This document shows positions 1 to 64,000 of a stretch of 64,000 nucleotides of DNA, piece by piece. Every line of letters begins with the position of its first letter. The first letter of the stretch is position 1. Under the pieces are notes generated by a model. The model ran no database searches. It had not been told where the DNA came from and saw only the letters and a list, made by a program, of their open reading frames with translations. The stretch comes from Algimonas porphyrae (GTDB taxonomy: Bacteria; Pseudomonadota; Alphaproteobacteria; Caulobacterales; Maricaulaceae), in NCBI RefSeq assembly GCF_041429795.1, contig NZ_CP163424.1, positions 3,102,001 to 3,166,000 of the forward strand, given 5' to 3'. A program made the translations under genes and the position numbers.

Positions 1-1036
1 CACTGACGTGATGGACACGGAGACGGTGACCAGCGAGACCATCGCCACCGTCGTGTCGCGTTGGACCGGTGTGCCGGTCGAGAAGATGCTGGAAGGCGAA
101 CGCGACAAGCTGATGGAGATGGAAAGTCTACTGGGCGCGCGCGTCATCGGCCAGGAAACCGCTGTCGAAGCCGTGTCCGACGCGGTGCGCCGCGCCCGGG
201 CGGGCCTGCGCGATCCGCAGCGACCCATCGGCAGCTTCATGTTTCTGGGACCCACGGGCGTTGGCAAGACGGAACTAACGAAGGCGCTCGCCGCATTTCT
301 GTTCGATAGCGACGACGCCATCACCCGCATCGACATGTCCGAATATATGGAAAAGCATTCGGTCAGCCGCCTGATCGGCGCGCCCCCCGGCTATGTCGGT
401 TATGACGAGGGCGGGGCGCTGACAGAAGCCGTGCGTCGCCGTCCCTATCAGGTCGTACTGTTCGACGAGATCGAGAAGGCGCATTCGGACGTGTTCAACG
501 TGCTGCTGCAAGTGCTGGATGATGGCCGATTGACCGACGGCCAGGGCCGCACGGTCGATTTCCGCAACACGTTGATCATCATGACGTCCAATATCGGGGC
601 GCAGCATCTGCTGAATCTCGGCGACGGGGAGAGCGTGCAAAAGGCCAAGGTCGGCGTGATGGCGGAAGTGTCTGCGCATTTCCGGCCCGAATTCCTGAAC
701 CGGATCGATGAAATTCTGCTATTCGAGCGCTTGAAGCCTGAACATATGGGCGCGATCGTCGATATCCAGATGAACCGCCTTCGCGGCTGGCTGCGCGACA
801 AGCAGATCGACGTGCAGCTGACGGACGCGGCGCGGGAGCATCTCGGCAAGGACGGCTACGATCCGAGCTACGGCGCGCGTCCACTCAAGCGCGTGATTCA
901 GAAGCAGGTGCAGGACGAACTGGCCCGCGAACTGCTGGCCGGTCGCATCCATGATGGCGACACGGTCAAGGTCGACGCGGCCGGTGGAAAAATCAGGATT
1001 AGCGTCCTCAGCGATATATCGGTGGATCGCAGCTAG
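1..1036 (+). CDS. clpB: ATP-dependent chaperone ClpB, C-terminal part (5' end outside window)
   Basis: Partial gene. The frame is already open at base 2 and the visible part covers the end of the linker, the second AAA+ module and the C-terminal domain of the disaggregase ClpB, which with DnaK extracts proteins from aggregates. Visible motifs, numbered from the GTG at base 8: the SRWTGVPV segment typical of ClpB before D2 (about 17-24), Walker A GPTGVGKT (81-88), pore loop GYVGYDEGG (about 129-137), Walker B VVLFDE (149-154), the [11 protein letters not shown] arginine-finger region, and the GARPLKR box near the C-terminus. About 344 residues of a protein usually near 860 are present. ClpA/ClpC are less likely because no ClpP-binding loop is seen and the linker is ClpB-like. 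Confidence 0.95.
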
Positions 1037-1050
1037 ATTATCTGTCTCTC

Positions 1051-1080
1051 GGGGAATTAGAATAGACATTCTAATTCCCC
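1051..1080. terminator. Perfect 13-bp inverted repeat after clpB
   Basis: A perfect 13-bp stem (GGGGAATTAGAAT with its complement) and a 4-nt loop AGAC lie 15 nt after the clpB stop. There is no T-run after it, so it is either a T-less terminator, a transcript-stabilising hairpin or a protein-binding palindrome. Confidence 0.5.
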
Positions 1081-1160
1081 GCCTGCCCTGACGTCCAGAC
1101 GGAACAAAGACCGGGAACGGCGTGTTGCTTAGTTAACACGTCTTTTACTGGAGGTTTCCC

Positions 1161-1844
1161 ATGTCGGATACAAATCTGATTGATCAAACGAAAACTACAT
1201 TGCGTCGTACGCGCTTGGCGTATCTGGGCGCCATCGGCTTGACCTATGACTTCGCGGCTGGCCGCGTCGAGAAACGCCGGGATCAGGTCAAAGCCCTGTT
1301 CGACAATGCCTATGATCGCGGCGAAGATATGGAAGCGGACGCTCGCACCCTGTTCAAGCGCGCGAAGGATGAGGTCGAAGAGTTGGCCGACGATACGGTC
1401 GATGAGCTCGAGCAGACTGTCCAGGATGCGAAAGAAACCGTTCAGGAGCTGAAAGAGGAGATCGTTCTTAAAGTCGAAAAGGCTGACAAACGCGCAGAAC
1501 TGTCCGAGAAGGTCGAGGAGAGCGACAAATATGCGCCTTACCTTGAAAAGGTCAGCGCCTATGACAAAGCCGCCGACCCGATCCACATCATGAAGATTGT
1601 CGATCATCTGGGCGCCGCTCTCAGTTCGCGCGACTCCATGTTTGTTGCCTGCTCCGATGAAACGGAACGCAAGACGGTTGCACGCAACTGGCTACGCAAG
1701 ACGCTGAACGTCGATGGCGATCTCGCAGCGCTGGACGAAAAGGTGCAATCCGTTTGCCAGACCATGAAAGCCGACCGGCTGAAGGATCGCGTCGTATTTT
1801 ACTATCTGGCAGCGAAGGCCGAGGGTAAACTCGACACGCTCTAG
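1161..1844 (+). CDS. Phasin-like coiled-coil protein with C-terminal DUF2853 domain
   Basis: A 227-residue soluble protein. Residues about 1-30 are basic. Residues about 35-120 are a long, highly charged coiled coil rich in E/K/D, resembling phasin/apolipoprotein-type granule proteins. Residues about 122-225 (from KYAPYLEKV through VVFYYLAAKAEGKL) look like DUF2853, a small helical domain usually found alone. GGAGG at 1150-1154 ends 6 nt before the ATG and fixes the start. It sits alone between clpB and a convergent gene. A near match to the CtrA box (TTAA-N7-TTTA, 1134-1148) lies just upstream; this may be chance. A role at polyhydroxyalkanoate or lipid granules is inference only. Confidence 0.75.
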   Translation: MSDTNLIDQTKTTLRRTRLAYLGAIGLTYDFAAGRVEKRRDQVKALFDNAYDRGEDMEADARTLFKRAKDEVEELADDTVDELEQTVQDAKETVQELKEEIVLKVEKADKRAELSEKVEESDKYAPYLEKVSAYDKAADPIHIMKIVDHLGAALSSRDSMFVACSDETERKTVARNWLRKTLNVDGDLAALDEKVQSVCQTMKADRLKDRVVFYYLAAKAEGKLDTL

Positions 1845-1867
1845 GGTCGACCCTATCCCGAGAATAA

Positions 1868-1893
1868 AAAGCCCGGCTGCAAGGCCGGGCTTT
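1868..1893. terminator. Bidirectional intrinsic terminator
   Basis: A 10-bp GC-rich stem (AAAGCCCGGC with its complement) and a 6-nt loop lie between two convergent genes. The T-run is better in the leftward direction (five T after the stem on the minus strand), so it mainly serves the AT-hook gene, and can also end the DUF2853 gene transcript. Confidence 0.8.
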
Positions 1894-1912
1894 GATGGTT
1901 TAAGGGGGGGGC

Positions 1913-2938
1913 TTAGTCTTTCGACTTCGGTCCTGGCTTCTTGCGAGGCGTACCATCCTTTTTCAGCAGATTGCCATCGGCATCGCGCGGGATAGGTTGT
2001 CCTTTTTTCGGGCCGGGCTTGGACCCGCTGGCGCTGGCCTTATTCTTGGATCCTTTCGGACGACCCGGACCACGCTTTGGCGCTGACGCCATACTCGCTC
2101 CGACCGGTTTCGGCTTATTCTTGGAGCCCTTGGGCCGACCGCGACCCCGTTTTGCAGGCGCAGACGATGCTTTTGTCGCAGTCGCTGTCTTGGCTGTTGC
2201 GGCCGCCTTGGGCGTCGCAGCGGTCTTCGTGGTCGACTTGTTCTTGGAACCTTTCGGGCGACCGGGGCCACGCTTGGCGGCGGTGGTTGCGACACTGGCA
2301 GGCGTGGCCTTATTCTTGGAGCCTTTCGGGCGCCCGCGACCCCGCTTCTGGACGGTCGCCTTGTCGATCGCGGACGGTTCCAGCGCCTTGACCGGTGTGG
2401 GTTCATCTTCCGGTTTCGGCGTCGACCCGACACCGAGCGCCGACTCGTCACGATCAATCACCTTGGGCTGTGGCTTGGCCGTTCCAGTGAGAGAGCGGGC
2501 CCGGCTTGTCAGATTTTCAGCCGTGTCCTCGACGGAATGTTTGACATCGTCGAGCGTCGAGCGGGTTTTTTCTGTCGCACTCTTGGTGACTTCGCGGGTC
2601 CGGGACGCCGCCATTTCCGCGGCGCGGCGGGTTTCGGCAATCGGGTCTATATCCGCGAGCTCACTTTTCCCGCCATCGGGGGAGAGATTATCATTGATCC
2701 GGAAGATTGCGACGAAGATCTCGGAAATAATCCGGATCGATACCAGGACCAGCAAGAGTTCCGCAAAGAATCCGACAAATTCGATCAGCGCCGCAAGCGG
2801 ATCGAGCTCGATTGAATCCAGCGCCGTTGCCGAATAGCTCAGCGCCCAGACGATCAATGCCAGCCAGAAGAAGGGGATAACCAGTTTCTCCTTAAACAAT
2901 TTGTCGAAGGAGAAAAAGAAATTGACGAGGTTTTTCAT
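1913..2938 (-). CDS. DUF4282-type membrane protein with four AT-hook repeats
   Basis: 341 residues. The N-terminal 85 residues match the DUF4282 style: an aromatic start, two hydrophobic segments (about 20-40 and 48-78) and the ending IFRINDNLS. A charged helical linker (about 90-150) and an acidic/proline region (155-190) follow. The C-terminal half carries four near-identical AT-hook repeats, KRG(R/P)GRPKGSKNK, at 198-210, 222-234, 263-275 and 288-300, separated by Ala/Thr/Lys-rich spacers, plus weaker KPGP motifs at 307-312 and 334-339. AT-hooks bind the minor groove of AT-rich DNA, so the likely picture is a membrane protein with a DNA-binding cytoplasmic tail. The ATG at 2938 has only a weak Shine-Dalgarno. 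No specific function is known to me. Confidence 0.8.
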   Translation of the reverse strand: MKNLVNFFFSFDKLFKEKLVIPFFWLALIVWALSYSATALDSIELDPLAALIEFVGFFAELLLVLVSIRIISEIFVAIFRINDNLSPDGGKSELADIDPIAETRRAAEMAASRTREVTKSATEKTRSTLDDVKHSVEDTAENLTSRARSLTGTAKPQPKVIDRDESALGVGSTPKPEDEPTPVKALEPSAIDKATVQKRGRGRPKGSKNKATPASVATTAAKRGPGRPKGSKNKSTTKTAATPKAAATAKTATATKASSAPAKRGRGRPKGSKNKPKPVGASMASAPKRGPGRPKGSKNKASASGSKPGPKKGQPIPRDADGNLLKKDGTPRKKPGPKSKD

Positions 2939-3043
2939 TTATATTCGCCCAATTGGAGCCGATGGGAATCACCTGCAACTAACCCAAGCCCATTTCGGTT
3001 CGCAAGCGAATTAAACAATCACAAACACCATAGATAGAAAGAG

Positions 3044-3071
3044 AAAAACCCCACTCGCTGAGCGAGCAGGG
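3044..3071 (-). terminator. Intrinsic terminator of the M23 peptidase gene
   Basis: Read leftward, a 10-bp stem (two G-U pairs, loop TCA) is followed by five T. It lies 25 nt beyond the stop of the M23 gene. Confidence 0.8.
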
Positions 3072-3096
3072 CTTGATTTTAATTAGCGCGCTTTGG

Positions 3097-4515
3097 CTAT
3101 TGCCCGGCCAGCACCGGCATATCCGTCTCGGTGGCCTGTGCGACTCTTAGCGATACAGGCGGGACGGTGACAGGCTGGACCGTGAAGGTGCTGGCCCGCA
3201 TGGCTTCGATCTCACTACGCCGGGATTCGAACTCGGGCATACGGTCGCTCGACAGCGGTTTACCCGACAGCTGGCTGAGTTTGCGCGGATTGATTTTCTT
3301 GCCGTTGTGAATGACTTCATAATGCAGGTGCGGTCCGGTGCTGCGACCGGTTGTGCCGACATAGCCGATGACCTGGTCCTGACGTACGCGCGCGCCCGCC
3401 TTCACGCCGCGCGCAAATCCCTGAAGGTGCGCATAGGCCGTTTTATATCCATCGGTGTGACGGATACGAATATAGTTGCCGAAGCTGCCATAGCGGTTGG
3501 CGCGTTCGACGACGCCGGACCCCGCCGCCAGGATCGGCGTGCCACGTGGTGCGGCGAAATCGACTCCGGAATGCATTTTGCGATAACCGAGAATTGGGTG
3601 TTTACGGCTCCCGAAAGACGATGACAGGCGCGCGCCATTGATCGGTGTCGCGCGAAGCTTGCGTTTGGCCGTCTTGCCCAACGCATCATAATAGTTCTCA
3701 AAACCGTTATCGTCTTCGAACAGCCAGTAATCCATCGTCCTGCCGCGCGGCGAGAAAGAGGTAAAGAGCAGGTCGCCCGCTTTCACGACATCGCCCTTAT
3801 GGTCGCGCGCGACCTCGAAGAAGAGCTCGAATTCATCCCCCGGCTGAATGTCTCGCTGAAAGTCGACGGAATATTCGTAAATACTCGCAAATTGCGCCAC
3901 GACCTTGTCAGGCGCGCCCAGGCGCGTTGCATCGACATAGAGAGAGTTTGCGATCGACGCTTTCACTGCCATCATTTCGTAGCGGAACTCCGCATTGACT
4001 GCGCGTGATGTCCAGTCCGCACCTTGGCGCGAAACGAACACTGTCTGTTCCGCGGACGGACGGAAGGTGACGTCTGTAATCGTATCGCCTGAGAGATGCA
4101 GGTTAAAGCTCTGACCGGCGCGCAGACGGCGCGGCGAGAACTGTTCGGAAAATGCCTGAACAAAACGGTGCGCATCCGGCCCGCTCATCCCTTCGCGTTG
4201 CAGAAGCGGCCCGAGATTATCTCCGGGCTTGAGCGTGACTTCACGCACCGCCAGTTCGGGGGCGGCGAATTCTTCGGCGAGAGCCATGTCGAAGCGGGCC
4301 AAATCGAGAGTCGGCACCGGAAGAGCGGTGGCCTCGGCGATCGTGACCGCGTCAACCCCGTCATCGGTCGTCGGCAGCGCCATCAGGCCGACCAGCGCGA
4401 CAGCGCCGAAAACGCAAAGCGCCTTGATGCCATTACCGGCTGGCACGCGCGTCGAACTATATTGACCGAAAGCCTGCATGCGAACGGCAAGCGCGGATTT
4501 AAGGGTATTCTTCAT
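3097..4515 (-). CDS. M23-family peptidoglycan DD-metalloendopeptidase, membrane anchored
   Basis: 472 residues from the ATG at 4515, preceded by AGGA; an upstream in-frame TTG at 4551 lacks support. One membrane segment at about 29-48 puts the rest in the periplasm. Residues about 93-110 (VTLKPGDNLGPLLQREG) resemble the LysM/OapA-type region seen in MepM/YebA-like hydrolases. The C-terminal peptidase domain (about 300-415) has the LytM zinc motifs: H315-x3-D319 in HSGVDFAAP, H363 in YAHL, and the HLH pair at 396-398. It probably cuts peptide cross-links of peptidoglycan during growth or division. It is divergent from the YdbH-like gene; the shared upstream region contains GTTAACCAT at 4611-4619, which resembles a CtrA half-site. 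Confidence 0.9.
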   Translation of the reverse strand: MKNTLKSALAVRMQAFGQYSSTRVPAGNGIKALCVFGAVALVGLMALPTTDDGVDAVTIAEATALPVPTLDLARFDMALAEEFAAPELAVREVTLKPGDNLGPLLQREGMSGPDAHRFVQAFSEQFSPRRLRAGQSFNLHLSGDTITDVTFRPSAEQTVFVSRQGADWTSRAVNAEFRYEMMAVKASIANSLYVDATRLGAPDKVVAQFASIYEYSVDFQRDIQPGDEFELFFEVARDHKGDVVKAGDLLFTSFSPRGRTMDYWLFEDDNGFENYYDALGKTAKRKLRATPINGARLSSSFGSRKHPILGYRKMHSGVDFAAPRGTPILAAGSGVVERANRYGSFGNYIRIRHTDGYKTAYAHLQGFARGVKAGARVRQDQVIGYVGTTGRSTGPHLHYEVIHNGKKINPRKLSQLSGKPLSSDRMPEFESRRSEIEAMRASTFTVQPVTVPPVSLRVAQATETDMPVLAGQ

Positions 4516-4688
4516 GGCTAGTGTCGTCCTCGGGCACGCAGAAAGGCACAATATGTCGGTTTAGGGTTGGACTTGCTCCCCTGACAGTGCCCGTCCAACC
4601 TTCGTAAAAAGTTAACCATTCCCACTTCACCCGTCACGTTACATGTTTTTTATGGTGAGTTCAGTCGGTCCGGCGTAAGCCTTGTGAC

Positions 4689-7600
4689 ATGAGTTCCCGC
4701 CCAATCGCAAATAAGAAGCGCAGCGTGCCTGCGCGCCTCCTGCGGATCGGCTTGTGGATCGCCGCCATCACACTGCTGATCGTCGGCGCAGCGGCGATCT
4801 GGGTATGGAACCAGCGCTATGCGTTGATGGAACGTCAAGCGATCACCTATCTCCAATCAATGGGCGTCACGGCGGACCTCCGAATCCGTTCGGCCACGGG
4901 TACCGAAGCGGATGTGCGCAATATCCGTTTGTCCTATGAGGACACGCCCTTCCTCACCATCGATCGCATGCAAGCCACGTACCAGTGGCGCGACTTGCTG
5001 AACGGGCAGGTCGAACGGCTTGATTTCACAGGGCTGAACGCCTCCGTCACTGTCGATGAAGACGGCAATATCATCGATGGCTGGCGACCTCCATCGACGG
5101 GGGGCGGTGCAGGTCTGCCAATCCAGGGGATCGGCCTGGACGACGCTGCCATCGAGCTCCGCACGCCTTACGGCACAGTTCCTTTTTCAGGCGATATGGA
5201 GATCGACTCGCTCCAGACTTTCACTGTCTCCGGCCAGATCGCGCGGACCGCGCTGACCCGCGACGATGTCTCCGTCCAGCTCGAAGGCCCGATCAACTTC
5301 ACGCGGGACGGTGATCCTCTACGTGTGAGCATGCCGGATACGCAAATCTCTGTGGCTCACCCGTCCGCCTCGTTGAACCAGACGCGGCTCAGCCTCTCGG
5401 CCGTCTACGATCCGACACGGAAGCTTGCGGAGGGCACGCTGGAACTCAACGGCGGTACCTTCGACAGTGCTGCCGATATGGCCGGGACGATCAACCGGCT
5501 GTCGATCGACGGCGGCTGGCACGGCGGCGACATCGACGCCAATATCGACGCGAATCTCTCGCGGCTGGTGCTCACGGATGAGGCGCGCCGAAACGATCTG
5601 GCCCGCACGCTGAGCCTCAGCGAAGTCTTGGCCGATGTGCCCGTTGCGCAGAATTTTGCCCCCAGTCTGGTCCGACCGATCCGTGACATGCTGAGCGGGT
5701 CATCGCTGGACGGGTCTTTCCGCCTGCAACTGTCCGACCGGACCCGCACCGTGTCGCTGCGCCGACCCGCAACCTTGCAATCGCTAGGGGATCCGACCCG
5801 GCAGGTCATTCTTTCCTCTGTCGATGACGCGCCCGCCTATCGCTACTATATGGACGATCCAGCCTATCAGCTGGCCCTGCAGGCCAATCTGTCCCGACCG
5901 ATCCCGCTCACGCTCACGCCGCTAAGGCTCACCATCCGCTCCGACAATGGGCTGATCCCGACCGGGACGGAGGCTGCATCCGGGTCCATGACGACTGGCG
6001 CGTCCTGGCAAGCGCAAACGCGGACAGGCCGACCGGCGCGTCTGGCACCGCTCTCGATCGACTTTGACTATCAGGCCCCGCTGGATGCGGCGTCACGATT
6101 GAGCCTGAACGGTGGCGCGATCTATGATGGCGACCTGCCCGGCGGTTATGTCGAGAATCTGCGGGCATCCGGCGTGATTGAAACGACCCTGCAGGACGGC
6201 GCCGTCGCAATGAATTTCCGCCCGAACCGCATTTTGCGCTTCGACCGGCTGGAGACGACCTCGGAGTGGATCGTCGAAGATTTTTCGGGAACGCTGCGCC
6301 CGAACGGACCCGTCTATGCCCGCCGGGCCACTGGTCCAGCGACTGTGCGGACGGGCCTGACCGAAGCCAAGCTGAGTGCCCGGCGACCGGCCAGCGAGGC
6401 GGCCCCTGCCGCAGAGCTCGATCTGCAGATCGGTGCCGCCAGCGTCGTCGGATCGGTCGCTGATACGGATCAGGACTGGGCGGTCGATTTCGAACAGGTC
6501 GCGCTTCAGTCCGACACCTTCCCCGTCGAACGGACGGATCTGACCTTGCCAGACGGCGAGCTCTCCGTCCGGCTGACAGAGAGTGGGCGCAGCGAATTCA
6601 GCCTGTCGACCCCATCATCGACCCTGATCACGCCCGGCTACCGCGTCAGGGATATGGCCCTGACGGCCGCTGGCACGGCGGAAGCGTATGCGCTGACGTT
6701 CACTGGCGGACGGGTGCGCGTCATCCCGCCGACCGCGGACGGTCCTCCAATCCCGGTCCTGAATGCATCCGGCGAATTGCGTTTCGCCGACGGTCAGTTC
6801 ACTGGAACGGCCCAGACTGTTCTGCCGCAAGTCCCGGGCAATCCGATCGACATCGCTTACCGTCTGGTCGATGGGCGCGGCGAAGCCGAAGTATCCATTC
6901 GCGATCTGCGCTTCCGACCGGGCGGCCTGCAACCGCAGGAACTGGCCCCGGCCCTGCGCGGCAAGATCGCTCAGGTCGATGGATCGATTGACGCCGATCT
7001 GCGGATCGCCTTTGGCGGCGATGAGCCGATCACCGGATCAGGGCAGGTCCAGATCAGCGACATGTCGCTGGGTACGGCTCCGGGCCCCGTGACCGGACTG
7101 TCCGGAACTATCGAGCTCACCTCGCTTTTCCCGGTCGTGACGGCACCGGATCAGATCCTGCGGATTGCCAGTTTCGACCCGGGCATTCCTTTGCTGGACG
7201 GAACGCTGACCTATGCGCTGGTCTCCGATGGTGTCGCGATTTCCGACGCTATCTTTCCGATCGGCGATGGGCGCATCTCGTTCGACCCGTTCATCTGGAC
7301 CTATGGCGCGGAAGAGAACCGAGTCACCTTGCGCGTCAGCGATGTGCAGATCGGCGAGTTCCTGAATGATATCGGCGATGGCCGACTATCGGTGACGGGC
7401 GCCATCGAAGGCGAAATTCCCGTCGTCGTTCGCGGTATCAATGTGAATGTCGAGAATGGGCGTCTGCAAGTCCCGAACGGCGGTACGATCCGCTATTCGG
7501 GCGACAACCCGATCGGCGATACGGATGCCAATCCGGCGGCCACGGCTTTCAAGGCGCTGGAGAACTTCAACTATCAGGCTCTGTTTGCGGAAATCGACGG

Positions 7601-7820
7601 CCCGCTGGACGGGGCTGTCAATATGGGATTGCTCTTTACCGGGTCGAACCCGGACGTGCTGTTCGGCGTGCCGTTCCAGTTCGACATGACCATCGAGGGC
7701 GAGTTGTTCAACATCGCACGCAGCCTCAACCCAAACGGCTTGCAGGAGCGCGTCATCGCATCCGTCGCCTCGCAGCAGCTGGAACGCAGCGCGGACGACG
7801 ACAGCGAAACAGACGATTAG
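4689..7820 (+). CDS. YdbH/AsmA-like intermembrane transport protein
   Basis: 1043 residues. A basic cytoplasmic start and one membrane segment (about 17-38) are followed by about 1000 residues of repetitive beta-strand sequence, as in AsmA-like proteins that bridge the inner and outer membranes and are linked to phospholipid transport. The C-terminal 150 residues (VNVENGRLQVPNGGTIRYSG, then a region ending in FDMTIEGELF near 1005-1020) fit the YdbH-type C-terminal domain (once named dicarboxylate transport). The E. coli partner genes ynbE and ydbL are not visible here. The ATG at 4689 has no clear Shine-Dalgarno, but the membrane segment begins soon after and no better start is seen. Transcription is away from the M23 peptidase. 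Confidence 0.85.
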   Translation: MSSRPIANKKRSVPARLLRIGLWIAAITLLIVGAAAIWVWNQRYALMERQAITYLQSMGVTADLRIRSATGTEADVRNIRLSYEDTPFLTIDRMQATYQWRDLLNGQVERLDFTGLNASVTVDEDGNIIDGWRPPSTGGGAGLPIQGIGLDDAAIELRTPYGTVPFSGDMEIDSLQTFTVSGQIARTALTRDDVSVQLEGPINFTRDGDPLRVSMPDTQISVAHPSASLNQTRLSLSAVYDPTRKLAEGTLELNGGTFDSAADMAGTINRLSIDGGWHGGDIDANIDANLSRLVLTDEARRNDLARTLSLSEVLADVPVAQNFAPSLVRPIRDMLSGSSLDGSFRLQLSDRTRTVSLRRPATLQSLGDPTRQVILSSVDDAPAYRYYMDDPAYQLALQANLSRPIPLTLTPLRLTIRSDNGLIPTGTEAASGSMTTGASWQAQTRTGRPARLAPLSIDFDYQAPLDAASRLSLNGGAIYDGDLPGGYVENLRASGVIETTLQDGAVAMNFRPNRILRFDRLETTSEWIVEDFSGTLRPNGPVYARRATGPATVRTGLTEAKLSARRPASEAAPAAELDLQIGAASVVGSVADTDQDWAVDFEQVALQSDTFPVERTDLTLPDGELSVRLTESGRSEFSLSTPSSTLITPGYRVRDMALTAAGTAEAYALTFTGGRVRVIPPTADGPPIPVLNASGELRFADGQFTGTAQTVLPQVPGNPIDIAYRLVDGRGEAEVSIRDLRFRPGGLQPQELAPALRGKIAQVDGSIDADLRIAFGGDEPITGSGQVQISDMSLGTAPGPVTGLSGTIELTSLFPVVTAPDQILRIASFDPGIPLLDGTLTYALVSDGVAISDAIFPIGDGRISFDPFIWTYGAEENRVTLRVSDVQIGEFLNDIGDGRLSVTGAIEGEIPVVVRGINVNVENGRLQVPNGGTIRYSGDNPIGDTDANPAATAFKALENFNYQALFAEIDGPLDGAVNMGLLFTGSNPDVLFGVPFQFDMTIEGELFNIARSLNPNGLQERVIASVASQQLERSADDDSETDD

Positions 7821-7825
7821 TCGAC

Positions 7826-8545
7826 CTAGCCGGGACCCGAACTATTCGGGCCCATCGTGGCATTCTCACCGACGAACGGATTGGTGCGACGCTCCTGCCC
7901 GAAAGTGCTCATATTGCCGTGACCCGGAACGAAGCGCATATCGTCACCGAGCGGGAACAGCTTGGTCTTGATACTGTCGATCAGTTGCGCGTGATTGCCC
8001 TTGGGAAAGTCGGTCCGCCCGATCGAGCCCTGAAACAGAACGTCGCCGACAAAGGCGATCTTCATATCCTGATTGTGGATCACCACATGGCCCGGTGTAT
8101 GGCCCGGTGTGTGGGCGACGTCGAAATGCACACCGCCCAGTTCCAGCCGGTCGCCATCATCCAGATAGCGGTCCGGCACGACGGCGCGACCCATGCCGGG
8201 GTGACCATAGCGCGCCCAGTGGTCGGCGATTTCGTCCATCCAGAACTGGTCGTCCTTATGCGGCCCGATCACAGGCACATCCAGTTCCTCGCGCAACTGG
8301 TCCGCGCCGCCAGCATGATCGAGATGGCCATGTGTCAGCCAGATCGCCTTTAGCGTCACACCATGCTCGTCCAGTTTGGCGCGCAGCTTGTCGACCTCGC
8401 CGCCCGGATCGACGAAGACGCCTTCCTTGGTCTCGGAGTCATAGAGAAGCGAGCAGTTCTGCTGAAACGGTGTGACAGGGATAATCTTGAGCTCGAGCAT
8501 GCCCGCCATGTCGCGCCCGTCGGCCCCGGCGTCAACGTCCGACAT
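7826..8545 (-). CDS. MBL-fold hydrolase, type II glyoxalase-like (YcbL/GloC style)
   Basis: 239 residues. The metallo-beta-lactamase signature HGHLDH (72-77) gives the binuclear metal site. Further ligands lie in AHTPGHTPGH, the FVGDVLF aspartate and FVPGHG near the C-terminus. Length and the order of motifs fit the short glyoxalase II-like YcbL group that hydrolyses glutathione thioesters such as S-lactoylglutathione. The start ATG at 8545 leaves 15 residues before the conserved MLELKIIPV; the ATG at residue 16 is an alternative start. It converges on the ydbH-like gene with only 5 nt between stops. Confidence 0.88.
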   Translation of the reverse strand: MSDVDAGADGRDMAGMLELKIIPVTPFQQNCSLLYDSETKEGVFVDPGGEVDKLRAKLDEHGVTLKAIWLTHGHLDHAGGADQLREELDVPVIGPHKDDQFWMDEIADHWARYGHPGMGRAVVPDRYLDDGDRLELGGVHFDVAHTPGHTPGHVVIHNQDMKIAFVGDVLFQGSIGRTDFPKGNHAQLIDSIKTKLFPLGDDMRFVPGHGNMSTFGQERRTNPFVGENATMGPNSSGPG

Positions 8546-8631
8546 GACAATTCGGACATTCAGATAAGGTTCAGCGGTGTTTTCTTAAGACGGAGATGGG
8601 CCGTTTCTTCGGTCTCTCTCTTTTCGACTCG

Positions 8632-8661
8632 CCCGGACGCTTGCGTTCGGGTTTTTTTTTT
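8632..8661 (+). terminator. Strong intrinsic terminator with no obvious upstream gene
   Basis: A 9-bp-type stem (CCCGGACGC paired with GCGTTCGGG, one G-U) is followed by ten T (8652-8661) on the plus strand. The nearest plus-strand gene ends 800 bp upstream behind an antisense gene, so this terminator has no clear protein gene to serve. Confidence 0.75.
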
Positions 8662-8763
8662 GTGGCTCCGAACGGTTCAGCACCCGCATAGTCTCACAGA
8701 TATGTCAGCCTATCGTCATGCTGTCGTCACGATTGAGGCGTTAAGAGAGGCCATCCCTTGACT

Positions 8764-8819
8764 GGCGGCTTGTGCCTCTCCCCTTCCCCTAGACGACGCA
8801 CAAGCCGCCCCCCTTTTTT
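8764..8819 (+). terminator. Long-stem intrinsic terminator with C/T-rich loop, facing hisS
   Basis: A perfect 12-bp inverted repeat (8764-8775 with 8798-8809) encloses a 22-nt C/T-rich loop, and a run ending in six T follows on the plus strand. The orientation is opposite to hisS, whose stop codon overlaps the T-run, so it terminates a plus-strand transcript. Together with the terminator at 8632-8661 it suggests a small RNA made in this 270-bp gap. Confidence 0.65.
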
Positions 8820-10299
8820 ACGGCTCCGCCATCATCTCCCGGATCGCCGCGACAGCGTGGTCGCGCGCGACCGTCTGCTGTGCCGGGCGGGTTGATTTCC
8901 ATTCTTCATTGGTTTCGATCGCCTTGGCCATTTCCGCGCCTAGGAACAGATCCTTGATCGTGACCTGCCCGTTTTCAGCCTCGTCCGAACCGATCAGCAC
9001 AGCCAGTTTCACGCCGCGCCTGTCGGCATATTTCAGCTGCTTGGTGACATTGCCTGAGCCGGTAAAGACTTCGGCGCGAATGTCTGCCGCACGCAGCTCC
9101 GCCGCCAGTTTGAAATAATGCGGCAACAGTCCCCGATCGAAGACGGTGATCAGAACAGGCGGCTGTGCGGCGACGGCCATGGCATCCATCCGCTCCAACG
9201 CAGAGACGAAGCGCGATACACCGAAGGAGAATCCCGTCGCAGGCACTGGCTGTCCGCGGAACCGCGAGACCAGATCGTCATAACGACCGCCGCCGCCGAT
9301 CGAGCCGACCCGCACGGGGCGCCCCTTCTTGTCGGTAATTTCCGCCAGCAATTCGAGCTCGAAGACCGGGCCGGTATAATAGCCCAGGCCGCGCACGACT
9401 GAAGTGTCGAAGCTGACCCGCTCCGGTCCGAAGCCGGTGGCTGTCAGCAGCCGGTCGATCTCGGCCAGTTCATCGACGCCCTGCTTGCCACGGTCCGATC
9501 CGCCGACCAGACCCGACAGGGTCGCAATGGTGGTTTCCCGGTCGGCGGAGGCCGTAGTGAAACCCAGTACGGCCTTGATCCCGTGGGCGGTTAGTCTCGC
9601 CCCTTGCGTATAGTCACCGGATTCGTCTTCCCGGCCTTCGCCGAGCAGCGCCTCGACCCCGTCTTCGCCCAACCGATCGAGCTTGTCGATCGCGCGGAGG
9701 ACCTGCAGGCGCTGCGTCGCACCGGCATCTGTATTGGGCACGCCGGACGCTTCCAGAATGCCGTCCAGCAATTTGCGATTATTGACCCGGACGGCATATT
9801 GATCGTCGCGCAGTCCGGCTGCGCGCGCAATCTCTGCGGCGACCATGATCATTTCAGCGTCGGCGACAGCTCCGCCCGCCCCGACCGTGTCCGCATCACA
9901 CTGGGTGAACTCGCGGAACCGTCCTGGACCGGGTTTTTCATTACGGAAGACAGACCCCGCCTGATAGCGGCGATAGGGTTTGGGGATGGCGTCGTAATGC
10001 TCCGCCACGAAGCGGGCGAGCGGCGCGGTCAGATCGTAGCGCAGGGACAGCCATTGCTCATCATCATCCTGCAGCGCGAACACGCCGACATTGGGTCGGT
10101 CTTCATCGGGCAGGAATTTTCCCAGCGCGTCGGCATATTCGAAAGCAGGCGTTTGCAGGGGCTCGAAGCCGAAACTGTCATAGACGGCGAAAGCCTTCGC
10201 CACGAGCGATGCTTCGGCCCGGATCACATCGGCGGGACGATCTTCGAACCCCCGCGGACGGCGGGCTTTGGGACGAAAGGGTTTGTTCTTTTTTGCCAT
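8818..10299 (-). CDS. hisS: Histidyl-tRNA synthetase
   Basis: 493 residues. A class II aminoacyl-tRNA synthetase that charges tRNA-His in the cytoplasm. The motifs in order are SLRYDLTAPLARFVAEHY, the motif 2 region RRYQAGSVFRNEKPGPGRFREF, the histidine-A box GLGYYTGPVFE, and GSIGGGGRYDDLVSRF followed by PATGFSFGVSR (motif 3 region). The C-terminal anticodon-binding domain follows (about 390-490). The N-terminal basic leader KKNKPFRPKARRPRG before the conserved core is common in alphaproteobacterial HisS. It is 40 nt downstream of the response regulator gene, in the same direction. Confidence 0.95.
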   Translation of the reverse strand: MAKKNKPFRPKARRPRGFEDRPADVIRAEASLVAKAFAVYDSFGFEPLQTPAFEYADALGKFLPDEDRPNVGVFALQDDDEQWLSLRYDLTAPLARFVAEHYDAIPKPYRRYQAGSVFRNEKPGPGRFREFTQCDADTVGAGGAVADAEMIMVAAEIARAAGLRDDQYAVRVNNRKLLDGILEASGVPNTDAGATQRLQVLRAIDKLDRLGEDGVEALLGEGREDESGDYTQGARLTAHGIKAVLGFTTASADRETTIATLSGLVGGSDRGKQGVDELAEIDRLLTATGFGPERVSFDTSVVRGLGYYTGPVFELELLAEITDKKGRPVRVGSIGGGGRYDDLVSRFRGQPVPATGFSFGVSRFVSALERMDAMAVAAQPPVLITVFDRGLLPHYFKLAAELRAADIRAEVFTGSGNVTKQLKYADRRGVKLAVLIGSDEAENGQVTIKDLFLGAEMAKAIETNEEWKSTRPAQQTVARDHAVAAIREMMAEP

Positions 10300-10339
10300 G
10301 ACGGCGCGGCCCTAGCCGCCCGCCCCGCAGGCGGCAAGC

Positions 10340-10717
10340 CTAGCCGTCGGCTCCACTGTCTTTCAACGCGGCGAACGCCGCCCGGATGTCATCCTGCAAA
10401 TAGGGTTTTTTCAACATTACCGTATCGCGGTAGCGCTCCGGGAGAACGGAGGCATCGCTATAGCCTGTCGCGAAGACGAAGGGGATGTCGCGTTCCTCCA
10501 GCGCATCGGCAATCCGAACCGATGTTTCGTCACTCAGATTGAAGTCGAGGATCGCAGCCGTGAAGCAACCCTCATCAAGCAGGGCGAGGGCATCGTTGCA
10601 GCTATTGGCGACCTGGGAGCTGGTAGCGCCGAGGTCGGCGACAAGTTCCTGGGTATCCATGGCAATGATGAAATTGTCTTCGACAATCAGCACATTGCCC
10701 GTGAAGACGGGGGTCAA
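10340..10717 (-). CDS. Single-domain response regulator (receiver only)
   Basis: A CheY-like receiver domain without an output domain. From the proposed start it has 125 residues: the acidic pair E13-D14 in VLIVEDN, the phosphoacceptor D58 in AAILDFNLSD, and the LKKP lysine near 100. The TTG at 10717 is chosen because AAGGAG (10724-10729) sits 6 nt upstream and the protein then begins at the receiver fold. A longer frame from GTG 10789 or ATG 10771 would add residues with no receiver character, lacks a Shine-Dalgarno, and would run through a palindrome (10768-10785). It probably takes phosphate from a hybrid or HWE-type kinase encoded elsewhere. Confidence 0.88.
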   Translation of the reverse strand: MTPVFTGNVLIVEDNFIIAMDTQELVADLGATSSQVANSCNDALALLDEGCFTAAILDFNLSDETSVRIADALEERDIPFVFATGYSDASVLPERYRDTVMLKKPYLQDDIRAAFAALKDSGADG

Positions 10718-10767
10718 GGGCAACTCCTTCTGACCGACTGTGCGTCCCGTCCAAAAACGCAGAGGCG

Positions 10768-10785
10768 GCATAACAAATGTTATGC
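10768..10785. promoter_or_regulatory. Perfect 8-bp inverted repeat upstream of the response regulator
   Basis: GCATAACA and its exact complement are separated by two A. The palindrome is 50 nt before the proposed TTG start, a fitting place for an operator. The binding protein is unknown. Confidence 0.4.
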
Positions 10786-10824
10786 GCACCTAATGCGAAG
10801 TCAGTTATCGTTCAATAACATAGG

Positions 10825-12360
10825 TCATCGAACGCTCGAAATCAGTGCAGATGTCGACGGGTCGTGATCGCCGGTTTTACCCCCCTCTATTTCGCTCAGA
10901 ATCGTATCCGCCAGAACCTTCCCCAGCTCCACGCCCCACTGGTCGAAACTGTTCACGCCCCAGATCACGCCCTGAACGAACACCTTATGTTCGTAGAGCG
11001 CGATCAGATGACCGATGGCGGTCGGTGTGAGCGCATCCAGCGTCAGCGTGGTCGACGGGCGATTGCCCGGAAAGGTCTTTTGCGGCGCCAGGCTGTCGAG
11101 ATCGTCCCGCTCGGCATTGTCCCGGCGCACCGTCGCCTCATCCTTGCCCAGCATCAGTGCTTCGGATTGGGCAAAGCAATTGGCCAGCAGCGCCCGATGA
11201 TGATCCGGACGGTTCTCATGGTCCGTCAGCACAGCCACGAAGTCCACGGGCGCGCCTTTGGGACCCTGATGCAGCCACTGGAAAAAGGCGTGCTGACCGT
11301 TCGTGCCTTCATCGCCCCAGATCACCGGACAAGTCACCCCGGCACCGGTGCCGTCCCGGCCTGCGCTTTTGCCGTTACTTTCCATTTCCAGCTGCTGCAG
11401 GAAGGCCGCCAGTTTGCGCAGGCGGCGCGCATAGGGGATGACGGCGAGACTGTCATAACCGTGCCCATTGCGGTTCCATATGCCGATCAGCGCCATCAGC
11501 ACGGGCATATTCCGGACTAGCGGCGCATCGCGGAAGTGACGGTCCATCTGCGCCGCCCCGTCGAGCAATTCGCCGAACAGTTCCGGCCCATAGGCGATGG
11601 CCAGCGACAGACCGACTGCGCTCCAGACCGAATAGCGCCCGCCGACCCAGTCCCAGAAGTCGAATATATTGTCCGGATCGATACCGAAGGCAATCGCCCG
11701 GTCTGGATTGGCCGAGACCGCCAGCACATGATCCTTGGGAGAACAGTTCGCAGCCGCGAGCCAGGCGCGAACACTCTCGGCATTCATCTTGGTTTCCTGC
11801 GTCCCGAAACTCTTGGACACGACGATGACGAGGGTGCGTTTCGGGTTGAGCCCGGCAATGGCATCGTTCACGGACGCGCCGTCGACATTATTGGCGAAAT
11901 GCAGACGCGGTGCGGCCTTGGCTGTTGCGTCAAACGCATCAGCCACCAGACGCGGCCCCAGATCCGACCCGCCGATTCCGATATGGACAATATCATCAAA
12001 GCAACCGGACTGGCGCAGCTCGGCGGCGAATGTCGCGATCCGGGCACGCATCGCCGCAACATCATCCGCCACGGCCTCGCCGCCAACGCCGCGCAAGGCC
12101 GTATGCAGCACGGCGCGGTTTTCTGAACTGTTGATCGGTTCACCGGCAAACAGGCGCGCCCGCCAACCCGCAACATCGCGTGTTTCGGCGAGCGACAGAA
12201 GCGCGTCCAGATCCTCTGCGCTGACGCGCTGCTTGGAGAAATCCGCCCTGAGCGGCCCGACCTGCAGCGCCATCCGGTCAAGCCGGTCCGGTTCGTTGGC
12301 GAACAAGGCTGTCAGGTCGGGGGTCGCTGTCGCGCGGGATGTCAGATCGTCAAAAGTCAT
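10825..12360 (-). CDS. pgi: Glucose-6-phosphate isomerase
   Basis: 511 residues. Interconverts glucose-6-phosphate and fructose-6-phosphate in the cytoplasm. Family motifs: HIGIGGSDLGPRLV, VIVVSKSFGTQET, GGRYSVWSAVGLSLA (including the PGI signature region), QLEMESNGKS, GDEGTNGQHAFFQWLHQG with the catalytic-region histidine, and the C-terminal WGVNSFDQWGVELGK signature carrying the active-site lysine. Length is close to the 500-550 usual for bacterial Pgi. Its stop is about 110 nt before the proposed response regulator start, so joint transcription is possible but not shown. Confidence 0.96.
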   Translation of the reverse strand: MTFDDLTSRATATPDLTALFANEPDRLDRMALQVGPLRADFSKQRVSAEDLDALLSLAETRDVAGWRARLFAGEPINSSENRAVLHTALRGVGGEAVADDVAAMRARIATFAAELRQSGCFDDIVHIGIGGSDLGPRLVADAFDATAKAAPRLHFANNVDGASVNDAIAGLNPKRTLVIVVSKSFGTQETKMNAESVRAWLAAANCSPKDHVLAVSANPDRAIAFGIDPDNIFDFWDWVGGRYSVWSAVGLSLAIAYGPELFGELLDGAAQMDRHFRDAPLVRNMPVLMALIGIWNRNGHGYDSLAVIPYARRLRKLAAFLQQLEMESNGKSAGRDGTGAGVTCPVIWGDEGTNGQHAFFQWLHQGPKGAPVDFVAVLTDHENRPDHHRALLANCFAQSEALMLGKDEATVRRDNAERDDLDSLAPQKTFPGNRPSTTLTLDALTPTAIGHLIALYEHKVFVQGVIWGVNSFDQWGVELGKVLADTILSEIEGGKTGDHDPSTSALISSVR

Positions 12361-13396
12361 GAGCGGCGGTTAGGCGAGAGCGCGGTCGCGTTCAAGCCGT
12401 GAGCGTGAGCCTTTGGGTGCCCGGATCAAAGCCGATCAGTGTGAATACACGCTGCGCCTGCTTTATTGCGTTTTTGGCCACACGGCACTGTCCTGCCGCC
12501 CATCGTGGGGTCGACCTGAAGAGGCGCTTCTTGAAGAAGCACGAGGCGCGGGCTCTCGTCCCTTGCGGGAAAAAAGCAATGAACACCCTTTTGCAACGAA
12601 CGAAAGCCCGCGCGTCGGTTTCCGGTGCAGTCACCAGCAGGGATACGTGTCCGGTCGGTCGCAAACGAATGACGACGGTCTCACAGCCCTTCGCAGCGAA
12701 GGACGGCTCAAAGGCGCGCGCCGCCAACTCGTCCGGCACAGCCGGATATTCACGCTCCCCACGGGCATTCGGGCCTCGGTCTGCGGTGCATGTCGCAAAC
12801 GTCCGCCATCCAGACCGGTCTTGTCGAACATGCCTTGCGGCCTGTTCGGCACGCCGCTGCGATGACGCGCCCAGCCCGGACCCCCGGAAGACCCCATCCC
12901 CACCACGGTCATGCAACCGCCTCGTGACGAAGGAATGGATCGTCAGATCATAAGCCCGTTTCGAGAGGCGGGGATGAGGGATTCAAGTCACATGCAATGA
13001 CAGGGGCTTAGTCGCAGAACTACGCGGGATTCCGATCAACCCGGTGATCGCTGCCGACTCTTTTTCCTTGGCAATTTTTCCGCCCCGTCACTCTTTTCTC
13101 CTCTTCCTCCTCTCGCCTCTCCCGCACACCTCTCCTCCTCATCCTCTGGCTCTCCCCTCCCTTTCATCCCCCGGCTTGACCGGGGGATTCATCACGGGAC
13201 GGCTGGGCTGGCCGGGAGGGTTGGGAGATGAATCCCGGATCATATCCGGGATGAGGGAGAGAGGGGAAAATCGATCCATGCTTATCGCCTCAAGGACCGC
13301 TTGCGTTTCAACGCCTTGCTGGGCCCCTCGCAAATTCAGTCGCCCTCCCCATTTCCCTATGGTCCGCATTCCCTGTCATCGTCAGAGACATAAGCC
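12361..13396. other. Gene-poor 1.0-kb stretch between pgi and the flavoprotein gene
   Basis: Open frames occur on both strands (for example 12392-12916 minus and 12399-12953 plus), but none has a Shine-Dalgarno-supported start or a family motif that I recognise. The minus frame has a fairly natural stretch (VVIRLRPTGHVSLLVTAPE) and could be a decayed or fast-evolving gene. From about 13080 the sequence becomes pyrimidine rich and then holds the palindromic repeat at 13163-13260. Confidence 0.5.
13163..13260. repeat. Palindromic intergenic repeat element with two hairpins
   Basis: Two strong hairpins about 50 bp apart: ATCCCCCGG/CCGGGGGAT (13166-13174 with 13180-13188) and ATCCCGGAT/ATCCGGGAT (13232-13240 with 13244-13252, loop CAT). 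Both arms share the TCATCCC...GGGAT theme. This resembles dispersed REP-like intergenic repeats common in alphaproteobacteria. Only this copy is visible in the window. Confidence 0.6.
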
Positions 13397-14785
13397 TCAA
13401 CCGACAAGATAGCTCTGAAGCTTCATTGCGGCGGGCATGGCGTTCTTGCGGAGTCGGGTGAGAATGTCGACGATCTCGGGGTCATCCTTGTCGGCACTGG
13501 CGATAAGGCCGGAGAAGCCGTCCAGACGGTTGGTCCGGATCCAGCGCTGCAGCACCTTATCCTGCGACCAGATCGCCTGGTTCATCATGTTGGCTGCGGC
13601 CATGCGCACGAAATCGTCGAGCCCGTCCGGCAGCGGTACGACGCCTGCCTTGGCGTTCTTGTCGGCGTCGGTTCCGCCCAGCCCTTCGAGATGGGCGATA
13701 AAGGAAGCGGAGAAAGTCGGCTGATAGGCACGCACGGTCTGCAATGTGATCCGGCCCGGCTTGAATATGGCGGTCGTCTTGCGATTCTTGACCGCCGATG
13801 CCGAACAGTCGACATGAACATGATCCGGCGAGGTTGGCAGCGTCCCGCGCGCCAGCGTGATTTGGTCGCGCCCGATATGGCTGACGCGGCCCAGGCGGAT
13901 CACGTTTTTGATACTGCGCAGAGCCTCCAGTTCTGCCCGGCTGATGGTCGGAGCGTGGAACATTTGCGGGCGAATATCGGGGTCGAGCCGAACGAAATAG
14001 CCGCAGGCTTCGAGCCGGTCGAACATGTCGTCGCGACTGGTGGATTGCGCCATGGCTTCGAAGGCGGCGGCCTGCACGCCCATGGTCTGCTTGAAGAATT
14101 CGGGTCGCGTCTGGGTCGCGGCGCGGTCATGCATCCAGCCATCGCGCGAAATGATCCAGGTCAGCTGATCCGGGTCTGCGCCCTGTTCCAGTAGCCATAG
14201 CAGCGCGTCAATCCCGGTCTTGCCGCCGCCAATGATGACATAGCCGGCGGGCGGCGTATCCAGTGTGGCAATCCCGCCGCAGGGCATGAACTGCACACCG
14301 TCATCGACGTTGAAACTCGGCGTATGATTGGCCGGAACGCTATTCTGCCAGTAGGTGCCGTCGACCAGCGTATCGAATGCGATCTGTTGCACGGCCCCGG
14401 ACCGGACATTCTTCACCAGCCCTTCGCCCTGATAGTCATGGCTGGGCAGATAGGTCACGCGCCCGGATGGCAACAATGTGTCGCGCATCACGGCTTCGTA
14501 ATAGGCCTGAATTTCCGGCAGGGTCGCGAGGTCCGCCAGGCCGCGATTAAAGCCCGTTCTGTCAATCTGGTCCCGGCTCAGCTCCCGCGAGGCGACGCCG
14601 TAAAAGCTCGATGGCTGATGCAGGGTCACGAAGGGATAGGCGATATTCCAGTGGCCGCCCGGCCTGGGGTGGCGATCGATGATTGTCAGCGTCTTGTCGG
14701 TTTCCGCAATCAGCGTGTCGGCAAAGGCCATGCCCATCGCCCCGGCCCCGACAAGGCAATAATCCGACGTCATCATTTCGCTCAT
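13397..14785 (-). CDS. FAD/NAD(P)-binding oxidoreductase, flavin monooxygenase-like
   Basis: 462 residues from the ATG at 14785 (an upstream TTG and two nearby ATGs at 14776 and 14773 are alternatives). The N-terminal dinucleotide-binding motif VGAGAMGMAFADTL binds FAD. DRHPRPGGHW follows, as in FMO and related flavoproteins. A second Rossmann motif IIGGGKTGIDALLWLLEQG at about 185-203 would bind NAD(P)H. Length and domain order fit a class B-like monooxygenase or a related uncharacterised FAD enzyme; the substrate cannot be read from the sequence. It stands alone, downstream of the sulfatase-modifying-factor-like gene on the same strand (113 nt gap). Confidence 0.8.
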   Translation of the reverse strand: MSEMMTSDYCLVGAGAMGMAFADTLIAETDKTLTIIDRHPRPGGHWNIAYPFVTLHQPSSFYGVASRELSRDQIDRTGFNRGLADLATLPEIQAYYEAVMRDTLLPSGRVTYLPSHDYQGEGLVKNVRSGAVQQIAFDTLVDGTYWQNSVPANHTPSFNVDDGVQFMPCGGIATLDTPPAGYVIIGGGKTGIDALLWLLEQGADPDQLTWIISRDGWMHDRAATQTRPEFFKQTMGVQAAAFEAMAQSTSRDDMFDRLEACGYFVRLDPDIRPQMFHAPTISRAELEALRSIKNVIRLGRVSHIGRDQITLARGTLPTSPDHVHVDCSASAVKNRKTTAIFKPGRITLQTVRAYQPTFSASFIAHLEGLGGTDADKNAKAGVVPLPDGLDDFVRMAAANMMNQAIWSQDKVLQRWIRTNRLDGFSGLIASADKDDPEIVDILTRLRKNAMPAAMKLQSYLVG

Positions 14786-14898
14786 GCCCGTCGCTATGCG
14801 CGCTGTCAGGCGTCGGGGCAAAGAAAAATCAGAACCGCATCAGAGCCGCATCATAGCTGCATGGGGGGACGGGCGGCTCGCAGGCGCGCGTGTCCAGC

Positions 14899-15951
14899 CT
14901 AGCGGCGGATCGGTTGCAGCGGCGCGACCGGATTGGTCCGGACCACCGGTCCCGCACCGGGCTGCATCGGCGGACGCGGGGGTGTCGGGATCGTTCGTGC
15001 CAGACGGAAGCCGAAATCGTCGTAGCGGTGATCCTTGGTATAGCGCAGCCGTTTGGCGGCCCGCATCTGATAGCCATGCGTCACCCAGGACCCGCCGCGA
15101 ATGATGCGCGCGTCGCAATTGCCATCCCGGCGCGGCGCCCCGTTGCCGGGATTGCCCTTGTGACCTGCGACATAGCAGTCGCTGACGAATTCATAAACAT
15201 TGCCGTGAATGTCATGGACGCCGAAACTATTGGCGGCATAGCTGCCGACCGGCACGGTCTTGCGAAGATATTTGCCCGGTGTCGATCCGGGCCCATAAGG
15301 AAATTCGCCGTTGAAATTGGCGAATTGTGCGCTGATCGCGCGGCCTGATCCGGTCGAGAAGGGTAATTGCTCTCCGGCGCGGGCGACATATTCCCACTCC
15401 GCCTCGGATGGCAGGCGGTAATTGCGCCCGGTCTTCGCATTCAGCCACTTAATATAGCTCTGTGCGTCATTATAGCTGATATTGGTGACCGGGCGCTTGC
15501 CGCGTCCCCAGCCATTATCTTCGGGTCGGAACCCGTTGCAACCGCCGGCTTTCACACATTCGGACCATTCTGCGAACGTCACCTCATAGCGACCGATCTC
15601 GAACGCGTAATCGATTGTCACGGGCACTTGCGGGCCCTCATTCCGGTCGCGCTTGCTCTGCGAAACCGGGCTACCCATCATGAACCGACCGGGCGGGATC
15701 ACCACCATGTCGGGACCATCGGCAGGTGGCACATGATCGATGATCGGGCGCATCGTCTGGGGCGGCAGGGCGCGCGCCGCCATCTTGCCCTGTTCGCGCG
15801 CGCGACGCAGGCGGGCTGCGGGGCGGTCGTCAAGGGCATTGATGTAGGGATCGGGCGTCGTCTGGGCCTTGGCGACAGACAGGGTCGGCCCCAGCCCGCT
15901 CATCGCGACCAGGCACACCAGAGCACTTCCAAATACAAACCCAAGTCTCAC
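14899..15951 (-). CDS. Secreted SUMF1/formylglycine-generating-enzyme-like domain protein
   Basis: 350 residues from the GTG at 15951, chosen because GGAG lies 6 nt upstream; a GTG four codons earlier has no such site. A signal peptide (about 1-28, ending near SVAKA) sends it to the periplasm. From about residue 75 it has the FGE-sulfatase fold: MVVIPPGRFMMGS, the EVTFAEWSECV region, RLPSEAEWEYVARAG, GVHDIHGNVYEFVSD, RIIRGGSW and FGFRLAR. The stretch after GGSW is VTHGYQMRAAKR, so the cysteines used by true formylglycine-generating enzymes at this place are absent. It is therefore more likely a binding or scaffold member of the family. A proline-rich tail ends the protein. Confidence 0.85.
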   Translation of the reverse strand: MRLGFVFGSALVCLVAMSGLGPTLSVAKAQTTPDPYINALDDRPAARLRRAREQGKMAARALPPQTMRPIIDHVPPADGPDMVVIPPGRFMMGSPVSQSKRDRNEGPQVPVTIDYAFEIGRYEVTFAEWSECVKAGGCNGFRPEDNGWGRGKRPVTNISYNDAQSYIKWLNAKTGRNYRLPSEAEWEYVARAGEQLPFSTGSGRAISAQFANFNGEFPYGPGSTPGKYLRKTVPVGSYAANSFGVHDIHGNVYEFVSDCYVAGHKGNPGNGAPRRDGNCDARIIRGGSWVTHGYQMRAAKRLRYTKDHRYDDFGFRLARTIPTPPRPPMQPGAGPVVRTNPVAPLQPIRR

Positions 15952-16132
15952 GACAGTCTCCACCGCATTCTGCGCCCCTCACGCGTGCCCTGATAACCCG
16001 ATAGCCCCAATTCCTGCGTTACTGGCAATCGGTTTAAGGAGCCAGCGTTAAGGAAAGACTATTTACAGTTGGTCATCTGCAGTCGGCCCGCGCGCATTAC
16101 AGTGCAGGTTTCATGCCTTTAACGGGCCGATG

Positions 16133-16978
16133 TCAGTGATCATGTCCCGGATTGGTCCGGGCGAGCTTGCGCATCAAACCCGGCCAGACGAGATTATCCC
16201 CCATGCCCGGCATGAAGGCGGCGGCGCCTTGCTGATAGACTTTGGCACCCATCTCAGCCGGTTCCTCGATCAGATTATCCTCGCCCGCAGCCTGCGCCAG
16301 AATCTGCACACGGCAGGCATTTTCGAGGAAATAAGTCCGCAGGAAGGCCGTGCCCGCAGACGGGCCCAGCGTCAGCGTACCGTGATTGCGCAGCATCAGC
16401 AGGCTCTTGCTGCCCAGATCGGCGACGATGCGCTCACGTTCGTCCAGATCCAGCGCGATGCCTTCATAATCATGATAGGCGAGGTCATCATGGACCTGCA
16501 TCGCCATCTGCGTATAGCGCCGCAATCCGCCTTTCTGCGCACTGACGGCCATGCCGTTGGCTGTATGCACGTGGATCACGAACTGTGCGTCGTCGCGCGC
16601 CAGATGGACGGCGGAGTGAATGGTGAAACCCGCCGGATTCACGAAATAGGGCGTCGCCTGCTTGATCCCGCCATTGCCATCGATCTTGACCAGGCTCGAC
16701 GCCGTCATTTCGTCGAACATGACGCCGTAGGGGTTGATCAGGAAGCGGTGTTCACCGTCCTCATCCGGCAGGCGCGCGGAAATATGGGTGAACACCAGAT
16801 CGGACCAGCCATGCATGGCGATCAGGCGGTAGAGTGCGGCCAGATCCTTGCGGATGCGCCATTCCGTGTCGGAGACCTGCCCTTCGAGCCGGTCGATCTG
16901 TGTCGGATCCGGAATATTGAAGCCGGGCGTTGCTTCCATCGCTTGTTGGATCTTCTTCTCATTGGTAGGGGCGTTCAT
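16133..16978 (-). CDS. Class II aldolase/adducin-family protein
   Basis: 281 residues. Start ATG at 16978 with GGAG 8 nt upstream. The fold is that of class II aldolases such as fuculose-phosphate aldolase and ribulose-phosphate epimerases. Metal ligands appear as the HVHT pair in FVIHVHTANGMAVSAQ and the later LRNHGTLTLG histidine; the N-terminal GNGGI/INPYG segments are also typical. The family includes sugar-phosphate aldolases and decarboxylases. The substrate is not readable. The neighbouring divergent mutarotase makes a sugar role plausible. Its ATG overlaps the mutarotase ATG on the other strand. Confidence 0.85.
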   Translation of the reverse strand: MNAPTNEKKIQQAMEATPGFNIPDPTQIDRLEGQVSDTEWRIRKDLAALYRLIAMHGWSDLVFTHISARLPDEDGEHRFLINPYGVMFDEMTASSLVKIDGNGGIKQATPYFVNPAGFTIHSAVHLARDDAQFVIHVHTANGMAVSAQKGGLRRYTQMAMQVHDDLAYHDYEGIALDLDERERIVADLGSKSLLMLRNHGTLTLGPSAGTAFLRTYFLENACRVQILAQAAGEDNLIEEPAEMGAKVYQQGAAAFMPGMGDNLVWPGLMRKLARTNPGHDH

Positions 16979-18029
16979 GGGTTTTCTCCGTTCAAGCCTT
17001 TCGTCGGTCTTCGGATCAGTCTTGCCGCATTCCGCAGGCGGCAGCAAGCGCGACACCATCACACAGCGGATCGTCGGCCAGACATCTGACGGGCGCGATC
17101 TGATCGAGTTTACCATGCGCGCGCCGTCAGGGCTGAGCGCGGTCTGGCTGAATTACGGCGCGACATTGACGCAGCTTATCCTGCCGGATGGCACCAACAT
17201 CGTCGTCGGCTTTGACGATCCGGTGCGCTATCTGTCCAACCATCCCAGTATCGGCGTGACCATCGGCCCGGTCGCCAACCGGATCGGTCGTGCCCGCTTT
17301 TCGATCGATGGTGAGATCTTCCAGACGGAGCCCAACCTGTCGCCAAATACGCTGCATAGCGGCGCGGCGGGCTGGCAGCACAGGCTCTGGGACGTCACCG
17401 TCGTGGACGGCATGCTCGAGTTTACCCTCGACGCCGACGATGGCGATGGCGGATTTCCAGGCGACCGCCAGACCGTGATGATGGCGCAGCTGGCTGAAAA
17501 CGCCCTGCGCCTGGAATGGTTCGTCAGCACGGACAGAGCCACACCGATCAACATCACGCAGCACAGCTATTTCAACCTGAGCGGCAATGTCGGCCAGCCT
17601 ATCGACGCCCACGCCCTGCAGAGCCATGCGACCCATGTCACCCAGACCGATACGGATCACATTCCGACCGGACAGACACTGTCCGTCACGGACACCGCGC
17701 TTGATTTCGGCGACCCGCAGGAGATCGGCGCGCGCGTAATCGACAATAATCTGCTCGTCCCCGGTGCGGGCCTGCGCGATCTGGCGGCGCTGACGGACGG
17801 GGTGCGGACCCTGTTCCTGCAATCGGATGCGCCCGGCTTTCAGCTCTATACGGGCGAAGCGCTGACGGAGGCCGGTTTCATCGCGCGCGCTGGCCTGGCG
17901 CTGGAACCGCAATCGCCGCCCGATGCCGTTAATCAGCCGGTCGACGGGATCGACATGGTGCTGCAGCCGGATAAGGACTGGCACCTGACCATTCAGTATA
18001 TTCTGCACGGACCCGGACTGCCGAAATGA
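16977..18029 (+). CDS. Aldose 1-epimerase (galactose mutarotase) family
   Basis: 350 residues from the ATG at 16977, preceded by AGGGG at 5 nt; a TTG at 17022 is the main alternative and would give 335 residues, with the conserved part beginning soon after (TQRIVGQTSDGRDLIEFTM). Motifs: LNYGATLTQLILPDG, SIGVTIGPVANRIGRARF, NTLHSGAAGWQHRLWDV (catalytic-region His), NITQHSYFNLSG and GFQLYTGEAL. It interconverts alpha and beta anomers of aldoses. It begins an apparently continuous operon with the Rieske protein, M19 dipeptidase and M28 peptidase (ATGA overlaps). Confidence 0.9.
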   Translation: MGFLRSSLSSVFGSVLPHSAGGSKRDTITQRIVGQTSDGRDLIEFTMRAPSGLSAVWLNYGATLTQLILPDGTNIVVGFDDPVRYLSNHPSIGVTIGPVANRIGRARFSIDGEIFQTEPNLSPNTLHSGAAGWQHRLWDVTVVDGMLEFTLDADDGDGGFPGDRQTVMMAQLAENALRLEWFVSTDRATPINITQHSYFNLSGNVGQPIDAHALQSHATHVTQTDTDHIPTGQTLSVTDTALDFGDPQEIGARVIDNNLLVPGAGLRDLAALTDGVRTLFLQSDAPGFQLYTGEALTEAGFIARAGLALEPQSPPDAVNQPVDGIDMVLQPDKDWHLTIQYILHGPGLPK

Positions 18030-19075
18030 CCGACTTCGTTCACGACATCTGGTATTTCGGTGCGCTCGCGTCCGACATTCCCAAGCGTGGCCGATCGGCG
18101 GGCCTGCACCGCGTCATCATCGCCGGAGAGCCGATCTGCATCGGGCGTCGTGAAGACGGCAGCGTCTTCGCCATGCGCGACATCTGTCCGCACCGCGCCG
18201 CGCCCTTCTCTGCGGGCTGCCTGACGGCAGGCGGCGTCCAGTGCCCCTATCATGGCTGGGTCTTCGACACGCAGGATGGACGCTGCACGGAGATACCGGC
18301 GCTGACGCAGGACAGCGCCGTCGCGCCGGAGAAAATCCGCGTTCGCACCTTCCCGGTGGCGCAGACGGGACAAATTCTCTGGATATGGTTCAGCGCGGAT
18401 AAGCGTTTTTCCGGCGAGCCGCCTTTCCCGCCGCCGCTATTTCCACTGGTCGAGACCCGGCCCGTCATCGATGACGGTGTGCGTCTGAATTGTCATGTCG
18501 ATCACGCCGTGATCGGTCTGATGGACCCGGCACATGGGCCGTACGTGCACAAACAATGGTGGTGGCGCAGCCAGGCCTCCATGCACGAAAAGGCCAAAGC
18601 CTTCGAACCGCGCGAGCGGGGCTTCGCCATGGCCGCGCACAGCCCGTCCTCCAACTCGGCGGCCTACAAATTGCTGGGAGGAAAACCCGTCACGGAAATC
18701 ACCTTCCAGCTGCCCGGCATTCGCACCGAGCATATCCGCGTCGGCGACAAGACCGTCCTGTCCTTTACCGCCGTGACGCCTGAAGACGCGACCCACACCC
18801 GGATCCGGCAGCTTTTCTTCACAGATCATGGCCTGTTCAAGGCGCTGTCGCCCGTGCTGGCCTTCGGGGCGAAAGCCTTCCTGCGGCAGGATGGCGACAT
18901 GGTCGATCTGCAGGCGCAGGGTTTGCGCTTCGATCCCAATCTGATGCTGATCGAAGACGCCGACACACAGGCCAAATGGTATCACCAGCTCAAGAAGAAC
19001 TGGGCGAAGGCGCAGCAAACCGGCAAACCCTTCGTTAATCCGGTCAAGGCGCGAACGCTGCGCTGGCGGAGTTAG
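18026..19075 (+). CDS. Rieske [2Fe-2S] aromatic-ring-hydroxylase-like oxygenase
   Basis: 349 residues. The start ATG overlaps the mutarotase stop (ATGA), indicating translational coupling. The Rieske motif is complete: C54-x-H56 in CPHRAAPF and C73-x2-H76 in CPYHGW. The C-terminal catalytic domain includes the LNCHVDHAVIGLMDPAHGPYVH stretch, whose D/H residues may bind mononuclear iron, as in ring-hydroxylating oxygenase alpha subunits. No partner reductase, ferredoxin or beta subunit is next to it. Substrate unknown; sterol-, carnitine- or aromatic-acting members share this layout. Confidence 0.87.
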   Translation: MTDFVHDIWYFGALASDIPKRGRSAGLHRVIIAGEPICIGRREDGSVFAMRDICPHRAAPFSAGCLTAGGVQCPYHGWVFDTQDGRCTEIPALTQDSAVAPEKIRVRTFPVAQTGQILWIWFSADKRFSGEPPFPPPLFPLVETRPVIDDGVRLNCHVDHAVIGLMDPAHGPYVHKQWWWRSQASMHEKAKAFEPRERGFAMAAHSPSSNSAAYKLLGGKPVTEITFQLPGIRTEHIRVGDKTVLSFTAVTPEDATHTRIRQLFFTDHGLFKALSPVLAFGAKAFLRQDGDMVDLQAQGLRFDPNLMLIEDADTQAKWYHQLKKNWAKAQQTGKPFVNPVKARTLRWRS

Positions 19076-19084
19076 GGAGACAGG

Positions 19085-20242
19085 ATGCTGAAGAAAATCC
19101 TTATCGGACTGGCGATCCTGCTCATTGCCGGCTTTGCCTATCTGCAGCTCGTCTTCGTGCCGAAGACCGATGCCAGGATGAACCCGCTCGTCGAGCTCGG
19201 ACCCCATCCAGTCAGCGCCGAAGCGCAGGCCCTGCACGATACGCTCTATGTCGCGGACATGCATGCGGACAGCCTGTTGTGGCGGCGCGATACGTCCAAA
19301 CGCCATGATCATGGTCATGTCGATCTTCCGCGCCTGCGCGAAGGCGGCGTGGATTTTCAAATCTTCTCGGCTGTCACCAAATCTCCGCGCGGACTGAACT
19401 TCGCTGAAAATGCCGCCGATGCGCCGGATGATATTACGCTTCTGGCCATCGCGCAGCTCTGGCCGGTGCGGACATGGCAATCGATTTACGAACGCGCCGC
19501 CTTTCAGGCGCAACGTCTGGCCCGTTATGAGCGCCAGCATGATAACCGACTGGTCATTGCTCGTACCGCCGCCGACCTTGAACAGCCGGACGGCGTGCTG
19601 GTCGGGCTGCTCCTGACCGAAGGCGCGCACCCGCTGGAAGGCGATATCGCCAATGTGCAACGCCTGTTCGATGAAGGCTACCGCGCCATGGGGTTGCAGC
19701 ATTTCTTCGACAATGCGCTGGGCGGCTCCCTGCACGGTCAGAGCCAGGCCGGCTTGACGCCCTTCGGCTTCGAGGCCGTCCGCGAAATGTGGCGGCTCAA
19801 CATTGCCGTCGATCTGGCCCATGCGTCCGAAGCGGTCAGCCGCGACGTGCTCGCCATGCCGGAATCCGGTCCCGTATTTATCAGCCACGGCGGCGTCCGC
19901 GATGTCTGTACCGTTAGCCAGCAGCGCAACCTGCCCGATGAGGTGCTGGTCCAGATTGCAGAGCGCGGCGGCATTGTCGGGATCGGCTATTTCGAAGGCG
20001 CGATCTGCGATATCTCACCCGAAGGGATCGCAAAGGCCATGCGCAAGGCCATCGATCTGATGGGGGTCGAGGCGGTCGCGCTCGGCTCCGACTATGACGG
20101 AACGGTCGCAGTCGCCTTCGATACGTCGGAGCTGGCGGTCATCACCCATCAACTGCTCGAAACCGGTCTGTCCGAGGCGGATATCCGCGCCATCATGGGC
20201 ACCAATGTCCGCCGCTTCTTTTCAGAAAGCCTGCCGCAATGA
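19085..20242 (+). CDS. Membrane dipeptidase (peptidase family M19)
   Basis: 385 residues, 9 nt after the Rieske gene with GGGAGACAGG just upstream of ATG. An N-terminal membrane segment (about 4-26) anchors it or acts as a signal. The amidohydrolase-like core has the first metal motif H60-x-D62 (VADMHADSL), a glutamate in LLTEGAHPLEGD, histidines in VDLAHASEAV and SHGGVRDV, and the C-terminal GSDYDGTV. M19 enzymes hydrolyse dipeptides, including D-residue dipeptides. Co-occurrence with an M28 peptidase suggests a small peptide- or amide-scavenging operon, while the oxygenase is harder to fit. Confidence 0.9.
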   Translation: MLKKILIGLAILLIAGFAYLQLVFVPKTDARMNPLVELGPHPVSAEAQALHDTLYVADMHADSLLWRRDTSKRHDHGHVDLPRLREGGVDFQIFSAVTKSPRGLNFAENAADAPDDITLLAIAQLWPVRTWQSIYERAAFQAQRLARYERQHDNRLVIARTAADLEQPDGVLVGLLLTEGAHPLEGDIANVQRLFDEGYRAMGLQHFFDNALGGSLHGQSQAGLTPFGFEAVREMWRLNIAVDLAHASEAVSRDVLAMPESGPVFISHGGVRDVCTVSQQRNLPDEVLVQIAERGGIVGIGYFEGAICDISPEGIAKAMRKAIDLMGVEAVALGSDYDGTVAVAFDTSELAVITHQLLETGLSEADIRAIMGTNVRRFFSESLPQ

Positions 20243-21174
20243 AACATCTTGTCCTGAGTGCTGCCCTGCTGCTGAGTGCCTGCAACACGGTCGAGCCGCT
20301 TCCCACAGCCGATACGCAGATCGCAATCGAGGCCATGCGCGTTCTCTCGGACGATGCCATGATGGGCCGTGCCGCCATGACGGACGGGGCTGCGATGGCG
20401 CAGGCCTATATTACGGAAAGGGTGAGCGATCTGAATGACGGCGTTGCACCGACGGAGCACGCCTTCACCCGCACGGTGACGCGTCGCAGCGGCGAAACGC
20501 GCGACATTCGCGGAACCAATCTGATTACCACCTTGCCGGGCCGCACGGCTGACGGCCCAATTCTGGAGATCACAGCCCATTTCGATCATCTCGGCATGAC
20601 CGAGACAGGAGACGTCTATAATGGCGCGGACGATAATGCGTCCGGTGTCGGGGCATTACTGGCGATATTGGCGAGTTTCCGCGACGCCCCACCGACCCAT
20701 GAAGTCCGCCTGATCTGGCTGGACGCCGAAGAAATGGGCCTGAGCGGTGCGCGGGAATATGTCCGGACGGAAATTGACGACCGCCCGCGCCTGAACCTTA
20801 ATCTCGACATGATCGCGCAGAATGATGAGGGCGTGATCTATGGCTCCGGCACGTATCACACGCCCGCGCTCGCGCCCTTTGTCAAACAGGCCGCAGCCGG
20901 CACCGGATTGAGCGTGAGGCTCGGTCATGACCGTCCGGAGGACGGGCCGAATGACTGGACCAGTCAGAGCGACCATGCCGCCTGGCACGCCGCCGGAATT
21001 CCGTTTCTCTATTTCGGTGTCGAGGATCATCCGCATTACCATCGCCCCAGCGATACGTTCGAAACAATCCCGCTGGATACGTACGAAATGACCGTGCAGC
21101 TGGCGGTCAATACGGCGCACCTGCTGGATGACAATCTGGCAGAGCTTGCCAAGGCGCGGTCAACCGAACCTTAA
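20239..21174 (+). CDS. M28-family zinc aminopeptidase-like lipoprotein
   Basis: 311 residues; ATGA overlap with the dipeptidase. A lipoprotein signal with lipobox LSAC (C15) is seen. The M28 co-catalytic zinc motifs are present: H in AHFDHLG, D in NGADDNASGVGALLA, the E-E pair in LDAEEMGLSG, D in LNLDMIAQND, and the late H in FGVEDHPHYHRPSDTFE. It should act in the periplasm or at the outer membrane on N-terminal residues of peptides. It is the last gene of the operon before the small GIY-YIG gene. Confidence 0.9.
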   Translation: MKHLVLSAALLLSACNTVEPLPTADTQIAIEAMRVLSDDAMMGRAAMTDGAAMAQAYITERVSDLNDGVAPTEHAFTRTVTRRSGETRDIRGTNLITTLPGRTADGPILEITAHFDHLGMTETGDVYNGADDNASGVGALLAILASFRDAPPTHEVRLIWLDAEEMGLSGAREYVRTEIDDRPRLNLNLDMIAQNDEGVIYGSGTYHTPALAPFVKQAAAGTGLSVRLGHDRPEDGPNDWTSQSDHAAWHAAGIPFLYFGVEDHPHYHRPSDTFETIPLDTYEMTVQLAVNTAHLLDDNLAELAKARSTEP

Positions 21175-21197
21175 GCCCGACGCGTCAGACAGCGCTT

Positions 21198-21443
21198 ATG
21201 GCCGACTGGACTGTCTATATGCTGCGCTGCGCGGATGGCTCGCTCTATACCGGGATTGCCCGCGACGCCGCCGCGCGACTGAGCGTCCATAATGCCGGGC
21301 GCGGTGCGAAATATACGAAGGCGCGCCGACCTGTCGCGCTGGTCTGGTCCGAACCGGCCGCCTGCCGCAGCACGGCATCAAAGCGCGAATATTCGATCAA
21401 ACAGCTGGGACGTAGCGAAAAGCTGGCCCTCATCCGGTCCTGA
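21198..21443 (+). CDS. Small GIY-YIG domain protein (YhbQ/UPF0213 type)
   Basis: 81 residues. The single-domain GIY-YIG fold has VYMLRCADGSLYTGIARD at the start, the catalytic-region arginine in the following helix, and KREYSIKQLGRSEKLALIR at the end. The family is related to endonucleases such as UvrC-N and SLX1; the cellular role of the small versions is mostly unclear. It is 23 nt after the M28 peptidase. Unlike the copy at 58933, it is intact and not flanked by obvious inverted repeats. Confidence 0.88.
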   Translation: MADWTVYMLRCADGSLYTGIARDAAARLSVHNAGRGAKYTKARRPVALVWSEPAACRSTASKREYSIKQLGRSEKLALIRS

Positions 21444-21460
21444 CTGTTTCAAACGTGAAA

Positions 21461-21482
21461 AAGGCCGCCCGGAGGCGGCCTT
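21461..21482. terminator. Bidirectional terminator between GIY-YIG gene and DUF2383 gene
   Basis: A perfect 9-bp stem AAGGCCGCC with its complement and a CGGA loop. On the minus strand it continues into five T, so it mainly ends the DUF2383 transcript. Confidence 0.8.
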
Positions 21483-21505
21483 GCTGCAGCGAGTATGACG
21501 CCCGA

Positions 21506-21943
21506 TTAGAGCGCTTTTTCCAGCGCATCGGCAAAGCGTTCGCCCTCGCGCGCATCCGTATAGGCTTTTTGCAGCAGTTCGCGCGTGCCAGGCTGGATGG
21601 CCGCATCGTTCAGGCAGGCCTCGATTTTTTCGGCCAGATACTCTTCGCCGTCATCGATGGCTTCGATCGCAGCCTTTTCATCATCCGCGAACAGCGTCGT
21701 AAACGATGTCCAGGCCCGGTGTGCCGCGCCCGCGACAGAGCCGGATGTGGACGGCTCGCCGCCCAGTGTCCGCACATGACTTTGAAATTCCTGGATCAGC
21801 GCGGCGCGACGCTCGGCACGGTCACGGAAATTGCTTTGCAGCGCATAGCTGTCATCCGACACGTCAACGCAGGTTTCGTAGCCCTTATGGCTGTCGATCA
21901 GCGTCTTGGTCACATCGTTGAGAATATCGATATCATTGGTCAT
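21506..21943 (-). CDS. PA2169-like four-helix-bundle protein (DUF2383)
   Basis: 145 residues. A predicted ferritin-like four-helix bundle rich in charged residues, with the DUF2383 style of DILNDVTKTLIDSHKGYE at the start, LIQEFQSHVRTLGGEPSTSGSVAGAAHRAW in the middle and a helical C-terminus ending in ALEKAL. GGAGA lies 7 nt before the ATG. The function of the family is not established; stress association has been suggested by others. It is a single-gene unit with its own terminator. Confidence 0.85.
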   Translation of the reverse strand: MTNDIDILNDVTKTLIDSHKGYETCVDVSDDSYALQSNFRDRAERRAALIQEFQSHVRTLGGEPSTSGSVAGAAHRAWTSFTTLFADDEKAAIEAIDDGEEYLAEKIEACLNDAAIQPGTRELLQKAYTDAREGERFADALEKAL

Positions 21944-22073
21944 GGTGGCTCTCCTTGAAGGCTCAATTCATGTGCAGTCCGGACGGGCTGCCCGTGTCCT
22001 TCACAACGTCCGATTTCGCGAACCCGTTCCAATCGGCTTGACTTGATCCGCCTGCGTCACGACATCCGGTATC

Positions 22074-22970
22074 GTGCCGACCGATCCGAAAACACCAAGC
22101 CTGTCCCTGTCGCAGCATTTCGCGCGCGAAGTCGGCAGCCTGTCTCTGTCCGACACGGACAGCCCGTCAGAGGCGGTCGGCGCGGTACGCCGCGTGCTCG
22201 ACCGGACGGCGGCCCGCTACGCCCGCGCGACGACCGACCCGCAGCTGCAACGCGCCGGGCAATGGCTGATCGAAATCGTCAAATCCGGAACCGGGCTGAT
22301 CGACAGGGCCAGCCATGCCGACATCGTCTGGGACGAAGTTGCAGCCAAACCCGGCTTTTCCGTCAAGCTGCGGCCGTCTCTGTTCTATGGCGGGGCTTTG
22401 CTGCTGGGCGCGGCAGGTCTGGTGCAGGGTGTCGGTCTCGCCGTCTGGGGCGCATTCGGACTTGCAGCGCTGCATGCGGCCTCGACAATCAATCTGACTC
22501 ATTTGCCGTTCTGGCCCCGCCCGACGGCAATCGAAGACGCGCAGGGACGCCGACACAAGGCGAGCGCCGTCGTCCGGCTGGATCAGGCCGGACTGATTTC
22601 GCAGGTCACCAACTCGCTGAAAACCGCCGATCACATTCTGCTGCGCCTGTCCGCCCCGGTGACGGAGGCGCACTGGCATGACGATCCGCGCCTGACGGCC
22701 CTGCTGCAAGGGTTGCTGGAAGCGGGACGGGCCGATGACGAAGCCTACGCGCTGGAACTGGCGCGGCGCGAACTGCCGACCCTGATCGAAGGCGCAGGGC
22801 TGCGGCAGGTCGATTATTCGAAAAAGACCGCCGACTGGTTCGACCGTCTGCCTGCCCCCGCATCAGCTGATGAGCCCGGTCTCGCCGCATTCGAAACGGC
22901 AGCGCCCGCCCTCGTCACGGATGATGGCCGGGTCGTGCGGCGCGGGACGGTCTGGGTGCGCAGCAGATGA
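22074..22970 (+). CDS. Uncharacterised membrane protein paired with the Hsp70-like gene
   Basis: 298 residues, GTG start at 22074 with no strong Shine-Dalgarno. The N-terminal part (1-100) is helical and polar. A hydrophobic region at about 103-135 could be one long or two short membrane helices. A soluble C-terminal part (150-298) ends with VVRRGTVWVRSR. I recognise no family. The stop overlaps the start of the Hsp70-like gene (ATGA at 22967-22970), so the two are translationally coupled and probably work together at the membrane. Confidence 0.75.
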   Translation: MPTDPKTPSLSLSQHFAREVGSLSLSDTDSPSEAVGAVRRVLDRTAARYARATTDPQLQRAGQWLIEIVKSGTGLIDRASHADIVWDEVAAKPGFSVKLRPSLFYGGALLLGAAGLVQGVGLAVWGAFGLAALHAASTINLTHLPFWPRPTAIEDAQGRRHKASAVVRLDQAGLISQVTNSLKTADHILLRLSAPVTEAHWHDDPRLTALLQGLLEAGRADDEAYALELARRELPTLIEGAGLRQVDYSKKTADWFDRLPAPASADEPGLAAFETAAPALVTDDGRVVRRGTVWVRSR

Positions 22971-24880
22971 CGACACGCAACGCCAAGGACATCGAATTTA
23001 TCGGCTTCGATCTCGGCCACGGCGAGACCGCGCTCGCCCGCGCTTTTGCGCAGGGCCATTCCGAGCCTGAAATTCTGGAATATCGCGGCACGCGCAGCCT
23101 TGTCACGGCGGTCGCCAAGGACGGGCGCGCCGTACGGATCGGCGCGGAAGCGCTCAGCCTGTCCGATGCACGGATCTGGGCGAAGTTCAAATCGCCCGAT
23201 CTCGACGCGCCGGATGTGCGCGAACCGCTGACCCTGTTCACCAAGGCGCTGGTCGACGGGCTGGCCAAGGACGGCTCGCTGCGCGGCGCGCAGGAAAGCC
23301 GCTTTCTGATCGGTTGTCCATCGGGCTGGACCGAAGACACGCGGGAACGCTACCGGAATCTTTTCATGCGCGCGGCCGGGTTGAAACAGGCCCGTATCGT
23401 GTCCGAATCGCGGGCTGCGCTGATGACGGCGCTGGAACAGGGCTATCTGTCGATGGACGATGCGCGGGCATCCGTCCTGATCGTCGACATTGGCAGCTCG
23501 ACGACCGACTTCACCTATTGCCGGGATCTGGAAGCCGACGATGTCGGTCATAATGTGCTCGGCTCCGGCCTGCTGGACCGGGAAATCCTCGACCTCAATC
23601 TGTCCCGGCAGCCACAGCGCAAGGCTATCGACGCCCTGTTGAAGGCCCATCCCTCCTATCGGCCCATTCTCGAATATTGGTGTCGCGAGGCCAAGGAAGC
23701 CTATTTTACCGGCGAGGACAAACCGGTCGAGATGATCCGTCGGCTGCCCGTTGCGGGCGGGAAGAGCGTTCTGTTCGAAATCCGCATCGACAAGACTGAC
23801 GCCGATGCCATCCTGTCCAAACCGCTGGTTGCCCTGCATGATTATAGTTGGGCCGGCGCATTCGATTACGCCCTGCGCGAGACGATCGAGCGGTTGGGCG
23901 GGCGGGATCCGGACACGGTCCTGCTAACGGGCGGGGCGTCGCGCCTGCCGCTCGTCTTGCCGGCCACGAAAAAGGCCTTTCCGAAGACCCGTGTAATTCG
24001 GGGCGCGGAACCGGAATTTGCCATTGCGCGCGGCCTGGCCTGGCTGGGCCGGTTCGAATTCCTCCACGCCAGCTTCAAGTCGGAAGTCGGCGCGCTGATG
24101 CAGCCCGACGGTGCCGTGACGGACCTCGCCTCCAAGGCCGCCCTGTCGCTGGGCGAGACCCTGGCGCCGGCTCTGGTGGACGGTCTGACCGAGGATTGCA
24201 TCAAACCCGCCTTCCGCAGCTGGCGATCCGGCACGATCGCCTCGCTCGATGCGGTCGAAGCGACCTTGACGCAATCGGTCGCGGACTGGTTGCGGTCGGA
24301 CACGGCGCAGGCCAAGCTGAAGCCCGTCATTGGACGCTGGTTCGCGGGATTACAGCGCGACATCGAGACCATCACCGACCCGCTTTGCCGCGAACACGGC
24401 TTGCCCGCCATGGTGCTGAGCCTGGATGACAGCCAGCATGTCAGCCAGCATCTGGAAGGGATGAGCCTGTCCGCCCCGTCCATCGGCCATCTGGAGGCGG
24501 ATACGGCCCTGCTGGGTACAACATTGGCCGCCATTCTGGTCAGTGCCTTGCTGGCCCATGCTAATCTGTTTGCGCCCTTATTGATGAACCCGCTCGGCCT
24601 GTTGATTGGCGGGGCCGTGGCGGGCGGCAGTTTTCTCTATGGCAAACGTGCGCTTGCTGGACGTTTCCGCGGGGCCAAGGTCCCGGTTCTGGCGCGGCAG
24701 GTCCTGACGGAAAAGCGCATCGATCAGGCGATCGCCAAGCAGCGACCCGATCTGATTGCCGCCGTGCGCAAAGCCTGGGATGGACACGCCTCGGAACGGT
24801 TTTCCGAAGACCTGACCGACATGCTGGGCCGGGCGCTGCTGGATCGCGCCGATGAGCGCGCCGTCCTGTTCCTGATCTGA
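22967..24880 (+). CDS. Hsp70-family ATPase with C-terminal membrane segments
   Basis: 637 residues. The actin-like ATPase core carries phosphate-1 (FDLGHGET, 14-21), phosphate-2 (VDIGSSTTDF, 173-182) and the adenosine motif (LLTGGASRLP, 319-328). After about residue 365 it departs from DnaK: no recognisable beta-sandwich substrate domain or EEVD-like tail, but a helical region and two hydrophobic stretches at about 515-533 and 538-558 that look like a membrane hairpin, followed by a basic 75-residue tail. It is coupled to the upstream membrane protein. It is distinct from canonical DnaK and HscA, and its client is unknown. Confidence 0.82.
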   Translation: MTTRNAKDIEFIGFDLGHGETALARAFAQGHSEPEILEYRGTRSLVTAVAKDGRAVRIGAEALSLSDARIWAKFKSPDLDAPDVREPLTLFTKALVDGLAKDGSLRGAQESRFLIGCPSGWTEDTRERYRNLFMRAAGLKQARIVSESRAALMTALEQGYLSMDDARASVLIVDIGSSTTDFTYCRDLEADDVGHNVLGSGLLDREILDLNLSRQPQRKAIDALLKAHPSYRPILEYWCREAKEAYFTGEDKPVEMIRRLPVAGGKSVLFEIRIDKTDADAILSKPLVALHDYSWAGAFDYALRETIERLGGRDPDTVLLTGGASRLPLVLPATKKAFPKTRVIRGAEPEFAIARGLAWLGRFEFLHASFKSEVGALMQPDGAVTDLASKAALSLGETLAPALVDGLTEDCIKPAFRSWRSGTIASLDAVEATLTQSVADWLRSDTAQAKLKPVIGRWFAGLQRDIETITDPLCREHGLPAMVLSLDDSQHVSQHLEGMSLSAPSIGHLEADTALLGTTLAAILVSALLAHANLFAPLLMNPLGLLIGGAVAGGSFLYGKRALAGRFRGAKVPVLARQVLTEKRIDQAIAKQRPDLIAAVRKAWDGHASERFSEDLTDMLGRALLDRADERAVLFLI

Positions 24881-24900
24881 GGCCTGTTCCTGATCTGAGG
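24865..24900 (+). repeat. 18-bp tandem duplication across the Hsp70-like stop codon
   Basis: CCTGTTCCTGATCTGAGG occurs twice in a row (24865-24882, 24883-24900). The first copy contains the stop codon TGA. It looks like a recent slippage duplication. Confidence 0.9.
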
Positions 24901-24967
24901 GTCGTATTTCGCGCGCAATCGGCGGCGCAGCTATGGCGCAGCGCGCAAAACGTGATAGGGCGCGCCC

Positions 24968-25543
24968 ATGTTCGGGGACCGTATTTTCTATCCGCTGGCA
25001 GCCATGGTCATCATCGCCATGGTCGGGCTGGCCCTGTCCTTTGCCGGCAATACGCCTCTGAGCGATCAGGACATCGTCAATGAGGGATTGAGCCTGACCG
25101 GACCCGACCTGCTGGCCCTGACGATTTCACCCGGATCGAACGGCACCTATGTCGAGGAAGGCGGCGGCTATATGCGGCTGTCGCAATTCACGCCCAAGGG
25201 TGAAGGCCCGGCCTCGATCGGTGTGTTTTTGACGCTGGGTCCGGATTATGAGCGCGCCTTTTCCGGACGCAGGTTGCGCGTCACGCTGCGCGCACGTGCG
25301 CCACGCATCGACGCGCTGGAGCAGTTCGAGTCGGCCTATTATCCGATGGAATCACGGCGGTCGGACTGGTTCCAGTTCAATCTTGGCCCGGACTGGCAGG
25401 ACTATACGTTCGATTTCATGCCGCCGATCACGGATAATCCGCCCAATGTGGATCTACTGGCGATTTTCCCGGGCGTCGCCGGCGAGTCGCGGCAGATGGA
25501 TCTGGCCGCGTTAAACATCGAAGTGCTTGTCCCGGAGACATAG
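24968..25543 (+). CDS. Uncharacterised single-pass membrane or secreted protein
   Basis: 191 residues. A membrane segment or signal at about 8-28 is followed by a beta-rich domain with many aromatic residues (YMRLSQF, FFQFNLGPDWQDYTFDFMPP, VDLLAIFPG). The strand pattern resembles galactose-binding/CBM-like jelly rolls, but that is only a resemblance. It is 87 nt after the Hsp70-like gene on the same strand and ends just before the convergent AGE-family gene. Confidence 0.7.
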   Translation: MFGDRIFYPLAAMVIIAMVGLALSFAGNTPLSDQDIVNEGLSLTGPDLLALTISPGSNGTYVEEGGGYMRLSQFTPKGEGPASIGVFLTLGPDYERAFSGRRLRVTLRARAPRIDALEQFESAYYPMESRRSDWFQFNLGPDWQDYTFDFMPPITDNPPNVDLLAIFPGVAGESRQMDLAALNIEVLVPET

Positions 25544-25568
25544 GCGTCAAGGCAGATGGCTTTGACCG

Positions 25569-26735
25569 TTAGGGGCGGCCCCGAACCAGGCGGTCCGCTT
25601 CCGCCGCCATGCCGACAATATGGTAGAGCGTGCTGACCGGGATTGTGTCCGATAGCACCGCGTCGCACGCATTGAGCTGATCATTCCACAGGCCGTCCCC
25701 ACGCAGGAAAGTGCCGAACATAGCATCGATCGACGCGGCGGCCATGCCGGCGGCCCCGGCCCATCCCGCATCCGCCATGGCCAGATGCGCCTTGACAGCT
25801 TCGGTCTGAACCCAGAGGCGCGTCGTCTGACGGTCGATCGTCCCGTCGCGCTGTTCCGCATCGTAAAGCCGGCCCAGACGCTGCCGGAAGGCCCGGTCAT
25901 AGAGGGACAGCCGCGCGCAGCGGCGATCCGTCCCCGTCGCCGCTTCGTAGCGGCGCAACAGCCAGACCCATTCCACCGCATGCCCCGGTTCGACATGATC
26001 GCCGCATGCCGGGTCAGGCGACCAGTCATCGCCGAAAAATTCACCGATCAGTCCGTCCTTGAGAAAATGCGTGTCAAACAGCGCGATCACCGCGTGAGCG
26101 ATGGACAGGTCTGCCCCATCACCCGTCGCTTCGAACAGAGCCAGTGACGCTTCGAGCAGATGCATATGCGGGTTCTGTCGCCGCGGCGTCGGTTTGACCG
26201 TTCCCTCATACCAACCGCCAGCCGGATGCCGATGGCGATCCAGATAGGCCGTCACGGCCTGCGCCTTCCGGTGATAATCCGCATTCCCGGTCACTTGCAG
26301 CATGCGAGCGCATGCCAGCAGCGCAAAGGCGTGATCGTAAAGATCATGCCGCCCATCCGTGACCGTGCCGTCAGCGCCGATGCGGTGGACCATATGCGTG
26401 CCGGTCCAACCCTGCGACCAGTAGGCGTCAAAGCTGCGCCGGGCAGTGTCCGTGCCGTCATGCCAGCCCGCCAGCGTCCCTTGCGCATAGGCGACAGCCT
26501 GTCGCCCGATGACGCGCCAGCGCCGTTCCGCCCCCAGATCGGGCGTTCCGTCAAGCGTGAGATGTTCGACCCAGCTGCCGTCTGGGCGTTGAGCCCGCGC
26601 CGCCCAGATCGGCAATGCCATCGCCATACATTCGCGCAGACGTGCAGCGCTGCGGCGCAAGGCCGGATCGATCGACGGAACGATCTCCGGAACGGGGGTG
26701 GAATGTCGAAAGTTTTCGGGCATGGCCATTTCCAT
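25569..26735 (-). CDS. AGE-family epimerase/isomerase (N-acylglucosamine 2-epimerase-like)
   Basis: 388 residues. An (alpha/alpha)6-barrel sugar epimerase/isomerase: RPDGSWVEHLTLDG, DLYDHAFALLACA with the family histidine, NPHMHLLEASLALFEATGD, FGDDWSP...VEPGHAVEWVWLL, and LWVQTEAVKAHLAMAD. These match the catalytic-histidine segments of AGE, mannose isomerase and cellobiose epimerase relatives. The exact sugar cannot be read. It is divergent from the UDP-sugar epimerase gene with only 22 bp between starts, so both share a tiny promoter region. Confidence 0.88.
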   Translation of the reverse strand: MEMAMPENFRHSTPVPEIVPSIDPALRRSAARLRECMAMALPIWAARAQRPDGSWVEHLTLDGTPDLGAERRWRVIGRQAVAYAQGTLAGWHDGTDTARRSFDAYWSQGWTGTHMVHRIGADGTVTDGRHDLYDHAFALLACARMLQVTGNADYHRKAQAVTAYLDRHRHPAGGWYEGTVKPTPRRQNPHMHLLEASLALFEATGDGADLSIAHAVIALFDTHFLKDGLIGEFFGDDWSPDPACGDHVEPGHAVEWVWLLRRYEAATGTDRRCARLSLYDRAFRQRLGRLYDAEQRDGTIDRQTTRLWVQTEAVKAHLAMADAGWAGAAGMAAASIDAMFGTFLRGDGLWNDQLNACDAVLSDTIPVSTLYHIVGMAAEADRLVRGRP

Positions 26736-26757
26736 CCACCCGTCTTACAGCGCGCCC

Positions 26758-27717
26758 ATGAGAATCCTGTTAACAGGCGCAGCGGGTTTTGTCGGCTTTC
26801 ATTGCGCGCGCGCATTATTGCGCGCCGGCCATACAGTCATCGGCGTCGACAGCCTGAACGATTATTACGACCCGGCACTGAAACAGGCGCGTCTGGCGCA
26901 GCTGACGGACAAGTCCGGCTTTACCTTCAACCCGCAGAACATTGCGGAGCCCGGTGCGCTGCGGTCACAATTCGAAACGGCCGGGCTGACCCATATCCTC
27001 CACCTCGCTGCACAGGCGGGTGTACGTTACAGCCTCGAAGCGCCGCGCGCCTATATCGATGCCAATCTGGCCGGCCATCTGGAAGTGCTTGAACTGGCCC
27101 GCCATTGCGAGACGCTGGAACACTGCGTCTATGCCAGCAGCAGTTCGGTCTATGGCGAGCGCACGGACGTTCCCTTCTCGGAGTCCGACACAGTCCGCAC
27201 GCCGGCCTCTCTCTATGCGGCGACCAAGATTGGCGGGGAAATGCTGTCGGAGAGCTATGCGCGGCTTTACGGCCTGAGACTGACGGGACTGCGCTTCTTT
27301 ACCGTCTATGGACCCTGGGGTCGGCCCGACATGGCCTACTGGATCTTTGCGGAGAAGATGCTGAAGGGCGAGCCGATCACCCTGTTCGCGCCGGACGCCA
27401 TGCAGCGCGATTTCACTTTCATTGACGATATTTCCGGCGTGATGGAGACGATCTTGAGAACGCCTGCGGACGGTCACGCCGTCTATAATCTCGGCAATAC
27501 ATCGCCGGTCGCGCTGATGGATTTCGTGCGCGAGATCGAACGCGCCTGCGGCGTGACCGCGTCGCTCGATATTCAACCGCGCCAGCCCGGCGATGTGTCC
27601 ACCACCTATGCCGATATAGTCCGCGCACAGGCCGATTTCGGGTTCGCCCCGCAGACCCCGATCCGCGTGGGCCTGCCGCAATTCGTCGACTGGTATCGCG
27701 GCTGGATCAGTCGCTAG
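26758..27717 (+). CDS. SDR NAD-dependent nucleotide-sugar epimerase (UDP-glucuronate epimerase-like)
   Basis: 319 residues from the ATG at 26758; the conserved Rossmann start MRILLTGAAGFVGFH supports it. The catalytic triad is seen as serine in VYASSSSVYG and Y-x3-K in SLYAATKIGG. The N-terminal GVDSLNDYYDPALKQARL and the ARVRYSLE-like segment (AQAGVRYSLEAP) are typical of UDP-glucuronate 4-epimerases, which make UDP-galacturonate for capsule or LPS. A related UDP-glucose/GlcNAc epimerase is an alternative. Confidence 0.9.
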   Translation: MRILLTGAAGFVGFHCARALLRAGHTVIGVDSLNDYYDPALKQARLAQLTDKSGFTFNPQNIAEPGALRSQFETAGLTHILHLAAQAGVRYSLEAPRAYIDANLAGHLEVLELARHCETLEHCVYASSSSVYGERTDVPFSESDTVRTPASLYAATKIGGEMLSESYARLYGLRLTGLRFFTVYGPWGRPDMAYWIFAEKMLKGEPITLFAPDAMQRDFTFIDDISGVMETILRTPADGHAVYNLGNTSPVALMDFVREIERACGVTASLDIQPRQPGDVSTTYADIVRAQADFGFAPQTPIRVGLPQFVDWYRGWISR

Positions 27718-27730
27718 GGTCACTCCCCCC

Positions 27731-27769
27731 AAAAAAAGACCCGGGCCGCCAGGGGAAGCGGTCCGGGTC
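27731..27769 (-). terminator. Intrinsic terminator for the delta carbonic anhydrase gene
   Basis: A 12-bp stem with one G-U pair (27738-27749 with 27758-27769) is followed leftward by seven T. It may also stop the epimerase gene from the other side. Confidence 0.85.
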
Positions 27770-27805
27770 GCAAGCCTAAAGGGGACAGGCTTATTCGGTC
27801 ATTAT

Positions 27806-28624
27806 CTATTCGATTTCGGACAGCAGGCGCGGATCCGTGACCAGCTGGCGGACGCCGTGGCTTTCCGTTTCGTTGAAGACGTTCCCGGCTTCGGCCCAGC
27901 GATGCAGGGAGTTGATGTCAAGCTTCGCGCACGTCGGGCGGACCGACCATGTCACCTTGAGCGGCGAGCAGGTCTGCTGATCGAAGCTCGGTCCTGTCGT
28001 GGAGCCGCGGAAGACGATCGGCTCGCCCGTATTGGCTGGGATCATCATCGGCTGATCGAGGCCGTTCACCTCCGCACCCGTCCAGTCCATCGTCGTGAAG
28101 TCGAGCGCATTGCTGTCATTGACGACGAGGAACGTCTGCGCTTCGACGCGCAGCAGCGGGTCGGTACAGGTGTCGGACAGGCAGGAGCCGAGACCCTCGC
28201 CCGGATCGATATCGCAGGAGGTATGCACCCAGTGCACCTCGATCGTGTCGCCCGGCTTGACCTTGCCATAAGCGCCCGGAGCCGGAGCCAGTTCGGCGGC
28301 GGTCAGCTCGTCCGTGCCATTACAGGCATAGCCGCCATAATCGCTATCATCGACGAAGACGGAAAAGCCCGGCCCTTTATGTTCGGCGTTGGTGTGCGTG
28401 TGAATGTTGCAGAGGTTCATCTCGGACGAGGCCGGGGCCATCTGGAACATATCCGGGTTCGTGCCCGTCCTCAGGGAAATATCGCGCGGCGTCTGCGGAC
28501 CGAAGGTCGTACAGACATTCTCCGCCGCCGCCATCGTCACGGTTTCCGTCTCTTCGGCCATTTCCGCCGTCGTACACGCACCCACAAGAGCCGCAGCCCC
28601 CACCATCAAAGCCACTCGTTTCAT
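27806..28624 (-). CDS. Delta-class carbonic anhydrase, lipoprotein
   Basis: 272 residues from the ATG at 28624, with GGAG 8 nt upstream; an earlier in-frame start at 28648 is less likely. The lipobox VGAC (16-17 residues in) predicts an outer-membrane or periplasmic lipoprotein. The mature part has CTTFGPQTPRDIS, NLCNIHTHTNAEHKGPGFSVF and IEVHWVHTSCDIDPG, with clustered histidines and several cysteines as in delta-class carbonic anhydrases, zinc enzymes known from diatoms and also predicted in marine proteobacteria. It would interconvert CO2 and bicarbonate outside the cytoplasm. It is a single-gene unit with its own terminator. Metal ligand assignment is inference from the motif. Confidence 0.85.
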   Translation of the reverse strand: MKRVALMVGAAALVGACTTAEMAEETETVTMAAAENVCTTFGPQTPRDISLRTGTNPDMFQMAPASSEMNLCNIHTHTNAEHKGPGFSVFVDDSDYGGYACNGTDELTAAELAPAPGAYGKVKPGDTIEVHWVHTSCDIDPGEGLGSCLSDTCTDPLLRVEAQTFLVVNDSNALDFTTMDWTGAEVNGLDQPMMIPANTGEPIVFRGSTTGPSFDQQTCSPLKVTWSVRPTCAKLDINSLHRWAEAGNVFNETESHGVRQLVTDPRLLSEIE

Positions 28625-28853
28625 TGGTTCCACTCCAAACCGGTTCACATGCGTTGTTACGTCGCAGATAAAGAGATGGTTTCAGAAAAGCGAGATTAGG
28701 CGATGTATATTGTGTCTATGGTTTCGATAGGGTGGGGCTATAAGATATAGCCCTGACTTGCAAAACGCGTTCCTTTACAAAAAGCCCCCAGAGCGGTCAG
28801 CATTCATAGAAAAAATAGAGTCCAAAATCATATAAATTTCGCAAAGCTACACT

Positions 28854-29999
28854 TCACTCCGCCGCCATCGCCCCGTCGCGCTCAGCCCTGAGCACCTCAG
28901 CACGCGCCTCCACCGCTTCGACGATCTCTGCGATCATGTCGTCATTGTCGGTTTTGCCGCTTTTTTTGCCCGCGTGGTACATCATGCCGTAGCCGGCGGA
29001 GCCGCCGGTGAAGCCGATATCGGTGAACATGGCTTCGCCCGGGCCGTTGACGACGCAGCCGATGATGGACAGACTGATCGGTTCGTGAATGTGGGACAGG
29101 CGATCTTCAAGCTCTCGGACCGTCTTGATCACATCGAACCCCTGCCGCGCGCAGGACGGACACGAGATGATGTTGACGCCGCGCGTCCTCAGCCCGAGCG
29201 ATTTCAGCATGTCGAAGCCGACACGGATTTCCTCTTCGGGTTCGTCCGACAGCGACACGCGGATCGTGTCGCCGATCCCGGCCCAGAGCAGATTGCCCAT
29301 GCCGATGGAGGATTTGACTGTCCCGATGCGCTGCCCGCCCGCTTCGGTAATGCCGAGGTGGAGCGGCGCGTCCGTGGCCTCCGCGAGCTGATGATAGGCG
29401 GCAACAGTCAGGAAGATGTCGGACGCCTTCACACTGATCTTATAGTCGTGAAACCCTTCTTCATCGAGCATGCGCGCATGCATGAGCGCAGATTCCACCA
29501 TGGCATCGGGACAGGGCTCGCCATATTTTTCGAGCAGGTCGCGTTCCAGTGACCCGCCATTGACGCCGATCCGGATCGAGCAGCCATTGGCGCGCGCGGC
29601 GGCGACGACTTCGCGCACCCGGTCCTGCCCGCCAATATTGCCGGGATTGATGCGCAGGCAGGCCGCGCCATTATCGGCCGCTTCGAGCCCGCGCTTATAG
29701 TGAAAGTGAATATCGGCGACGAGCGGGACCTTGACCTGATCGACGATCGCCCGGAGCGCGGCGGAGCTCTCCTTGTCCGGCACGGACACGCGGACGATAT
29801 CGGCCCCGACCTCTTCAAGCCGCCGGATCTGCCCCACGGTCGCGTCGACATCATGGGTCAGCGTGTTGGTCATGGACTGTACAGCAATGGGGGCATCGCC
29901 ACCGACTTCGACGGCACCGACCTTGATCTTGCGGCAGGGACGACGGGTGATGGTGCGCCAGGGGCGGACGGCATCCAGAGAGGTCGGTTGTGCGCTCAT
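28854..29999 (-). CDS. ispG: 4-hydroxy-3-methylbut-2-enyl diphosphate synthase
   Basis: 381 residues from the ATG at 29999. IspG (GcpE) converts MEcPP to HMBPP in the non-mevalonate isoprenoid pathway. Motifs: [23 protein letters not shown] at the N-terminus, [29 protein letters not shown], and the [4Fe-4S] cysteines in [13 protein letters not shown] and [13 protein letters not shown]. The length fits the two-domain bacterial form. The gene lies 73 nt downstream of the RodZ-like gene, an arrangement seen in many proteobacteria. Confidence 0.96.
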
Positions 30000-30072
30000 G
30001 CTTGCGGGCTTAGCCCAAGGCCGTGACGGATTAAAGGCAGATCGGCGGCAGCAGCCGTCCAAGCGCAGTAGG

Positions 30073-30810
30073 CTAGCGTAGCGTCCCGAGAGCGAGATCG
30101 CGGCGCGGCACGCCCGCTTCGCCGACCGGGCCGAGCGTGCGCTCGCCGATCAGAATCTCGACGGCCCCGCCATCCCGCACATCAACGCGGTAATCGCGTC
30201 CGACTTCCATCTGCCAGCTCTCGCCAGTGACGAAAACGCGGTTGGCGACCAGCCGTCCGCGCGGATCGCGAATGGTGACCCAGCTCGGCGCGGTCGTGCG
30301 CAGCGTCAGGATCGTGTCCGGCACGGGCTGTGCGTCCTGCGTGGCGTCCGGGTCGAACGGCGCGGTCATGACGGGCGACGGTGCGGCGACCGTATCGAGC
30401 TGCACCCCGTACCAGGCCCCGAGCATGACGACGGCGGCAATGACACCGAGCGCGGGAACGGAGCCGCGCGGCAGGCGCAGCTGCCGGGTCGGGACAAAAT
30501 GGGGCGTATCGCGGCGGAACAGGTTTTTCGGTACCGCACTGTCACGCTTGAAATCGGCGACCGAGGCGGCCTCGTCGAGCCCGAGCGCGCGCGCATAGGC
30601 CCGCACATAACCGAGCCCGTAACCGACCGTCGGCAGCGCATCGAGATTGTGCCGCTCCAGCGCAGCGAGATAATCGGCCCGCACACCCGACCGCTCGCTC
30701 GCATCATCAAGGCTGAGCCCCAGGGCGCGCCGTTGTTCACGCAGGCGCGCGCCAAGCGGTGGTCGCTGGCTCTCGGGCAGATCGGCGGTGGCGTGGGACG
30801 GCGGTGACAT
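30073..30810 (-). CDS. rodZ: RodZ-like cytoskeletal HTH membrane protein
   Basis: 245 residues. An N-terminal HTH_25-type Cro/C1 domain (about 20-85: [45 protein letters not shown]), a basic linker, one membrane segment at about 119-140, and a periplasmic C-terminal DUF4115-like domain with [18 protein letters not shown] and GESWQMEV. RodZ links MreB to the membrane and helps keep rod shape. Its place before ispG supports the call. Confidence 0.85.
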
Positions 30811-30953
30811 GATGGTCCGCTGGTTAGGAAATCAAGCTGAACAGGCGGTTAACCCTATTTCCACGGACAGGCCAACCGCCCATTGCATAAAGTTTAGTCT
30901 GCGGCGCTGCGCGACCCACTGACAGGGCGCGGGATTTATCCTATAGGGGTTCA

Positions 30954-31496
30954 ATGACCCCGCTGTTCAAACACTCCGATGCGCGCGCAGCGCTGTTCGC
31001 CGGAACCCTGTCGCTCGGTCTGCTCTGCGGGGCGTGGTTTTTCCAATATGTGCTCGGCTATGCGCCCTGCATCATGTGCTACTGGCAGCGCTATGCGCAT
31101 ATGGCTGTTCTGGCGGTCGCTGTGGCGGTCATCCTGTCGCGCGGAGCGTTCGGCGTCACGCCGGTCGGTGCGGCCCGCGGCCTGCCCTTCTGGCTAGGCC
31201 CGGTCCTGCTGATCCTGCTGCTGCTCTTTTCCGCCGGACTGGGCAGTTTTCATGTCGGTGTTGAATTTGGCTGGTGGGAAGGCCCGAAAGCCTGCGCGGC
31301 CGGCGCCATCGGTGATGTGCCGACGATCGATCCCGACGATCCGCTCGGATTTCTCGATAATCCGATCAAGCTGCCTGCCTGTTCGGATGTGGCCTGGTCG
31401 TTTCTGGGCATTTCCATGGCGGGCTGGAACGCGCTGATCTCGCTGCTGGGCGCACTCGGCGTCTGGCGTCTTGGCATAGAGAAAGCCTCGACGTGA
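30954..31496 (+). CDS. dsbB: Disulfide bond formation protein B (DsbB family)
   Basis: 180 residues with four membrane segments. The first redox pair C39-x2-C42 lies in APCIMCYWQRY, typical of DsbB; the second pair is C114 and C143 in the long periplasmic loop. The loop between the pairs contains PTIDPDDPLGFLDNPIKLPACSD. DsbB re-oxidises DsbA and passes electrons to ubiquinone, which fits its coupling to the ubiquinone gene coq7 (overlap of 4 nt, GTGA). Confidence 0.9.
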   Translation: MTPLFKHSDARAALFAGTLSLGLLCGAWFFQYVLGYAPCIMCYWQRYAHMAVLAVAVAVILSRGAFGVTPVGAARGLPFWLGPVLLILLLLFSAGLGSFHVGVEFGWWEGPKACAAGAIGDVPTIDPDDPLGFLDNPIKLPACSDVAWSFLGISMAGWNALISLLGALGVWRLGIEKAST

Positions 31497-32053
31497 AACC
31501 GCGTCTGAAGCCCGCCCGTCCCTCACGCCGCACACCGCGCCGCGTCGCCGAAATGCTGCGCGTCGATCATGCGGGCGAATATGGCGCGGTCGCCATCTAT
31601 CGCGGGCAGCAGGCCGTCTTCTCGCGCAGTCCGAAGACTGCGGCCATGGCGGCGCAGCTGGCCGAAATGGAAGCCGAAGAACAAAAGCACCTGGACGCCT
31701 TCGATCGCCTGCTGGTCGAACGCGAAGTGCGCCCGACGGCGATGACGCCGATCTGGAACGTCGCCGGTTACGGCCTGGGTGTCGCAACGGCATTGATGGG
31801 TGAGAAAGCCGCCCATGTCTGTACAGAAGCGGTCGAGACCGTGATCGAGCAGCATTATGCCAGTCAGGCCGAAGAAATCGCGCAGGACGAGCCGGAACTC
31901 GCCGAAACCTTCCGCGAATTTCGCGAAGATGAATTGCATCACCGCGACATTGCCGTTGATGGTGGCGCGCATGAGGCGCCGGGTTATCCGGTCCTGTCAC
32001 GCCTGATCCGTGCGGGCTGCCATACCGCTATCCGGATCACGGAGCGGATTTAA
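31493..32053 (+). CDS. coq7: Demethoxyubiquinone hydroxylase family protein (COQ7)
   Basis: 186 residues, GTG start overlapping the dsbB stop. A diiron ferritin-like protein: E in RVDHAGEYGAVAIYRGQ, E-x-x-H in MEAEEQKHLDAF, E in EAVETVIEQHY and E-D-E-L-H-H in FREDELHHRD give the two E-x2-H metal motifs. It hydroxylates demethoxyubiquinone in late ubiquinone synthesis at the membrane. This type is usual in alphaproteobacteria and replaces UbiF. Confidence 0.93.
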   Translation: MKPRLKPARPSRRTPRRVAEMLRVDHAGEYGAVAIYRGQQAVFSRSPKTAAMAAQLAEMEAEEQKHLDAFDRLLVEREVRPTAMTPIWNVAGYGLGVATALMGEKAAHVCTEAVETVIEQHYASQAEEIAQDEPELAETFREFREDELHHRDIAVDGGAHEAPGYPVLSRLIRAGCHTAIRITERI

Positions 32054-32061
32054 CCGCCCAT

Positions 32062-32095
32062 AAAAAAAGCCGCCCTTCCAGGGGAAGGACGGCTT
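32062..32095 (-). terminator. Intrinsic terminator of the entericidin-like gene
   Basis: A 13-bp stem with one mismatch (32067-32079 with 32083-32095) is followed leftward by a seven-base T-run (A at 32062-32068). It lies 21 nt beyond the small lipoprotein gene and also separates it from the convergent coq7 gene. Confidence 0.85.
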
Positions 32096-32116
32096 GATGC
32101 GATTAAGCGGGGACAA

Positions 32117-32278
32117 TCAATCCGCAGCTTCCTGAATGGTTTCGCCGACGCTTTCCGTATCTTCGCCCACGCCTTCGATCGTGTTGCAGGCGGCGAGCGA
32201 CAGGGTTGCCGCCAGAATCAGGCCGGCTACGCCGAGGCCTTTTTTATCGATGATTTTTGTGTCTTCCGTGCGGGACAT
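32117..32278 (-). CDS. Entericidin A/B-family small lipoprotein
   Basis: 53 residues, shorter than most gene-finding cut-offs. Starts MSRTEDTKIIDKKGLG, then a hydrophobic signal LILAATLSLAAC with a clear lipobox (LAAC) and the family pattern CNTIEGVGEDTESVGETI. Entericidins are tiny membrane lipoproteins linked to stationary-phase lysis and membrane homeostasis. GGAG (revcomp of CTCC near 32285) sits just upstream of the ATG. A dedicated terminator follows, so this is a one-gene transcript. Confidence 0.88.
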   Translation of the reverse strand: MSRTEDTKIIDKKGLGVAGLILAATLSLAACNTIEGVGEDTESVGETIQEAAD

Positions 32279-32346
32279 GGGGATCTCCTCAGTCAATGTG
32301 TTGGACCCGTCAAACGTCTAGTCGGAGCAGTTGGTTCCGGATCAAT

Positions 32347-33714
32347 CTACTGCGCCGGGACAATCTCGGGCCTGTGCTGCGAGGCAACATGCTCACGACC
32401 GGGCTGATCGACAGGGCGGAGGCGCGGCTGACACTGCCGCAGCGCGCCATCGACACTGGCGACCAGACCGGACAGGCCCGGCGCGGCCAGCGCCTCGAAT
32501 TGGGCCCGGCGGCTGGCGGCACGAATGGTCGGCGACCCTGTCACCGCGTCCAGAGCCTGTTGCAGGCGCAGCGTCAGGCCCGACCCCAACCGCCCGACGG
32601 TCCGGCCCAACTGCGCCCGCTCGACCCGGGCAGCAATCGCGCCCTGTTCAAAGGCCAGCGGCACGGTGATCAGCGGCAAACCCGCCGCAATCGCGTCCGT
32701 CGTCGAATTATAGCCACCATGCAGCATGGCCACAGCCGCGTCGGCCATGATCGCGCGCTGATCGAGGAAGTCGCGGGCGATCGTCCCGGTCGGCAGATCG
32801 GCCTGTTCCACATTCAGACGTCCGCCATGGACGAGGATAGGCTGCAACCCCCGTGCGGTCGCGGCGTTGGCCATCGCACGGAGAATGCGGCGTTTTCCGC
32901 CCATCAGGGTTCCCAGCGATATGAAGGCGAGCGGGCGACCGTCTCGTTCGGATTGTATGGATGACAGGCCCGGATAGGCGTCGCGACTGTCTCGGAACGG
33001 ACCAAGATAGGTTGGCGGCGACTGGCGTGGATAATCCAGGCTGGCCAGACCCTGCACCAGATCGGTCTGATCAGAAATCCCGTCATCGACGGACCAGACT
33101 TGCTGCCAGTCTTCAAGATCGTCCGGCTTGGTCAGCCCGAAACGCCGCGCCCCGTTCGCCAGCACCAGCCCCTGCTCAGCATGCAGCGCATTGACGACAC
33201 GGTAATAACCGGCATTCAGCCACGCGCCATAACGGCTCGGACGGAAGCGCCAGCCCATGAATGGCGGCGGGACGGACGGCTCGCGGTTCATCGGCAGGGC
33301 GCAGGCCAGACTGATATGGCGTACACCCCAACTGCGCGACAGGCTGCGCGCGACCAGACCCGCACCGGGTTCGAGCTGATCATGCAGGATCGCATCTGCT
33401 CCGATCTGCTCAATCGCCTGCGGCAAATGGTCGAGGTAGAATTGCGACAAAGTAGCGATGGCCCTGAACATCTGCCGGAGATCCGACAGGCGGCTCATCC
33501 GGCTTAGACAGGCGCACATATGATCGACCGCGCCTGCTGGCAGATCGGTCTGTCCGATCGTCCGCGTGGCGATATCGTCAGGAACCCGCGCCGTCAGGTC
33601 CGCCGGACCGACGACAACCGGATGATGGCCTGCCTGCTGCAGGGCGCGCGCGGCGGCCATCATCGGCCGCATATGGCCGGGAAGCGGCAAGGTGATCAGC
33701 GCAAGCGTGCTCAT
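32347..33714 (-). CDS. GT1-family glycosyltransferase (CrtX/MGT-like)
   Basis: 455 residues with the GT-B fold of UDP-sugar-dependent glycosyltransferases. The N-terminal acceptor domain begins LALITLPLPGHMRPMMAAARALQQAGH. The C-terminal donor domain has AFISLGTLMGG, PTGTIARDFLDQRAIMADAAVAMLHGGYNSTTDAIAAGLPLITVPLAFEQGAIAARV, the plant/macrolide-type donor signature. The overall pattern is like zeaxanthin glucosyltransferase CrtX or macrolide glycosyltransferases. No carotenoid genes are in the window, so the acceptor remains open. Confidence 0.82.
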   Translation of the reverse strand: MSTLALITLPLPGHMRPMMAAARALQQAGHHPVVVGPADLTARVPDDIATRTIGQTDLPAGAVDHMCACLSRMSRLSDLRQMFRAIATLSQFYLDHLPQAIEQIGADAILHDQLEPGAGLVARSLSRSWGVRHISLACALPMNREPSVPPPFMGWRFRPSRYGAWLNAGYYRVVNALHAEQGLVLANGARRFGLTKPDDLEDWQQVWSVDDGISDQTDLVQGLASLDYPRQSPPTYLGPFRDSRDAYPGLSSIQSERDGRPLAFISLGTLMGGKRRILRAMANAATARGLQPILVHGGRLNVEQADLPTGTIARDFLDQRAIMADAAVAMLHGGYNSTTDAIAAGLPLITVPLAFEQGAIAARVERAQLGRTVGRLGSGLTLRLQQALDAVTGSPTIRAASRRAQFEALAAPGLSGLVASVDGALRQCQPRLRPVDQPGREHVASQHRPEIVPAQ

Positions 33715-33848
33715 GACCTATATACGCAGCATGCAACGCGGGATTTCACCCCCGACGCCTATTCTTAACTCAAATCATTGAAATGGGGCGATAATTTAAT
33801 ATCCTGCCGAGATTCGTATCGCACCAACACAGCCCCTTTTCGCTGGGA

Positions 33849-34259
33849 GGCCGCGTTGCGACCATCCGCTCCCAACGTTCGCGGCGCTTCGCTATTTTTG
33901 CCTCTAGCAGCGTGAAGAATGCCAATCAAAAATTCCGCCCAAGGCGGACTTGGTTTTGGCCGCGTTGCGACCATCCGCTCCCAACGTTCGCGGCGCTTCG
34001 CTATTTTTGCCTCTAGCAGCGTGAAGAATGCCAATCAAAAATTCCGCCCAAGGCGGACTTGGTTTTGGCCGCGTTGCGACCATCCGCTCCCAACGTTCGC
34101 GGCGCTTCGCTATTTTTGCCTCTCGCAGCGTGAAGAATGCCAATCAAAAATTCCGCCCAAGGCGGACTTGGTTTTGGCCGCGTTGCGACCATCCGCTCAC
34201 AGCGTTCGCGGCGCTTCGCTATTTTTGATTAGCAATCAAAAATTCCGCTTGAGGCGGAC
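33849..34259. repeat. 109-bp tandem repeat array (3 full copies plus a shortened fourth) ending in gshB
   Basis: Copies begin at 33851, 33960, 34069 and 34178 with an exact 109-bp period and only a few base differences. The fourth is 27 bp shorter and runs into the last codons of gshB. Each copy holds, on the minus strand, a hairpin TCCGCC-TTG-GGCGGA followed by ATTTTTG, and the gshB end has the same element in weaker form (34238-34258). Frames through the array are open by chance of composition and change phase with each copy, so it is not judged coding. 33715-33848 holds nothing recognisable. Confidence 0.93.
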
Positions 34260-35201
34260 CGCTATCGCGTCCCAGCACATCGCCGCCGTATCCACGCCGG
34301 TAAAGCGCTTCAGCTCATGCACGCCAGTCGGGCTCGTCAGATTGATCTCCGTGAGGCGGCCCGCAATGACATCGATGCCGACCAGTATCTGCCCGCGCGC
34401 GTGCAGCATGGGACCGAGCTCTTCGGCAATCGCGATGTCCGTATCCGTCAGCTCGACGAGTTCGGCAATGCCGCCGACATGCATGTTGGACCGGGTTTCG
34501 CCCTTAAGCGGCACGCGGTTGAAGCCCCCTGCCAGCTGACCGTCGACAATCAGGATGCGTTTGTCCCCGGCACTGACTTCCGGGATGAAAGCCTGCACCA
34601 TGACCGGTTCCGGGTTGCTGGCAAAAAACATTTCCAGCAGGGAGGAATAGTTGGAATCATCGGGCGCGATCTTGAAAATACCCGCTCCGCCATTGCCGTA
34701 GAGCGGTTTGATGATGACCGTGCCGTGACGCTTGCGGAACGCGTCGATCATGACCGGATCGCGCGCAATCATGGTCGGCGGCATCAGATGGACGTAATCC
34801 AGCGGCACGATCTTCTCCGGCAGGGACCGGACCCATTGCGGATCATTGGCAACGAGGGTCTGCCCTTTCAGACGTTCGAGCAGATGCGCTGCCGTGATAT
34901 AGGCCATATCAAAGGGTGGGTCCTGTCGCATCCAGACGACATCGATATCGTCCGTCAGATCGATGATGCGGCGGTCTTCAAAGCGCACATGATCCCCGAC
35001 CGTATCGCGCAGCGTCATGGGGCGTGCATGGGCGATAACCCGTCCGGCATCATAGGCCAGATGCTGCGGCCCGTAATCGAACAGGGTCGCCCCGCGGCGC
35101 TGTGCCTCCAGCGCCAGTGCGAAGGTCGTGTCCTCGGCGATATTTACGCCTTCCATCGGATCCATCTGAAAGGCGACACGCAAATTCTGAAGGTCAGGCA
35201 T
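34236..35201 (-). CDS. gshB: Glutathione synthase
   Basis: 321 residues from the ATG at 35201 (MPDLQNLRVAFQMDPMEGVN). An ATP-grasp ligase that joins glycine to gamma-glutamylcysteine. Motifs: DVVWMRQDPPFDMAYITA, FVANDP-like LVANDPQWVRSLPEKI, VIIKPLYGNGGAGIFKI (ATP loop), VQAFIPEVSAGDKRILIVDGQ and the C-terminal VGIDVIAGRLTEINLTSPTGVHELKRF metal region. The last codons and the stop lie inside the terminator-like hairpin shared with the tandem repeats. Confidence 0.95.
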   Translation of the reverse strand: MPDLQNLRVAFQMDPMEGVNIAEDTTFALALEAQRRGATLFDYGPQHLAYDAGRVIAHARPMTLRDTVGDHVRFEDRRIIDLTDDIDVVWMRQDPPFDMAYITAAHLLERLKGQTLVANDPQWVRSLPEKIVPLDYVHLMPPTMIARDPVMIDAFRKRHGTVIIKPLYGNGGAGIFKIAPDDSNYSSLLEMFFASNPEPVMVQAFIPEVSAGDKRILIVDGQLAGGFNRVPLKGETRSNMHVGGIAELVELTDTDIAIAEELGPMLHARGQILVGIDVIAGRLTEINLTSPTGVHELKRFTGVDTAAMCWDAIAVRLKRNF

Positions 35202-35325
35202 GGGGCGCGCTTTGCCGCAAGGGTCAGGATCGCGCAAGCCGGACACGCAAACTGGCCCGGACCGATCAGCGGATTCTGACCGACCAACATTGTCCCGCCT
35301 GCATTTTCATGCCAATCGGGAGCCT

Positions 35326-35652
35326 ATGAGCGACGATATCATCCTGACGAATATGGAAACCGTACCGGGGCGCACCGTCGTGCGACATATCGGGCTGGCG
35401 CAAGGCAATGTGGTGCGCGCCAAACATGTCGGGCGGGATATAGCCGCCGGATTAAAGAATATCGTCGGCGGGGAACTGCGCGGCTATACGGAATTGCTCG
35501 AAGAAGCCCGGCGCGATGCGATCCGGCGCATGACCGAGGATGCCAAGGCACAAGGCGCAAATGCAGTCGTCAATGTCCGGCTCTCGACCAGTTCCGTTAC
35601 GTCAGGCGCGTCCGAGCTTTACGCCTACGGCACGGCCGTCCTGGTCGAATAG
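35326..35652 (+). CDS. YbjQ/UPF0145-family protein
   Basis: 108 residues from the ATG at 35326, preceded by GGGAG. Typical features: a short N-terminal strand ending TVPGRTVVRHIGLAQGNVVRAKHVGRDI, GGELRGYTELLEEARRDAIRRMTEDAKAQGANAVVNVRL, and a final STSSVTSGASELYAYGTAVLV. The family has a homopentameric heavy-metal-binding-like fold of unclear physiological role. The next gene is a diverged paralogue. Confidence 0.9.
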   Translation: MSDDIILTNMETVPGRTVVRHIGLAQGNVVRAKHVGRDIAAGLKNIVGGELRGYTELLEEARRDAIRRMTEDAKAQGANAVVNVRLSTSSVTSGASELYAYGTAVLVE

Positions 35653-35673
35653 CCAGCGCGAAGGCGGGACCGC

Positions 35674-36129
35674 GTGCTTGACGAAATCCTCATATCGCTG
35701 GCGGCAACATTCGGTCCGCTGATCGCCCTGCTGATCATTGGCAGCATATTCGGCACGCTGGCGCAAAAGCGGCATCTGGCCGATCTGGAGCAGCGTGAAG
35801 CCAGACTGGGGGCGTTTCTGCTGACCAATTGCAGCCGTATCGACGGCCAGAGAGGCGAACTTGTGACCGGGTCCACCGTTGTGGCCTATGATTTCTTCCG
35901 CCGGATTGCCGTGCTGCTGCGCAAGCTGATCGGCGGACGGTTTCACATGCATGAGGGCTTCATGATGCGCGCGCGCCGCGAAGCCGTGCTGCGCATGGCC
36001 GAAAGCGCGCAGGCCCTTGGTGCCACTTCCGTACATAACGTGCGGCTGGTGTCGTCCAACCTGGGCGACAGCAGTCGCGGCACGGGCGGCTGCGAAGTCG
36101 TCGCTTACGGTACGGCCATCTGGGATTAG
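35674..36129 (+). CDS. Membrane-anchored YbjQ-like protein
   Basis: 151 residues, GTG start. Residues about 8-28 form a membrane segment. The rest repeats the YbjQ pattern: GSTVVAYDFFRRI, GGRFHMHEGFMMRARREAVLRMAESAQALGATSVHNVRL, and GCEVVAYGTAIW. It is 21 nt after the soluble paralogue and 11 nt before the lipase-like gene, making a three-gene unit. A membrane-tethered YbjQ partner for the soluble one is a natural guess. Confidence 0.82.
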   Translation: MLDEILISLAATFGPLIALLIIGSIFGTLAQKRHLADLEQREARLGAFLLTNCSRIDGQRGELVTGSTVVAYDFFRRIAVLLRKLIGGRFHMHEGFMMRARREAVLRMAESAQALGATSVHNVRLVSSNLGDSSRGTGGCEVVAYGTAIWD

Positions 36130-36140
36130 GACCCGACGTC

Positions 36141-36974
36141 ATGGATGATGTTCACAGCTTTCAGCTGACCGCCGCAGACGGCACGCGCCTGTCTGCCCGG
36201 CACTGGGCGGCGCAAACGCCCCATGCCGCATTGGCACTGATCCACGGCTTTGGCGAACATTCGGGCCGCTATGGCGATATGGGCCAGCATCTGGCCGCCA
36301 ACGGGATCGACGTATTTGCAGTCGATCTGCGCGGGCACGGGAAAAGCGATGGCAAGCGCGGTGTGATCCGCAGCTTCGATGATTTTCGCGCCGATATCGC
36401 CGCTTTGCTCGATCACGCACACAGCCAGCGCAAAAGCGGCCCCCTGATCCTGTTCGGTCATTCCATGGGCGGGGGGATCGTGCTGGATCACGGCTTGCGA
36501 CCAGACCCGGGCGTTGACGGGATCATCGCATCGGCGCCACTCATCGCGCCATCCGAGCCTGTCAAAGGCGTGCAGCGCAGCCTCGTGACAGGCATGTCGA
36601 AACTGTTTCCGTCCTTGACGATGAAGCAACCGATCGCGGGCAGCAAGATTTCCACACTAGCGGAGGAGCAGGCCGCCTATGAGCAGGACCCGCTCAATCA
36701 TGGTCAGCTCGGCCTGCGGACAGCCGTCGAAATCATCGAGGCGGGCGAAAAGCTGACCGAGGCGGCTGCCGACTGGTCCCTGCCCCTGCTGATGCTGCAC
36801 GCGACAGGCGACCAGCTGACCGATTATGCGGCCAGTCAGGCCTTCGGTACGGCGGCGCGGGCCGATTTTCGCGCCTTCGATAAGGTCGAACATGAACTCC
36901 ATAATGACACGACGCGCGCACAGATTTATGCAGCGATCACCGACTTTGTCGACCTGCTGTCGGGACGTGTCTGA
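36141..36974 (+). CDS. Alpha/beta hydrolase, lysophospholipase/monoacylglycerol lipase-like
   Basis: 277 residues. The fold and motifs fit the YtpA/PldB-like group: IHGFGEHSGRYGDMGQHLAANG (oxyanion region), DLRGHGKSDGKRGVIRSFDDF, nucleophile elbow GHSMGG, a strand ending in aspartate (LLMLHATGDQLTDY), and the late histidine in VEHELHND. It would hydrolyse monoacylglycerols or lysophospholipids. No signal peptide, so cytoplasmic. Confidence 0.9.
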   Translation: MDDVHSFQLTAADGTRLSARHWAAQTPHAALALIHGFGEHSGRYGDMGQHLAANGIDVFAVDLRGHGKSDGKRGVIRSFDDFRADIAALLDHAHSQRKSGPLILFGHSMGGGIVLDHGLRPDPGVDGIIASAPLIAPSEPVKGVQRSLVTGMSKLFPSLTMKQPIAGSKISTLAEEQAAYEQDPLNHGQLGLRTAVEIIEAGEKLTEAAADWSLPLLMLHATGDQLTDYAASQAFGTAARADFRAFDKVEHELHNDTTRAQIYAAITDFVDLLSGRV

Positions 36975-37015
36975 GCCGCTGCTGATCACGGCGCCACTTG
37001 GGAAAGGAAGCCCTC

Positions 37016-37354
37016 ATGAAAGTCTATGCGCTGAAAAATTGCGATACGTGCCGCAAGGCGACCAAGGCCCTGCGCGAAGCCGGCAAGGAATTCGATGTGG
37101 TCGATGTCCGCGAAGACGGGCTGAAGACCGAGGACATTGCGAAGATCGTCGACGCCGTCGGATTCGAGCGCGCGCTCAACCGCCGCTCAAGCACATGGCG
37201 CGCCCTCGACAATCCAGATGACGGAAGCGTGGATAATGTAAGGGCCGTCACGCTGATCGACGCCCACCCCCTCTTGCTCAAACGCCCGGCCATCACGGAT
37301 GGCGAGACGACAACAGTCGGCTGGGACAAAGCGGTCGAGGAAACCTGGCTGTAA
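37016..37354 (+). CDS. ArsC/Spx-family (YffB-like) thioredoxin-fold protein
   Basis: 112 residues from the ATG at 37016, preceded by GGAAG. The N-terminal KVYALKNCDTCRKATKAL has a C9-x2-C12 pair; the family pattern continues with LNRRSSTWRAL and LIDAHPLLLKRPAI, as in ArsC, Spx and YffB. The R-rich arsenate-binding site of true ArsC is only partly met, so a YffB-type glutathione-dependent thiol reductase-like role is more likely than arsenate resistance. Confidence 0.85.
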   Translation: MKVYALKNCDTCRKATKALREAGKEFDVVDVREDGLKTEDIAKIVDAVGFERALNRRSSTWRALDNPDDGSVDNVRAVTLIDAHPLLLKRPAITDGETTTVGWDKAVEETWL

Positions 37355-37355
37355 A

Positions 37356-38330
37356 TCAGTCGGATAGACGAGACAAGGCTCTCGCCAGAACAGGAATCTC
37401 GTTAACGGGCATCATCCAGATCTGGGCCATCGTCTCGTCCTGACCCGGTACAGGGCGTGTAGACGAAAAATAGAGCGTCTTTTCGTCGGGGCTGATCATT
37501 CCTGCAAAGTCATTGTCGGGTGAATTGACAGATGGGCCCAGATTGACGGGCTGGGTCCAGCCCGTATCTGTGCGTGATGACATGAACAGATCCGCCCCGC
37601 CCGATCCACCGCGGTCCCCATAGGTCACAAGCATCAGACGCCCTGACGGATCGATCCATGAGCCGTCATCCCGACCCGCTGAATTGATCGGCGCTGGCAA
37701 AGGTTCCGGAGCCAGCCACCCGCCCTGACCGTCGCGTTTGGCCAAATAGATATCGCGCTCACCCACACCGTCCAGACGTTCGGACCAGAAATAGAGATCG
37801 CCGGACCGCGTCAGTATGGGCGCGGTCTCATTGTTCACAAATCTGAGCTTGGCGACACGCCCTTCGCGCACGCGGTTGAGGTCGGGACCGCGGAGCGGTT
37901 CCGGAACGGCTCCCGGGTCCGTCAGATCAAGCGAATACAGATCGAAATTTTCGTAAATGTCTCGCCCTGATAGGCTTTGCGGCAGTGCAGACCATGAAAA
38001 AAGTAATCGCGTGCCATCCGGGGAGACGGACGGAAAATCGACGCGGGCCTTCAGAGAGCCGACACTATCAGGCAATGTCACCCATTCCGGGCGGCTCCAG
38101 CCATGCGGCCCCAAGGTGGCGCGTTTCAGACGCTGTGGGCAGGTCCAGATCGGCGCACATTCTGACTGCGCGAAATAGACAGTTGTGCCGTCTGGAGAGA
38201 AGGTCGGCGTGAGCGTAATACGTCCGTCCTGACCCAGCGCTTCCGGCGCAAAGCGCTCAGGCCCGGCCCAGGCCTCCGACGCCAGCGTAAGCAGGAATGC
38301 GACGCCTGATGACTTGATAAATCGGCTCAT
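37356..38330 (-). CDS. Secreted PD40/TolB-like beta-propeller protein
   Basis: 324 residues with a signal peptide (about 1-22, ending SEAWA). The mature part has several PD40-type blades: TPTFSPDGTTVYFAQ, FPSVSPDGTRLLFSW, RSGDLYFWSERLDG, SWIDPSGRLMLVTYGDRGG and GMISPDEKTLYFSSTR. This is the layout of TolB-type and WD40-like periplasmic propellers. Ligand unknown. It overlaps the upstream MORN-like gene by 4 nt (ATGA). Confidence 0.85.
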   Translation of the reverse strand: MSRFIKSSGVAFLLTLASEAWAGPERFAPEALGQDGRITLTPTFSPDGTTVYFAQSECAPIWTCPQRLKRATLGPHGWSRPEWVTLPDSVGSLKARVDFPSVSPDGTRLLFSWSALPQSLSGRDIYENFDLYSLDLTDPGAVPEPLRGPDLNRVREGRVAKLRFVNNETAPILTRSGDLYFWSERLDGVGERDIYLAKRDGQGGWLAPEPLPAPINSAGRDDGSWIDPSGRLMLVTYGDRGGSGGADLFMSSRTDTGWTQPVNLGPSVNSPDNDFAGMISPDEKTLYFSSTRPVPGQDETMAQIWMMPVNEIPVLARALSRLSD

Positions 38331-38869
38331 TTTATGATCTCTTCCTTTGCGCTGAAACTGCGCTCCTGGCGTTTTTCGCCATCAATATAGATCGCTTCGA
38401 ACCGTTTCCGCCCATCCGGATCCCAGCCTTCGCTGACCCCGTGCCAGCGATCATTGAGAACTGTGGATCGCTCGCGGATCCAGCCATTGTCGTGAAAGTA
38501 GATCCATAGCCCATGTCCGAGCCCATTCCGCCATTCGCTGTAAAATCGCAGCTGGCCATCCGGGTCATATTCCAGCCAAACACCATGGGCTTTGCCGTCC
38601 TTAACAAAACGCCTGACCCGAATCGATCCTGTCTCAAACCGGTCTTCAAATAGTCCCGTCGCCAATTTCCCATCCGGAGTCCTGACAAGACCGTCCGCAT
38701 CGGTGCGGGCACCCTTCAGAACCGTACCGCCTTTGCCAGGCTGAAAGGCGGTTTCAAACGGTTGTACCGCATGCTGGCTCTCATCAACGGCCAGCCCGAT
38801 GGAGGGACTGAAAGCTGTAACACCGAAACCAAGGCTAAGAAGAATATGGCGTATCGCGGCATGTGACAT
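38327..38869 (-). CDS. Secreted MORN-repeat-like protein
   Basis: 180 residues from the ATG at 38869 (an earlier TTG at 38899 is less likely). A signal peptide (about 1-26) precedes MORN_2-type repeats: GVWLEYDPDGQLRFYSEWRNG, GLGHGLWIYFHDNGWIRERS and HGVSEGWDPDGRKRFEAIY. These repeats build beta-sheet surfaces in many envelope proteins. It is translationally coupled to the PD40 protein, so the two probably act together in the periplasm. Confidence 0.8.
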   Translation of the reverse strand: MSHAAIRHILLSLGFGVTAFSPSIGLAVDESQHAVQPFETAFQPGKGGTVLKGARTDADGLVRTPDGKLATGLFEDRFETGSIRVRRFVKDGKAHGVWLEYDPDGQLRFYSEWRNGLGHGLWIYFHDNGWIRERSTVLNDRWHGVSEGWDPDGRKRFEAIYIDGEKRQERSFSAKEEIIK

Positions 38870-38971
38870 GCGCCGCTGATAACGCAGCGTCCATGTCAAA
38901 TCCCGGTGAAATCAGGCACCATGGCAACGCTATCCATTATTTTCAGCCTTTGTTATTGCGGATTCCGCCAA

Positions 38972-39421
38972 TCATTCAGTTGCAATGGCCGTATCATATT
39001 TGATCCGGCCTGAGACGACATGTGTTGTGTAGCGCGCAATGGCCGGGTCGGACATCAGCTTGGCCTTGGCCCAGCCATCATAGATCGTCAAATTGCCGAA
39101 ATGCGCAATAATGATGAAGTCCGTGTCGCCACAGACTGTGTAACATTGCGAAACCTCGGGACAGTCACGCATCCGCTCACTAAGAGTCGCGTAGGTTTCG
39201 TGGCTCTCAATCTTCATATGCACAGAAATGATGACCGTCTCCGCAAGTTTGGCCGGATCGGCCAAGGCGACATCCGCAATGATGACGCCGTCTTCGCGCA
39301 ACTGTTTCAACCGGCGCCTGACAGCACTGGAGGAAAGGCCGACAGCGTCGCCCAAGGCGTCGTAGGTCAGCCGGTTATTGCGCTGAACCAGATCAAGCAG
39401 GCGACGGTCGAAGGAATCCAT
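38972..39421 (-). CDS. Lrp/AsnC-family transcriptional regulator
   Basis: 149 residues from the ATG at 39421 (MDSFDRRLLDLVQRN). The N-terminal AsnC helix-turn-helix (LTYDALGDAVGLSSSAVRRRLKQLREDGVI) and the C-terminal RAM ligand-binding domain (IISVHMKIESHETYATL, CYTVCGDTDFIIIAHF) are complete. Such proteins sense amino acids. It is 31 nt after the BON lipoprotein gene in the same direction. Confidence 0.92.
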   Translation of the reverse strand: MDSFDRRLLDLVQRNNRLTYDALGDAVGLSSSAVRRRLKQLREDGVIIADVALADPAKLAETVIISVHMKIESHETYATLSERMRDCPEVSQCYTVCGDTDFIIIAHFGNLTIYDGWAKAKLMSDPAIARYTTHVVSGRIKYDTAIATE

Positions 39422-39452
39422 GGACACGGCACTCTTACGAAAGAACGCACTC

Positions 39453-40349
39453 CTATTCGTCCGGCTGCCCAGGCGTGAGCACTTTGACCGGAATCTGACG
39501 ACCGGTTTCCGGGTCGATATAATAGGGTGGTGCATTCGGATCGGGCGCCGGCAAGGCCGGGACGTCGGTCTGGCCCAGATCATAGGGAATGGCGGGCTGC
39601 GGATCACGATACGGGATCGGTTCGTTCATCGGGGCCGCGCGCATCGGGGCGGGAATGTCCGACCGGTCCTGCTGCGGCAGGGGCGCGCGGGTAACGAAAT
39701 CGGGCAGGTCACGCTGCGTCGGAACAACCGGAGTCGGCGCCATCAGTTCAGCCTGTCTTTCCACGGGACCCATATCCGGTTGGACCTGTATGTCAGCAAT
39801 CCGGGCGTAGGACACGACTTCGAGCGTCCCGCGCGTCAGCGAGGCAATCCGCGCCGCCCGTTCCAGCTCTGCATCCGTCCGCGCCACACCCATCAGATAG
39901 ACGATGCCGTCATGCGTCTCGATATTGAAATTGCGCGCCTTGACATATTTGTCGGCGACCAGACGCGCTCGCACGGATTTTTCCAGCAGCCCGTCCTTGG
40001 CATTGCGCACGAAACCCTGTTTGTCACGGATCATGACTTCATTGCCGACCTGTTCAACCTGCGGGGCGGACCAAGCGATCCGGGCCGCTTCGATCCGGTC
40101 TTCCTTGCGCGGCGCATTGCCGGATAGCAGAACCACTCCTTCGGCGACTTCGACATCGATACCGGACAGGGAATAATCGTGGGCGCGTTTCATGCGCGCT
40201 TCGATCGCGCGGCCTGCATTCACATCCTGCAGCGAGCGGACGAAATTGCGTTCATCGCCTTTCTTGATCCCTGCCGTCGCCAGGGCGCAACCCGAAAGCA
40301 TGGTCGCGCCAAGCAGCACAAGGGAGAGGGTACGAGCAGATCTAAACAT
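39453..40349 (-). CDS. BON-domain lipoprotein
   Basis: 298 residues. A lipoprotein signal with lipobox LSGC near residue 21, then two BON domains (about 45-110 and 118-185; IDVEVAEGVVLLSGNAPRKED and FNIETHDGIVYLMGVARTDAE). BON domains bind phospholipids; the layout is like the OsmY/DolP type. A proline-rich tail of about 100 residues follows and ends TGRQIPVKVLTPGQ. An outer-membrane integrity role is likely by family analogy. Confidence 0.88.
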   Translation of the reverse strand: MFRSARTLSLVLLGATMLSGCALATAGIKKGDERNFVRSLQDVNAGRAIEARMKRAHDYSLSGIDVEVAEGVVLLSGNAPRKEDRIEAARIAWSAPQVEQVGNEVMIRDKQGFVRNAKDGLLEKSVRARLVADKYVKARNFNIETHDGIVYLMGVARTDAELERAARIASLTRGTLEVVSYARIADIQVQPDMGPVERQAELMAPTPVVPTQRDLPDFVTRAPLPQQDRSDIPAPMRAAPMNEPIPYRDPQPAIPYDLGQTDVPALPAPDPNAPPYYIDPETGRQIPVKVLTPGQPDE

Positions 40350-40408
40350 GACCGAAGTCTAAGGAAACGGAGTCACCAAGCGGTTAACGACCGCCATGCC
40401 GACACAGA

Positions 40409-40777
40409 TCACCAACCTCTGAACATGTCGCGCTGATGCCGGATGCGCCAGCGTCCCAGCACGATCACGATATCATAGCGCAAGGCGTAGCCCGCTTCGA
40501 CATAGTGAGGATGGCGCGACAGGAACTGTTCGCCCGCCCGGATGATCCGTTCTTCGGACCGCGCCGTGACCGGATCGACAGCATGATCGGCGCGGGCGCG
40601 CTGCTTGACTTCAATAATGATCAGGGTGCGACCGCGCCGGGCGATCAGGTCCGCTTCCCCGGACCGTGTCTTGTAGCGCTGTGCGACAATGCGGTGCCCG
40701 GTCAGGCGCAGATAAAGCGCTACAAGCGTTTCGGCGCGGCGGCCCGCCCGCTCCGCACGCTGACGCCGCTCGGTCAC
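40409..40777 (-). CDS. yraN: YraN family protein (UPF0102)
   Basis: 122 residues. A PD-(D/E)xK-like endonuclease fold: RRAETLVALYLRLTGHRIVAQRYKTRSGEADLIARRGRTLIIIEVKQRA has the E/D, E-x-K catalytic pattern; the C-terminal YALRYDIVIVLG is typical. Activity is unproven in the family. It overlaps rsmI by 4 nt, the usual arrangement. Confidence 0.93.
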   Translation of the reverse strand: MTERRQRAERAGRRAETLVALYLRLTGHRIVAQRYKTRSGEADLIARRGRTLIIIEVKQRARADHAVDPVTARSEERIIRAGEQFLSRHPHYVEAGYALRYDIVIVLGRWRIRHQRDMFRGW

Positions 40778-41652
40778 TTCAAGGACAGTCCGAGCGCATA
40801 AAGCTCACGCTTCGACCAGCCCGACACCTCGGCCAGCTCCGCGCAGGCGGCCTTCAGCTTCAGCGTTTCCAGCCGATCACGCAGCGCTTCGCGCACGACA
40901 TCGCCGTCCCAGCGCGCGGTCTCAGGCCCGTCGATCAGCAAGACCAGCTCGCCTTTGGGCGGGTCCGCCACCATGCCGTCCGCCAGCGTGCTCAACGTCC
41001 CATGTCGGGCATCTTCAAAGCGTTTGGTCAGCTCCCGCGCCAGCACGGCGCGCCTGTCGCCGAGGCCTTGCGCCAGATCCCGCAGACAGGCCTCGATCCG
41101 GGGTCCCGTCTCGAACAGGATCAGTGTGGCCGGGACGTTTCGCAACGCTTCGATCTCTCGCTGCCGGGCCGTGCTGCGGTTTGGCAGAAAACCGGCAAAG
41201 AAGAAGCGGTCGCTGGGCAGACCCGATTTGACCAGTCCTGCCAGCACCGCGCTGGCTCCAGGCAGCGGGTAGACATCGATCCCGGCTTCGACGGCGGCCC
41301 GCACCAGACGGAAGCCTGGATCGCTGACCAGCGGTGTCCCGGCATCTGAAACGAGCGCGATGGTCCCGCCCTTTTTCAGGCTCTTGATCAGGCCCGGAAC
41401 CCGTTTGGCCGCATTATGGTCATGATAGGCGCTCACAGAGGCGTCGATGGAAAAGGCACTCAGCAATTTCGCGGTCTGGCGCGTATCTTCGGCCAGTATC
41501 TGGTCCGCGCCGCGCAACACGTCGAGCGCCCGCAGGGTGATATCCCGCAAATTGCCGATCGGGGTCGCCACGACATACAGGCCTGACGCAAGATCATCCG
41601 GCTTTGGCGAACCGTCATACGCAGTGGGCAATGGTTGCGCCGGGTCCTGCAC
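40774..41652 (-). CDS. rsmI: 16S rRNA (cytidine(1402)-2'-O)-methyltransferase
   Basis: 292 residues, GTG start. RsmI methylates C1402 of 16S rRNA. Motifs: LYVVATPIGNLRDITLRAL, ILAEDTRQTAKLL, ALVSDAGTPLVSDPGFRLV, PLPGASAVLAGLVKSGLPSDRFFFAGFLP and ARELTKRFED. The tetrapyrrole-methylase fold is complete. yraN follows directly. The gene on the other strand at 41716 begins just beyond, so both share a short upstream region. Confidence 0.95.
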   Translation of the reverse strand: MQDPAQPLPTAYDGSPKPDDLASGLYVVATPIGNLRDITLRALDVLRGADQILAEDTRQTAKLLSAFSIDASVSAYHDHNAAKRVPGLIKSLKKGGTIALVSDAGTPLVSDPGFRLVRAAVEAGIDVYPLPGASAVLAGLVKSGLPSDRFFFAGFLPNRSTARQREIEALRNVPATLILFETGPRIEACLRDLAQGLGDRRAVLARELTKRFEDARHGTLSTLADGMVADPPKGELVLLIDGPETARWDGDVVREALRDRLETLKLKAACAELAEVSGWSKRELYALGLSLK

Positions 41653-41715
41653 ACTTATAGGAGTAGGGGTTATGTCGAGACCTTCCAGCCGGGGGTTGAC
41701 CTTGTGAGACCATCT

Positions 41716-43092
41716 ATGCGCGAGCGCGCCGCTAAATCCAACGCCAAATGGCGGACCCTGTCGCAGCTGAGGACGGCCACCCTTCTACTGGGTGTGATCA
41801 CCCTCGCCGCCTGCACCACCGTTCCCTATGAACCGCCGCAGCCTCAGCCGCAGCAACCCGGCCCAGTCACACAAGGCCCGGACCGTCCCGTCGATCCGCG
41901 CACGCCCGAGCCTGTGGAGCCGGTCGAACCGACCGTTCCTGAAGAAACCGTCGAAATTCCGATCGATGTGCCGGACGAGGCCGCGCCCTATTTCAACAAT
42001 CGCGACGGGCTGACCCTGCCGCATATGGCGGGCCGCGATACCAAGCGTCTGGCGCTTCTGCTGCCGTTTTCTGCCGAAAGTTCGCGTCTGCGTGAGGAAG
42101 CCAACGCCATGTTTCAAGCGGCCGAACTGGCTCTGTTCGAACGGCCCGACCCGGATGTGGTGCTGACCGTGCTGGACACGAAGGGCACGCCCGAAGGGGC
42201 GCGTTCCGCCGCTCAGGCCGCAATCCAACAAGGCGCCGACGTCATTCTGGGTCCGATCATAGCCGGCAATGTTGTGGCCGCATCCGAGGTGGCAGGCCGG
42301 ACCGGCACGCCCCTGCTGGCCTTTTCCAACGATCAGTCTGTCGCCGCTCGCGGTCGCTATCTCCTTTCCTTCCCGCCGGAAGCGGAGGTGGAACGCATCG
42401 TCCAGTTCGCGATGAGCGAGGGTGTGACGCGCTTTGCCTATTTCGGTCCTGACGATCCCTATGGCCGCCGCGTGCGCGCCGCCTATGAGGCGAGCGTCAA
42501 CCGGATGGGCGGACAGGTCACGGCAGCGGAAACCTATCGCGGCAACGATATTTCGGTGATGCAGGAGCCGGCACAGCGTCTGGCGGAGTTTCATCGCCAG
42601 AGCCGTAACCAGCCCTTTGATGCGTTCGAAGCGATCCTGATGCCCGAAGCGGGAACCGCGCTGCGCTCGCTCGCACCGCTCATGCCCTTTTATGGTGTCG
42701 ATCCGGACCGGGTTCTGTTCATGGGAACGTCGCGCTGGGACGACACGTCCATTGCGCGTGAACCGGCATTGGACGGCGGCGTCTTCGCTGCGTCCGACAA
42801 ACAGGCCCGTGCCAACTTCGATGCTTCCTATGAGCGTGCGTATGGCAACGCGCCGCTGAGCCTGACGAGCCTGGCTTATGACGCGGTGCTTCTGGGTGCC
42901 GTGGTCGCTGATGGTGATCCGCGCGGTCGTGTGGAGCGCACGGAAAGTCCCCTCGGCTTCTACGGAACGGATGGATATCTGCGCTTCGGCCCGGATGGGC
43001 GGCCCGAACGCGGCCTGGCAGTCTATCAGATCCGGCAGGGCCAATTCGTCGTGATGGACCCGGCACCGCGCGGACCTGCGCCGGAAAGCTAG
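41716..43092 (+). CDS. LpoA-like penicillin-binding protein activator lipoprotein
   Basis: 458 residues from the ATG at 41716 (GTG at 41704 is an alternative). A lipobox LAAC (C33) ends the signal. A proline-rich linker (about 36-85) is followed by a periplasmic-binding (Peripla_BP_6-like) domain: RLALLLPFSAESSRLREEANAMFQAAELALFE, DVILGPIIAGNVVAASEVA, RTGTPLLAFSNDQSVA and FAYFGPDDPYGRRV. In E. coli LpoA-type proteins activate PBP1a from the outer membrane. Its position divergent from rsmI-yraN is typical of LpoA. Confidence 0.85.
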   Translation: MRERAAKSNAKWRTLSQLRTATLLLGVITLAACTTVPYEPPQPQPQQPGPVTQGPDRPVDPRTPEPVEPVEPTVPEETVEIPIDVPDEAAPYFNNRDGLTLPHMAGRDTKRLALLLPFSAESSRLREEANAMFQAAELALFERPDPDVVLTVLDTKGTPEGARSAAQAAIQQGADVILGPIIAGNVVAASEVAGRTGTPLLAFSNDQSVAARGRYLLSFPPEAEVERIVQFAMSEGVTRFAYFGPDDPYGRRVRAAYEASVNRMGGQVTAAETYRGNDISVMQEPAQRLAEFHRQSRNQPFDAFEAILMPEAGTALRSLAPLMPFYGVDPDRVLFMGTSRWDDTSIAREPALDGGVFAASDKQARANFDASYERAYGNAPLSLTSLAYDAVLLGAVVADGDPRGRVERTESPLGFYGTDGYLRFGPDGRPERGLAVYQIRQGQFVVMDPAPRGPAPES

Positions 43093-43123
43093 GCCCTCAC
43101 CGTTCGCCAATCGCCAATCACCT

Positions 43124-43160
43124 GCGCGGTTTACAGATGTCTACATTTCGTAAACCGCGC
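43124..43160. repeat. Perfect 11-bp inverted repeat in intergenic region
   Basis: GCGCGGTTTAC and its exact complement are separated by 15 nt that can pair further (ATG..CAT). No T-run follows on either strand. It may be a terminator-like hairpin for the LpoA-like gene or a regulatory palindrome for the next gene. Confidence 0.55.
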
Positions 43161-43264
43161 ACTTAGTCCCGCTTAACCACGCTCTTTAGCGCGGCCTTAG
43201 CGCGACGCCCCTACACCCGTCTTTCAATGAGCACCCACAAGGGTTGCCGGTGAAAGGTGGTAGA

Positions 43265-43990
43265 ATGATCGCTCGCCCTCAAGCGATGGCGGATTTGCGC
43301 GTCCCCGACAGGTCGGTTTACGAACCTGCCGGGCGTCTGGTCGGCGTGCTCTGCGCGGCCGAAGAACCCTCCTGCCATGCCCAGCTGATCAGCGCGACAT
43401 TGCGTCTGGCGCGCGAAGCCGCAAGCCGTGGCGAGACCGTGCTGCTGCTTGACGGCACGGACGGCGCGTTGATGGAAGAAGCCGGTATTCTCTATTCCCG
43501 TACACTGGAACATTTTCTGGCCGGAGCCTGCGCCCTGCGCGATGCGTTATTTGTGACCGCCAATGAACATTTTTCGGCCACCGTCCTGCATCCCGACAAT
43601 CTGTCCGAAGGTCTGGGCACCATGGCGGCCCTGTCCATGTCCTATGACTGGGTGTTTGCGGTCGGGCCGGCGGGCCTCAGCCCGGCGCAAGCCTGTCTGG
43701 CTGCAGGGGCCGATACTTGCCTGCTAGGCTATGATACACGCGTCGATGGCTTCATGCGCGCCTACTGGACGATCGATACGGTGCGTCGCCGCAACCGTAT
43801 GTGGGATCCGGTGACGCTGGCGCTCGGCCCCACCCGTGATGCGACCGAGACGTCGCAAATGCTGCGCGAGGTCGTCCGCGATCATCTCGGCGCGCCAGCC
43901 CCCCATGGCGGCCATGCGCTCGATAGCAGGTTGCCCGGCGATGTACTGGGTCTGATGCGCGATATGACAGACCGCACGCGCGTGGCGTGA
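43265..43990 (+). CDS. MinD/FlhG-like protein lacking the P-loop
   Basis: 241 residues from the ATG at 43265, preceded by AAAGGTGG. The order of secondary structure resembles MinD/ParA/FlhG-type ATPases: GRLVGVLCAAEEPSCHAQLISATLRLAREAASRGETVLLLDGTDG would be the place of the deviant Walker A and switch, but the GKGGVGKT-type motif is replaced and the D of LLDxD is LLDGT. The C-terminal part (MSYDWVFAVGPAGLSPAQACLAAGADTCLLGYDT) resembles the switch II/release region. It may be a non-hydrolysing MinD relative. The fold itself is inference. The stop is about 90 nt before the EF-hand gene. Confidence 0.6.
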   Translation: MIARPQAMADLRVPDRSVYEPAGRLVGVLCAAEEPSCHAQLISATLRLAREAASRGETVLLLDGTDGALMEEAGILYSRTLEHFLAGACALRDALFVTANEHFSATVLHPDNLSEGLGTMAALSMSYDWVFAVGPAGLSPAQACLAAGADTCLLGYDTRVDGFMRAYWTIDTVRRRNRMWDPVTLALGPTRDATETSQMLREVVRDHLGAPAPHGGHALDSRLPGDVLGLMRDMTDRTRVA

Positions 43991-44083
43991 CGCCAACCTG
44001 TTTTTCTAAAAAAGCAGTCATCTGCGCAGGAGATAGCCGCACCGTCCGTTGGAGTGTATGAACGCACACCCATGGAGGACAAT

Positions 44084-44734
44084 ATGTTCAGACCCCTTTT
44101 ACTGGCCGCCGCTGCAACAACCTTGCTCGCCGCTGGCCCCGCCGCCGACATTAATCAGGATGGTCAGGTCACCTACGCTGAATTCAAGGCGGCAGGCGAT
44201 GCCCGGTTTTCGGCGGCCGACACCAATTTCGATGGGCAACTGACACGCGACGAAATGCGCACGCTGCGCGCAAACGACCGCGCCGATAAAGCCCGCGAGC
44301 GCTTCATGAAGATGGACGCCAATGGCGACGGCGCTGTGACTGAGGCCGAGATGCAGGCCGCCCGCGCGACCCTTCAGGAGAAACGCGGTGAGCGCCGCGA
44401 CGATCGTCGCGAAAAGGCGATGGAACGGTTCGATACCAACGGTGATGGCGAACTGTCCGAGGCGGAACGCCAGACCGCTCGCGAAGCGGCGAAAGAGCGG
44501 CGCCAGGCGCGCAAGGGCGACCGCAAGGAACGCCGCGCCGAACGCCCCCGACTGGACGCCGACAAGGACGGTCTTGTCAGTCGTGCCGAATATGACGCTA
44601 TGGGCGAAGCGCTTTTTGCCAGAATGGACAGGAATGGCGATGGTGTGTTGACCAAGGGCGAAGCCCGCAAGCCGCGCGGCCCCCGTGGTCCCGGCCGACC
44701 TGGCGCACCTGGCGCACCTGGCGGCCAACCCTAG
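44084..44734 (+). CDS. Secreted multi-EF-hand calcium-binding protein
   Basis: 216 residues from the ATG at 44084, preceded by a strong GGAGGAC. A signal peptide (about 1-20) exports it. Six EF-hand loops are visible: DINQDGQVTYAEF, DTNFDGQLTRDEM, DANGDGAVTEAEM, DTNGDGELSEAER, DADKDGLVSRAEY and DRNGDGVLTKGEA. Arg/Lys-rich helices separate them and a Gly/Pro tail ends the protein. It is 14 nt before the ECF sigma gene. Confidence 0.92.
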   Translation: MFRPLLLAAAATTLLAAGPAADINQDGQVTYAEFKAAGDARFSAADTNFDGQLTRDEMRTLRANDRADKARERFMKMDANGDGAVTEAEMQAARATLQEKRGERRDDRREKAMERFDTNGDGELSEAERQTAREAAKERRQARKGDRKERRAERPRLDADKDGLVSRAEYDAMGEALFARMDRNGDGVLTKGEARKPRGPRGPGRPGAPGAPGGQP

Positions 44735-44748
44735 CGGTCGCACGGATC

Positions 44749-45291
44749 ATGCACGAACCTGATAAAGACCTGATTCCCGGCCTTCGGGCCGGGGACGAGG
44801 CGGCGCTGCGCGCCCTGATCGATCGCCGCATGGCGAGCGTTCACCGCGTGGCCTACCGCCTTCTCGGCGACAGATTCGAAGCTGAGGATGTGTGTCAGGA
44901 CACATTCCTGAAATTCTGGCGCGCCGCACCGAACTGGCGGGACGGCGAGGCCCGGATCCTGACCTGGCTGTGCCGGGTTGCGACCAATGGCTGCTATGAC
45001 CGTTTGCGCAAGAAGCGCCCGGACCTGCCCGGCGACATGCTGGAACCGGTCGATAGCCGCGCACCGGTCGACCGAAAGATGGTGGCCGATGAACGCTGGG
45101 ACGCGCTGCAAACGGCGATGATGACCTTGCCGGAACGGCAGCGAACGGCCCTGTCGCTCTGTTATGACGAAGCCATGCCGCAACGCGACGCCGCTGCGGT
45201 TATGGGACTGGGCCAGAAAGCCTATGAGGCGTTGTTGGTCCGCGCCCGCCGCGCCCTGCGCGCTCTGATGGAGGAAACTGAACATGCCTGA
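44749..45291 (+). CDS. ECF-type RNA polymerase sigma factor
   Basis: 180 residues. Sigma-70 region 2 spans DEAALRALIDRRMASVHRVAYRLLGDRFEAEDVCQDTFLKFWRAAPNW, and region 4 is the LPERQRTALSLCYDEAMPQRDAAAVMGLGQKAYEALLVRARRALRA helix-turn-helix. There is no region 3, as in ECF factors. It is translationally coupled to the following small membrane protein (8-nt overlap), the usual place of an anti-sigma factor, and follows the EF-hand protein. Confidence 0.93.
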   Translation: MHEPDKDLIPGLRAGDEAALRALIDRRMASVHRVAYRLLGDRFEAEDVCQDTFLKFWRAAPNWRDGEARILTWLCRVATNGCYDRLRKKRPDLPGDMLEPVDSRAPVDRKMVADERWDALQTAMMTLPERQRTALSLCYDEAMPQRDAAAVMGLGQKAYEALLVRARRALRALMEETEHA

Positions 45292-45592
45292 TCCAATTGA
45301 AACCGCCTTCGCCCGATCCAGCACGCCTGCCCCGCGTGCCGATCTGGCAGACCGCATCATGAGCGCAGCCCGCGATCAGGCCCCGCTGGACGCAGCCAAT
45401 GATCACGGCTTCTGGCACGGAAAAACCCTCTGGGCGGGCATGACCGGTATTGCAGCAACCCTTGTTGCAGGCTTTTTCGTGATGAACAGTCAGCCCTCGG
45501 ACGCCGAGCTCTGGGCCTCCCACGCCGACCAGTCCGGCTTCGGCGATCTATATGAATGGGTCTACGCAGAAGATAGCGACACGACGCAGTAA
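45284..45592 (+). CDS. Small membrane protein, putative anti-sigma factor
   Basis: 102 residues. The cytoplasmic half (1-45) is polar, one membrane segment lies at about 48-68, and about 30 acidic residues face the periplasm. Size and position after an ECF sigma gene fit an anti-sigma factor. I see no ZAS (HxxxCxxC) zinc motif, so it is not of the zinc-binding kind, and the assignment rests on context. Confidence 0.7.
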   Translation: MPDPIETAFARSSTPAPRADLADRIMSAARDQAPLDAANDHGFWHGKTLWAGMTGIAATLVAGFFVMNSQPSDAELWASHADQSGFGDLYEWVYAEDSDTTQ

Positions 45593-45742
45593 GAGAACTC
45601 AAACGCCAGCGTGCTCCCGATAAAACGGGCGATCGATGTGAAGCCGGACCGCGACAGGCCCTTGCTATCGCCTGCCGCCTCGCTTACGCGCCGCGCCATC
45701 GCGATGCCTGCCCATCCGTAGGCCCAGCCCCATGGCGCTCTT

Positions 45743-47380
45743 ATGATTTCTTCGACATTGTCGGCCTTTGCCGACCGTATCACTATTCCCGCACGCCGCC
45801 GTTCCGGGCCGCTGACCTTCAATGCCGGGCGGACAAAGACCGAGCTGCTGGCCGGTCTGACCGTCGCGCTCGCGCTCGTTCCTGAAGCCGTCGCCTTTGC
45901 GTTCGTGGCCGGGGTCGAACCACTGGTCGGCCTTTATGCCGCCTTCATCGTCGGGCTGATCACGGCTCTGATCGGCGGTCGCCCCGGTATGATTTCGGGC
46001 GCGACAGGCGCGCTGGCGGTCGTCATGGTCGCCCTCGTCGCTTTGCACGGTGTCGAATATCTGTTCGCGACGGTCGTACTGATGGGCATCCTGCAGATCC
46101 TCGCGGGCGTGTTCCGTCTTGGCAAATTCATCCGTCTGGTCCCCCACCCGGTCATGCTGGGTTTCGTCAATGGCCTCGCCATCGTGATTGGCCTGGCGCA
46201 GCTGACCCAGTTCCAGACGGCTCCGGCCCCGCCGACCGACCACCCCGGCCCGTTCAACATGCTCAACGGCACATGGATGGAGATGCCGCAGCTGCTGCTC
46301 ATGCTGGGTCTGGTCGGCCTGACCATGCTGATCATCTGGGGCACGCCGAAGATCACCAAGGCGATCCCGGCCCCGCTGGCCGGCATTGGCATCGTCGCCG
46401 CCCTGGTCATCGGTTTCGGTATCGACGTGCCCTCTGTCGGCGATATGAGCTCCATCGCGGGCGGCCTGCCGCAATTTCATGTTCCAATGGTGCCGCTGAA
46501 CGTCGAAACCTTCGAGATCATTCTGCCTTACGCCGTCATTCTGGCTGCAATCGGCTTGATTGAGTCTCTGCTGACGCTCAACCTGGTCGGCGAGATCAAG
46601 GAAGAGCGCGGCGGAGCCAGCCAGGAATGCGTTGCGCAAGGCGTCGCCAATACGGTCACGGGCTTCTTCGGCGGCATGGGCGGTTGCGCCATGATCGGAC
46701 AGTCCATGATCAATGTGAAATCGGGGGGTCGCACGCGCCTGTCCGGCATTTCGGCAGCCTTGTTCCTGCTCGCCTTCATCCTGTTCGCCAGCCCCGTGAT
46801 CGAGATGATCCCGCTCGCCGCTCTTGTCGGCGTGATGTTCATGGTCGTGATCGGGACGTTTGCCTGGCATTCGGTGAAGATCATGGCTCGCATTCCCAAG
46901 CTCGACGCGGGGGTAATCATACTCGTGACCGTCGTTACAGTCTGGCACGACCTGGCCGTGGCGGTGGTGGTCGGCGTCATTGTCAGCGCGCTCGCCTATG
47001 CCTGGAACGCCTCGCGCCGGATCGACGCGCACACGGAAGAAACGGACGACATCAAAATCTACAAGCTGGAAGGCCCGCTCTTTTTCGGCTCCGCCGAAGG
47101 GTTTTCCGAGCTCTTCACGATCAAGGACGACCCGGATACGGTGATCGTCGATTTCGCCGATAGCCGCGTTGTCGATCAATCAGCCTTGCAAGCCATCGAA
47201 GCCATCGCCGCTAAGTATGAAGCCGCCGGCAAGACCTTGCAGCTCCGTCACCTCACCCGCGACTGCCACCAGCTGCTGACCAATGCCGGGCAACTTATGG
47301 TCGATAGCGACGACGACCCGGATTACGGACTAGCCGTGGATTACGGCGTAAGGCTCGGGCGGCTGGGCGGCGGGCATTAG
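45743..47380 (+). CDS. SulP-family inorganic anion transporter with STAS domain
   Basis: 545 residues. About 10-12 membrane segments include the SLC26/SulP patterns ELLAGLTVALALVPEAVAFAFVAGVEPLVGLYAAF, GGRPGMISGATGALAVVMVAL and LVPHPVMLGFVNGLAIVIGLAQL. A C-terminal STAS domain (about 440-545; KIYKLEGPLFFGSAEGFSELF, VIVDFADSRVVDQSALQAIEAI) is complete. It imports sulfate, bicarbonate or dicarboxylate in symport; the substrate is not readable. The 150 nt before it hold no recognisable gene. Confidence 0.93.
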   Translation: MISSTLSAFADRITIPARRRSGPLTFNAGRTKTELLAGLTVALALVPEAVAFAFVAGVEPLVGLYAAFIVGLITALIGGRPGMISGATGALAVVMVALVALHGVEYLFATVVLMGILQILAGVFRLGKFIRLVPHPVMLGFVNGLAIVIGLAQLTQFQTAPAPPTDHPGPFNMLNGTWMEMPQLLLMLGLVGLTMLIIWGTPKITKAIPAPLAGIGIVAALVIGFGIDVPSVGDMSSIAGGLPQFHVPMVPLNVETFEIILPYAVILAAIGLIESLLTLNLVGEIKEERGGASQECVAQGVANTVTGFFGGMGGCAMIGQSMINVKSGGRTRLSGISAALFLLAFILFASPVIEMIPLAALVGVMFMVVIGTFAWHSVKIMARIPKLDAGVIILVTVVTVWHDLAVAVVVGVIVSALAYAWNASRRIDAHTEETDDIKIYKLEGPLFFGSAEGFSELFTIKDDPDTVIVDFADSRVVDQSALQAIEAIAAKYEAAGKTLQLRHLTRDCHQLLTNAGQLMVDSDDDPDYGLAVDYGVRLGRLGGGH

Positions 47381-47732
47381 ATTCGAATATCGCGGAATAA
47401 CTTATCGTCGAGACCGACGTTTCCGAGGGCATGCGATGTGGTTGGTTCTCGCCGGACTGCACAGTGCACGAGGACACATTGACGGATAACGGCAGACACG
47501 CATATTGACGCTTTTCGGAAATGCGCTCGACCAGAAGTCGACAGAGCGATCTGACCGCAGTCGTCACTCGACCAATGCCAATTTTAAGTTGCGACCCTTC
47601 CATAGGCTTCGAAAGCCGACACTTCGCTTTACAATCTTTAGCATTAATTTATGCGTACACTCGGCGCAATTATAAGTCATATAAGATTTAAGCTTAGAAA
47701 GAGCACGCGCCATCTTTTTGGAAGGCGAAAAT
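47381..47732. other. AT-richer intergenic stretch upstream of the island gene
   Basis: About 350 nt without a supported gene. From about 47600 the composition becomes clearly AT-rich (for example AGCATTAATTTATG near 47640-47653), matching the gene that follows and unlike the neighbours. The region may hold the promoter of that gene and a junction of transferred DNA. Confidence 0.55.
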
Positions 47733-49355
47733 ATGCAGTCGAAACGCGCTAATTTCAAAAGCCTGACAGAACCAACAGTCATCGACCCGGACATGGGTGT
47801 GCGGCGTCAGCACGGTGATGAAAACAAGCCGAAGAACCCGTGGATGCGATCTGCGGAGGCAGTCTTTTCAAGACTTCATAGATTCGGGTTGGCCCTGATC
47901 CCATTCCTGTTTTTCGTCATTTCAGGTTTTCTGTCGATCAGTTCGCTGGCGGCCCATCATTTTCAACATACTATTCGCGATGTACAGCTAAACGACGCGA
48001 ATGCCGTTTTAACGGTGGCAGGATTGAAGGTCTTTTCCGAAAGAATAAACGGGGCCACCACCGAGTACACTCACAACGTCAGGGCGATATCCTCAGGTAG
48101 CCAACTTATAAAAGAAGCTGACGCGATGTTGTCAGAATACTGGAATCGTGAGAGCACGGATCAAAATTCCAATAGAGCGACTTCAACACCTCCTTCGTCA
48201 ACGACGCAACCGGCTGAGCAGGATAGCGCTGACGGGATTCAATCTCCTCCCCAAAGTTACCTCGCGGCATTCCGTGCTGCCTGTGAAGTATCTCAGATAG
48301 CCCGGCGCGCAGAAAATATACGTCAAATCAGGACGTTTCAAACGGTCGAGGATACACCATTCGCTATTATCAAAGATCGAGACATTCCCATGACTGAGGC
48401 ATCAGCTTTAAGGCGATTTTCGAAATATGATAGATTTACTACATCCGGGATCGCCAACCACCAACTTGAATGTGATCGAGATGACATCAGCTTTCTCGAC
48501 AAACGTTGGACGATGGTGCCGCAGATGGAAGAGCCATGGCAAACTTACAGATATTTCACTCGATTAAAGACAGAGAATTCAAAGACAGAAAGTTCAAAGT
48601 CAGAGAGTTCAAAGTCAGAGAGCTCAACGACAGAGAGTTCAAAGACAGCAAGTGAAACTAATAAATCTACGTTTCTGGGAACACTCTTCGCCCCAGTCGC
48701 CAATTTTTCACCGGGTTCCGTCTACATCAATTTAATTCATTCACCCCGACAGATTCAGACTGTCCTGCTCGTCATATTTATGGGGACTCTGGGTGCATCC
48801 ATTAACCTCGTCCGTCTTTTCCTGGCTGGAAACAACCGTGCGAAACTAAGTCACTATATTTTCCTCCCGATGATGGGCGGTGTAGCGGCTTTCGCAATCT
48901 ACGTCGTGGCCAAGTCAGGTGTGGTCCTGATTGCTGACACCGGTGCAGGTGACGACTCGACCTATCTAAGCCCCTACTTCGTTTCTTTTCTCGGTCTGGT
49001 GTCAGGCCTGCTATCGCAAGAAGCGTTTGACTCAATCTACTCCGTCGGTCGCCGAATATTCAACGAAACGGGGGATTCGATCGAACGATGGTACATTGGC
49101 GACGTCGCTGTCGCTAATGAGGCAACGACAGTTGGACCTGTTGCGACCTTGATTGATGTGCCAGAATCCACTGTCAAAGCCTGGCTGACGGGTAAGCGTT
49201 CAATTCCACATCAGGCGCAAATCATCATCGCAGGACAGTTGGGAAAATTACGGCGGGAAATCTTTACAGACCTACCCCCCGCTCAAAGTGATGAACCCGT
49301 TGCTCCATCCGCCCCTAATGAGGACGACACGGCTGAACCACCCGCGACGACGTAG
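47733..49355 (+). CDS. AT-rich membrane protein with C-terminal helix-turn-helix-like segment
   Basis: 540 residues from the ATG at 47733, with GGAAGG 7 nt upstream. One membrane segment at about 51-72, then a roughly 220-residue extracytoplasmic part, a low-complexity Lys/Thr/Ser/Glu region of six 5-residue repeats (279-308), and three membrane segments (about 341-362, 371-400 and 408-432). The last 110 residues are soluble and contain PVATLIDVPESTVKAWLTGKRSIPHQAQIIIAGQLGKL, which reads like a helix-turn-helix or similar recognition helix. Codon use is AT-rich (many AGA, ATA, TTA), unlike neighbours. I do not recognise the family. Transfer is likely; function unknown. Confidence 0.75.
   Translation: MQSKRANFKSLTEPTVIDPDMGVRRQHGDENKPKNPWMRSAEAVFSRLHRFGLALIPFLFFVISGFLSISSLAAHHFQHTIRDVQLNDANAVLTVAGLKVFSERINGATTEYTHNVRAISSGSQLIKEADAMLSEYWNRESTDQNSNRATSTPPSSTTQPAEQDSADGIQSPPQSYLAAFRAACEVSQIARRAENIRQIRTFQTVEDTPFAIIKDRDIPMTEASALRRFSKYDRFTTSGIANHQLECDRDDISFLDKRWTMVPQMEEPWQTYRYFTRLKTENSKTESSKSESSKSESSTTESSKTASETNKSTFLGTLFAPVANFSPGSVYINLIHSPRQIQTVLLVIFMGTLGASINLVRLFLAGNNRAKLSHYIFLPMMGGVAAFAIYVVAKSGVVLIADTGAGDDSTYLSPYFVSFLGLVSGLLSQEAFDSIYSVGRRIFNETGDSIERWYIGDVAVANEATTVGPVATLIDVPESTVKAWLTGKRSIPHQAQIIIAGQLGKLRREIFTDLPPAQSDEPVAPSAPNEDDTAEPPATT
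48567..48656 (+). repeat. In-frame 15-bp repeats (six units)
   Basis: Six imperfect 15-bp units encode KTENS, KTESS, KSESS, KSESS, TTESS and KTASE inside the island gene. Unit changes would keep the frame and only alter linker length. Confidence 0.9.
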
Positions 49356-49365
49356 TCCCAGCCCC

Positions 49366-50553
49366 CTAGTCCCGACGCAGACATACCGCCGTGGCTTCGC
49401 CGCCACCGATGCACAGGCTCGCCACGCCCGTCTTGGCGTCGCGGCGTTCCATTTCGCCGATCAGGGTCGCCATGATGCGCGCGCCCGATGCGCCGATCGG
49501 ATGGCCGAGGACGCAGCCGCCGCCATTCACATTCACGCGGTCATGGTCGATGCCCATTTCCTGCATGGCGATCATCGGCACGACAGCGAAGGCTTCGTTG
49601 ATTTCCCAGAGGTCGACATCATCCACCTCCCAGCTCGCTTTCTCCAGCGCCTTTTTCATGGCGTGAACCGGGGCCGTGGTAAATTTGGCGGGTTCATGCG
49701 CGTGAGCGGCATGGGAGACGATTTCGGCGAGAACCTTATGGCCGCCTGCCTCCGCCTGAGAGCGGCGCATCAGCACCATGGCGGCCGCACCGTCATTGAT
49801 GGAGGAAGCATTGGCCGCCGTCACCGTGCCGTCCTTGGTAAAGGCCGGGCGTAGATTCGGGATCTTTTCCGGCATGGCCTTGCCGGGACCTTCATCCGTA
49901 TCGACAACGATATCGCCTTTGCGAGTCTTGACCGTGACGGGCGTCAGCTCGCGGTCGAAGCCACCCTCACCCTGCGCGGCCTTGGCGCGGCGCACGGATT
50001 CGATGGCGTAAGCGTCCTGCTGCTCACGGGTGAACTGATATTCGGTCGCGATTTCGTCGGCGAACACGCCCATCGCGCCACCGGCATAGGCGTCGGTCAG
50101 CCCGTCATGCATCATGCTGTCGATGACCTGCTGATTGCCCATCCGCATGCCTTCACGCGCTTTGGGCAGCAGGTAGGGCGCGTTTGACATGCTCTCCATG
50201 CCGCCTGCGACAGCGATATCGACACTGCCCGCCTTGATGGCATCATGCGCCATGATCGCCGCCTGCATGCCGGATCCGCACATCTTGTTGACGGTCGTCG
50301 CCTCCGTGCTGCGCGGCAGACCTGCGCCGAGCGCAGCCTGACGCGCGGGCGCTTGGCCCTGCCCGGCCGGCAGGACGCAGCCCATGATGGCCTGCTCGAC
50401 GGCGTCTGCTTCGACGCCGGCTTCGTTCATCGCCGCCATGATGGCGGCAGAACCAAGCTCCGGCGCGGTGACGGAGGACAGGCTGCCCATGAAAGCGCCC
50501 ATCGGTGTACGGGCGATGCCGACGATGACGACAGGATCGGAGGACTGGTTCAT
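49366..50553 (-). CDS. Acetyl-CoA acetyltransferase (thiolase)
   Basis: 395 residues from the ATG at 50553. Catalytic cysteine C92 in TVNKMCGSGMQAAI; NINEAFA-like WEINEAFAVVPM; GGGCVLGHPIGASGAR with the catalytic histidine; and the final cysteine in SLCIGGGEATAVCLRR. This is the type II thiolase layout (acetoacetyl-CoA synthesis or breakdown; PHB or beta-oxidation). It ends 10 nt from the convergent island gene. Confidence 0.95.
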   Translation of the reverse strand: MNQSSDPVVIVGIARTPMGAFMGSLSSVTAPELGSAAIMAAMNEAGVEADAVEQAIMGCVLPAGQGQAPARQAALGAGLPRSTEATTVNKMCGSGMQAAIMAHDAIKAGSVDIAVAGGMESMSNAPYLLPKAREGMRMGNQQVIDSMMHDGLTDAYAGGAMGVFADEIATEYQFTREQQDAYAIESVRRAKAAQGEGGFDRELTPVTVKTRKGDIVVDTDEGPGKAMPEKIPNLRPAFTKDGTVTAANASSINDGAAAMVLMRRSQAEAGGHKVLAEIVSHAAHAHEPAKFTTAPVHAMKKALEKASWEVDDVDLWEINEAFAVVPMIAMQEMGIDHDRVNVNGGGCVLGHPIGASGARIMATLIGEMERRDAKTGVASLCIGGGEATAVCLRRD

Positions 50554-50709
50554 GAGAAAGCTTTCCAAAAGGGAATAATCTGTTGCGTGGCGTATGCGAT
50601 AGCGGGTTCAGCTGCTCGTGTCAGCGTCATCTATGGAGGTCCTGTCCGGGAAGGTCATGTCCAGGTGGACACGCGCAAGCTTTTCAGCAGGCGCGGACGG
50701 GACGGCCCC

Positions 50710-50883
50710 TTAGTCCTCTGCTGCCTCTTGGGCGCGGGCTTTCGCCTTGATCTCGTCCAGCTTGCGGCGGCGTTCCGCACGTTCGGCTTCGAAACGGCGT
50801 TTCTGGCGACTGGAATAGACGAAGAGCGCGACCACGACGAGGCCGAGCAGCGCGATTATGACAAAGAGAGTTGTATCGGTCAC
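50710..50883 (-). CDS. Small single-pass membrane protein
   Basis: 57 residues from a GTG at 50883, chosen because AAAGGA (50890-50895) lies 6 nt upstream. One membrane segment (about 4-24, TLFVIIALLGLVVVALFVYSS) is followed by a highly charged helix (RQKRRFEAERAERRRKLDEIKAKARAQEAAED). Similar short membrane-plus-coil proteins are common and uncharacterised. Confidence 0.7.
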   Translation of the reverse strand: MTDTTLFVIIALLGLVVVALFVYSSRQKRRFEAERAERRRKLDEIKAKARAQEAAED

Positions 50884-51039
50884 GAGGCATCCTTTCATCA
50901 GCCGCGATGCAGTCAGGCGTCTATGTGGGGACGGATCAGGTGAGGTCAACCATGTCTCCGAAGCCTCGAAATCAGCGGTGGCGACGGGTCGATCGGCTTG
51001 TAAACACGGAATTAACGTCAGTGCGGTAATAAAGACACT

Positions 51040-51291
51040 ATGGAACGTCGTCATGACAGCTCTGATCGCCGCCGCGGACGCCGTGTCAGCATCATCTTGC
51101 TGGCAGGCCTGCTATCCGCCCTGATCGTCATGCCCGCTCTCGCCCCCGTCATTGGGGGTATGATCGCACTGGTGCTGCTCTGGGGCCTGATCCAGCATAA
51201 CGCTGCCGCACCGCTGCATGGTATCCGTACTGAAAACCGGCAGAAACAATGCGAACCCGCCCTCTGGGATGACGGGTTCGGCACGACTTAG
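51040..51291 (+). CDS. Small membrane protein, hypothetical
   Basis: 83 residues. An Arg-rich start (MERRHDSSDRRRGRR) is followed by a hydrophobic stretch at about 17-52 that could span the membrane once or twice. There is no clear Shine-Dalgarno and other frames are open here, so this is the best but not a certain reading. Confidence 0.4.
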   Translation: MERRHDSSDRRRGRRVSIILLAGLLSALIVMPALAPVIGGMIALVLLWGLIQHNAAAPLHGIRTENRQKQCEPALWDDGFGTT

Positions 51292-51355
51292 ACTTCAGTC
51301 TGCATAGGGTTCAGTCTGATAGGAGTCCGTCTGATGACGGCTCAGGGTTGGCGGA

Positions 51356-51559
51356 TCAGTCGCCGACTTCGAAAGTGATCTTCACGTTCACCCGGTATTT
51401 GTCGATCCTGTTGTCCTTGATGCTGGTGTGCATCTCATTGACATAGGCCGACCGGATATTCTTCACGGTCTTGCCGGTCCGCTGCACGGCGTTTTCGATC
51501 GCATCTTCGAACGACTTGTCGCTCTCAGCCATAATTTCGACGGTTTTCATGACAGCCAT
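51356..51559 (-). CDS. Dodecin-family flavin-binding protein
   Basis: 67 residues with a strong GAGGAG before the ATG. The dodecin pattern is clear: TVEIMAESDKSFEDAIENAVQRTGKTVKNIRSAYVNEMHTSIKDNRIDKYRVNVKITFEV. Dodecins form dodecamers that store flavin or coenzyme A. A set of loosely repeated GTCTG-containing segments lies just downstream (51295-51345). Confidence 0.93.
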   Translation of the reverse strand: MAVMKTVEIMAESDKSFEDAIENAVQRTGKTVKNIRSAYVNEMHTSIKDNRIDKYRVNVKITFEVGD

Positions 51560-51673
51560 AAGGGGCTCCTCTCTGGTGGGTTAGACTCCCTCCTTAAGCG
51601 AACCAGCCCGCCCTGTCGGCTTTCAAAAAAATAATGTGTCCAGATGGGAACCGATGAGGAACCCGACCTCAGC

Positions 51674-52840
51674 TCACCCCGTTCGCACGATCCAGCCGCC
51701 GCCGAGAGTGCGTTGGGCGTCGGCGCGGGGTTCGTAGAAGACGCAGGCCTGACCGGGGGATATCCCCATATCCGGTGTTGCGAGCCGGACGCGCACTGTC
51801 TCGCCCTCCACATGCAAGGTCGCAGCTTCGGGCGGACGGGTCGAGCGAACCTTGACGTGAATGTCCGCCCCGTCCGCATCCGCCAGCGTGCCGGGCCCGA
51901 TCCAGTTCACATCCGTCAGATAGATGTCGGAGCGTTCCAACGCTGCGCGCGGGCCGACCACCACCTGCCCGGCATCGGCGTCGATCCGGATCACGAAGAG
52001 CGGATCCGTGCCCGTATGTTCGCCCAGACCCAGACCGCGCCGCTGCCCGACCGTATAATACATCACGCCCCGGTGGCGACCGAGCACAGTGCCGTTCTGG
52101 TCCACAATATCGCCAGGCTGCGCAGCATGTGGACGAATCTTCTCGATCACATCCGTGTAACGCCCTTCAGGGACGAAGCAGATATCCTGGCTGTCAGGTT
52201 TCGAGGCCACATTCAGCCCCATCTCTTCAGCCAGTCGGCGGGTGTCCGACTTGTCCATATGGCCGAGCGGAAAGCGCAGGAAATCCAGCTGTTCACGCGT
52301 CGTAGCGAACAGGAAATAGCTCTGATCCTTACCGCCATCATAGGCGCGGTGCAGTTCCGGCCCGTTGGGCCCCGCTACGCGCTGTATGTAATGGCCGGTT
52401 GCCATACAGTCCGCGCCCAGATCGCGCGCGACGTTCAGCAGGTCGCGAAACTTGACGGTCTGATTGCAACGCACACAGGGAATCGGCGTTGCGCCCATCA
52501 GATAAGTGTCGGCGAAATCCTCAATGACAGACTCGCGGAAGTTGGTTTCGTAGTCGAGCACATAATGCGGAAAGCCGATCATTTCAGCCACGCGGCGCGC
52601 ATCGTAAATATCCTGTCCGGCACAACAGCTCTTAGCCGATTTCACGGCGGCGCCATGATCATACAGCTGCAATGTCACGCCAATGACCTCATAACCCTCA
52701 CGCGCCAGCAGGGCGGCGCAGACGGAGCTGTCCACGCCTCCGCTCATCGCGACGACGACGCGGGTTTGCGCTTCCGGTTTCGCGAATCCGAGCGAATTAA
52801 GCGGCGTATCGAGAACGGCATTGGCCATAGCGAACGCCAT
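51674..52840 (-). CDS. mnmA: tRNA-specific 2-thiouridylase MnmA
   Basis: 388 residues from the ATG at 52840 (the frame is open further upstream but without conserved sequence). MnmA thiolates U34 of Lys/Glu/Gln tRNAs. PP-loop SGGVDSS (33-39), the first catalytic cysteine in [11 protein letters not shown], the second in [17 protein letters not shown], and the C-terminal beta-barrel with [12 protein letters not shown]. Complete. Confidence 0.95.
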
Positions 52841-53028
52841 ATAGGTAAGGTCCGGGACAGAGTCGACGGCCCGCGGCAGCCATCCGAGCCATGACGGTCC
52901 GTCAAAAAGGCTCAACAGAATCAGACCGCTACCGGAACAATCCACAGGACGGGCAGGTTTTGTTAACCTTACCTACTATCCATTAAGAATGGTAAACGAC
53001 TGAAAACAATAGAAAATTATCGCCCCGC

Positions 53029-53043
53029 TTAAGCCCTCTTTAA
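53029..53043. promoter_or_regulatory. CtrA-type box upstream of sciP
   Basis: TTAA-N7-TTAA, a perfect match to the CtrA consensus, lies 83 nt before the sciP ATG. Two weaker TTAA half-site pairs are nearby (52963-52977, 52983-52997). In Caulobacter sciP is activated by CtrA. Confidence 0.7.
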
Positions 53044-53125
53044 GACCCCGCGCCTATGTCGTGAGCACTGAATAGTGGTGGGTGAACTGCAAGGAGGGTC
53101 CCGGCAACAAGGGACGACATTGCTG

Positions 53126-53398
53126 ATGAGCGAGCGAACGCTGAAAAGAGAGCATATGGTGATCGGCCCGGAAGGGACACCTCTGACGATGGCCGATCTG
53201 CCTAAGCCGGACACGGTCCGCTGGGTGATCCGTCGCAAAGCCGAAGTCGTTGCTGCGGTGCGCGGTGGATTGCTGACGCTGGAAAGCGCCTGCGAGCGCT
53301 ACGGCCTCAGCTCCGAGGAATTCATGAGTTGGCAGCGCTCGATCGAGAGCCACGGCATTAGCGGGCTGCGCACGACGCGGATCCAGCAATACCGATAG
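53126..53398 (+). CDS. sciP: CtrA inhibitor SciP (DUF1153)
   Basis: 90 residues from the ATG at 53126, the same length as Caulobacter SciP; upstream in-frame starts are less likely, although a GGAGGG is found 30 nt upstream. The sequence VIGPEGTPLTMADLPKPDTVRWVIRRKAEVVAAVRGGLLTLESACERYGLSSEEFMSWQRSIESHGISGLRTTRIQQYR is nearly identical in pattern to SciP, a helix-turn-helix protein that binds CtrA and represses CtrA-activated promoters in G1. The preceding CtrA box and the terminator after it make a single-gene cell-cycle unit. Confidence 0.95.
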   Translation: MSERTLKREHMVIGPEGTPLTMADLPKPDTVRWVIRRKAEVVAAVRGGLLTLESACERYGLSSEEFMSWQRSIESHGISGLRTTRIQQYR

Positions 53399-53422
53399 TC
53401 CTCGCCAGATCGATCTGAAACG

Positions 53423-53445
53423 GCCCGTCTCCCGGCGGGCTTTTT
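53423..53445 (+). terminator. Intrinsic terminator of sciP
   Basis: A 7-bp stem (GCCCGTC with GGCGGGC, one G-U), TCCC loop and five T, 24 nt after the sciP stop. Confidence 0.85.
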
Positions 53446-53474
53446 CATGTCGTGACATCTGCGGGGCGTGCCAT

Positions 53475-54626
53475 CTATAACAGCAATGCCCGCGTCAGTG
53501 CGTCCAGGACGAAGCGCCCTTCTGCCGTCGCCCGAAGACGGTCGCCATCGACATGTAACAGGCCATCCGCGATCAGGGCCGGATCGACGGTAAGCGGCTC
53601 ACCCCGGATCGTCGCCAGGCGTGACAGGGACAGCCCCTCTTCGATCCGCAGACCCATCAGAACATATTCTTCGGAAGCCGCTGCCGGTGTGAGCCGCTCG
53701 GACCGGATTGCCGTACCGGACACGTCTACCGCATTGATATAGTCTACGGGTCGCAGCGCTGTCTCCGTGGCGATGCGCCCCTTTTCCGTCCAGAGACGAC
53801 CATGCGCGCCCGGGCCGACCCCGACATAATCCTGTCCGCGCCAATAGGCGAGATTATGCGCGCTCTCATGTCCGGGCTGCGCAAAGTTGGACACTTCATA
53901 ATGGCCATAGCCAGCCACGCCGAGTCGGGCTTGAATCCGTTCAAAATCCGACGCGCTGCGATCCTCACCAACAGCGCGCTGCGATCCGCGTGCTTCGGCC
54001 TGGGCAAAGGCCGTGCCCGGCTCGATGGTCAACTGATAGGTCGACAGATGCGGCACGCCAGAGTCGAGCAGCCGATCCAGATCACGGGCCAGCCGATCAT
54101 CCGTTTCCCCTGCCACGCCGAAAATCAGATCGGCGGAAACGGACCGCATGGCCGCCAGCGCCGTATCGACGGCGTGGCGCGCGGACAGGCCGTCATGGTC
54201 CCGCCCCAATCGTTTGAGGACGCCGTCATCAAAACTCTGCACCCCGAGCGACAGGCGCGTCAGCCCGACCGAGTGCCAGGCAGTCATGCGGTCCGCCGTC
54301 ACATCGCTGGGATTGGCCTCCAGAGCGAGCTCTGCCGCCCCCAGCCCCCAGAGGCGGTCGATCGCCCCGATCAGCCGGTCGAGCTGTCCTTCCATGAGCA
54401 AGGACGGCGTTCCGCCCCCGAAATGCACCGATCCGACGGTCCGCGCGCCCGTCCAGCGCCGCCAGTGACCCAGATCCGCAACCATCGCATCGACCAACGC
54501 CTCGGCTTCGCCCGCACGCCGGTCGAGATGAACATTGAAGTCGCAATAGGGACAGATCCGGGCACAATAGGGCCAGTGCAGATAGACGGCCAGCGGCCCC
54601 GGAGCCGGCCCAGTGTCAGCTGTCAC
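53475..54626 (-). CDS. hemW: Radical SAM heme chaperone HemW
   Basis: 383 residues, GTG start. The radical SAM motif C21-x3-C25-x2-C28 in [19 protein letters not shown], and the later [57 protein letters not shown] patterns identify HemW, once called coproporphyrinogen oxidase-like. HemW delivers heme to respiratory enzymes. It overlaps rdgB by 11 nt, the standard arrangement. Confidence 0.93.
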
Positions 54627-55269
54627 AGCTATCAGTCACGGGCCCATCCGGAAACTGGTCATCCAGGAACAGGCGGAAAGCGGCGGCGCGGTGGCTCTTG
54701 GCGTGTTTCTCCTCCGGATCGATCTCGGCAAAGGTCTGATTGTCGCCATCCATGATGAAAATGGGATCATAGCCGAACCCCTGATCGCCCCGGGGCGGCC
54801 AGACGATCTGCCCCTCGCAGCGACCTTCATAGACCCTGTTCGACCCATCCGGGAACGCCAGACAGAGGGCGCAGACGAACCGCGCACGTCGGTCTTCGCT
54901 CTCGCCCAGTTCGCGCTGCACACGCGTCATGGCTCGCATGAAATCCCGGTTCCCGTCTTCGTCCTCGGCCCAGCGCGCCGCATGAATGCCCGGCTGCCCG
55001 TTCAGAGCGATCACGTCGATCCCGCTATCATCTGATAGCGCCGGGTGGCCCGAGGCCACGGCTGCGGCGACCGCTTTCAGACGGGCATTGCCGGCATAGC
55101 TGTCTTCGGTCTCGTCCGGTTCGGGCAGGTCCAGTTCCGCCGCGCTGATCGTTTGCAGGCCGAACGGCGCCAGCAGGGCACGGATCTCGCGGACCTTGCC
55201 CTGATTGTGGGACGCGACCACCAGGGTCTGTCCGGATGCGAGCTGTGTCAGGGGCGGATTATCAGTCAT
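54616..55269 (-). CDS. rdgB: Non-canonical purine NTP pyrophosphatase RdgB
   Basis: 217 residues. The ITPase-family motifs: [75 protein letters not shown] and [20 protein letters not shown]. It hydrolyses dITP/XTP, keeping them out of DNA and RNA. Confidence 0.96.
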
Positions 55270-55406
55270 GGGCGGGACGTAATCGCAGCGACGCCGCAGC
55301 GCAACGCCGGAACCCTTGATAACGGCCAGCGCGGCGGATTGGGACAGTCATTGACACGCCGTATCCCTACCTTGCGTTGGAGGATTTATCGTTTATCAAC
55401 ACATGC

Positions 55407-55943
55407 GTGAATGCTCTGACACAGACCCCCAAACCCGTTTCCAGCGGCCTTATCATCCTGTTGCGAATCGTGCAGGCTCTGCTGCTGGTCGGGCTGGTCG
55501 TGCTGAGCGCCAGCGCGCTGGCCTTTGCACTCAATACCGGTGTTTATGACTGGCTTCAGGGCAATTCCGAAGCCGGGCCCCTGCCCGGCGCGGGCCGATT
55601 GGCCTTTGCCTGCATTACCGGGGCGATCACCGCCTTTGCCTGGCTCGCCGTGCTGTCAATCCTGATCCGCGTGATCCGCACGGTGCAGATGGGTGATCCG
55701 TTCGTTGAGGCCAATATCACCCGCCTGCGGGCAATGTGGATGCTGATCGCGGCGACCGAAATCTTCCGCATACTGGTCCACGGCTTTGCCGATATTTCCG
55801 TCGGCGCCTTGGGCGTCGCCCCAGCTGATACCGGCATGGATATCCGCATCGGGACCTGGTTCCTGGTGCTGGTCATCGCCGCCCTGTCCGAAGCCTTCCG
55901 TCAAGGCGCGGAAATGCGCGCGGAAGCGGAACTGACGATCTGA
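55407..55943 (+). CDS. DUF2975 membrane protein
   Basis: 178 residues from the GTG at 55407; a TTG at 55377 is an alternative (its upstream GGAGGA at 55379-55384 lies inside the longer frame). Four membrane segments with a DUF2975 style (LIRVIRTVQMGDPFVEANITRLRAMWMLIAATEI, ALSEAFRQGAEM). This family is nearly always followed by a YozG-type HTH gene, as here. Confidence 0.85.
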   Translation: MNALTQTPKPVSSGLIILLRIVQALLLVGLVVLSASALAFALNTGVYDWLQGNSEAGPLPGAGRLAFACITGAITAFAWLAVLSILIRVIRTVQMGDPFVEANITRLRAMWMLIAATEIFRILVHGFADISVGALGVAPADTGMDIRIGTWFLVLVIAALSEAFRQGAEMRAEAELTI

Positions 55944-56191
55944 TGGCCATTCAAGTCAATCTGGACCGGGTCCTGCTCGACCGAAAGATGAGCCTGACCG
56001 AACTGGCCGATCGCGTCGGCATCACGCTGGCCAATCTGTCAATCCTGAAGACCGGCAAGGCTCGCGCCGTGCGCTTCTCCACGCTCGACGCCCTCTGCCG
56101 CGAGCTGGAGTGCCAGCCCGCGGATATCTTGGAGTGGGTGCCCGAAGGCGACACCCCACCCATTCCCGAATTTTCAGTCGGAAAGCGCTAG
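55943..56191 (+). CDS. YozG-like Cro/C1 HTH regulator
   Basis: 82 residues. ATG overlaps the DUF2975 stop (TGATG). The helix-turn-helix is complete: LDRVLLDRKMSLTELADRVGITLANLSILKTGKARAVRFSTLDALCRELECQPADILEWVPEG. With the coupled membrane protein it forms a small sensor-regulator unit; the signal is unknown. Confidence 0.92.
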   Translation: MAIQVNLDRVLLDRKMSLTELADRVGITLANLSILKTGKARAVRFSTLDALCRELECQPADILEWVPEGDTPPIPEFSVGKR

Positions 56192-56192
56192 C

Positions 56193-56222
56193 GCCAGCAT
56201 TTACGCCAGCATTTACGCCAGC
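56193..56222. repeat. 12-bp tandem repeat at the rph 3' end
   Basis: GCCAGCATTTAC occurs twice and is followed by GCCAGC. The stop codon of rph (minus strand, 56213-56215) falls inside the second unit. Confidence 0.85.
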
Positions 56223-56926
56223 GCGGCTTCCTGCATCGCGCACAGCTCGCCAATGCCTTTTTTCGCCAGCCGCATCAGTTCGTCCATTTCCTCGCCAGAA
56301 AAGGGCGTCTCTTCGGCGGTGGCCTGAACCTCGATGATGCCGCCGCTGGCGGTCAGGACGAAATTTGCGTCGGCCTGTGCGGCACTGTCTTCGACATATT
56401 CCAGATCGAGTTGGCACGTGCCGTCCACGATCCCGCAGCTGACTGCGGCCATGGGCGACGTAACCGGGTTGGTTTCGATCAGTCCTTGGTCCACCAGCCC
56501 GGCACAGGCCTGGCTGAGCGCGACCCAAGCACCGGTGATCGCCGCCGTGCGCGTTCCGCCATCAGCCTGCATAACGTCGCAATCGACCACGATCTGCCGC
56601 TCGCCCAGCGCCTTCAGATCGGTCACGGCGCGCAAGGACCGCCCGATCAGTCGCTGGATTTCGACCGTGCGCCCACCCTGTTTGCCGCGCGCGGCTTCGC
56701 GGTTATTGCGCGTATGGGTCGAGCGCGGCAGCATGCCATATTCCGCCGTCACCCAGCCTTTGCCCTTACCCTTCATCCAGCGCGGCACACCCTCATCGAC
56801 GCTGGCCGTGACCAGCACATGTGTGTGGCCGAACCGGATCAGGCAGGACCCTTCGGCATAGCGGGACACGCCCGTCTCCATCGTGACGGGACGCAACTGG
56901 TCGAGGGCTCTGTTTTCGGGACGCAT
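56213..56926 (-). CDS. rph: Ribonuclease PH
   Basis: 237 residues from the ATG at 56926, with AAGGAAAG upstream. RNase PH trims tRNA 3' ends using phosphate: [76 protein letters not shown] and [27 protein letters not shown] are all characteristic. It is divergent from hrcA. Confidence 0.95.
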
Positions 56927-57040
56927 GACGGTCTTTCCTTCTCTATCGGTGGCGGCTCCTGCGACGTCATGCGCGGAAAGGCAAGTCGCCCCGCGCATAA
57001 CCCTTGCGAGTCCGGCAAAGGCCGACCAGATAGGCAGTCC

Positions 57041-58123
57041 ATGTCCGTTCTGGCCACATTCCCCTTGTCCGAGCTCGACGCGCGCGCCCGCGCGATCTTC
57101 GGCTCTGTCGTCTCTGCCTATCTGGAAACCGGACAACCGGTCGGCTCCAAGTCGCTGGCCCTGTCCGGCACCGCCCTCTCACCCGCATCGATTCGGTCCG
57201 TCATGGCCGATCTGACGCATATGGGGCTGCTCGAGAGCCCGCATGTCAGTGCCGGGCGGCAACCGACACAGGCGGGACTGCGCCTCTATGTCGACGGCTT
57301 GCTGGAGATCGGTGACGTGTCCCGCGACGAACGCCGTCACCTGGAAGCACAGATCGCCGCATCGGGCCGCGAACCGGAGGAAGTCTTTCTGCAGGCTTCG
57401 ACCCTGCTGGCCGGGCTGGCAGGCGGGGCCGGTCTTGTCCTGGCACCCGAACCTGTCCGCGAGACCGCCCTGTCACATGTCGAATTTGTCGGTCTTGACG
57501 ATGGCCGCACGCTTGTCGTGATGGTGCATGAGGACGGGCGGGTCGAGAACCGGCTGATGCCACGCCCCGAGGGCGTGCTGAGTGCCAGTCTGGAACGGGC
57601 CGGAAACTTCCTGTCGGCCCGGTTGCGCGGACGCCAGCTCTCAGAAGCGCGCGCCGATATTCTGAGCGAAATCGAGCAGGGCCGCGCGGCAATCGACATT
57701 GCCGCGGCCGCCCTGATCAAGCAGGGACTGGCGGCCTGGACGGATGAGCCGGCCCAGAACCGCAAACTGATTGTTCGCGGACAGGCCCGGCTGCTTGACA
57801 ATCTCGACACGCGCACCGACGTGGGGGCCGATCTGGAACGCATCCGGCTCCTGTTCGAGGATCTGGAGCGCAAGGAAGAGCTGATTTCTCTGCTCGACCA
57901 GACGGAACATGCGGACGGCGTCAGGATTTTCATAGGGACGGAGAACCCGATGTTCTCTCTGTCCAGTTCCAGCGTCGTGGTCGCCCCTTACCGGGACGGC
58001 CATGGCAAGTTGCTGGGGGCACTGGGCGTGATCGGACCGACACGGTTGAATTATGGCCGGGTCATCCCAATGGTCGATCTGACGGCAAAACTGGTCGGCG
58101 AAACGCTGACGCGACGCGCCTGA
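57041..58123 (+). CDS. hrcA: Heat-inducible transcription repressor HrcA
   Basis: 360 residues from the ATG at 57041. HrcA represses groESL and related genes by binding CIRCE. The N-terminal winged helix ([61 protein letters not shown]) and the C-terminal GAF-like domain ([50 protein letters not shown]) are complete. No CIRCE palindrome was seen in this window. grpE follows after 30 nt. Confidence 0.95.
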
Positions 58124-58153
58124 TGCGCGGATATAGGAGCAAGAGACCAAGCC

Positions 58154-58873
58154 ATGGCTGGTGATATCGAGAACGGAAACAGCGTCCCCGGAGCGGGGGG
58201 CATGGATGAATGGGATGCCCTGCAGGCGCAGATCGACGCGGAAGGCGAAGGTCAGCCCGAGCGCAAACCGAGCGCGGCCGAGCTGAAGCGGGCCGCCGAC
58301 GACTTTCTGAAAAAACACAAGGACGATGTCCTGTCCGACGACGATCCGGCGGGTGAGCCCGGCGCAGACGCGGCAACGGACGACACGCCCGACGATTCCG
58401 CACGCGTCCGTGAGCTGGAAATGGAAATCGCGACCATGAAGGATCAGGCCATGCGCACACTGGCCGAGGCCGACAATATCCGCAAACGCGCAGAACGCGA
58501 AGTGCAGAACGCCAAGCTATACGGGGTCGAGAAATTCGCCGCCGACATGCTCTCCGTCTATGATAATCTGTCCCGCGCGCTGCACACGATCGATGGTCAG
58601 GCCAAGGAAGAGCTGGGCGAGAATGCCCGCAACCTCGTCGCCGGGATCGAGCTGACCGAAAAGGATCTGACGACGGCGCTGGAACGCCATCAGGTCAAAC
58701 CCGTCCCCGGTGTCGGGGCCAAATTCGACCCCAATGTCCATCAGGCCGTCGCCAACATCCCCCACCCGGATGTCGAGAAGGGCCATGTCGCCGCCGTCAT
58801 GCAGCAAGGCTTCACCATCGGCGGTCGGACGCTGCGCGCCGCCATGGTGGCTGTGAGCACGGGTCAAGGCTGA
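58154..58873 (+). CDS. grpE: Nucleotide exchange factor GrpE
   Basis: 239 residues. The long N-terminal acidic coiled region (1-95) and the GrpE core (AEADNIRKRAEREVQNAKLYGVEKFAADMLSVYDNLSRAL, GIELTEKDLTTALERHQVKPVPGVGAKFDPNVHQAVANIPHPD, MQQGFTIGGRTLRAAMVAVSTG) are complete. GrpE releases ADP from DnaK. GGAG sits before the ATG. An inverted-repeat-bounded cassette begins 15 nt after its stop. Confidence 0.95.
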   Translation: MAGDIENGNSVPGAGGMDEWDALQAQIDAEGEGQPERKPSAAELKRAADDFLKKHKDDVLSDDDPAGEPGADAATDDTPDDSARVRELEMEIATMKDQAMRTLAEADNIRKRAEREVQNAKLYGVEKFAADMLSVYDNLSRALHTIDGQAKEELGENARNLVAGIELTEKDLTTALERHQVKPVPGVGAKFDPNVHQAVANIPHPDVEKGHVAAVMQQGFTIGGRTLRAAMVAVSTGQG

Positions 58874-58887
58874 ATCTTCGAACCTTC

Positions 58888-58916
58888 ATCACCGAGCTTC
58901 ACTCGGTGATCCATCT
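58888..58916 (+). repeat. Left hairpin repeat of the GIY-YIG cassette
   Basis: ATCACCGAG and CTCGGTGAT form a 9-bp stem around CTTCA, then CCATCT. It may double as the grpE transcript end, though no T-run follows. Confidence 0.85.
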
Positions 58917-58932
58917 CAGTCCCTTTGCCGTC

Positions 58933-59232
58933 ATGGCAAAGGGTTATGTCTATATACTCTGCAACCGTAAAAACGGGTCGCTCTATACGGGTTTCACGAA
59001 AGACCTCTGGGCGCGAGTGCAAGAGCACACGAACAAAACCGACCCCAACTGCTTCACAGCCCGATACGATGTTGATCGTCTTGTCTACTTTGAATCCTAC
59101 GATCTGGTGGTCTAAGCACTACGTCGCGAAAAACAGATCAAGAACTGGAACCGATCATAGAAAATCGCCTTGTTTGAAAAGGATAATCCAGACTGGCGCG
59201 AACTGACACTCGATTGGCAGGATATTGAATGA
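58933..59232 (+). pseudogene. GIY-YIG nuclease-family gene broken by two in-frame stops
   Basis: From ATG 58933 the frame reads MAKGYVYILCNRKNGSLYTG, the start of a short GIY-YIG protein, and continues through ARVQEHTNKTDPNCFTARYDVDRLVYFESYDLVV to TAA at 59113-59115. It stays in frame after the stop (ALRREKQIKNWNRS, TAG at 59158-59160, KIALFEKDNPDWRELTLDW) and ends at TGA 59230-59232. Family comparison expects Glu (GAA) at the TAA and Trp (TGG) at the TAG, so each is a single-base change. There is no frameshift, so the loss is recent. Confidence 0.88.
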
Positions 59233-59245
59233 CCACCGCTCTGGA

Positions 59246-59274
59246 AGATGGATCACCGAATCAAGTTCGGTGAT
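59246..59274 (-). repeat. Right hairpin repeat of the GIY-YIG cassette
   Basis: Inverted partner of 58888-58916. On the minus strand: ATCACCGAA, loop CTTGA, TTCGGTGAT, then CCATCT. Confidence 0.85.
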
Positions 59275-59312
59275 AGAGGACGATCTGTCATAGGCGAAAC
59301 CAGAGATCTACG

Positions 59313-60149
59313 ATGCCCGAACTCCCCGAAGTCGAAACGGTTCGCCGCGGTCTCGCCCCTGTTCTGGAAGGCCGGATTATCTCGCATGTCCAACTGAACC
59401 GTCCGGATCTTCGCTTTCCCTTTCCGGACGACTTCGCCGACCGCATTGAGGGGCAGCGCGTGGAGCGTCTGTCGCGCCGGGCCAAATTCTTGCAGGCGGA
59501 CCTGACCTCAGGCGAGCGTCTGTTCATGCATCTGGGTATGAGCGGGCGGTTTGTGCTTGGCGGCTCACAGCTCGGCGAGTTCACCCATGCTCACGATGCC
59601 GATCCGAAACATCATCATGTCATTTTCACGACCGAAGACGGCAATACCGTCACCTATAATGATCCGCGCCGCTTCGGCTTCATGGAGCTGGTGAAACCGG
59701 ACGCGCCCTACCGTCTCGATGATCTGGGGCCGGAGCCCCTCGGCAACGGCTTCAACGCCCCCGATCTGCGCGCCCGGCTCAAGGGTAAGAAAACGCCGAT
59801 CAAGATCGCCCTGCTGGATCAGCGGATCGTGGCGGGCCTTGGCAATATCTATGTCTGCGAAGCCCTGTTCCGGGCCGGGATCAGCCCCGGGCGCGGGGCC
59901 GGACGGCTACGCGTGGCTGAAACCGAACGGCTGGTCGGGCACATCAAGGCGGTACTGATCGAAGCCATCGCGGCAGGTGGGTCATCCCTGCGCGACCACC
60001 GCCAGGCCGACGGCGCACTCGGCTATTTCCAGAAACAATTCTCCGTCTATGGCCGTGAAGGGCAGGACTGCCCCGCCTGCGCCGCGCCGATTGCACGTCG
60101 TGTCCAGGGCGGACGCAGCACCTTCTACTGCAAGGCCTGTCAACGCTGA
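59313..60149 (+). CDS. mutM: Formamidopyrimidine-DNA glycosylase
   Basis: 278 residues. Catalytic N-terminus [14 protein letters not shown] (P2, E3), the [13 protein letters not shown] lysine and [39 protein letters not shown], and the C-terminal zinc finger (CPAC...CKACQR). It removes 8-oxoguanine from DNA. The start is preceded by only a weak Shine-Dalgarno. Confidence 0.97.
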
Positions 60150-60160
60150 TCCCGCCATCA

Positions 60161-60201
60161 TGCCCCTGTCAGGATGCTCCTGTCAGGATGCCCTTGTCAG
60201 G
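60161..60201 (+). repeat. Three 14-bp tandem copies between mutM and the enoyl-CoA hydratase gene
   Basis: TGCCCCTGTCAGGA, TGCTCCTGTCAGGA and TGCCCTTGTCAGG follow each other. Probably slippage; no role evident. Confidence 0.85.
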
Positions 60202-60262
60202 TCCGGGGTCGGAGGTGTAGCCACCGCCTTTGAAAAACGAAACCGATCCGAGAGAGACCCCT

Positions 60263-61039
60263 ATGGCTTACGAGCTGATCGAACTGGATACGGATGGTCG
60301 CGTCGCGACGATCCGCCTGAACCGTCCAAAGGCACTCAATGCGCTGAATTCCGAAATGATGGGCGAGGTGGCGCAAGCGCTGGCCGATCTGGAAGCGGAT
60401 GACGGTATTGGCTGCGTGATCCTGACCGGCAATGAAAAGGCCTTTGCCGCCGGTGCGGACATCAAGGAGATGGTCGATGGCGACTATCTGTCCAACTATA
60501 AGCATGACCCGTTTGAGGCCAATCATTGCGCCATCGAGCGCTTCCGCAAGCCGATCATCGCCGCCGTTTCCGGCTACGCGCTGGGCGGCGGCTGCGAGAT
60601 CGCCATGATGTGCGATTTCATCATCGCCTCGGACACGGCCAAGTTCGGCCAGCCGGAAATCAATCTGGGCGTCATCCCCGGCATTGGCGGGACGCAGCGC
60701 CTGGCCCGCGCCGTCGGCAAGGCCAAGGCGATGGATCTATGCCTGACGGGTCGCATGATGGACGCATCTGAAGCGGAACATAGCGGTCTGGTCGCGCGCG
60801 TCGTTCCGGTCGACGACCTGATGGACACAGTCAATGACGCCGCCAAGAAGATCGCCGGACACAGCCAGCCGGCCAATATGATCCTGAAAGAAGTGATCGA
60901 AGCCGGCTACGAAATGTCCCTGCGCGAAGGCATCCGGTTCGAACGCCGCATGTTCCAGAGCCTGTTCACGACGGAAGACCAGAAAGAAGGCATGAACGCC
61001 TTCATCGAAAAGCGAAAGCCGCATTTCAAGAACCGGTAA
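60263..61039 (+). CDS. Enoyl-CoA hydratase
   Basis: 258 residues from the ATG at 60263. Crotonase fold: IRLNRPKALNALNSEMM, GNEKAFAAGADIKEM, SGYALGGGCEIAMMCDFIIASDTAKFGQPEINLGVIPGIGGTQRLARAVG with the two glutamates (E in GGGCEIA and E in GQPEINLG). It hydrates trans-2-enoyl-CoA in beta-oxidation. Convergent with the patatin-like gene (20 nt apart). Confidence 0.95.
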   Translation: MAYELIELDTDGRVATIRLNRPKALNALNSEMMGEVAQALADLEADDGIGCVILTGNEKAFAAGADIKEMVDGDYLSNYKHDPFEANHCAIERFRKPIIAAVSGYALGGGCEIAMMCDFIIASDTAKFGQPEINLGVIPGIGGTQRLARAVGKAKAMDLCLTGRMMDASEAEHSGLVARVVPVDDLMDTVNDAAKKIAGHSQPANMILKEVIEAGYEMSLREGIRFERRMFQSLFTTEDQKEGMNAFIEKRKPHFKNR

Positions 61040-61059
61040 GGCGGGCGGCCCGGGCACCG

Positions 61060-63387
61060 TTATGCGTTCTTTTTCGTTGCCCCTCTTACCCGTGTCGCCC
61101 GACGCGCGGTTTTGCGCGACATACGCCGTTGCAGGCGTTGTGCGCGGTTGCGGCGCCATTTTCGCCCGTCGGCATTATCTCGGTCGAAGACGCTCTCAAA
61201 TTCCGCCTTCGTCTTCTGCGGTTCTGCTCCAGTCAGATGTTTCCATGTGGTCTTGTAACTGCCCCAGTCGGCATCACGCAGCGCCCGCTCGACCGGGATC
61301 AGATCGAACAACGTTACGCCGGGCGTGTCCAGCATGACGACCTGATGCCTCCGGAAGGCTTTGGCAGGAAGGGCGTGACGCGTCGAATGTGCCATGGGCG
61401 TTTCGTAAACCGATGACAGAAACATGGAGATAAGGCCCGGCGGCACCTTTTCGGTCTCGAAACCTTCCGCATTCTTGATCCATCCGTGACGGCGATAGGC
61501 AGGCCGCCCCGTTTTCGAATCCTTCGGGACGACATCGAGCGTATCAAGCACGAAGCCCAACACATGGCGATTGAGCGGTTCGTAAAGCATGTCGATCGGG
61601 CTCAAGGCACGCTTTTTCGGATTTCCCGACGCATGGCCGTTGAAAGCATTGATCGGAATATTGTTCAGCAACCCGCCATCAATGAACCAGCCATGGTAAT
61701 TTTCCCTGTACCAGTCTTCGAGTGTCGCCGGCGGGTAGAGCGCGCGGGGGTCGCCTCCCAGATTCAGCGCCACCGCATCCGTATCATAGGCGTCATGACT
61801 CATTTTGCCGCCGGTATATGTCAGGCGGGTCGGCTTGAAGAGAAACGGAAAAGACGAGCTGATTCCGACGGCATCCACGACCGGCATTTTCGGGGTCAGA
61901 TAGCGGTTGAAGAACACTGTCCGCTTTGTTGAAACATTCGATCCCGTGACGCAGAGTTCGATATCGAACAGCTGGTAATAGTCCTCCATCGTGAAGGTTT
62001 CGATGATGGCAGTCATCTGCCGGGTGCGTTCTGCCTCCAGCGCATCGAGTTCCGTCTCCAGCACTTCGCTGGCCTGTTTCAGCGCATCGCGCTTTTCGTC
62101 ACTCAGACCAGGACTGCTTCTGAGTATGGCCTGCGCCTGCATGTAGCGACGCCTGATCGCGTCTTCACGCCGCCCCGGCAGGGCGTCGGGGCTGTCGTCG
62201 CGATCATCCTGCGATGACCAGTCGATGGGCGGATCGCGTTTGACGAATTGACCATCGGCCAGCACTTCCACACGGCCGTAGATCAGCTCCGCAAGAATGA
62301 CCCGGACCGTCAAGCCTGCAAAAAGGCCGGAGTCGCCGAAGATCTGCTTGATCAGCGATTTGACATGTTCGGAGGTCAGCAACGCGCGGAGATATTGCGT
62401 CACAGCCTTCTCGATCGCTTTCTGTGCCTCGTCCGGCTCCGGCAGATCGATCGTGTCCATCGATTTCTGAACCTGTTTGACGAAAAGCGCGGCGATTTTG
62501 GCGCCGATATCCACCAGCCCCTTATAGAGCCAGGGTTGCGGCATATTATAACGGATATTGTCCGAAATGACCTTCAGCAGGAGCGCCTTGTTGCGAAGCC
62601 CGTCCTGTGATGGCCCACCAAAGGCGATCCTGATAACATAGTTCAGCAATACGATGACGGCGCCTGTGCCCAGGATATAATAGATATAGTTCAGCCGATC
62701 CTCTTCATTTTCGAACCAGCCCTCTTCGAATGGCTCGCCGTCTAGCCACGCGATGAATTGCGGCATCAGGAACGCGTTGGGATTTGCCCCCTGATCAATC
62801 TTTCGAAAGAGGTCGAGGACCAGCAATGTCGATTGCAGGAAAAGTCGGTTCTTTTTCAACGCACCCAGTGCGCCCCGGTAGACATAGTCTTCAACCAGCT
62901 TTTCATCCGTCACGATGGCCGTGGCTGTTTCCGTCAGCCAGTCGCCCAGAAAGGACATCATTTGATCCTTGAGGAAAGCGGCGATAGCCTTGCGGTTCGC
63001 ATAGTCAGCGATCAGAAGCGGAAAATCGGACAGGATTTTCGGAGTTGTCGTGCCGACATCGGGTTCAGCGGTCTTGTCCTTGCGACCGTCATAATCGACG
63101 CGCCGGGCCAGGCCTTTTCGAAACGGTTCCGCGTGGAGAAGTCGGTAAGGACGGTCCCGGACCAGTCGGGCATTGATGGCGGCGGGGCCATAACCCATTC
63201 CGACACACATGCCGACGATTGCTCCGATCGACGAGCCTGAAACGCCTTCGATCTGGTCGCAATCGGGGGGAAGAAGCCCTTTCTCTTCCAGAGCAACGAG
63301 CGCGCCGAGATAGGCGGTACCCATCGCCCCACCGCCTTCGAACGCCAGATAGCGGATCTGGTCCTGTGTCAGCGGGCCTTCGTTCAT
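61060..63387 (-). CDS. Patatin-like phospholipase, large
   Basis: 775 residues. N-terminal patatin domain: oxyanion glycines FEGGGAMGTAYLG (16-28), nucleophile S53 in GSSIG (51-55), and the D-G-G dyad partner in WFIDGGLLNNIPINAF about 530-550. Between them is an unusually long insert of about 450 residues containing one or two hydrophobic stretches (LNYIYYILGTGAVIVLLNYVIRIAFGG) that may touch the membrane. The basic C-terminal tail (RKWRRNRAQRLQRRMSRKTARRATRVRG) is also unusual. A partner gene lies 7 nt upstream. Confidence 0.85.
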   Translation of the reverse strand: MNEGPLTQDQIRYLAFEGGGAMGTAYLGALVALEEKGLLPPDCDQIEGVSGSSIGAIVGMCVGMGYGPAAINARLVRDRPYRLLHAEPFRKGLARRVDYDGRKDKTAEPDVGTTTPKILSDFPLLIADYANRKAIAAFLKDQMMSFLGDWLTETATAIVTDEKLVEDYVYRGALGALKKNRLFLQSTLLVLDLFRKIDQGANPNAFLMPQFIAWLDGEPFEEGWFENEEDRLNYIYYILGTGAVIVLLNYVIRIAFGGPSQDGLRNKALLLKVISDNIRYNMPQPWLYKGLVDIGAKIAALFVKQVQKSMDTIDLPEPDEAQKAIEKAVTQYLRALLTSEHVKSLIKQIFGDSGLFAGLTVRVILAELIYGRVEVLADGQFVKRDPPIDWSSQDDRDDSPDALPGRREDAIRRRYMQAQAILRSSPGLSDEKRDALKQASEVLETELDALEAERTRQMTAIIETFTMEDYYQLFDIELCVTGSNVSTKRTVFFNRYLTPKMPVVDAVGISSSFPFLFKPTRLTYTGGKMSHDAYDTDAVALNLGGDPRALYPPATLEDWYRENYHGWFIDGGLLNNIPINAFNGHASGNPKKRALSPIDMLYEPLNRHVLGFVLDTLDVVPKDSKTGRPAYRRHGWIKNAEGFETEKVPPGLISMFLSSVYETPMAHSTRHALPAKAFRRHQVVMLDTPGVTLFDLIPVERALRDADWGSYKTTWKHLTGAEPQKTKAEFESVFDRDNADGRKWRRNRAQRLQRRMSRKTARRATRVRGATKKNA

Positions 63388-63394
63388 CCTGTGA

Positions 63395-64000
63395 TCAGTC
63401 GGTCGGCGCGGACGAGCCTTGCGGACGGGTTTCCGTTACCAGCGCGGGTTGGCTATCGGCTTCGAAATCCGGCAATGTCGCATCGGACTGCAAGATCGTG
63501 TGGGGCGATGGCAGGGTGATTTCCTCTGATGAGATAAGATCCGTATCATCGGGATCGGGAACACCGGCGGGGATCAGCTCGTCCAGGATCGCCAAGGACA
63601 GCTCATCATCAAAAACCGGCACATCGTCACCCGCGAAAACCTCGCCCGTTTCTTGAAACCAGCGCAACTTCAGCTCATTATCGCCAAAGCGCGCGATCGG
63701 GAGAATGACCCGTACAAAGGTCGATTCCATGAAGTCCTTCAACGGGCCAGGTCGACGTCCTTCGTATGGCATCGTGCGCTTATCACGGTCCCCAATGAAA
63801 TTATCGACATAGCGAACGCTCATCTTGTCGTAATCGAAGACCGTATCGATGAACTGGACAATCGGGCTGAGTCGATCCAGCTTGTCGTGATCGATCAGCG
63901 GATAATCCCCTGCAGGCGTCCCGGCCATGTCCAGTACGCTGAACCCGTTAAAGTCCGCCCCCAGGATGCGCTGTGAGACCACCCGGCGGGTCTCATGGGC
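63395..64000 (-). CDS. Unknown protein, partial, upstream of the patatin-like gene
   Basis: The frame is open to the window edge (it reads AHETRRVVSQRILGADF before any start), so the gene continues outside. About 200 C-terminal residues are visible: an aromatic, beta-like part (SVRYVDNFIGDRDKRTMPYEGRRPGPLKDFMESTFVRVILPIARFGDNELKLRWFQETGEVFAG) and an acidic, Pro/Ser-rich tail. I recognise no family. Only 7 nt separate its stop from the patatin ATG, so they are one operon. Confidence 0.7.
   Translation of the reverse strand, partial: AHETRRVVSQRILGADFNGFSVLDMAGTPAGDYPLIDHDKLDRLSPIVQFIDTVFDYDKMSVRYVDNFIGDRDKRTMPYEGRRPGPLKDFMESTFVRVILPIARFGDNELKLRWFQETGEVFAGDDVPVFDDELSLAILDELIPAGVPDPDDTDLISSEEITLPSPHTILQSDATLPDFEADSQPALVTETRPQGSSAPTD

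Follow-up and report, generated by a model that had tools for sequence, protein, structure and literature searches.

Which kind of machine is encoded when the gene of an Hsp70-like ATPase begins inside the gene of a membrane protein is the question raised by a locus of Algimonas porphyrae. The locus lies at 3.12 Mb of a 3.17-Mb, single-contig host genome, in the window analysed here (the whole stretch of 64,000 nucleotides), and an earlier note had read it as a dedicated membrane-associated ATPase system with an envelope or membrane-remodelling function. The gene pair is present as claimed there, and both open reading frames were found, overlapping by ATGA, which makes translational coupling likely. 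The features referred to below are listed here, all positions being those of the window.

22074-22970, plus strand: partner gene (GTG start), a 298-residue membrane protein with a helical N-terminal part, a predicted membrane hairpin and a GrpE-like C-terminal domain
22967-22970, plus strand: ATGA in which the partner's stop codon and the ATPase's start codon overlap, a likely site of translational coupling
22967-24880, plus strand: Hsp70-like ATPase gene (ATG start), 637 residues (PF00012, E=4.9e-6; 20-sequence alignment)
22374-22487, plus strand: predicted partner membrane hairpin, residues 101-138 (AlphaFold helices 101-118 and 121-138 with a short loop; hydrophobic segment 106-124)
22659-22967, plus strand: GrpE-like partner domain, residues 196-298, two helices followed by a small β-domain ending RVVRRGTVWV (Foldseek 4ani_A, VIA 3a6m, hhalign)
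22988-24067, plus strand: Hsp70-type nucleotide-binding domain of the ATPase, residues 8-367 (VIA Z 22-25 to DnaK, Hsc70 and Sse1; profile match to DnaK structures, E=3.5e-12)
24113-24502, plus strand: helical region replacing SBDβ, residues 383-512 (predicted model)
24503-24661, plus strand: predicted ATPase membrane hairpin, residues 513-565 (hydrophobic segments 514-532 and 534-552; low-pLDDT region; alignment)
24710-24877, plus strand: long C-terminal helix of the ATPase, residues 582-637 (predicted model)

Differences by codon position number 91/49/286 between the ATPase and its counterpart at locus L042 and 61/30/134 between the partner and a close relative. Given this excess of changes at position 3 and the maintenance of both open frames in orthologues, both are taken to be real genes. 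The closest named loci belong to Algimonas, with 84% ATPase identity, and from such relatives the host is placed in the Algimonas/Hellea group of the Robiginitomaculaceae.

Pairing and distribution of the two genes

Both genes are carried by 28 of 100 sampled relatives, adjacent every time and patchily distributed within the family; of the remainder, one genome has a distant ATPase by itself and another a mere 19.7-bit partner match. Profiles drawn from both groups detected the partner immediately upstream of the ATPase, on the same strand, in 87 of 89 loci (Robiginitomaculaceae, cyanobacteria and Thiomargarita), a count that does not represent independent events since the loci were gathered mainly by ATPase similarity and two lineages dominate. 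The earlier reading hinged on a partner standing next to the orthologues, and synteny places it there in nearly all of them. At one exception (L108) the contig stops 95 bases before the ATPase, while at the other (L060:8678-10687, minus strand) a distant ATPase with a hydrophobic segment has no recognisable partner upstream despite room for one.

A scan of species genomes recovered ATPase relatives in cyanobacteria (mostly Nostocales), a Thiomargarita MAG and a Bacteroidetes MAG, full-length or near full-length and about 30-37% identical. Outside Robiginitomaculaceae the partner is the sole neighbour common to nearly all loci (33 of 34), and in cyanobacteria the flanking genes differ by group while the pair persists. 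The system is sporadic, because seven clear members were found in a sample of 194 cyanobacteria and a phylum-wide search of 398 Pseudomonadota returned only the window's own copy and background Hsp70 relatives. A partner search across the class gave no member outside the window's family.

Both genes also occur, annotated as hypothetical proteins, on a conjugative plasmid of Calothrix brevissima (AP018209.1, L242:5027-7932). There the pair sits between phage-type integrase genes, a setting that suggests mobility of the pair. Viral contigs yielded no relative, a search of phage records found none of one cyanobacterial partner, and neither protein has a match to a PADLOC defence system.

Nucleotide-binding domain and C-terminal half of the ATPase

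The HSP70 family (PF00012, E=4.9e-6) passes its curated Pfam cut-off for the ATPase and is the sole family to do so, MreB_Mbl being sub-threshold; against the NCBIfam DnaK and YegD-type models the protein scores far under the cut-offs. A profile of 14 diverse members identifies DnaK among solved structures (E=3.5e-12), and residues 8-367 of the predicted model align by VIA with DnaK/Hsp110-type domains at Z 22-25 (about 24) over about 320 residues, all 50 VIA matches listed being Hsp70/Hsp110-type chains. MreB and Mbl occur among the Foldseek matches of the model. In the tree the family forms its own clade (100/99), separate from DnaK, HscA, MreB and the DUF2760-linked Hsp70, with several long branches that leave relations beyond the family clade unsure.

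Residues D15, K75, E147, D174, T179, GG322-323 and R326 are invariant across the family alignments and, on our reading of the motifs, would pair with DnaK motif residues. The equivalence of K75 to DnaK K70 is the least certain of these assignments, the automatic alignment with DnaK being poor in that stretch. The phosphate-1 loop is DLGHGET-like throughout the family versus DLGTTNS in DnaK, with TT replaced by HG. The earlier statement that the Hsp70 ATPase motifs are intact needs correcting for this loop.

Beyond residue 377 the model contains helices only, with no strands in residues 383-637 and low confidence for residues 501-570. No β-sandwich substrate-binding domain (SBDβ) is present in the model, and no DVLLLD-type interdomain linker follows the nucleotide-binding domain in alignments with DnaK. 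The proposal that the substrate half is replaced by a helical region and a probable membrane hairpin is borne out by this all-helical stretch and its hydrophobic segments (514-532 and 534-552), structure prediction having returned no ordinary Hsp70 substrate domain. J-proteins act through the Hsp70 interdomain linker, and the missing linker suggests that the ATPase may be J-independent; it could still use a distant J-protein. None is encoded beside the pair, the genome's five DnaJ-domain genes lying at 0.54-2.54 Mb versus 3.12 Mb for the pair. Housekeeping DnaK-DnaJ, HscA and GrpE are separate genes elsewhere in the genome, the single canonical GrpE gene being found in the window at 58154-58873, far from dnaK.

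Hydrophobic hairpins are predicted in both proteins, though not in every family member: the hydrophobicity threshold used gave no segment for 12 of the 87 partners and for 3 of the 87 ATPases. Both hairpins have short loops and basic flanking residues. According to the positive-inside rule basic flanks of membrane segments lie on the cytoplasmic side, suggesting that both termini of each protein are cytoplasmic. In a distant cyanobacterial pair (L188:510-1442 and 1480-3498) neither protein has a hydrophobic segment at this threshold, and the pair may be a hairpin-less or soluble variant.

The partner and its probable GrpE-like end

Nothing in Pfam, NCBIfam or PADLOC matched the partner. Its model (pLDDT 82.7, pTM 0.50) comprises a helical part, the hairpin (101-138), helices 205-219 and 223-240, and then short strands; the hairpin consists of two helices (101-118 and 121-138), and a hydrophobic segment lies at 106-124. 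A resemblance of its end to GrpE, by which Hsp70 is recharged with ATP, was noticed by eye before the tests (FD..LP, then RVVRRGTVWV versus RTLRAAMVAV). The top Foldseek match of the model in the PDB is GrpE 4ani_A (E 0.96, weak alone). Residues 204-298 align by VIA with Thermus GrpE 3a6m (Z 7.0, rmsd 3.2, 83 residues), where a Z below 8 can reflect a common arrangement and a Z of 7 is within the range of unrelated small folds, and VIA also aligns the partner with E. coli-type GrpE 1dkg_A and human GrpEL1 9blt_C (Z 4.6). Eighteen VIA rows of unrelated pre-60S assembly factors outrank GrpE, on residues 1-195, a different part of the model.

By hhalign, the C-terminal domain scores 39.2 against 37 GrpE sequences with divergent members included (P 1e-5, probability 82%) and 33.7 without them, the P values being somewhat optimistic because the domain boundary was chosen after the first runs. 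Column shuffles (n=60) against the GrpE set without divergent members gave means of 12.5-13.0 and a maximum of 24.5, and among 30 other real families tried none exceeded 24.1 (the score of 251.8 in the control list is the partner family itself). A full-length, broad partner profile compared with GrpE under a non-default option gave a poor alignment (probability 11.6%). The Pfam GrpE model (PF01025) matched none of 12 partner sequences, and the domain is for this reason called GrpE-like and not GrpE; the partner profile compared by sequence with solved structures found no GrpE, only chance interferon matches. We conclude that the C-terminal ~100 residues probably resemble GrpE, a supported likeness rather than a proven homology. 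The partner, earlier called unrecognised, most likely carries a GrpE-like exchange domain, as indicated by Foldseek, VIA and hhalign.

Two other gene arrangements bear a likeness to this one. In a Gammaproteobacteria-type pair (L213:2451-3125, minus strand; also L214 and L216-L222) the gene of a membrane-anchored DUF2760 protein lies immediately upstream of one for a divergent Hsp70-family ATPase, as in the pair described here, but the membrane protein is of another family (PF10816) and the linked ATPase falls outside the clade. The DUF2760 protein ends in a slightly GrpE-like HKGWKA...VLAPAEVEL. Compared by hhalign it showed no significant similarity to the window's partner family, and as a GrpE-like candidate it reached P 0.016 at best, not significant, with a low-diversity profile (Neff 1.8). 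At L215 a GrpE-family gene (728-1405; Pfam E 2.2e-17) overlaps a DnaK-like gene (1387-3165).

Proposed mechanism, alternatives and novelty

We consider it reasonably probable, from sequence and predicted models, that a membrane-tethered Hsp70-type ATPase and a dedicated, membrane-tethered GrpE-like exchange factor form one machine. In the ATPase, the Hsp70 nucleotide-binding domain would stay in the cytoplasm, and the hydrophobic hairpin would anchor the protein to the membrane from within the helical region that stands at the C-terminus in place of the peptide-binding domain. The partner, anchored in that membrane through a hairpin of its own, would offer its GrpE-like domain to the ATPase and, acting as a nucleotide exchange factor dedicated to it, would open the nucleotide-binding domain, free ADP and reset the cycle. 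Under the ATP cycle the helical C-terminal region would move, or its contacts with the partner or a putative membrane client would switch. We infer partner-ATPase binding, nucleotide exchange by the partner and a membrane or envelope client. A need for GrpE, about which the earlier note had asked along with a need for a J-protein, would probably be met by the partner itself; for the latter no gene lies near the pair. The earlier view of a dedicated membrane-associated ATPase and not a general chaperone gains from the adjacency in 87 of 89 loci and from the model lacking SBDβ, while the membrane-remodelling or specific envelope function proposed with it found no supporting evidence in this analysis.

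The genes around the pair were considered for a third component. A 191-residue protein (24968-25543) with one N-terminal hydrophobic segment and a DRxFYPL motif is encoded by a gene that adjoins the pair in 18 of 21 loci; it possibly has a carbohydrate-binding fold, with weak matches to xylanase modules (E 0.15). This candidate was downgraded, the family being widespread in the order and present in 71 of 100 relatives, mostly without the pair. At 11 loci a gene for a conserved, apparently secreted protein of about 155-260 residues (L041:7802-8269, plus strand, and relatives), not seen there in the window, is inverted between the ATPase and 191-residue protein genes. The window also encodes a DUF2383 ferritin-like protein (21506-21943, minus strand) just upstream of the pair on the opposite strand and a delta-type carbonic anhydrase (27806-28648, minus strand; PF10563, E 2.8e-64).

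The reading is challenged most directly at the partner, which might be a plain membrane anchor or scaffold whose resemblance to GrpE is chance or distant shape, exchange being spontaneous or due to another protein. The weak Foldseek match (E 0.96), the absence of GrpE from Pfam scans of the partner and the possibility that a small helix-plus-beta domain is a common arrangement are consistent with an anchor; yet independent structure and profile comparisons point to the same family, the hhalign score is well over all shuffles and unrelated control families, and the partner domain was found here solely beside an Hsp70-type ATPase, and we regard this alternative as somewhat unlikely. A membrane partner is also common among actin-like ATPases bound to membranes, and with MreB and Mbl among the Foldseek matches and MreB_Mbl sub-threshold in Pfam the pair could be a filament or motor ATPase of the actin/MreB/PilM kind plus its membrane adaptor, for cell shape or surface-structure assembly. 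That Hsp70 alone passes the Pfam cut-off, that all VIA matches listed are Hsp70/Hsp110-type, that the partner resembles an Hsp70 co-factor, that the genome's own MreB is at a separate locus and that in the tree MreB falls outside the family, although its branch is long, make this quite improbable. An ordinary chaperone of the DnaK, HscC or YegD kind with a merely diverged substrate domain would account for the Hsp70 nucleotide-binding domain, but not for the lack of SBDβ in the model, the lack of a DVLLLD-type linker, the conserved hairpin or scores far under the NCBIfam DnaK and YegD-type cut-offs, and it is the least credible alternative, with hardly any weight left to it.

That the pair works for the neighbouring sugar genes, as part of a system that assembles polysaccharide or envelope, is a further possibility; it concerns the client and is compatible with the membrane-machine reading. 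In the window the pair has among its neighbours an N-acylglucosamine 2-epimerase gene, a sugar-nucleotide epimerase gene and one for a carbohydrate-binding-like membrane protein, found respectively at 11, 7 and 18 of 21 Robiginitomaculaceae loci including the window. A DnaK system is tied to polysaccharide secretion in Nostoc, where a DnaK1-DnaJ3-GrpE set links pili to polysaccharide, but that set (PMC9239167) is a canonical one, different from the window's system. Since the nearest neighbour family is mostly found in relatives without the pair, and neighbours differ in cyanobacteria, the link from neighbouring genes carries little weight and we consider such a system unlikely.

The machine thus proposed shares with DnaK-GrpE an Hsp70-type nucleotide-binding domain and, probably, a partner with a GrpE-like helical and small β-domain, but differs in an ATPase without SBDβ or interdomain linker and with the phosphate-1 loop DLGHGET, in predicted membrane hairpins in both proteins, and in having no J-protein gene near while housekeeping DnaK and GrpE are encoded elsewhere. 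The ATPase has weak NCBIfam matches to two divergent ATPases of the Hsp70/ParM-like kind, PRTRC system protein D and YegD, mostly in the adenosine motif region, but it scores far under the cut-offs of those models, and neither is known to have a hairpin or a GrpE-like partner. With PilM, FtsA and MreB it shares the ATPase superfamily fold and membrane attachment; PilN and FtsZ are the partners in the PilM and FtsA systems, whereas here the best structural matches are Hsp70 and the partner resembles GrpE.

No description of the ATPase-partner system was found in the open-access literature. The building blocks are of known kinds; what appears undescribed is their combination, in which both proteins have membrane anchors and the ATPase lacks a substrate domain. 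Our tentative suggestion, at a little under even confidence, is that the pair represents a separate class of Hsp70-type machines embedded in the membrane and occurring at least in Alphaproteobacteria, Cyanobacteriota and Gammaproteobacteria. In this class a substrate-domain-less ATPase and a membrane-tethered GrpE-like factor would act as a two-component switch on membrane components without a J-protein. The usual view of Hsp70 is of a soluble chaperone that binds peptides with an arm, is triggered by a J-protein and is served by a soluble exchange factor. If the proposal is true, an arm-less, membrane-fixed Hsp70 with its own membrane-bound exchange factor would represent the ATPase cycle repurposed as a membrane switch, and because sequenced cyanobacteria and marine alphaproteobacteria carry it as a strict two-gene unit, the idea can be tested directly.
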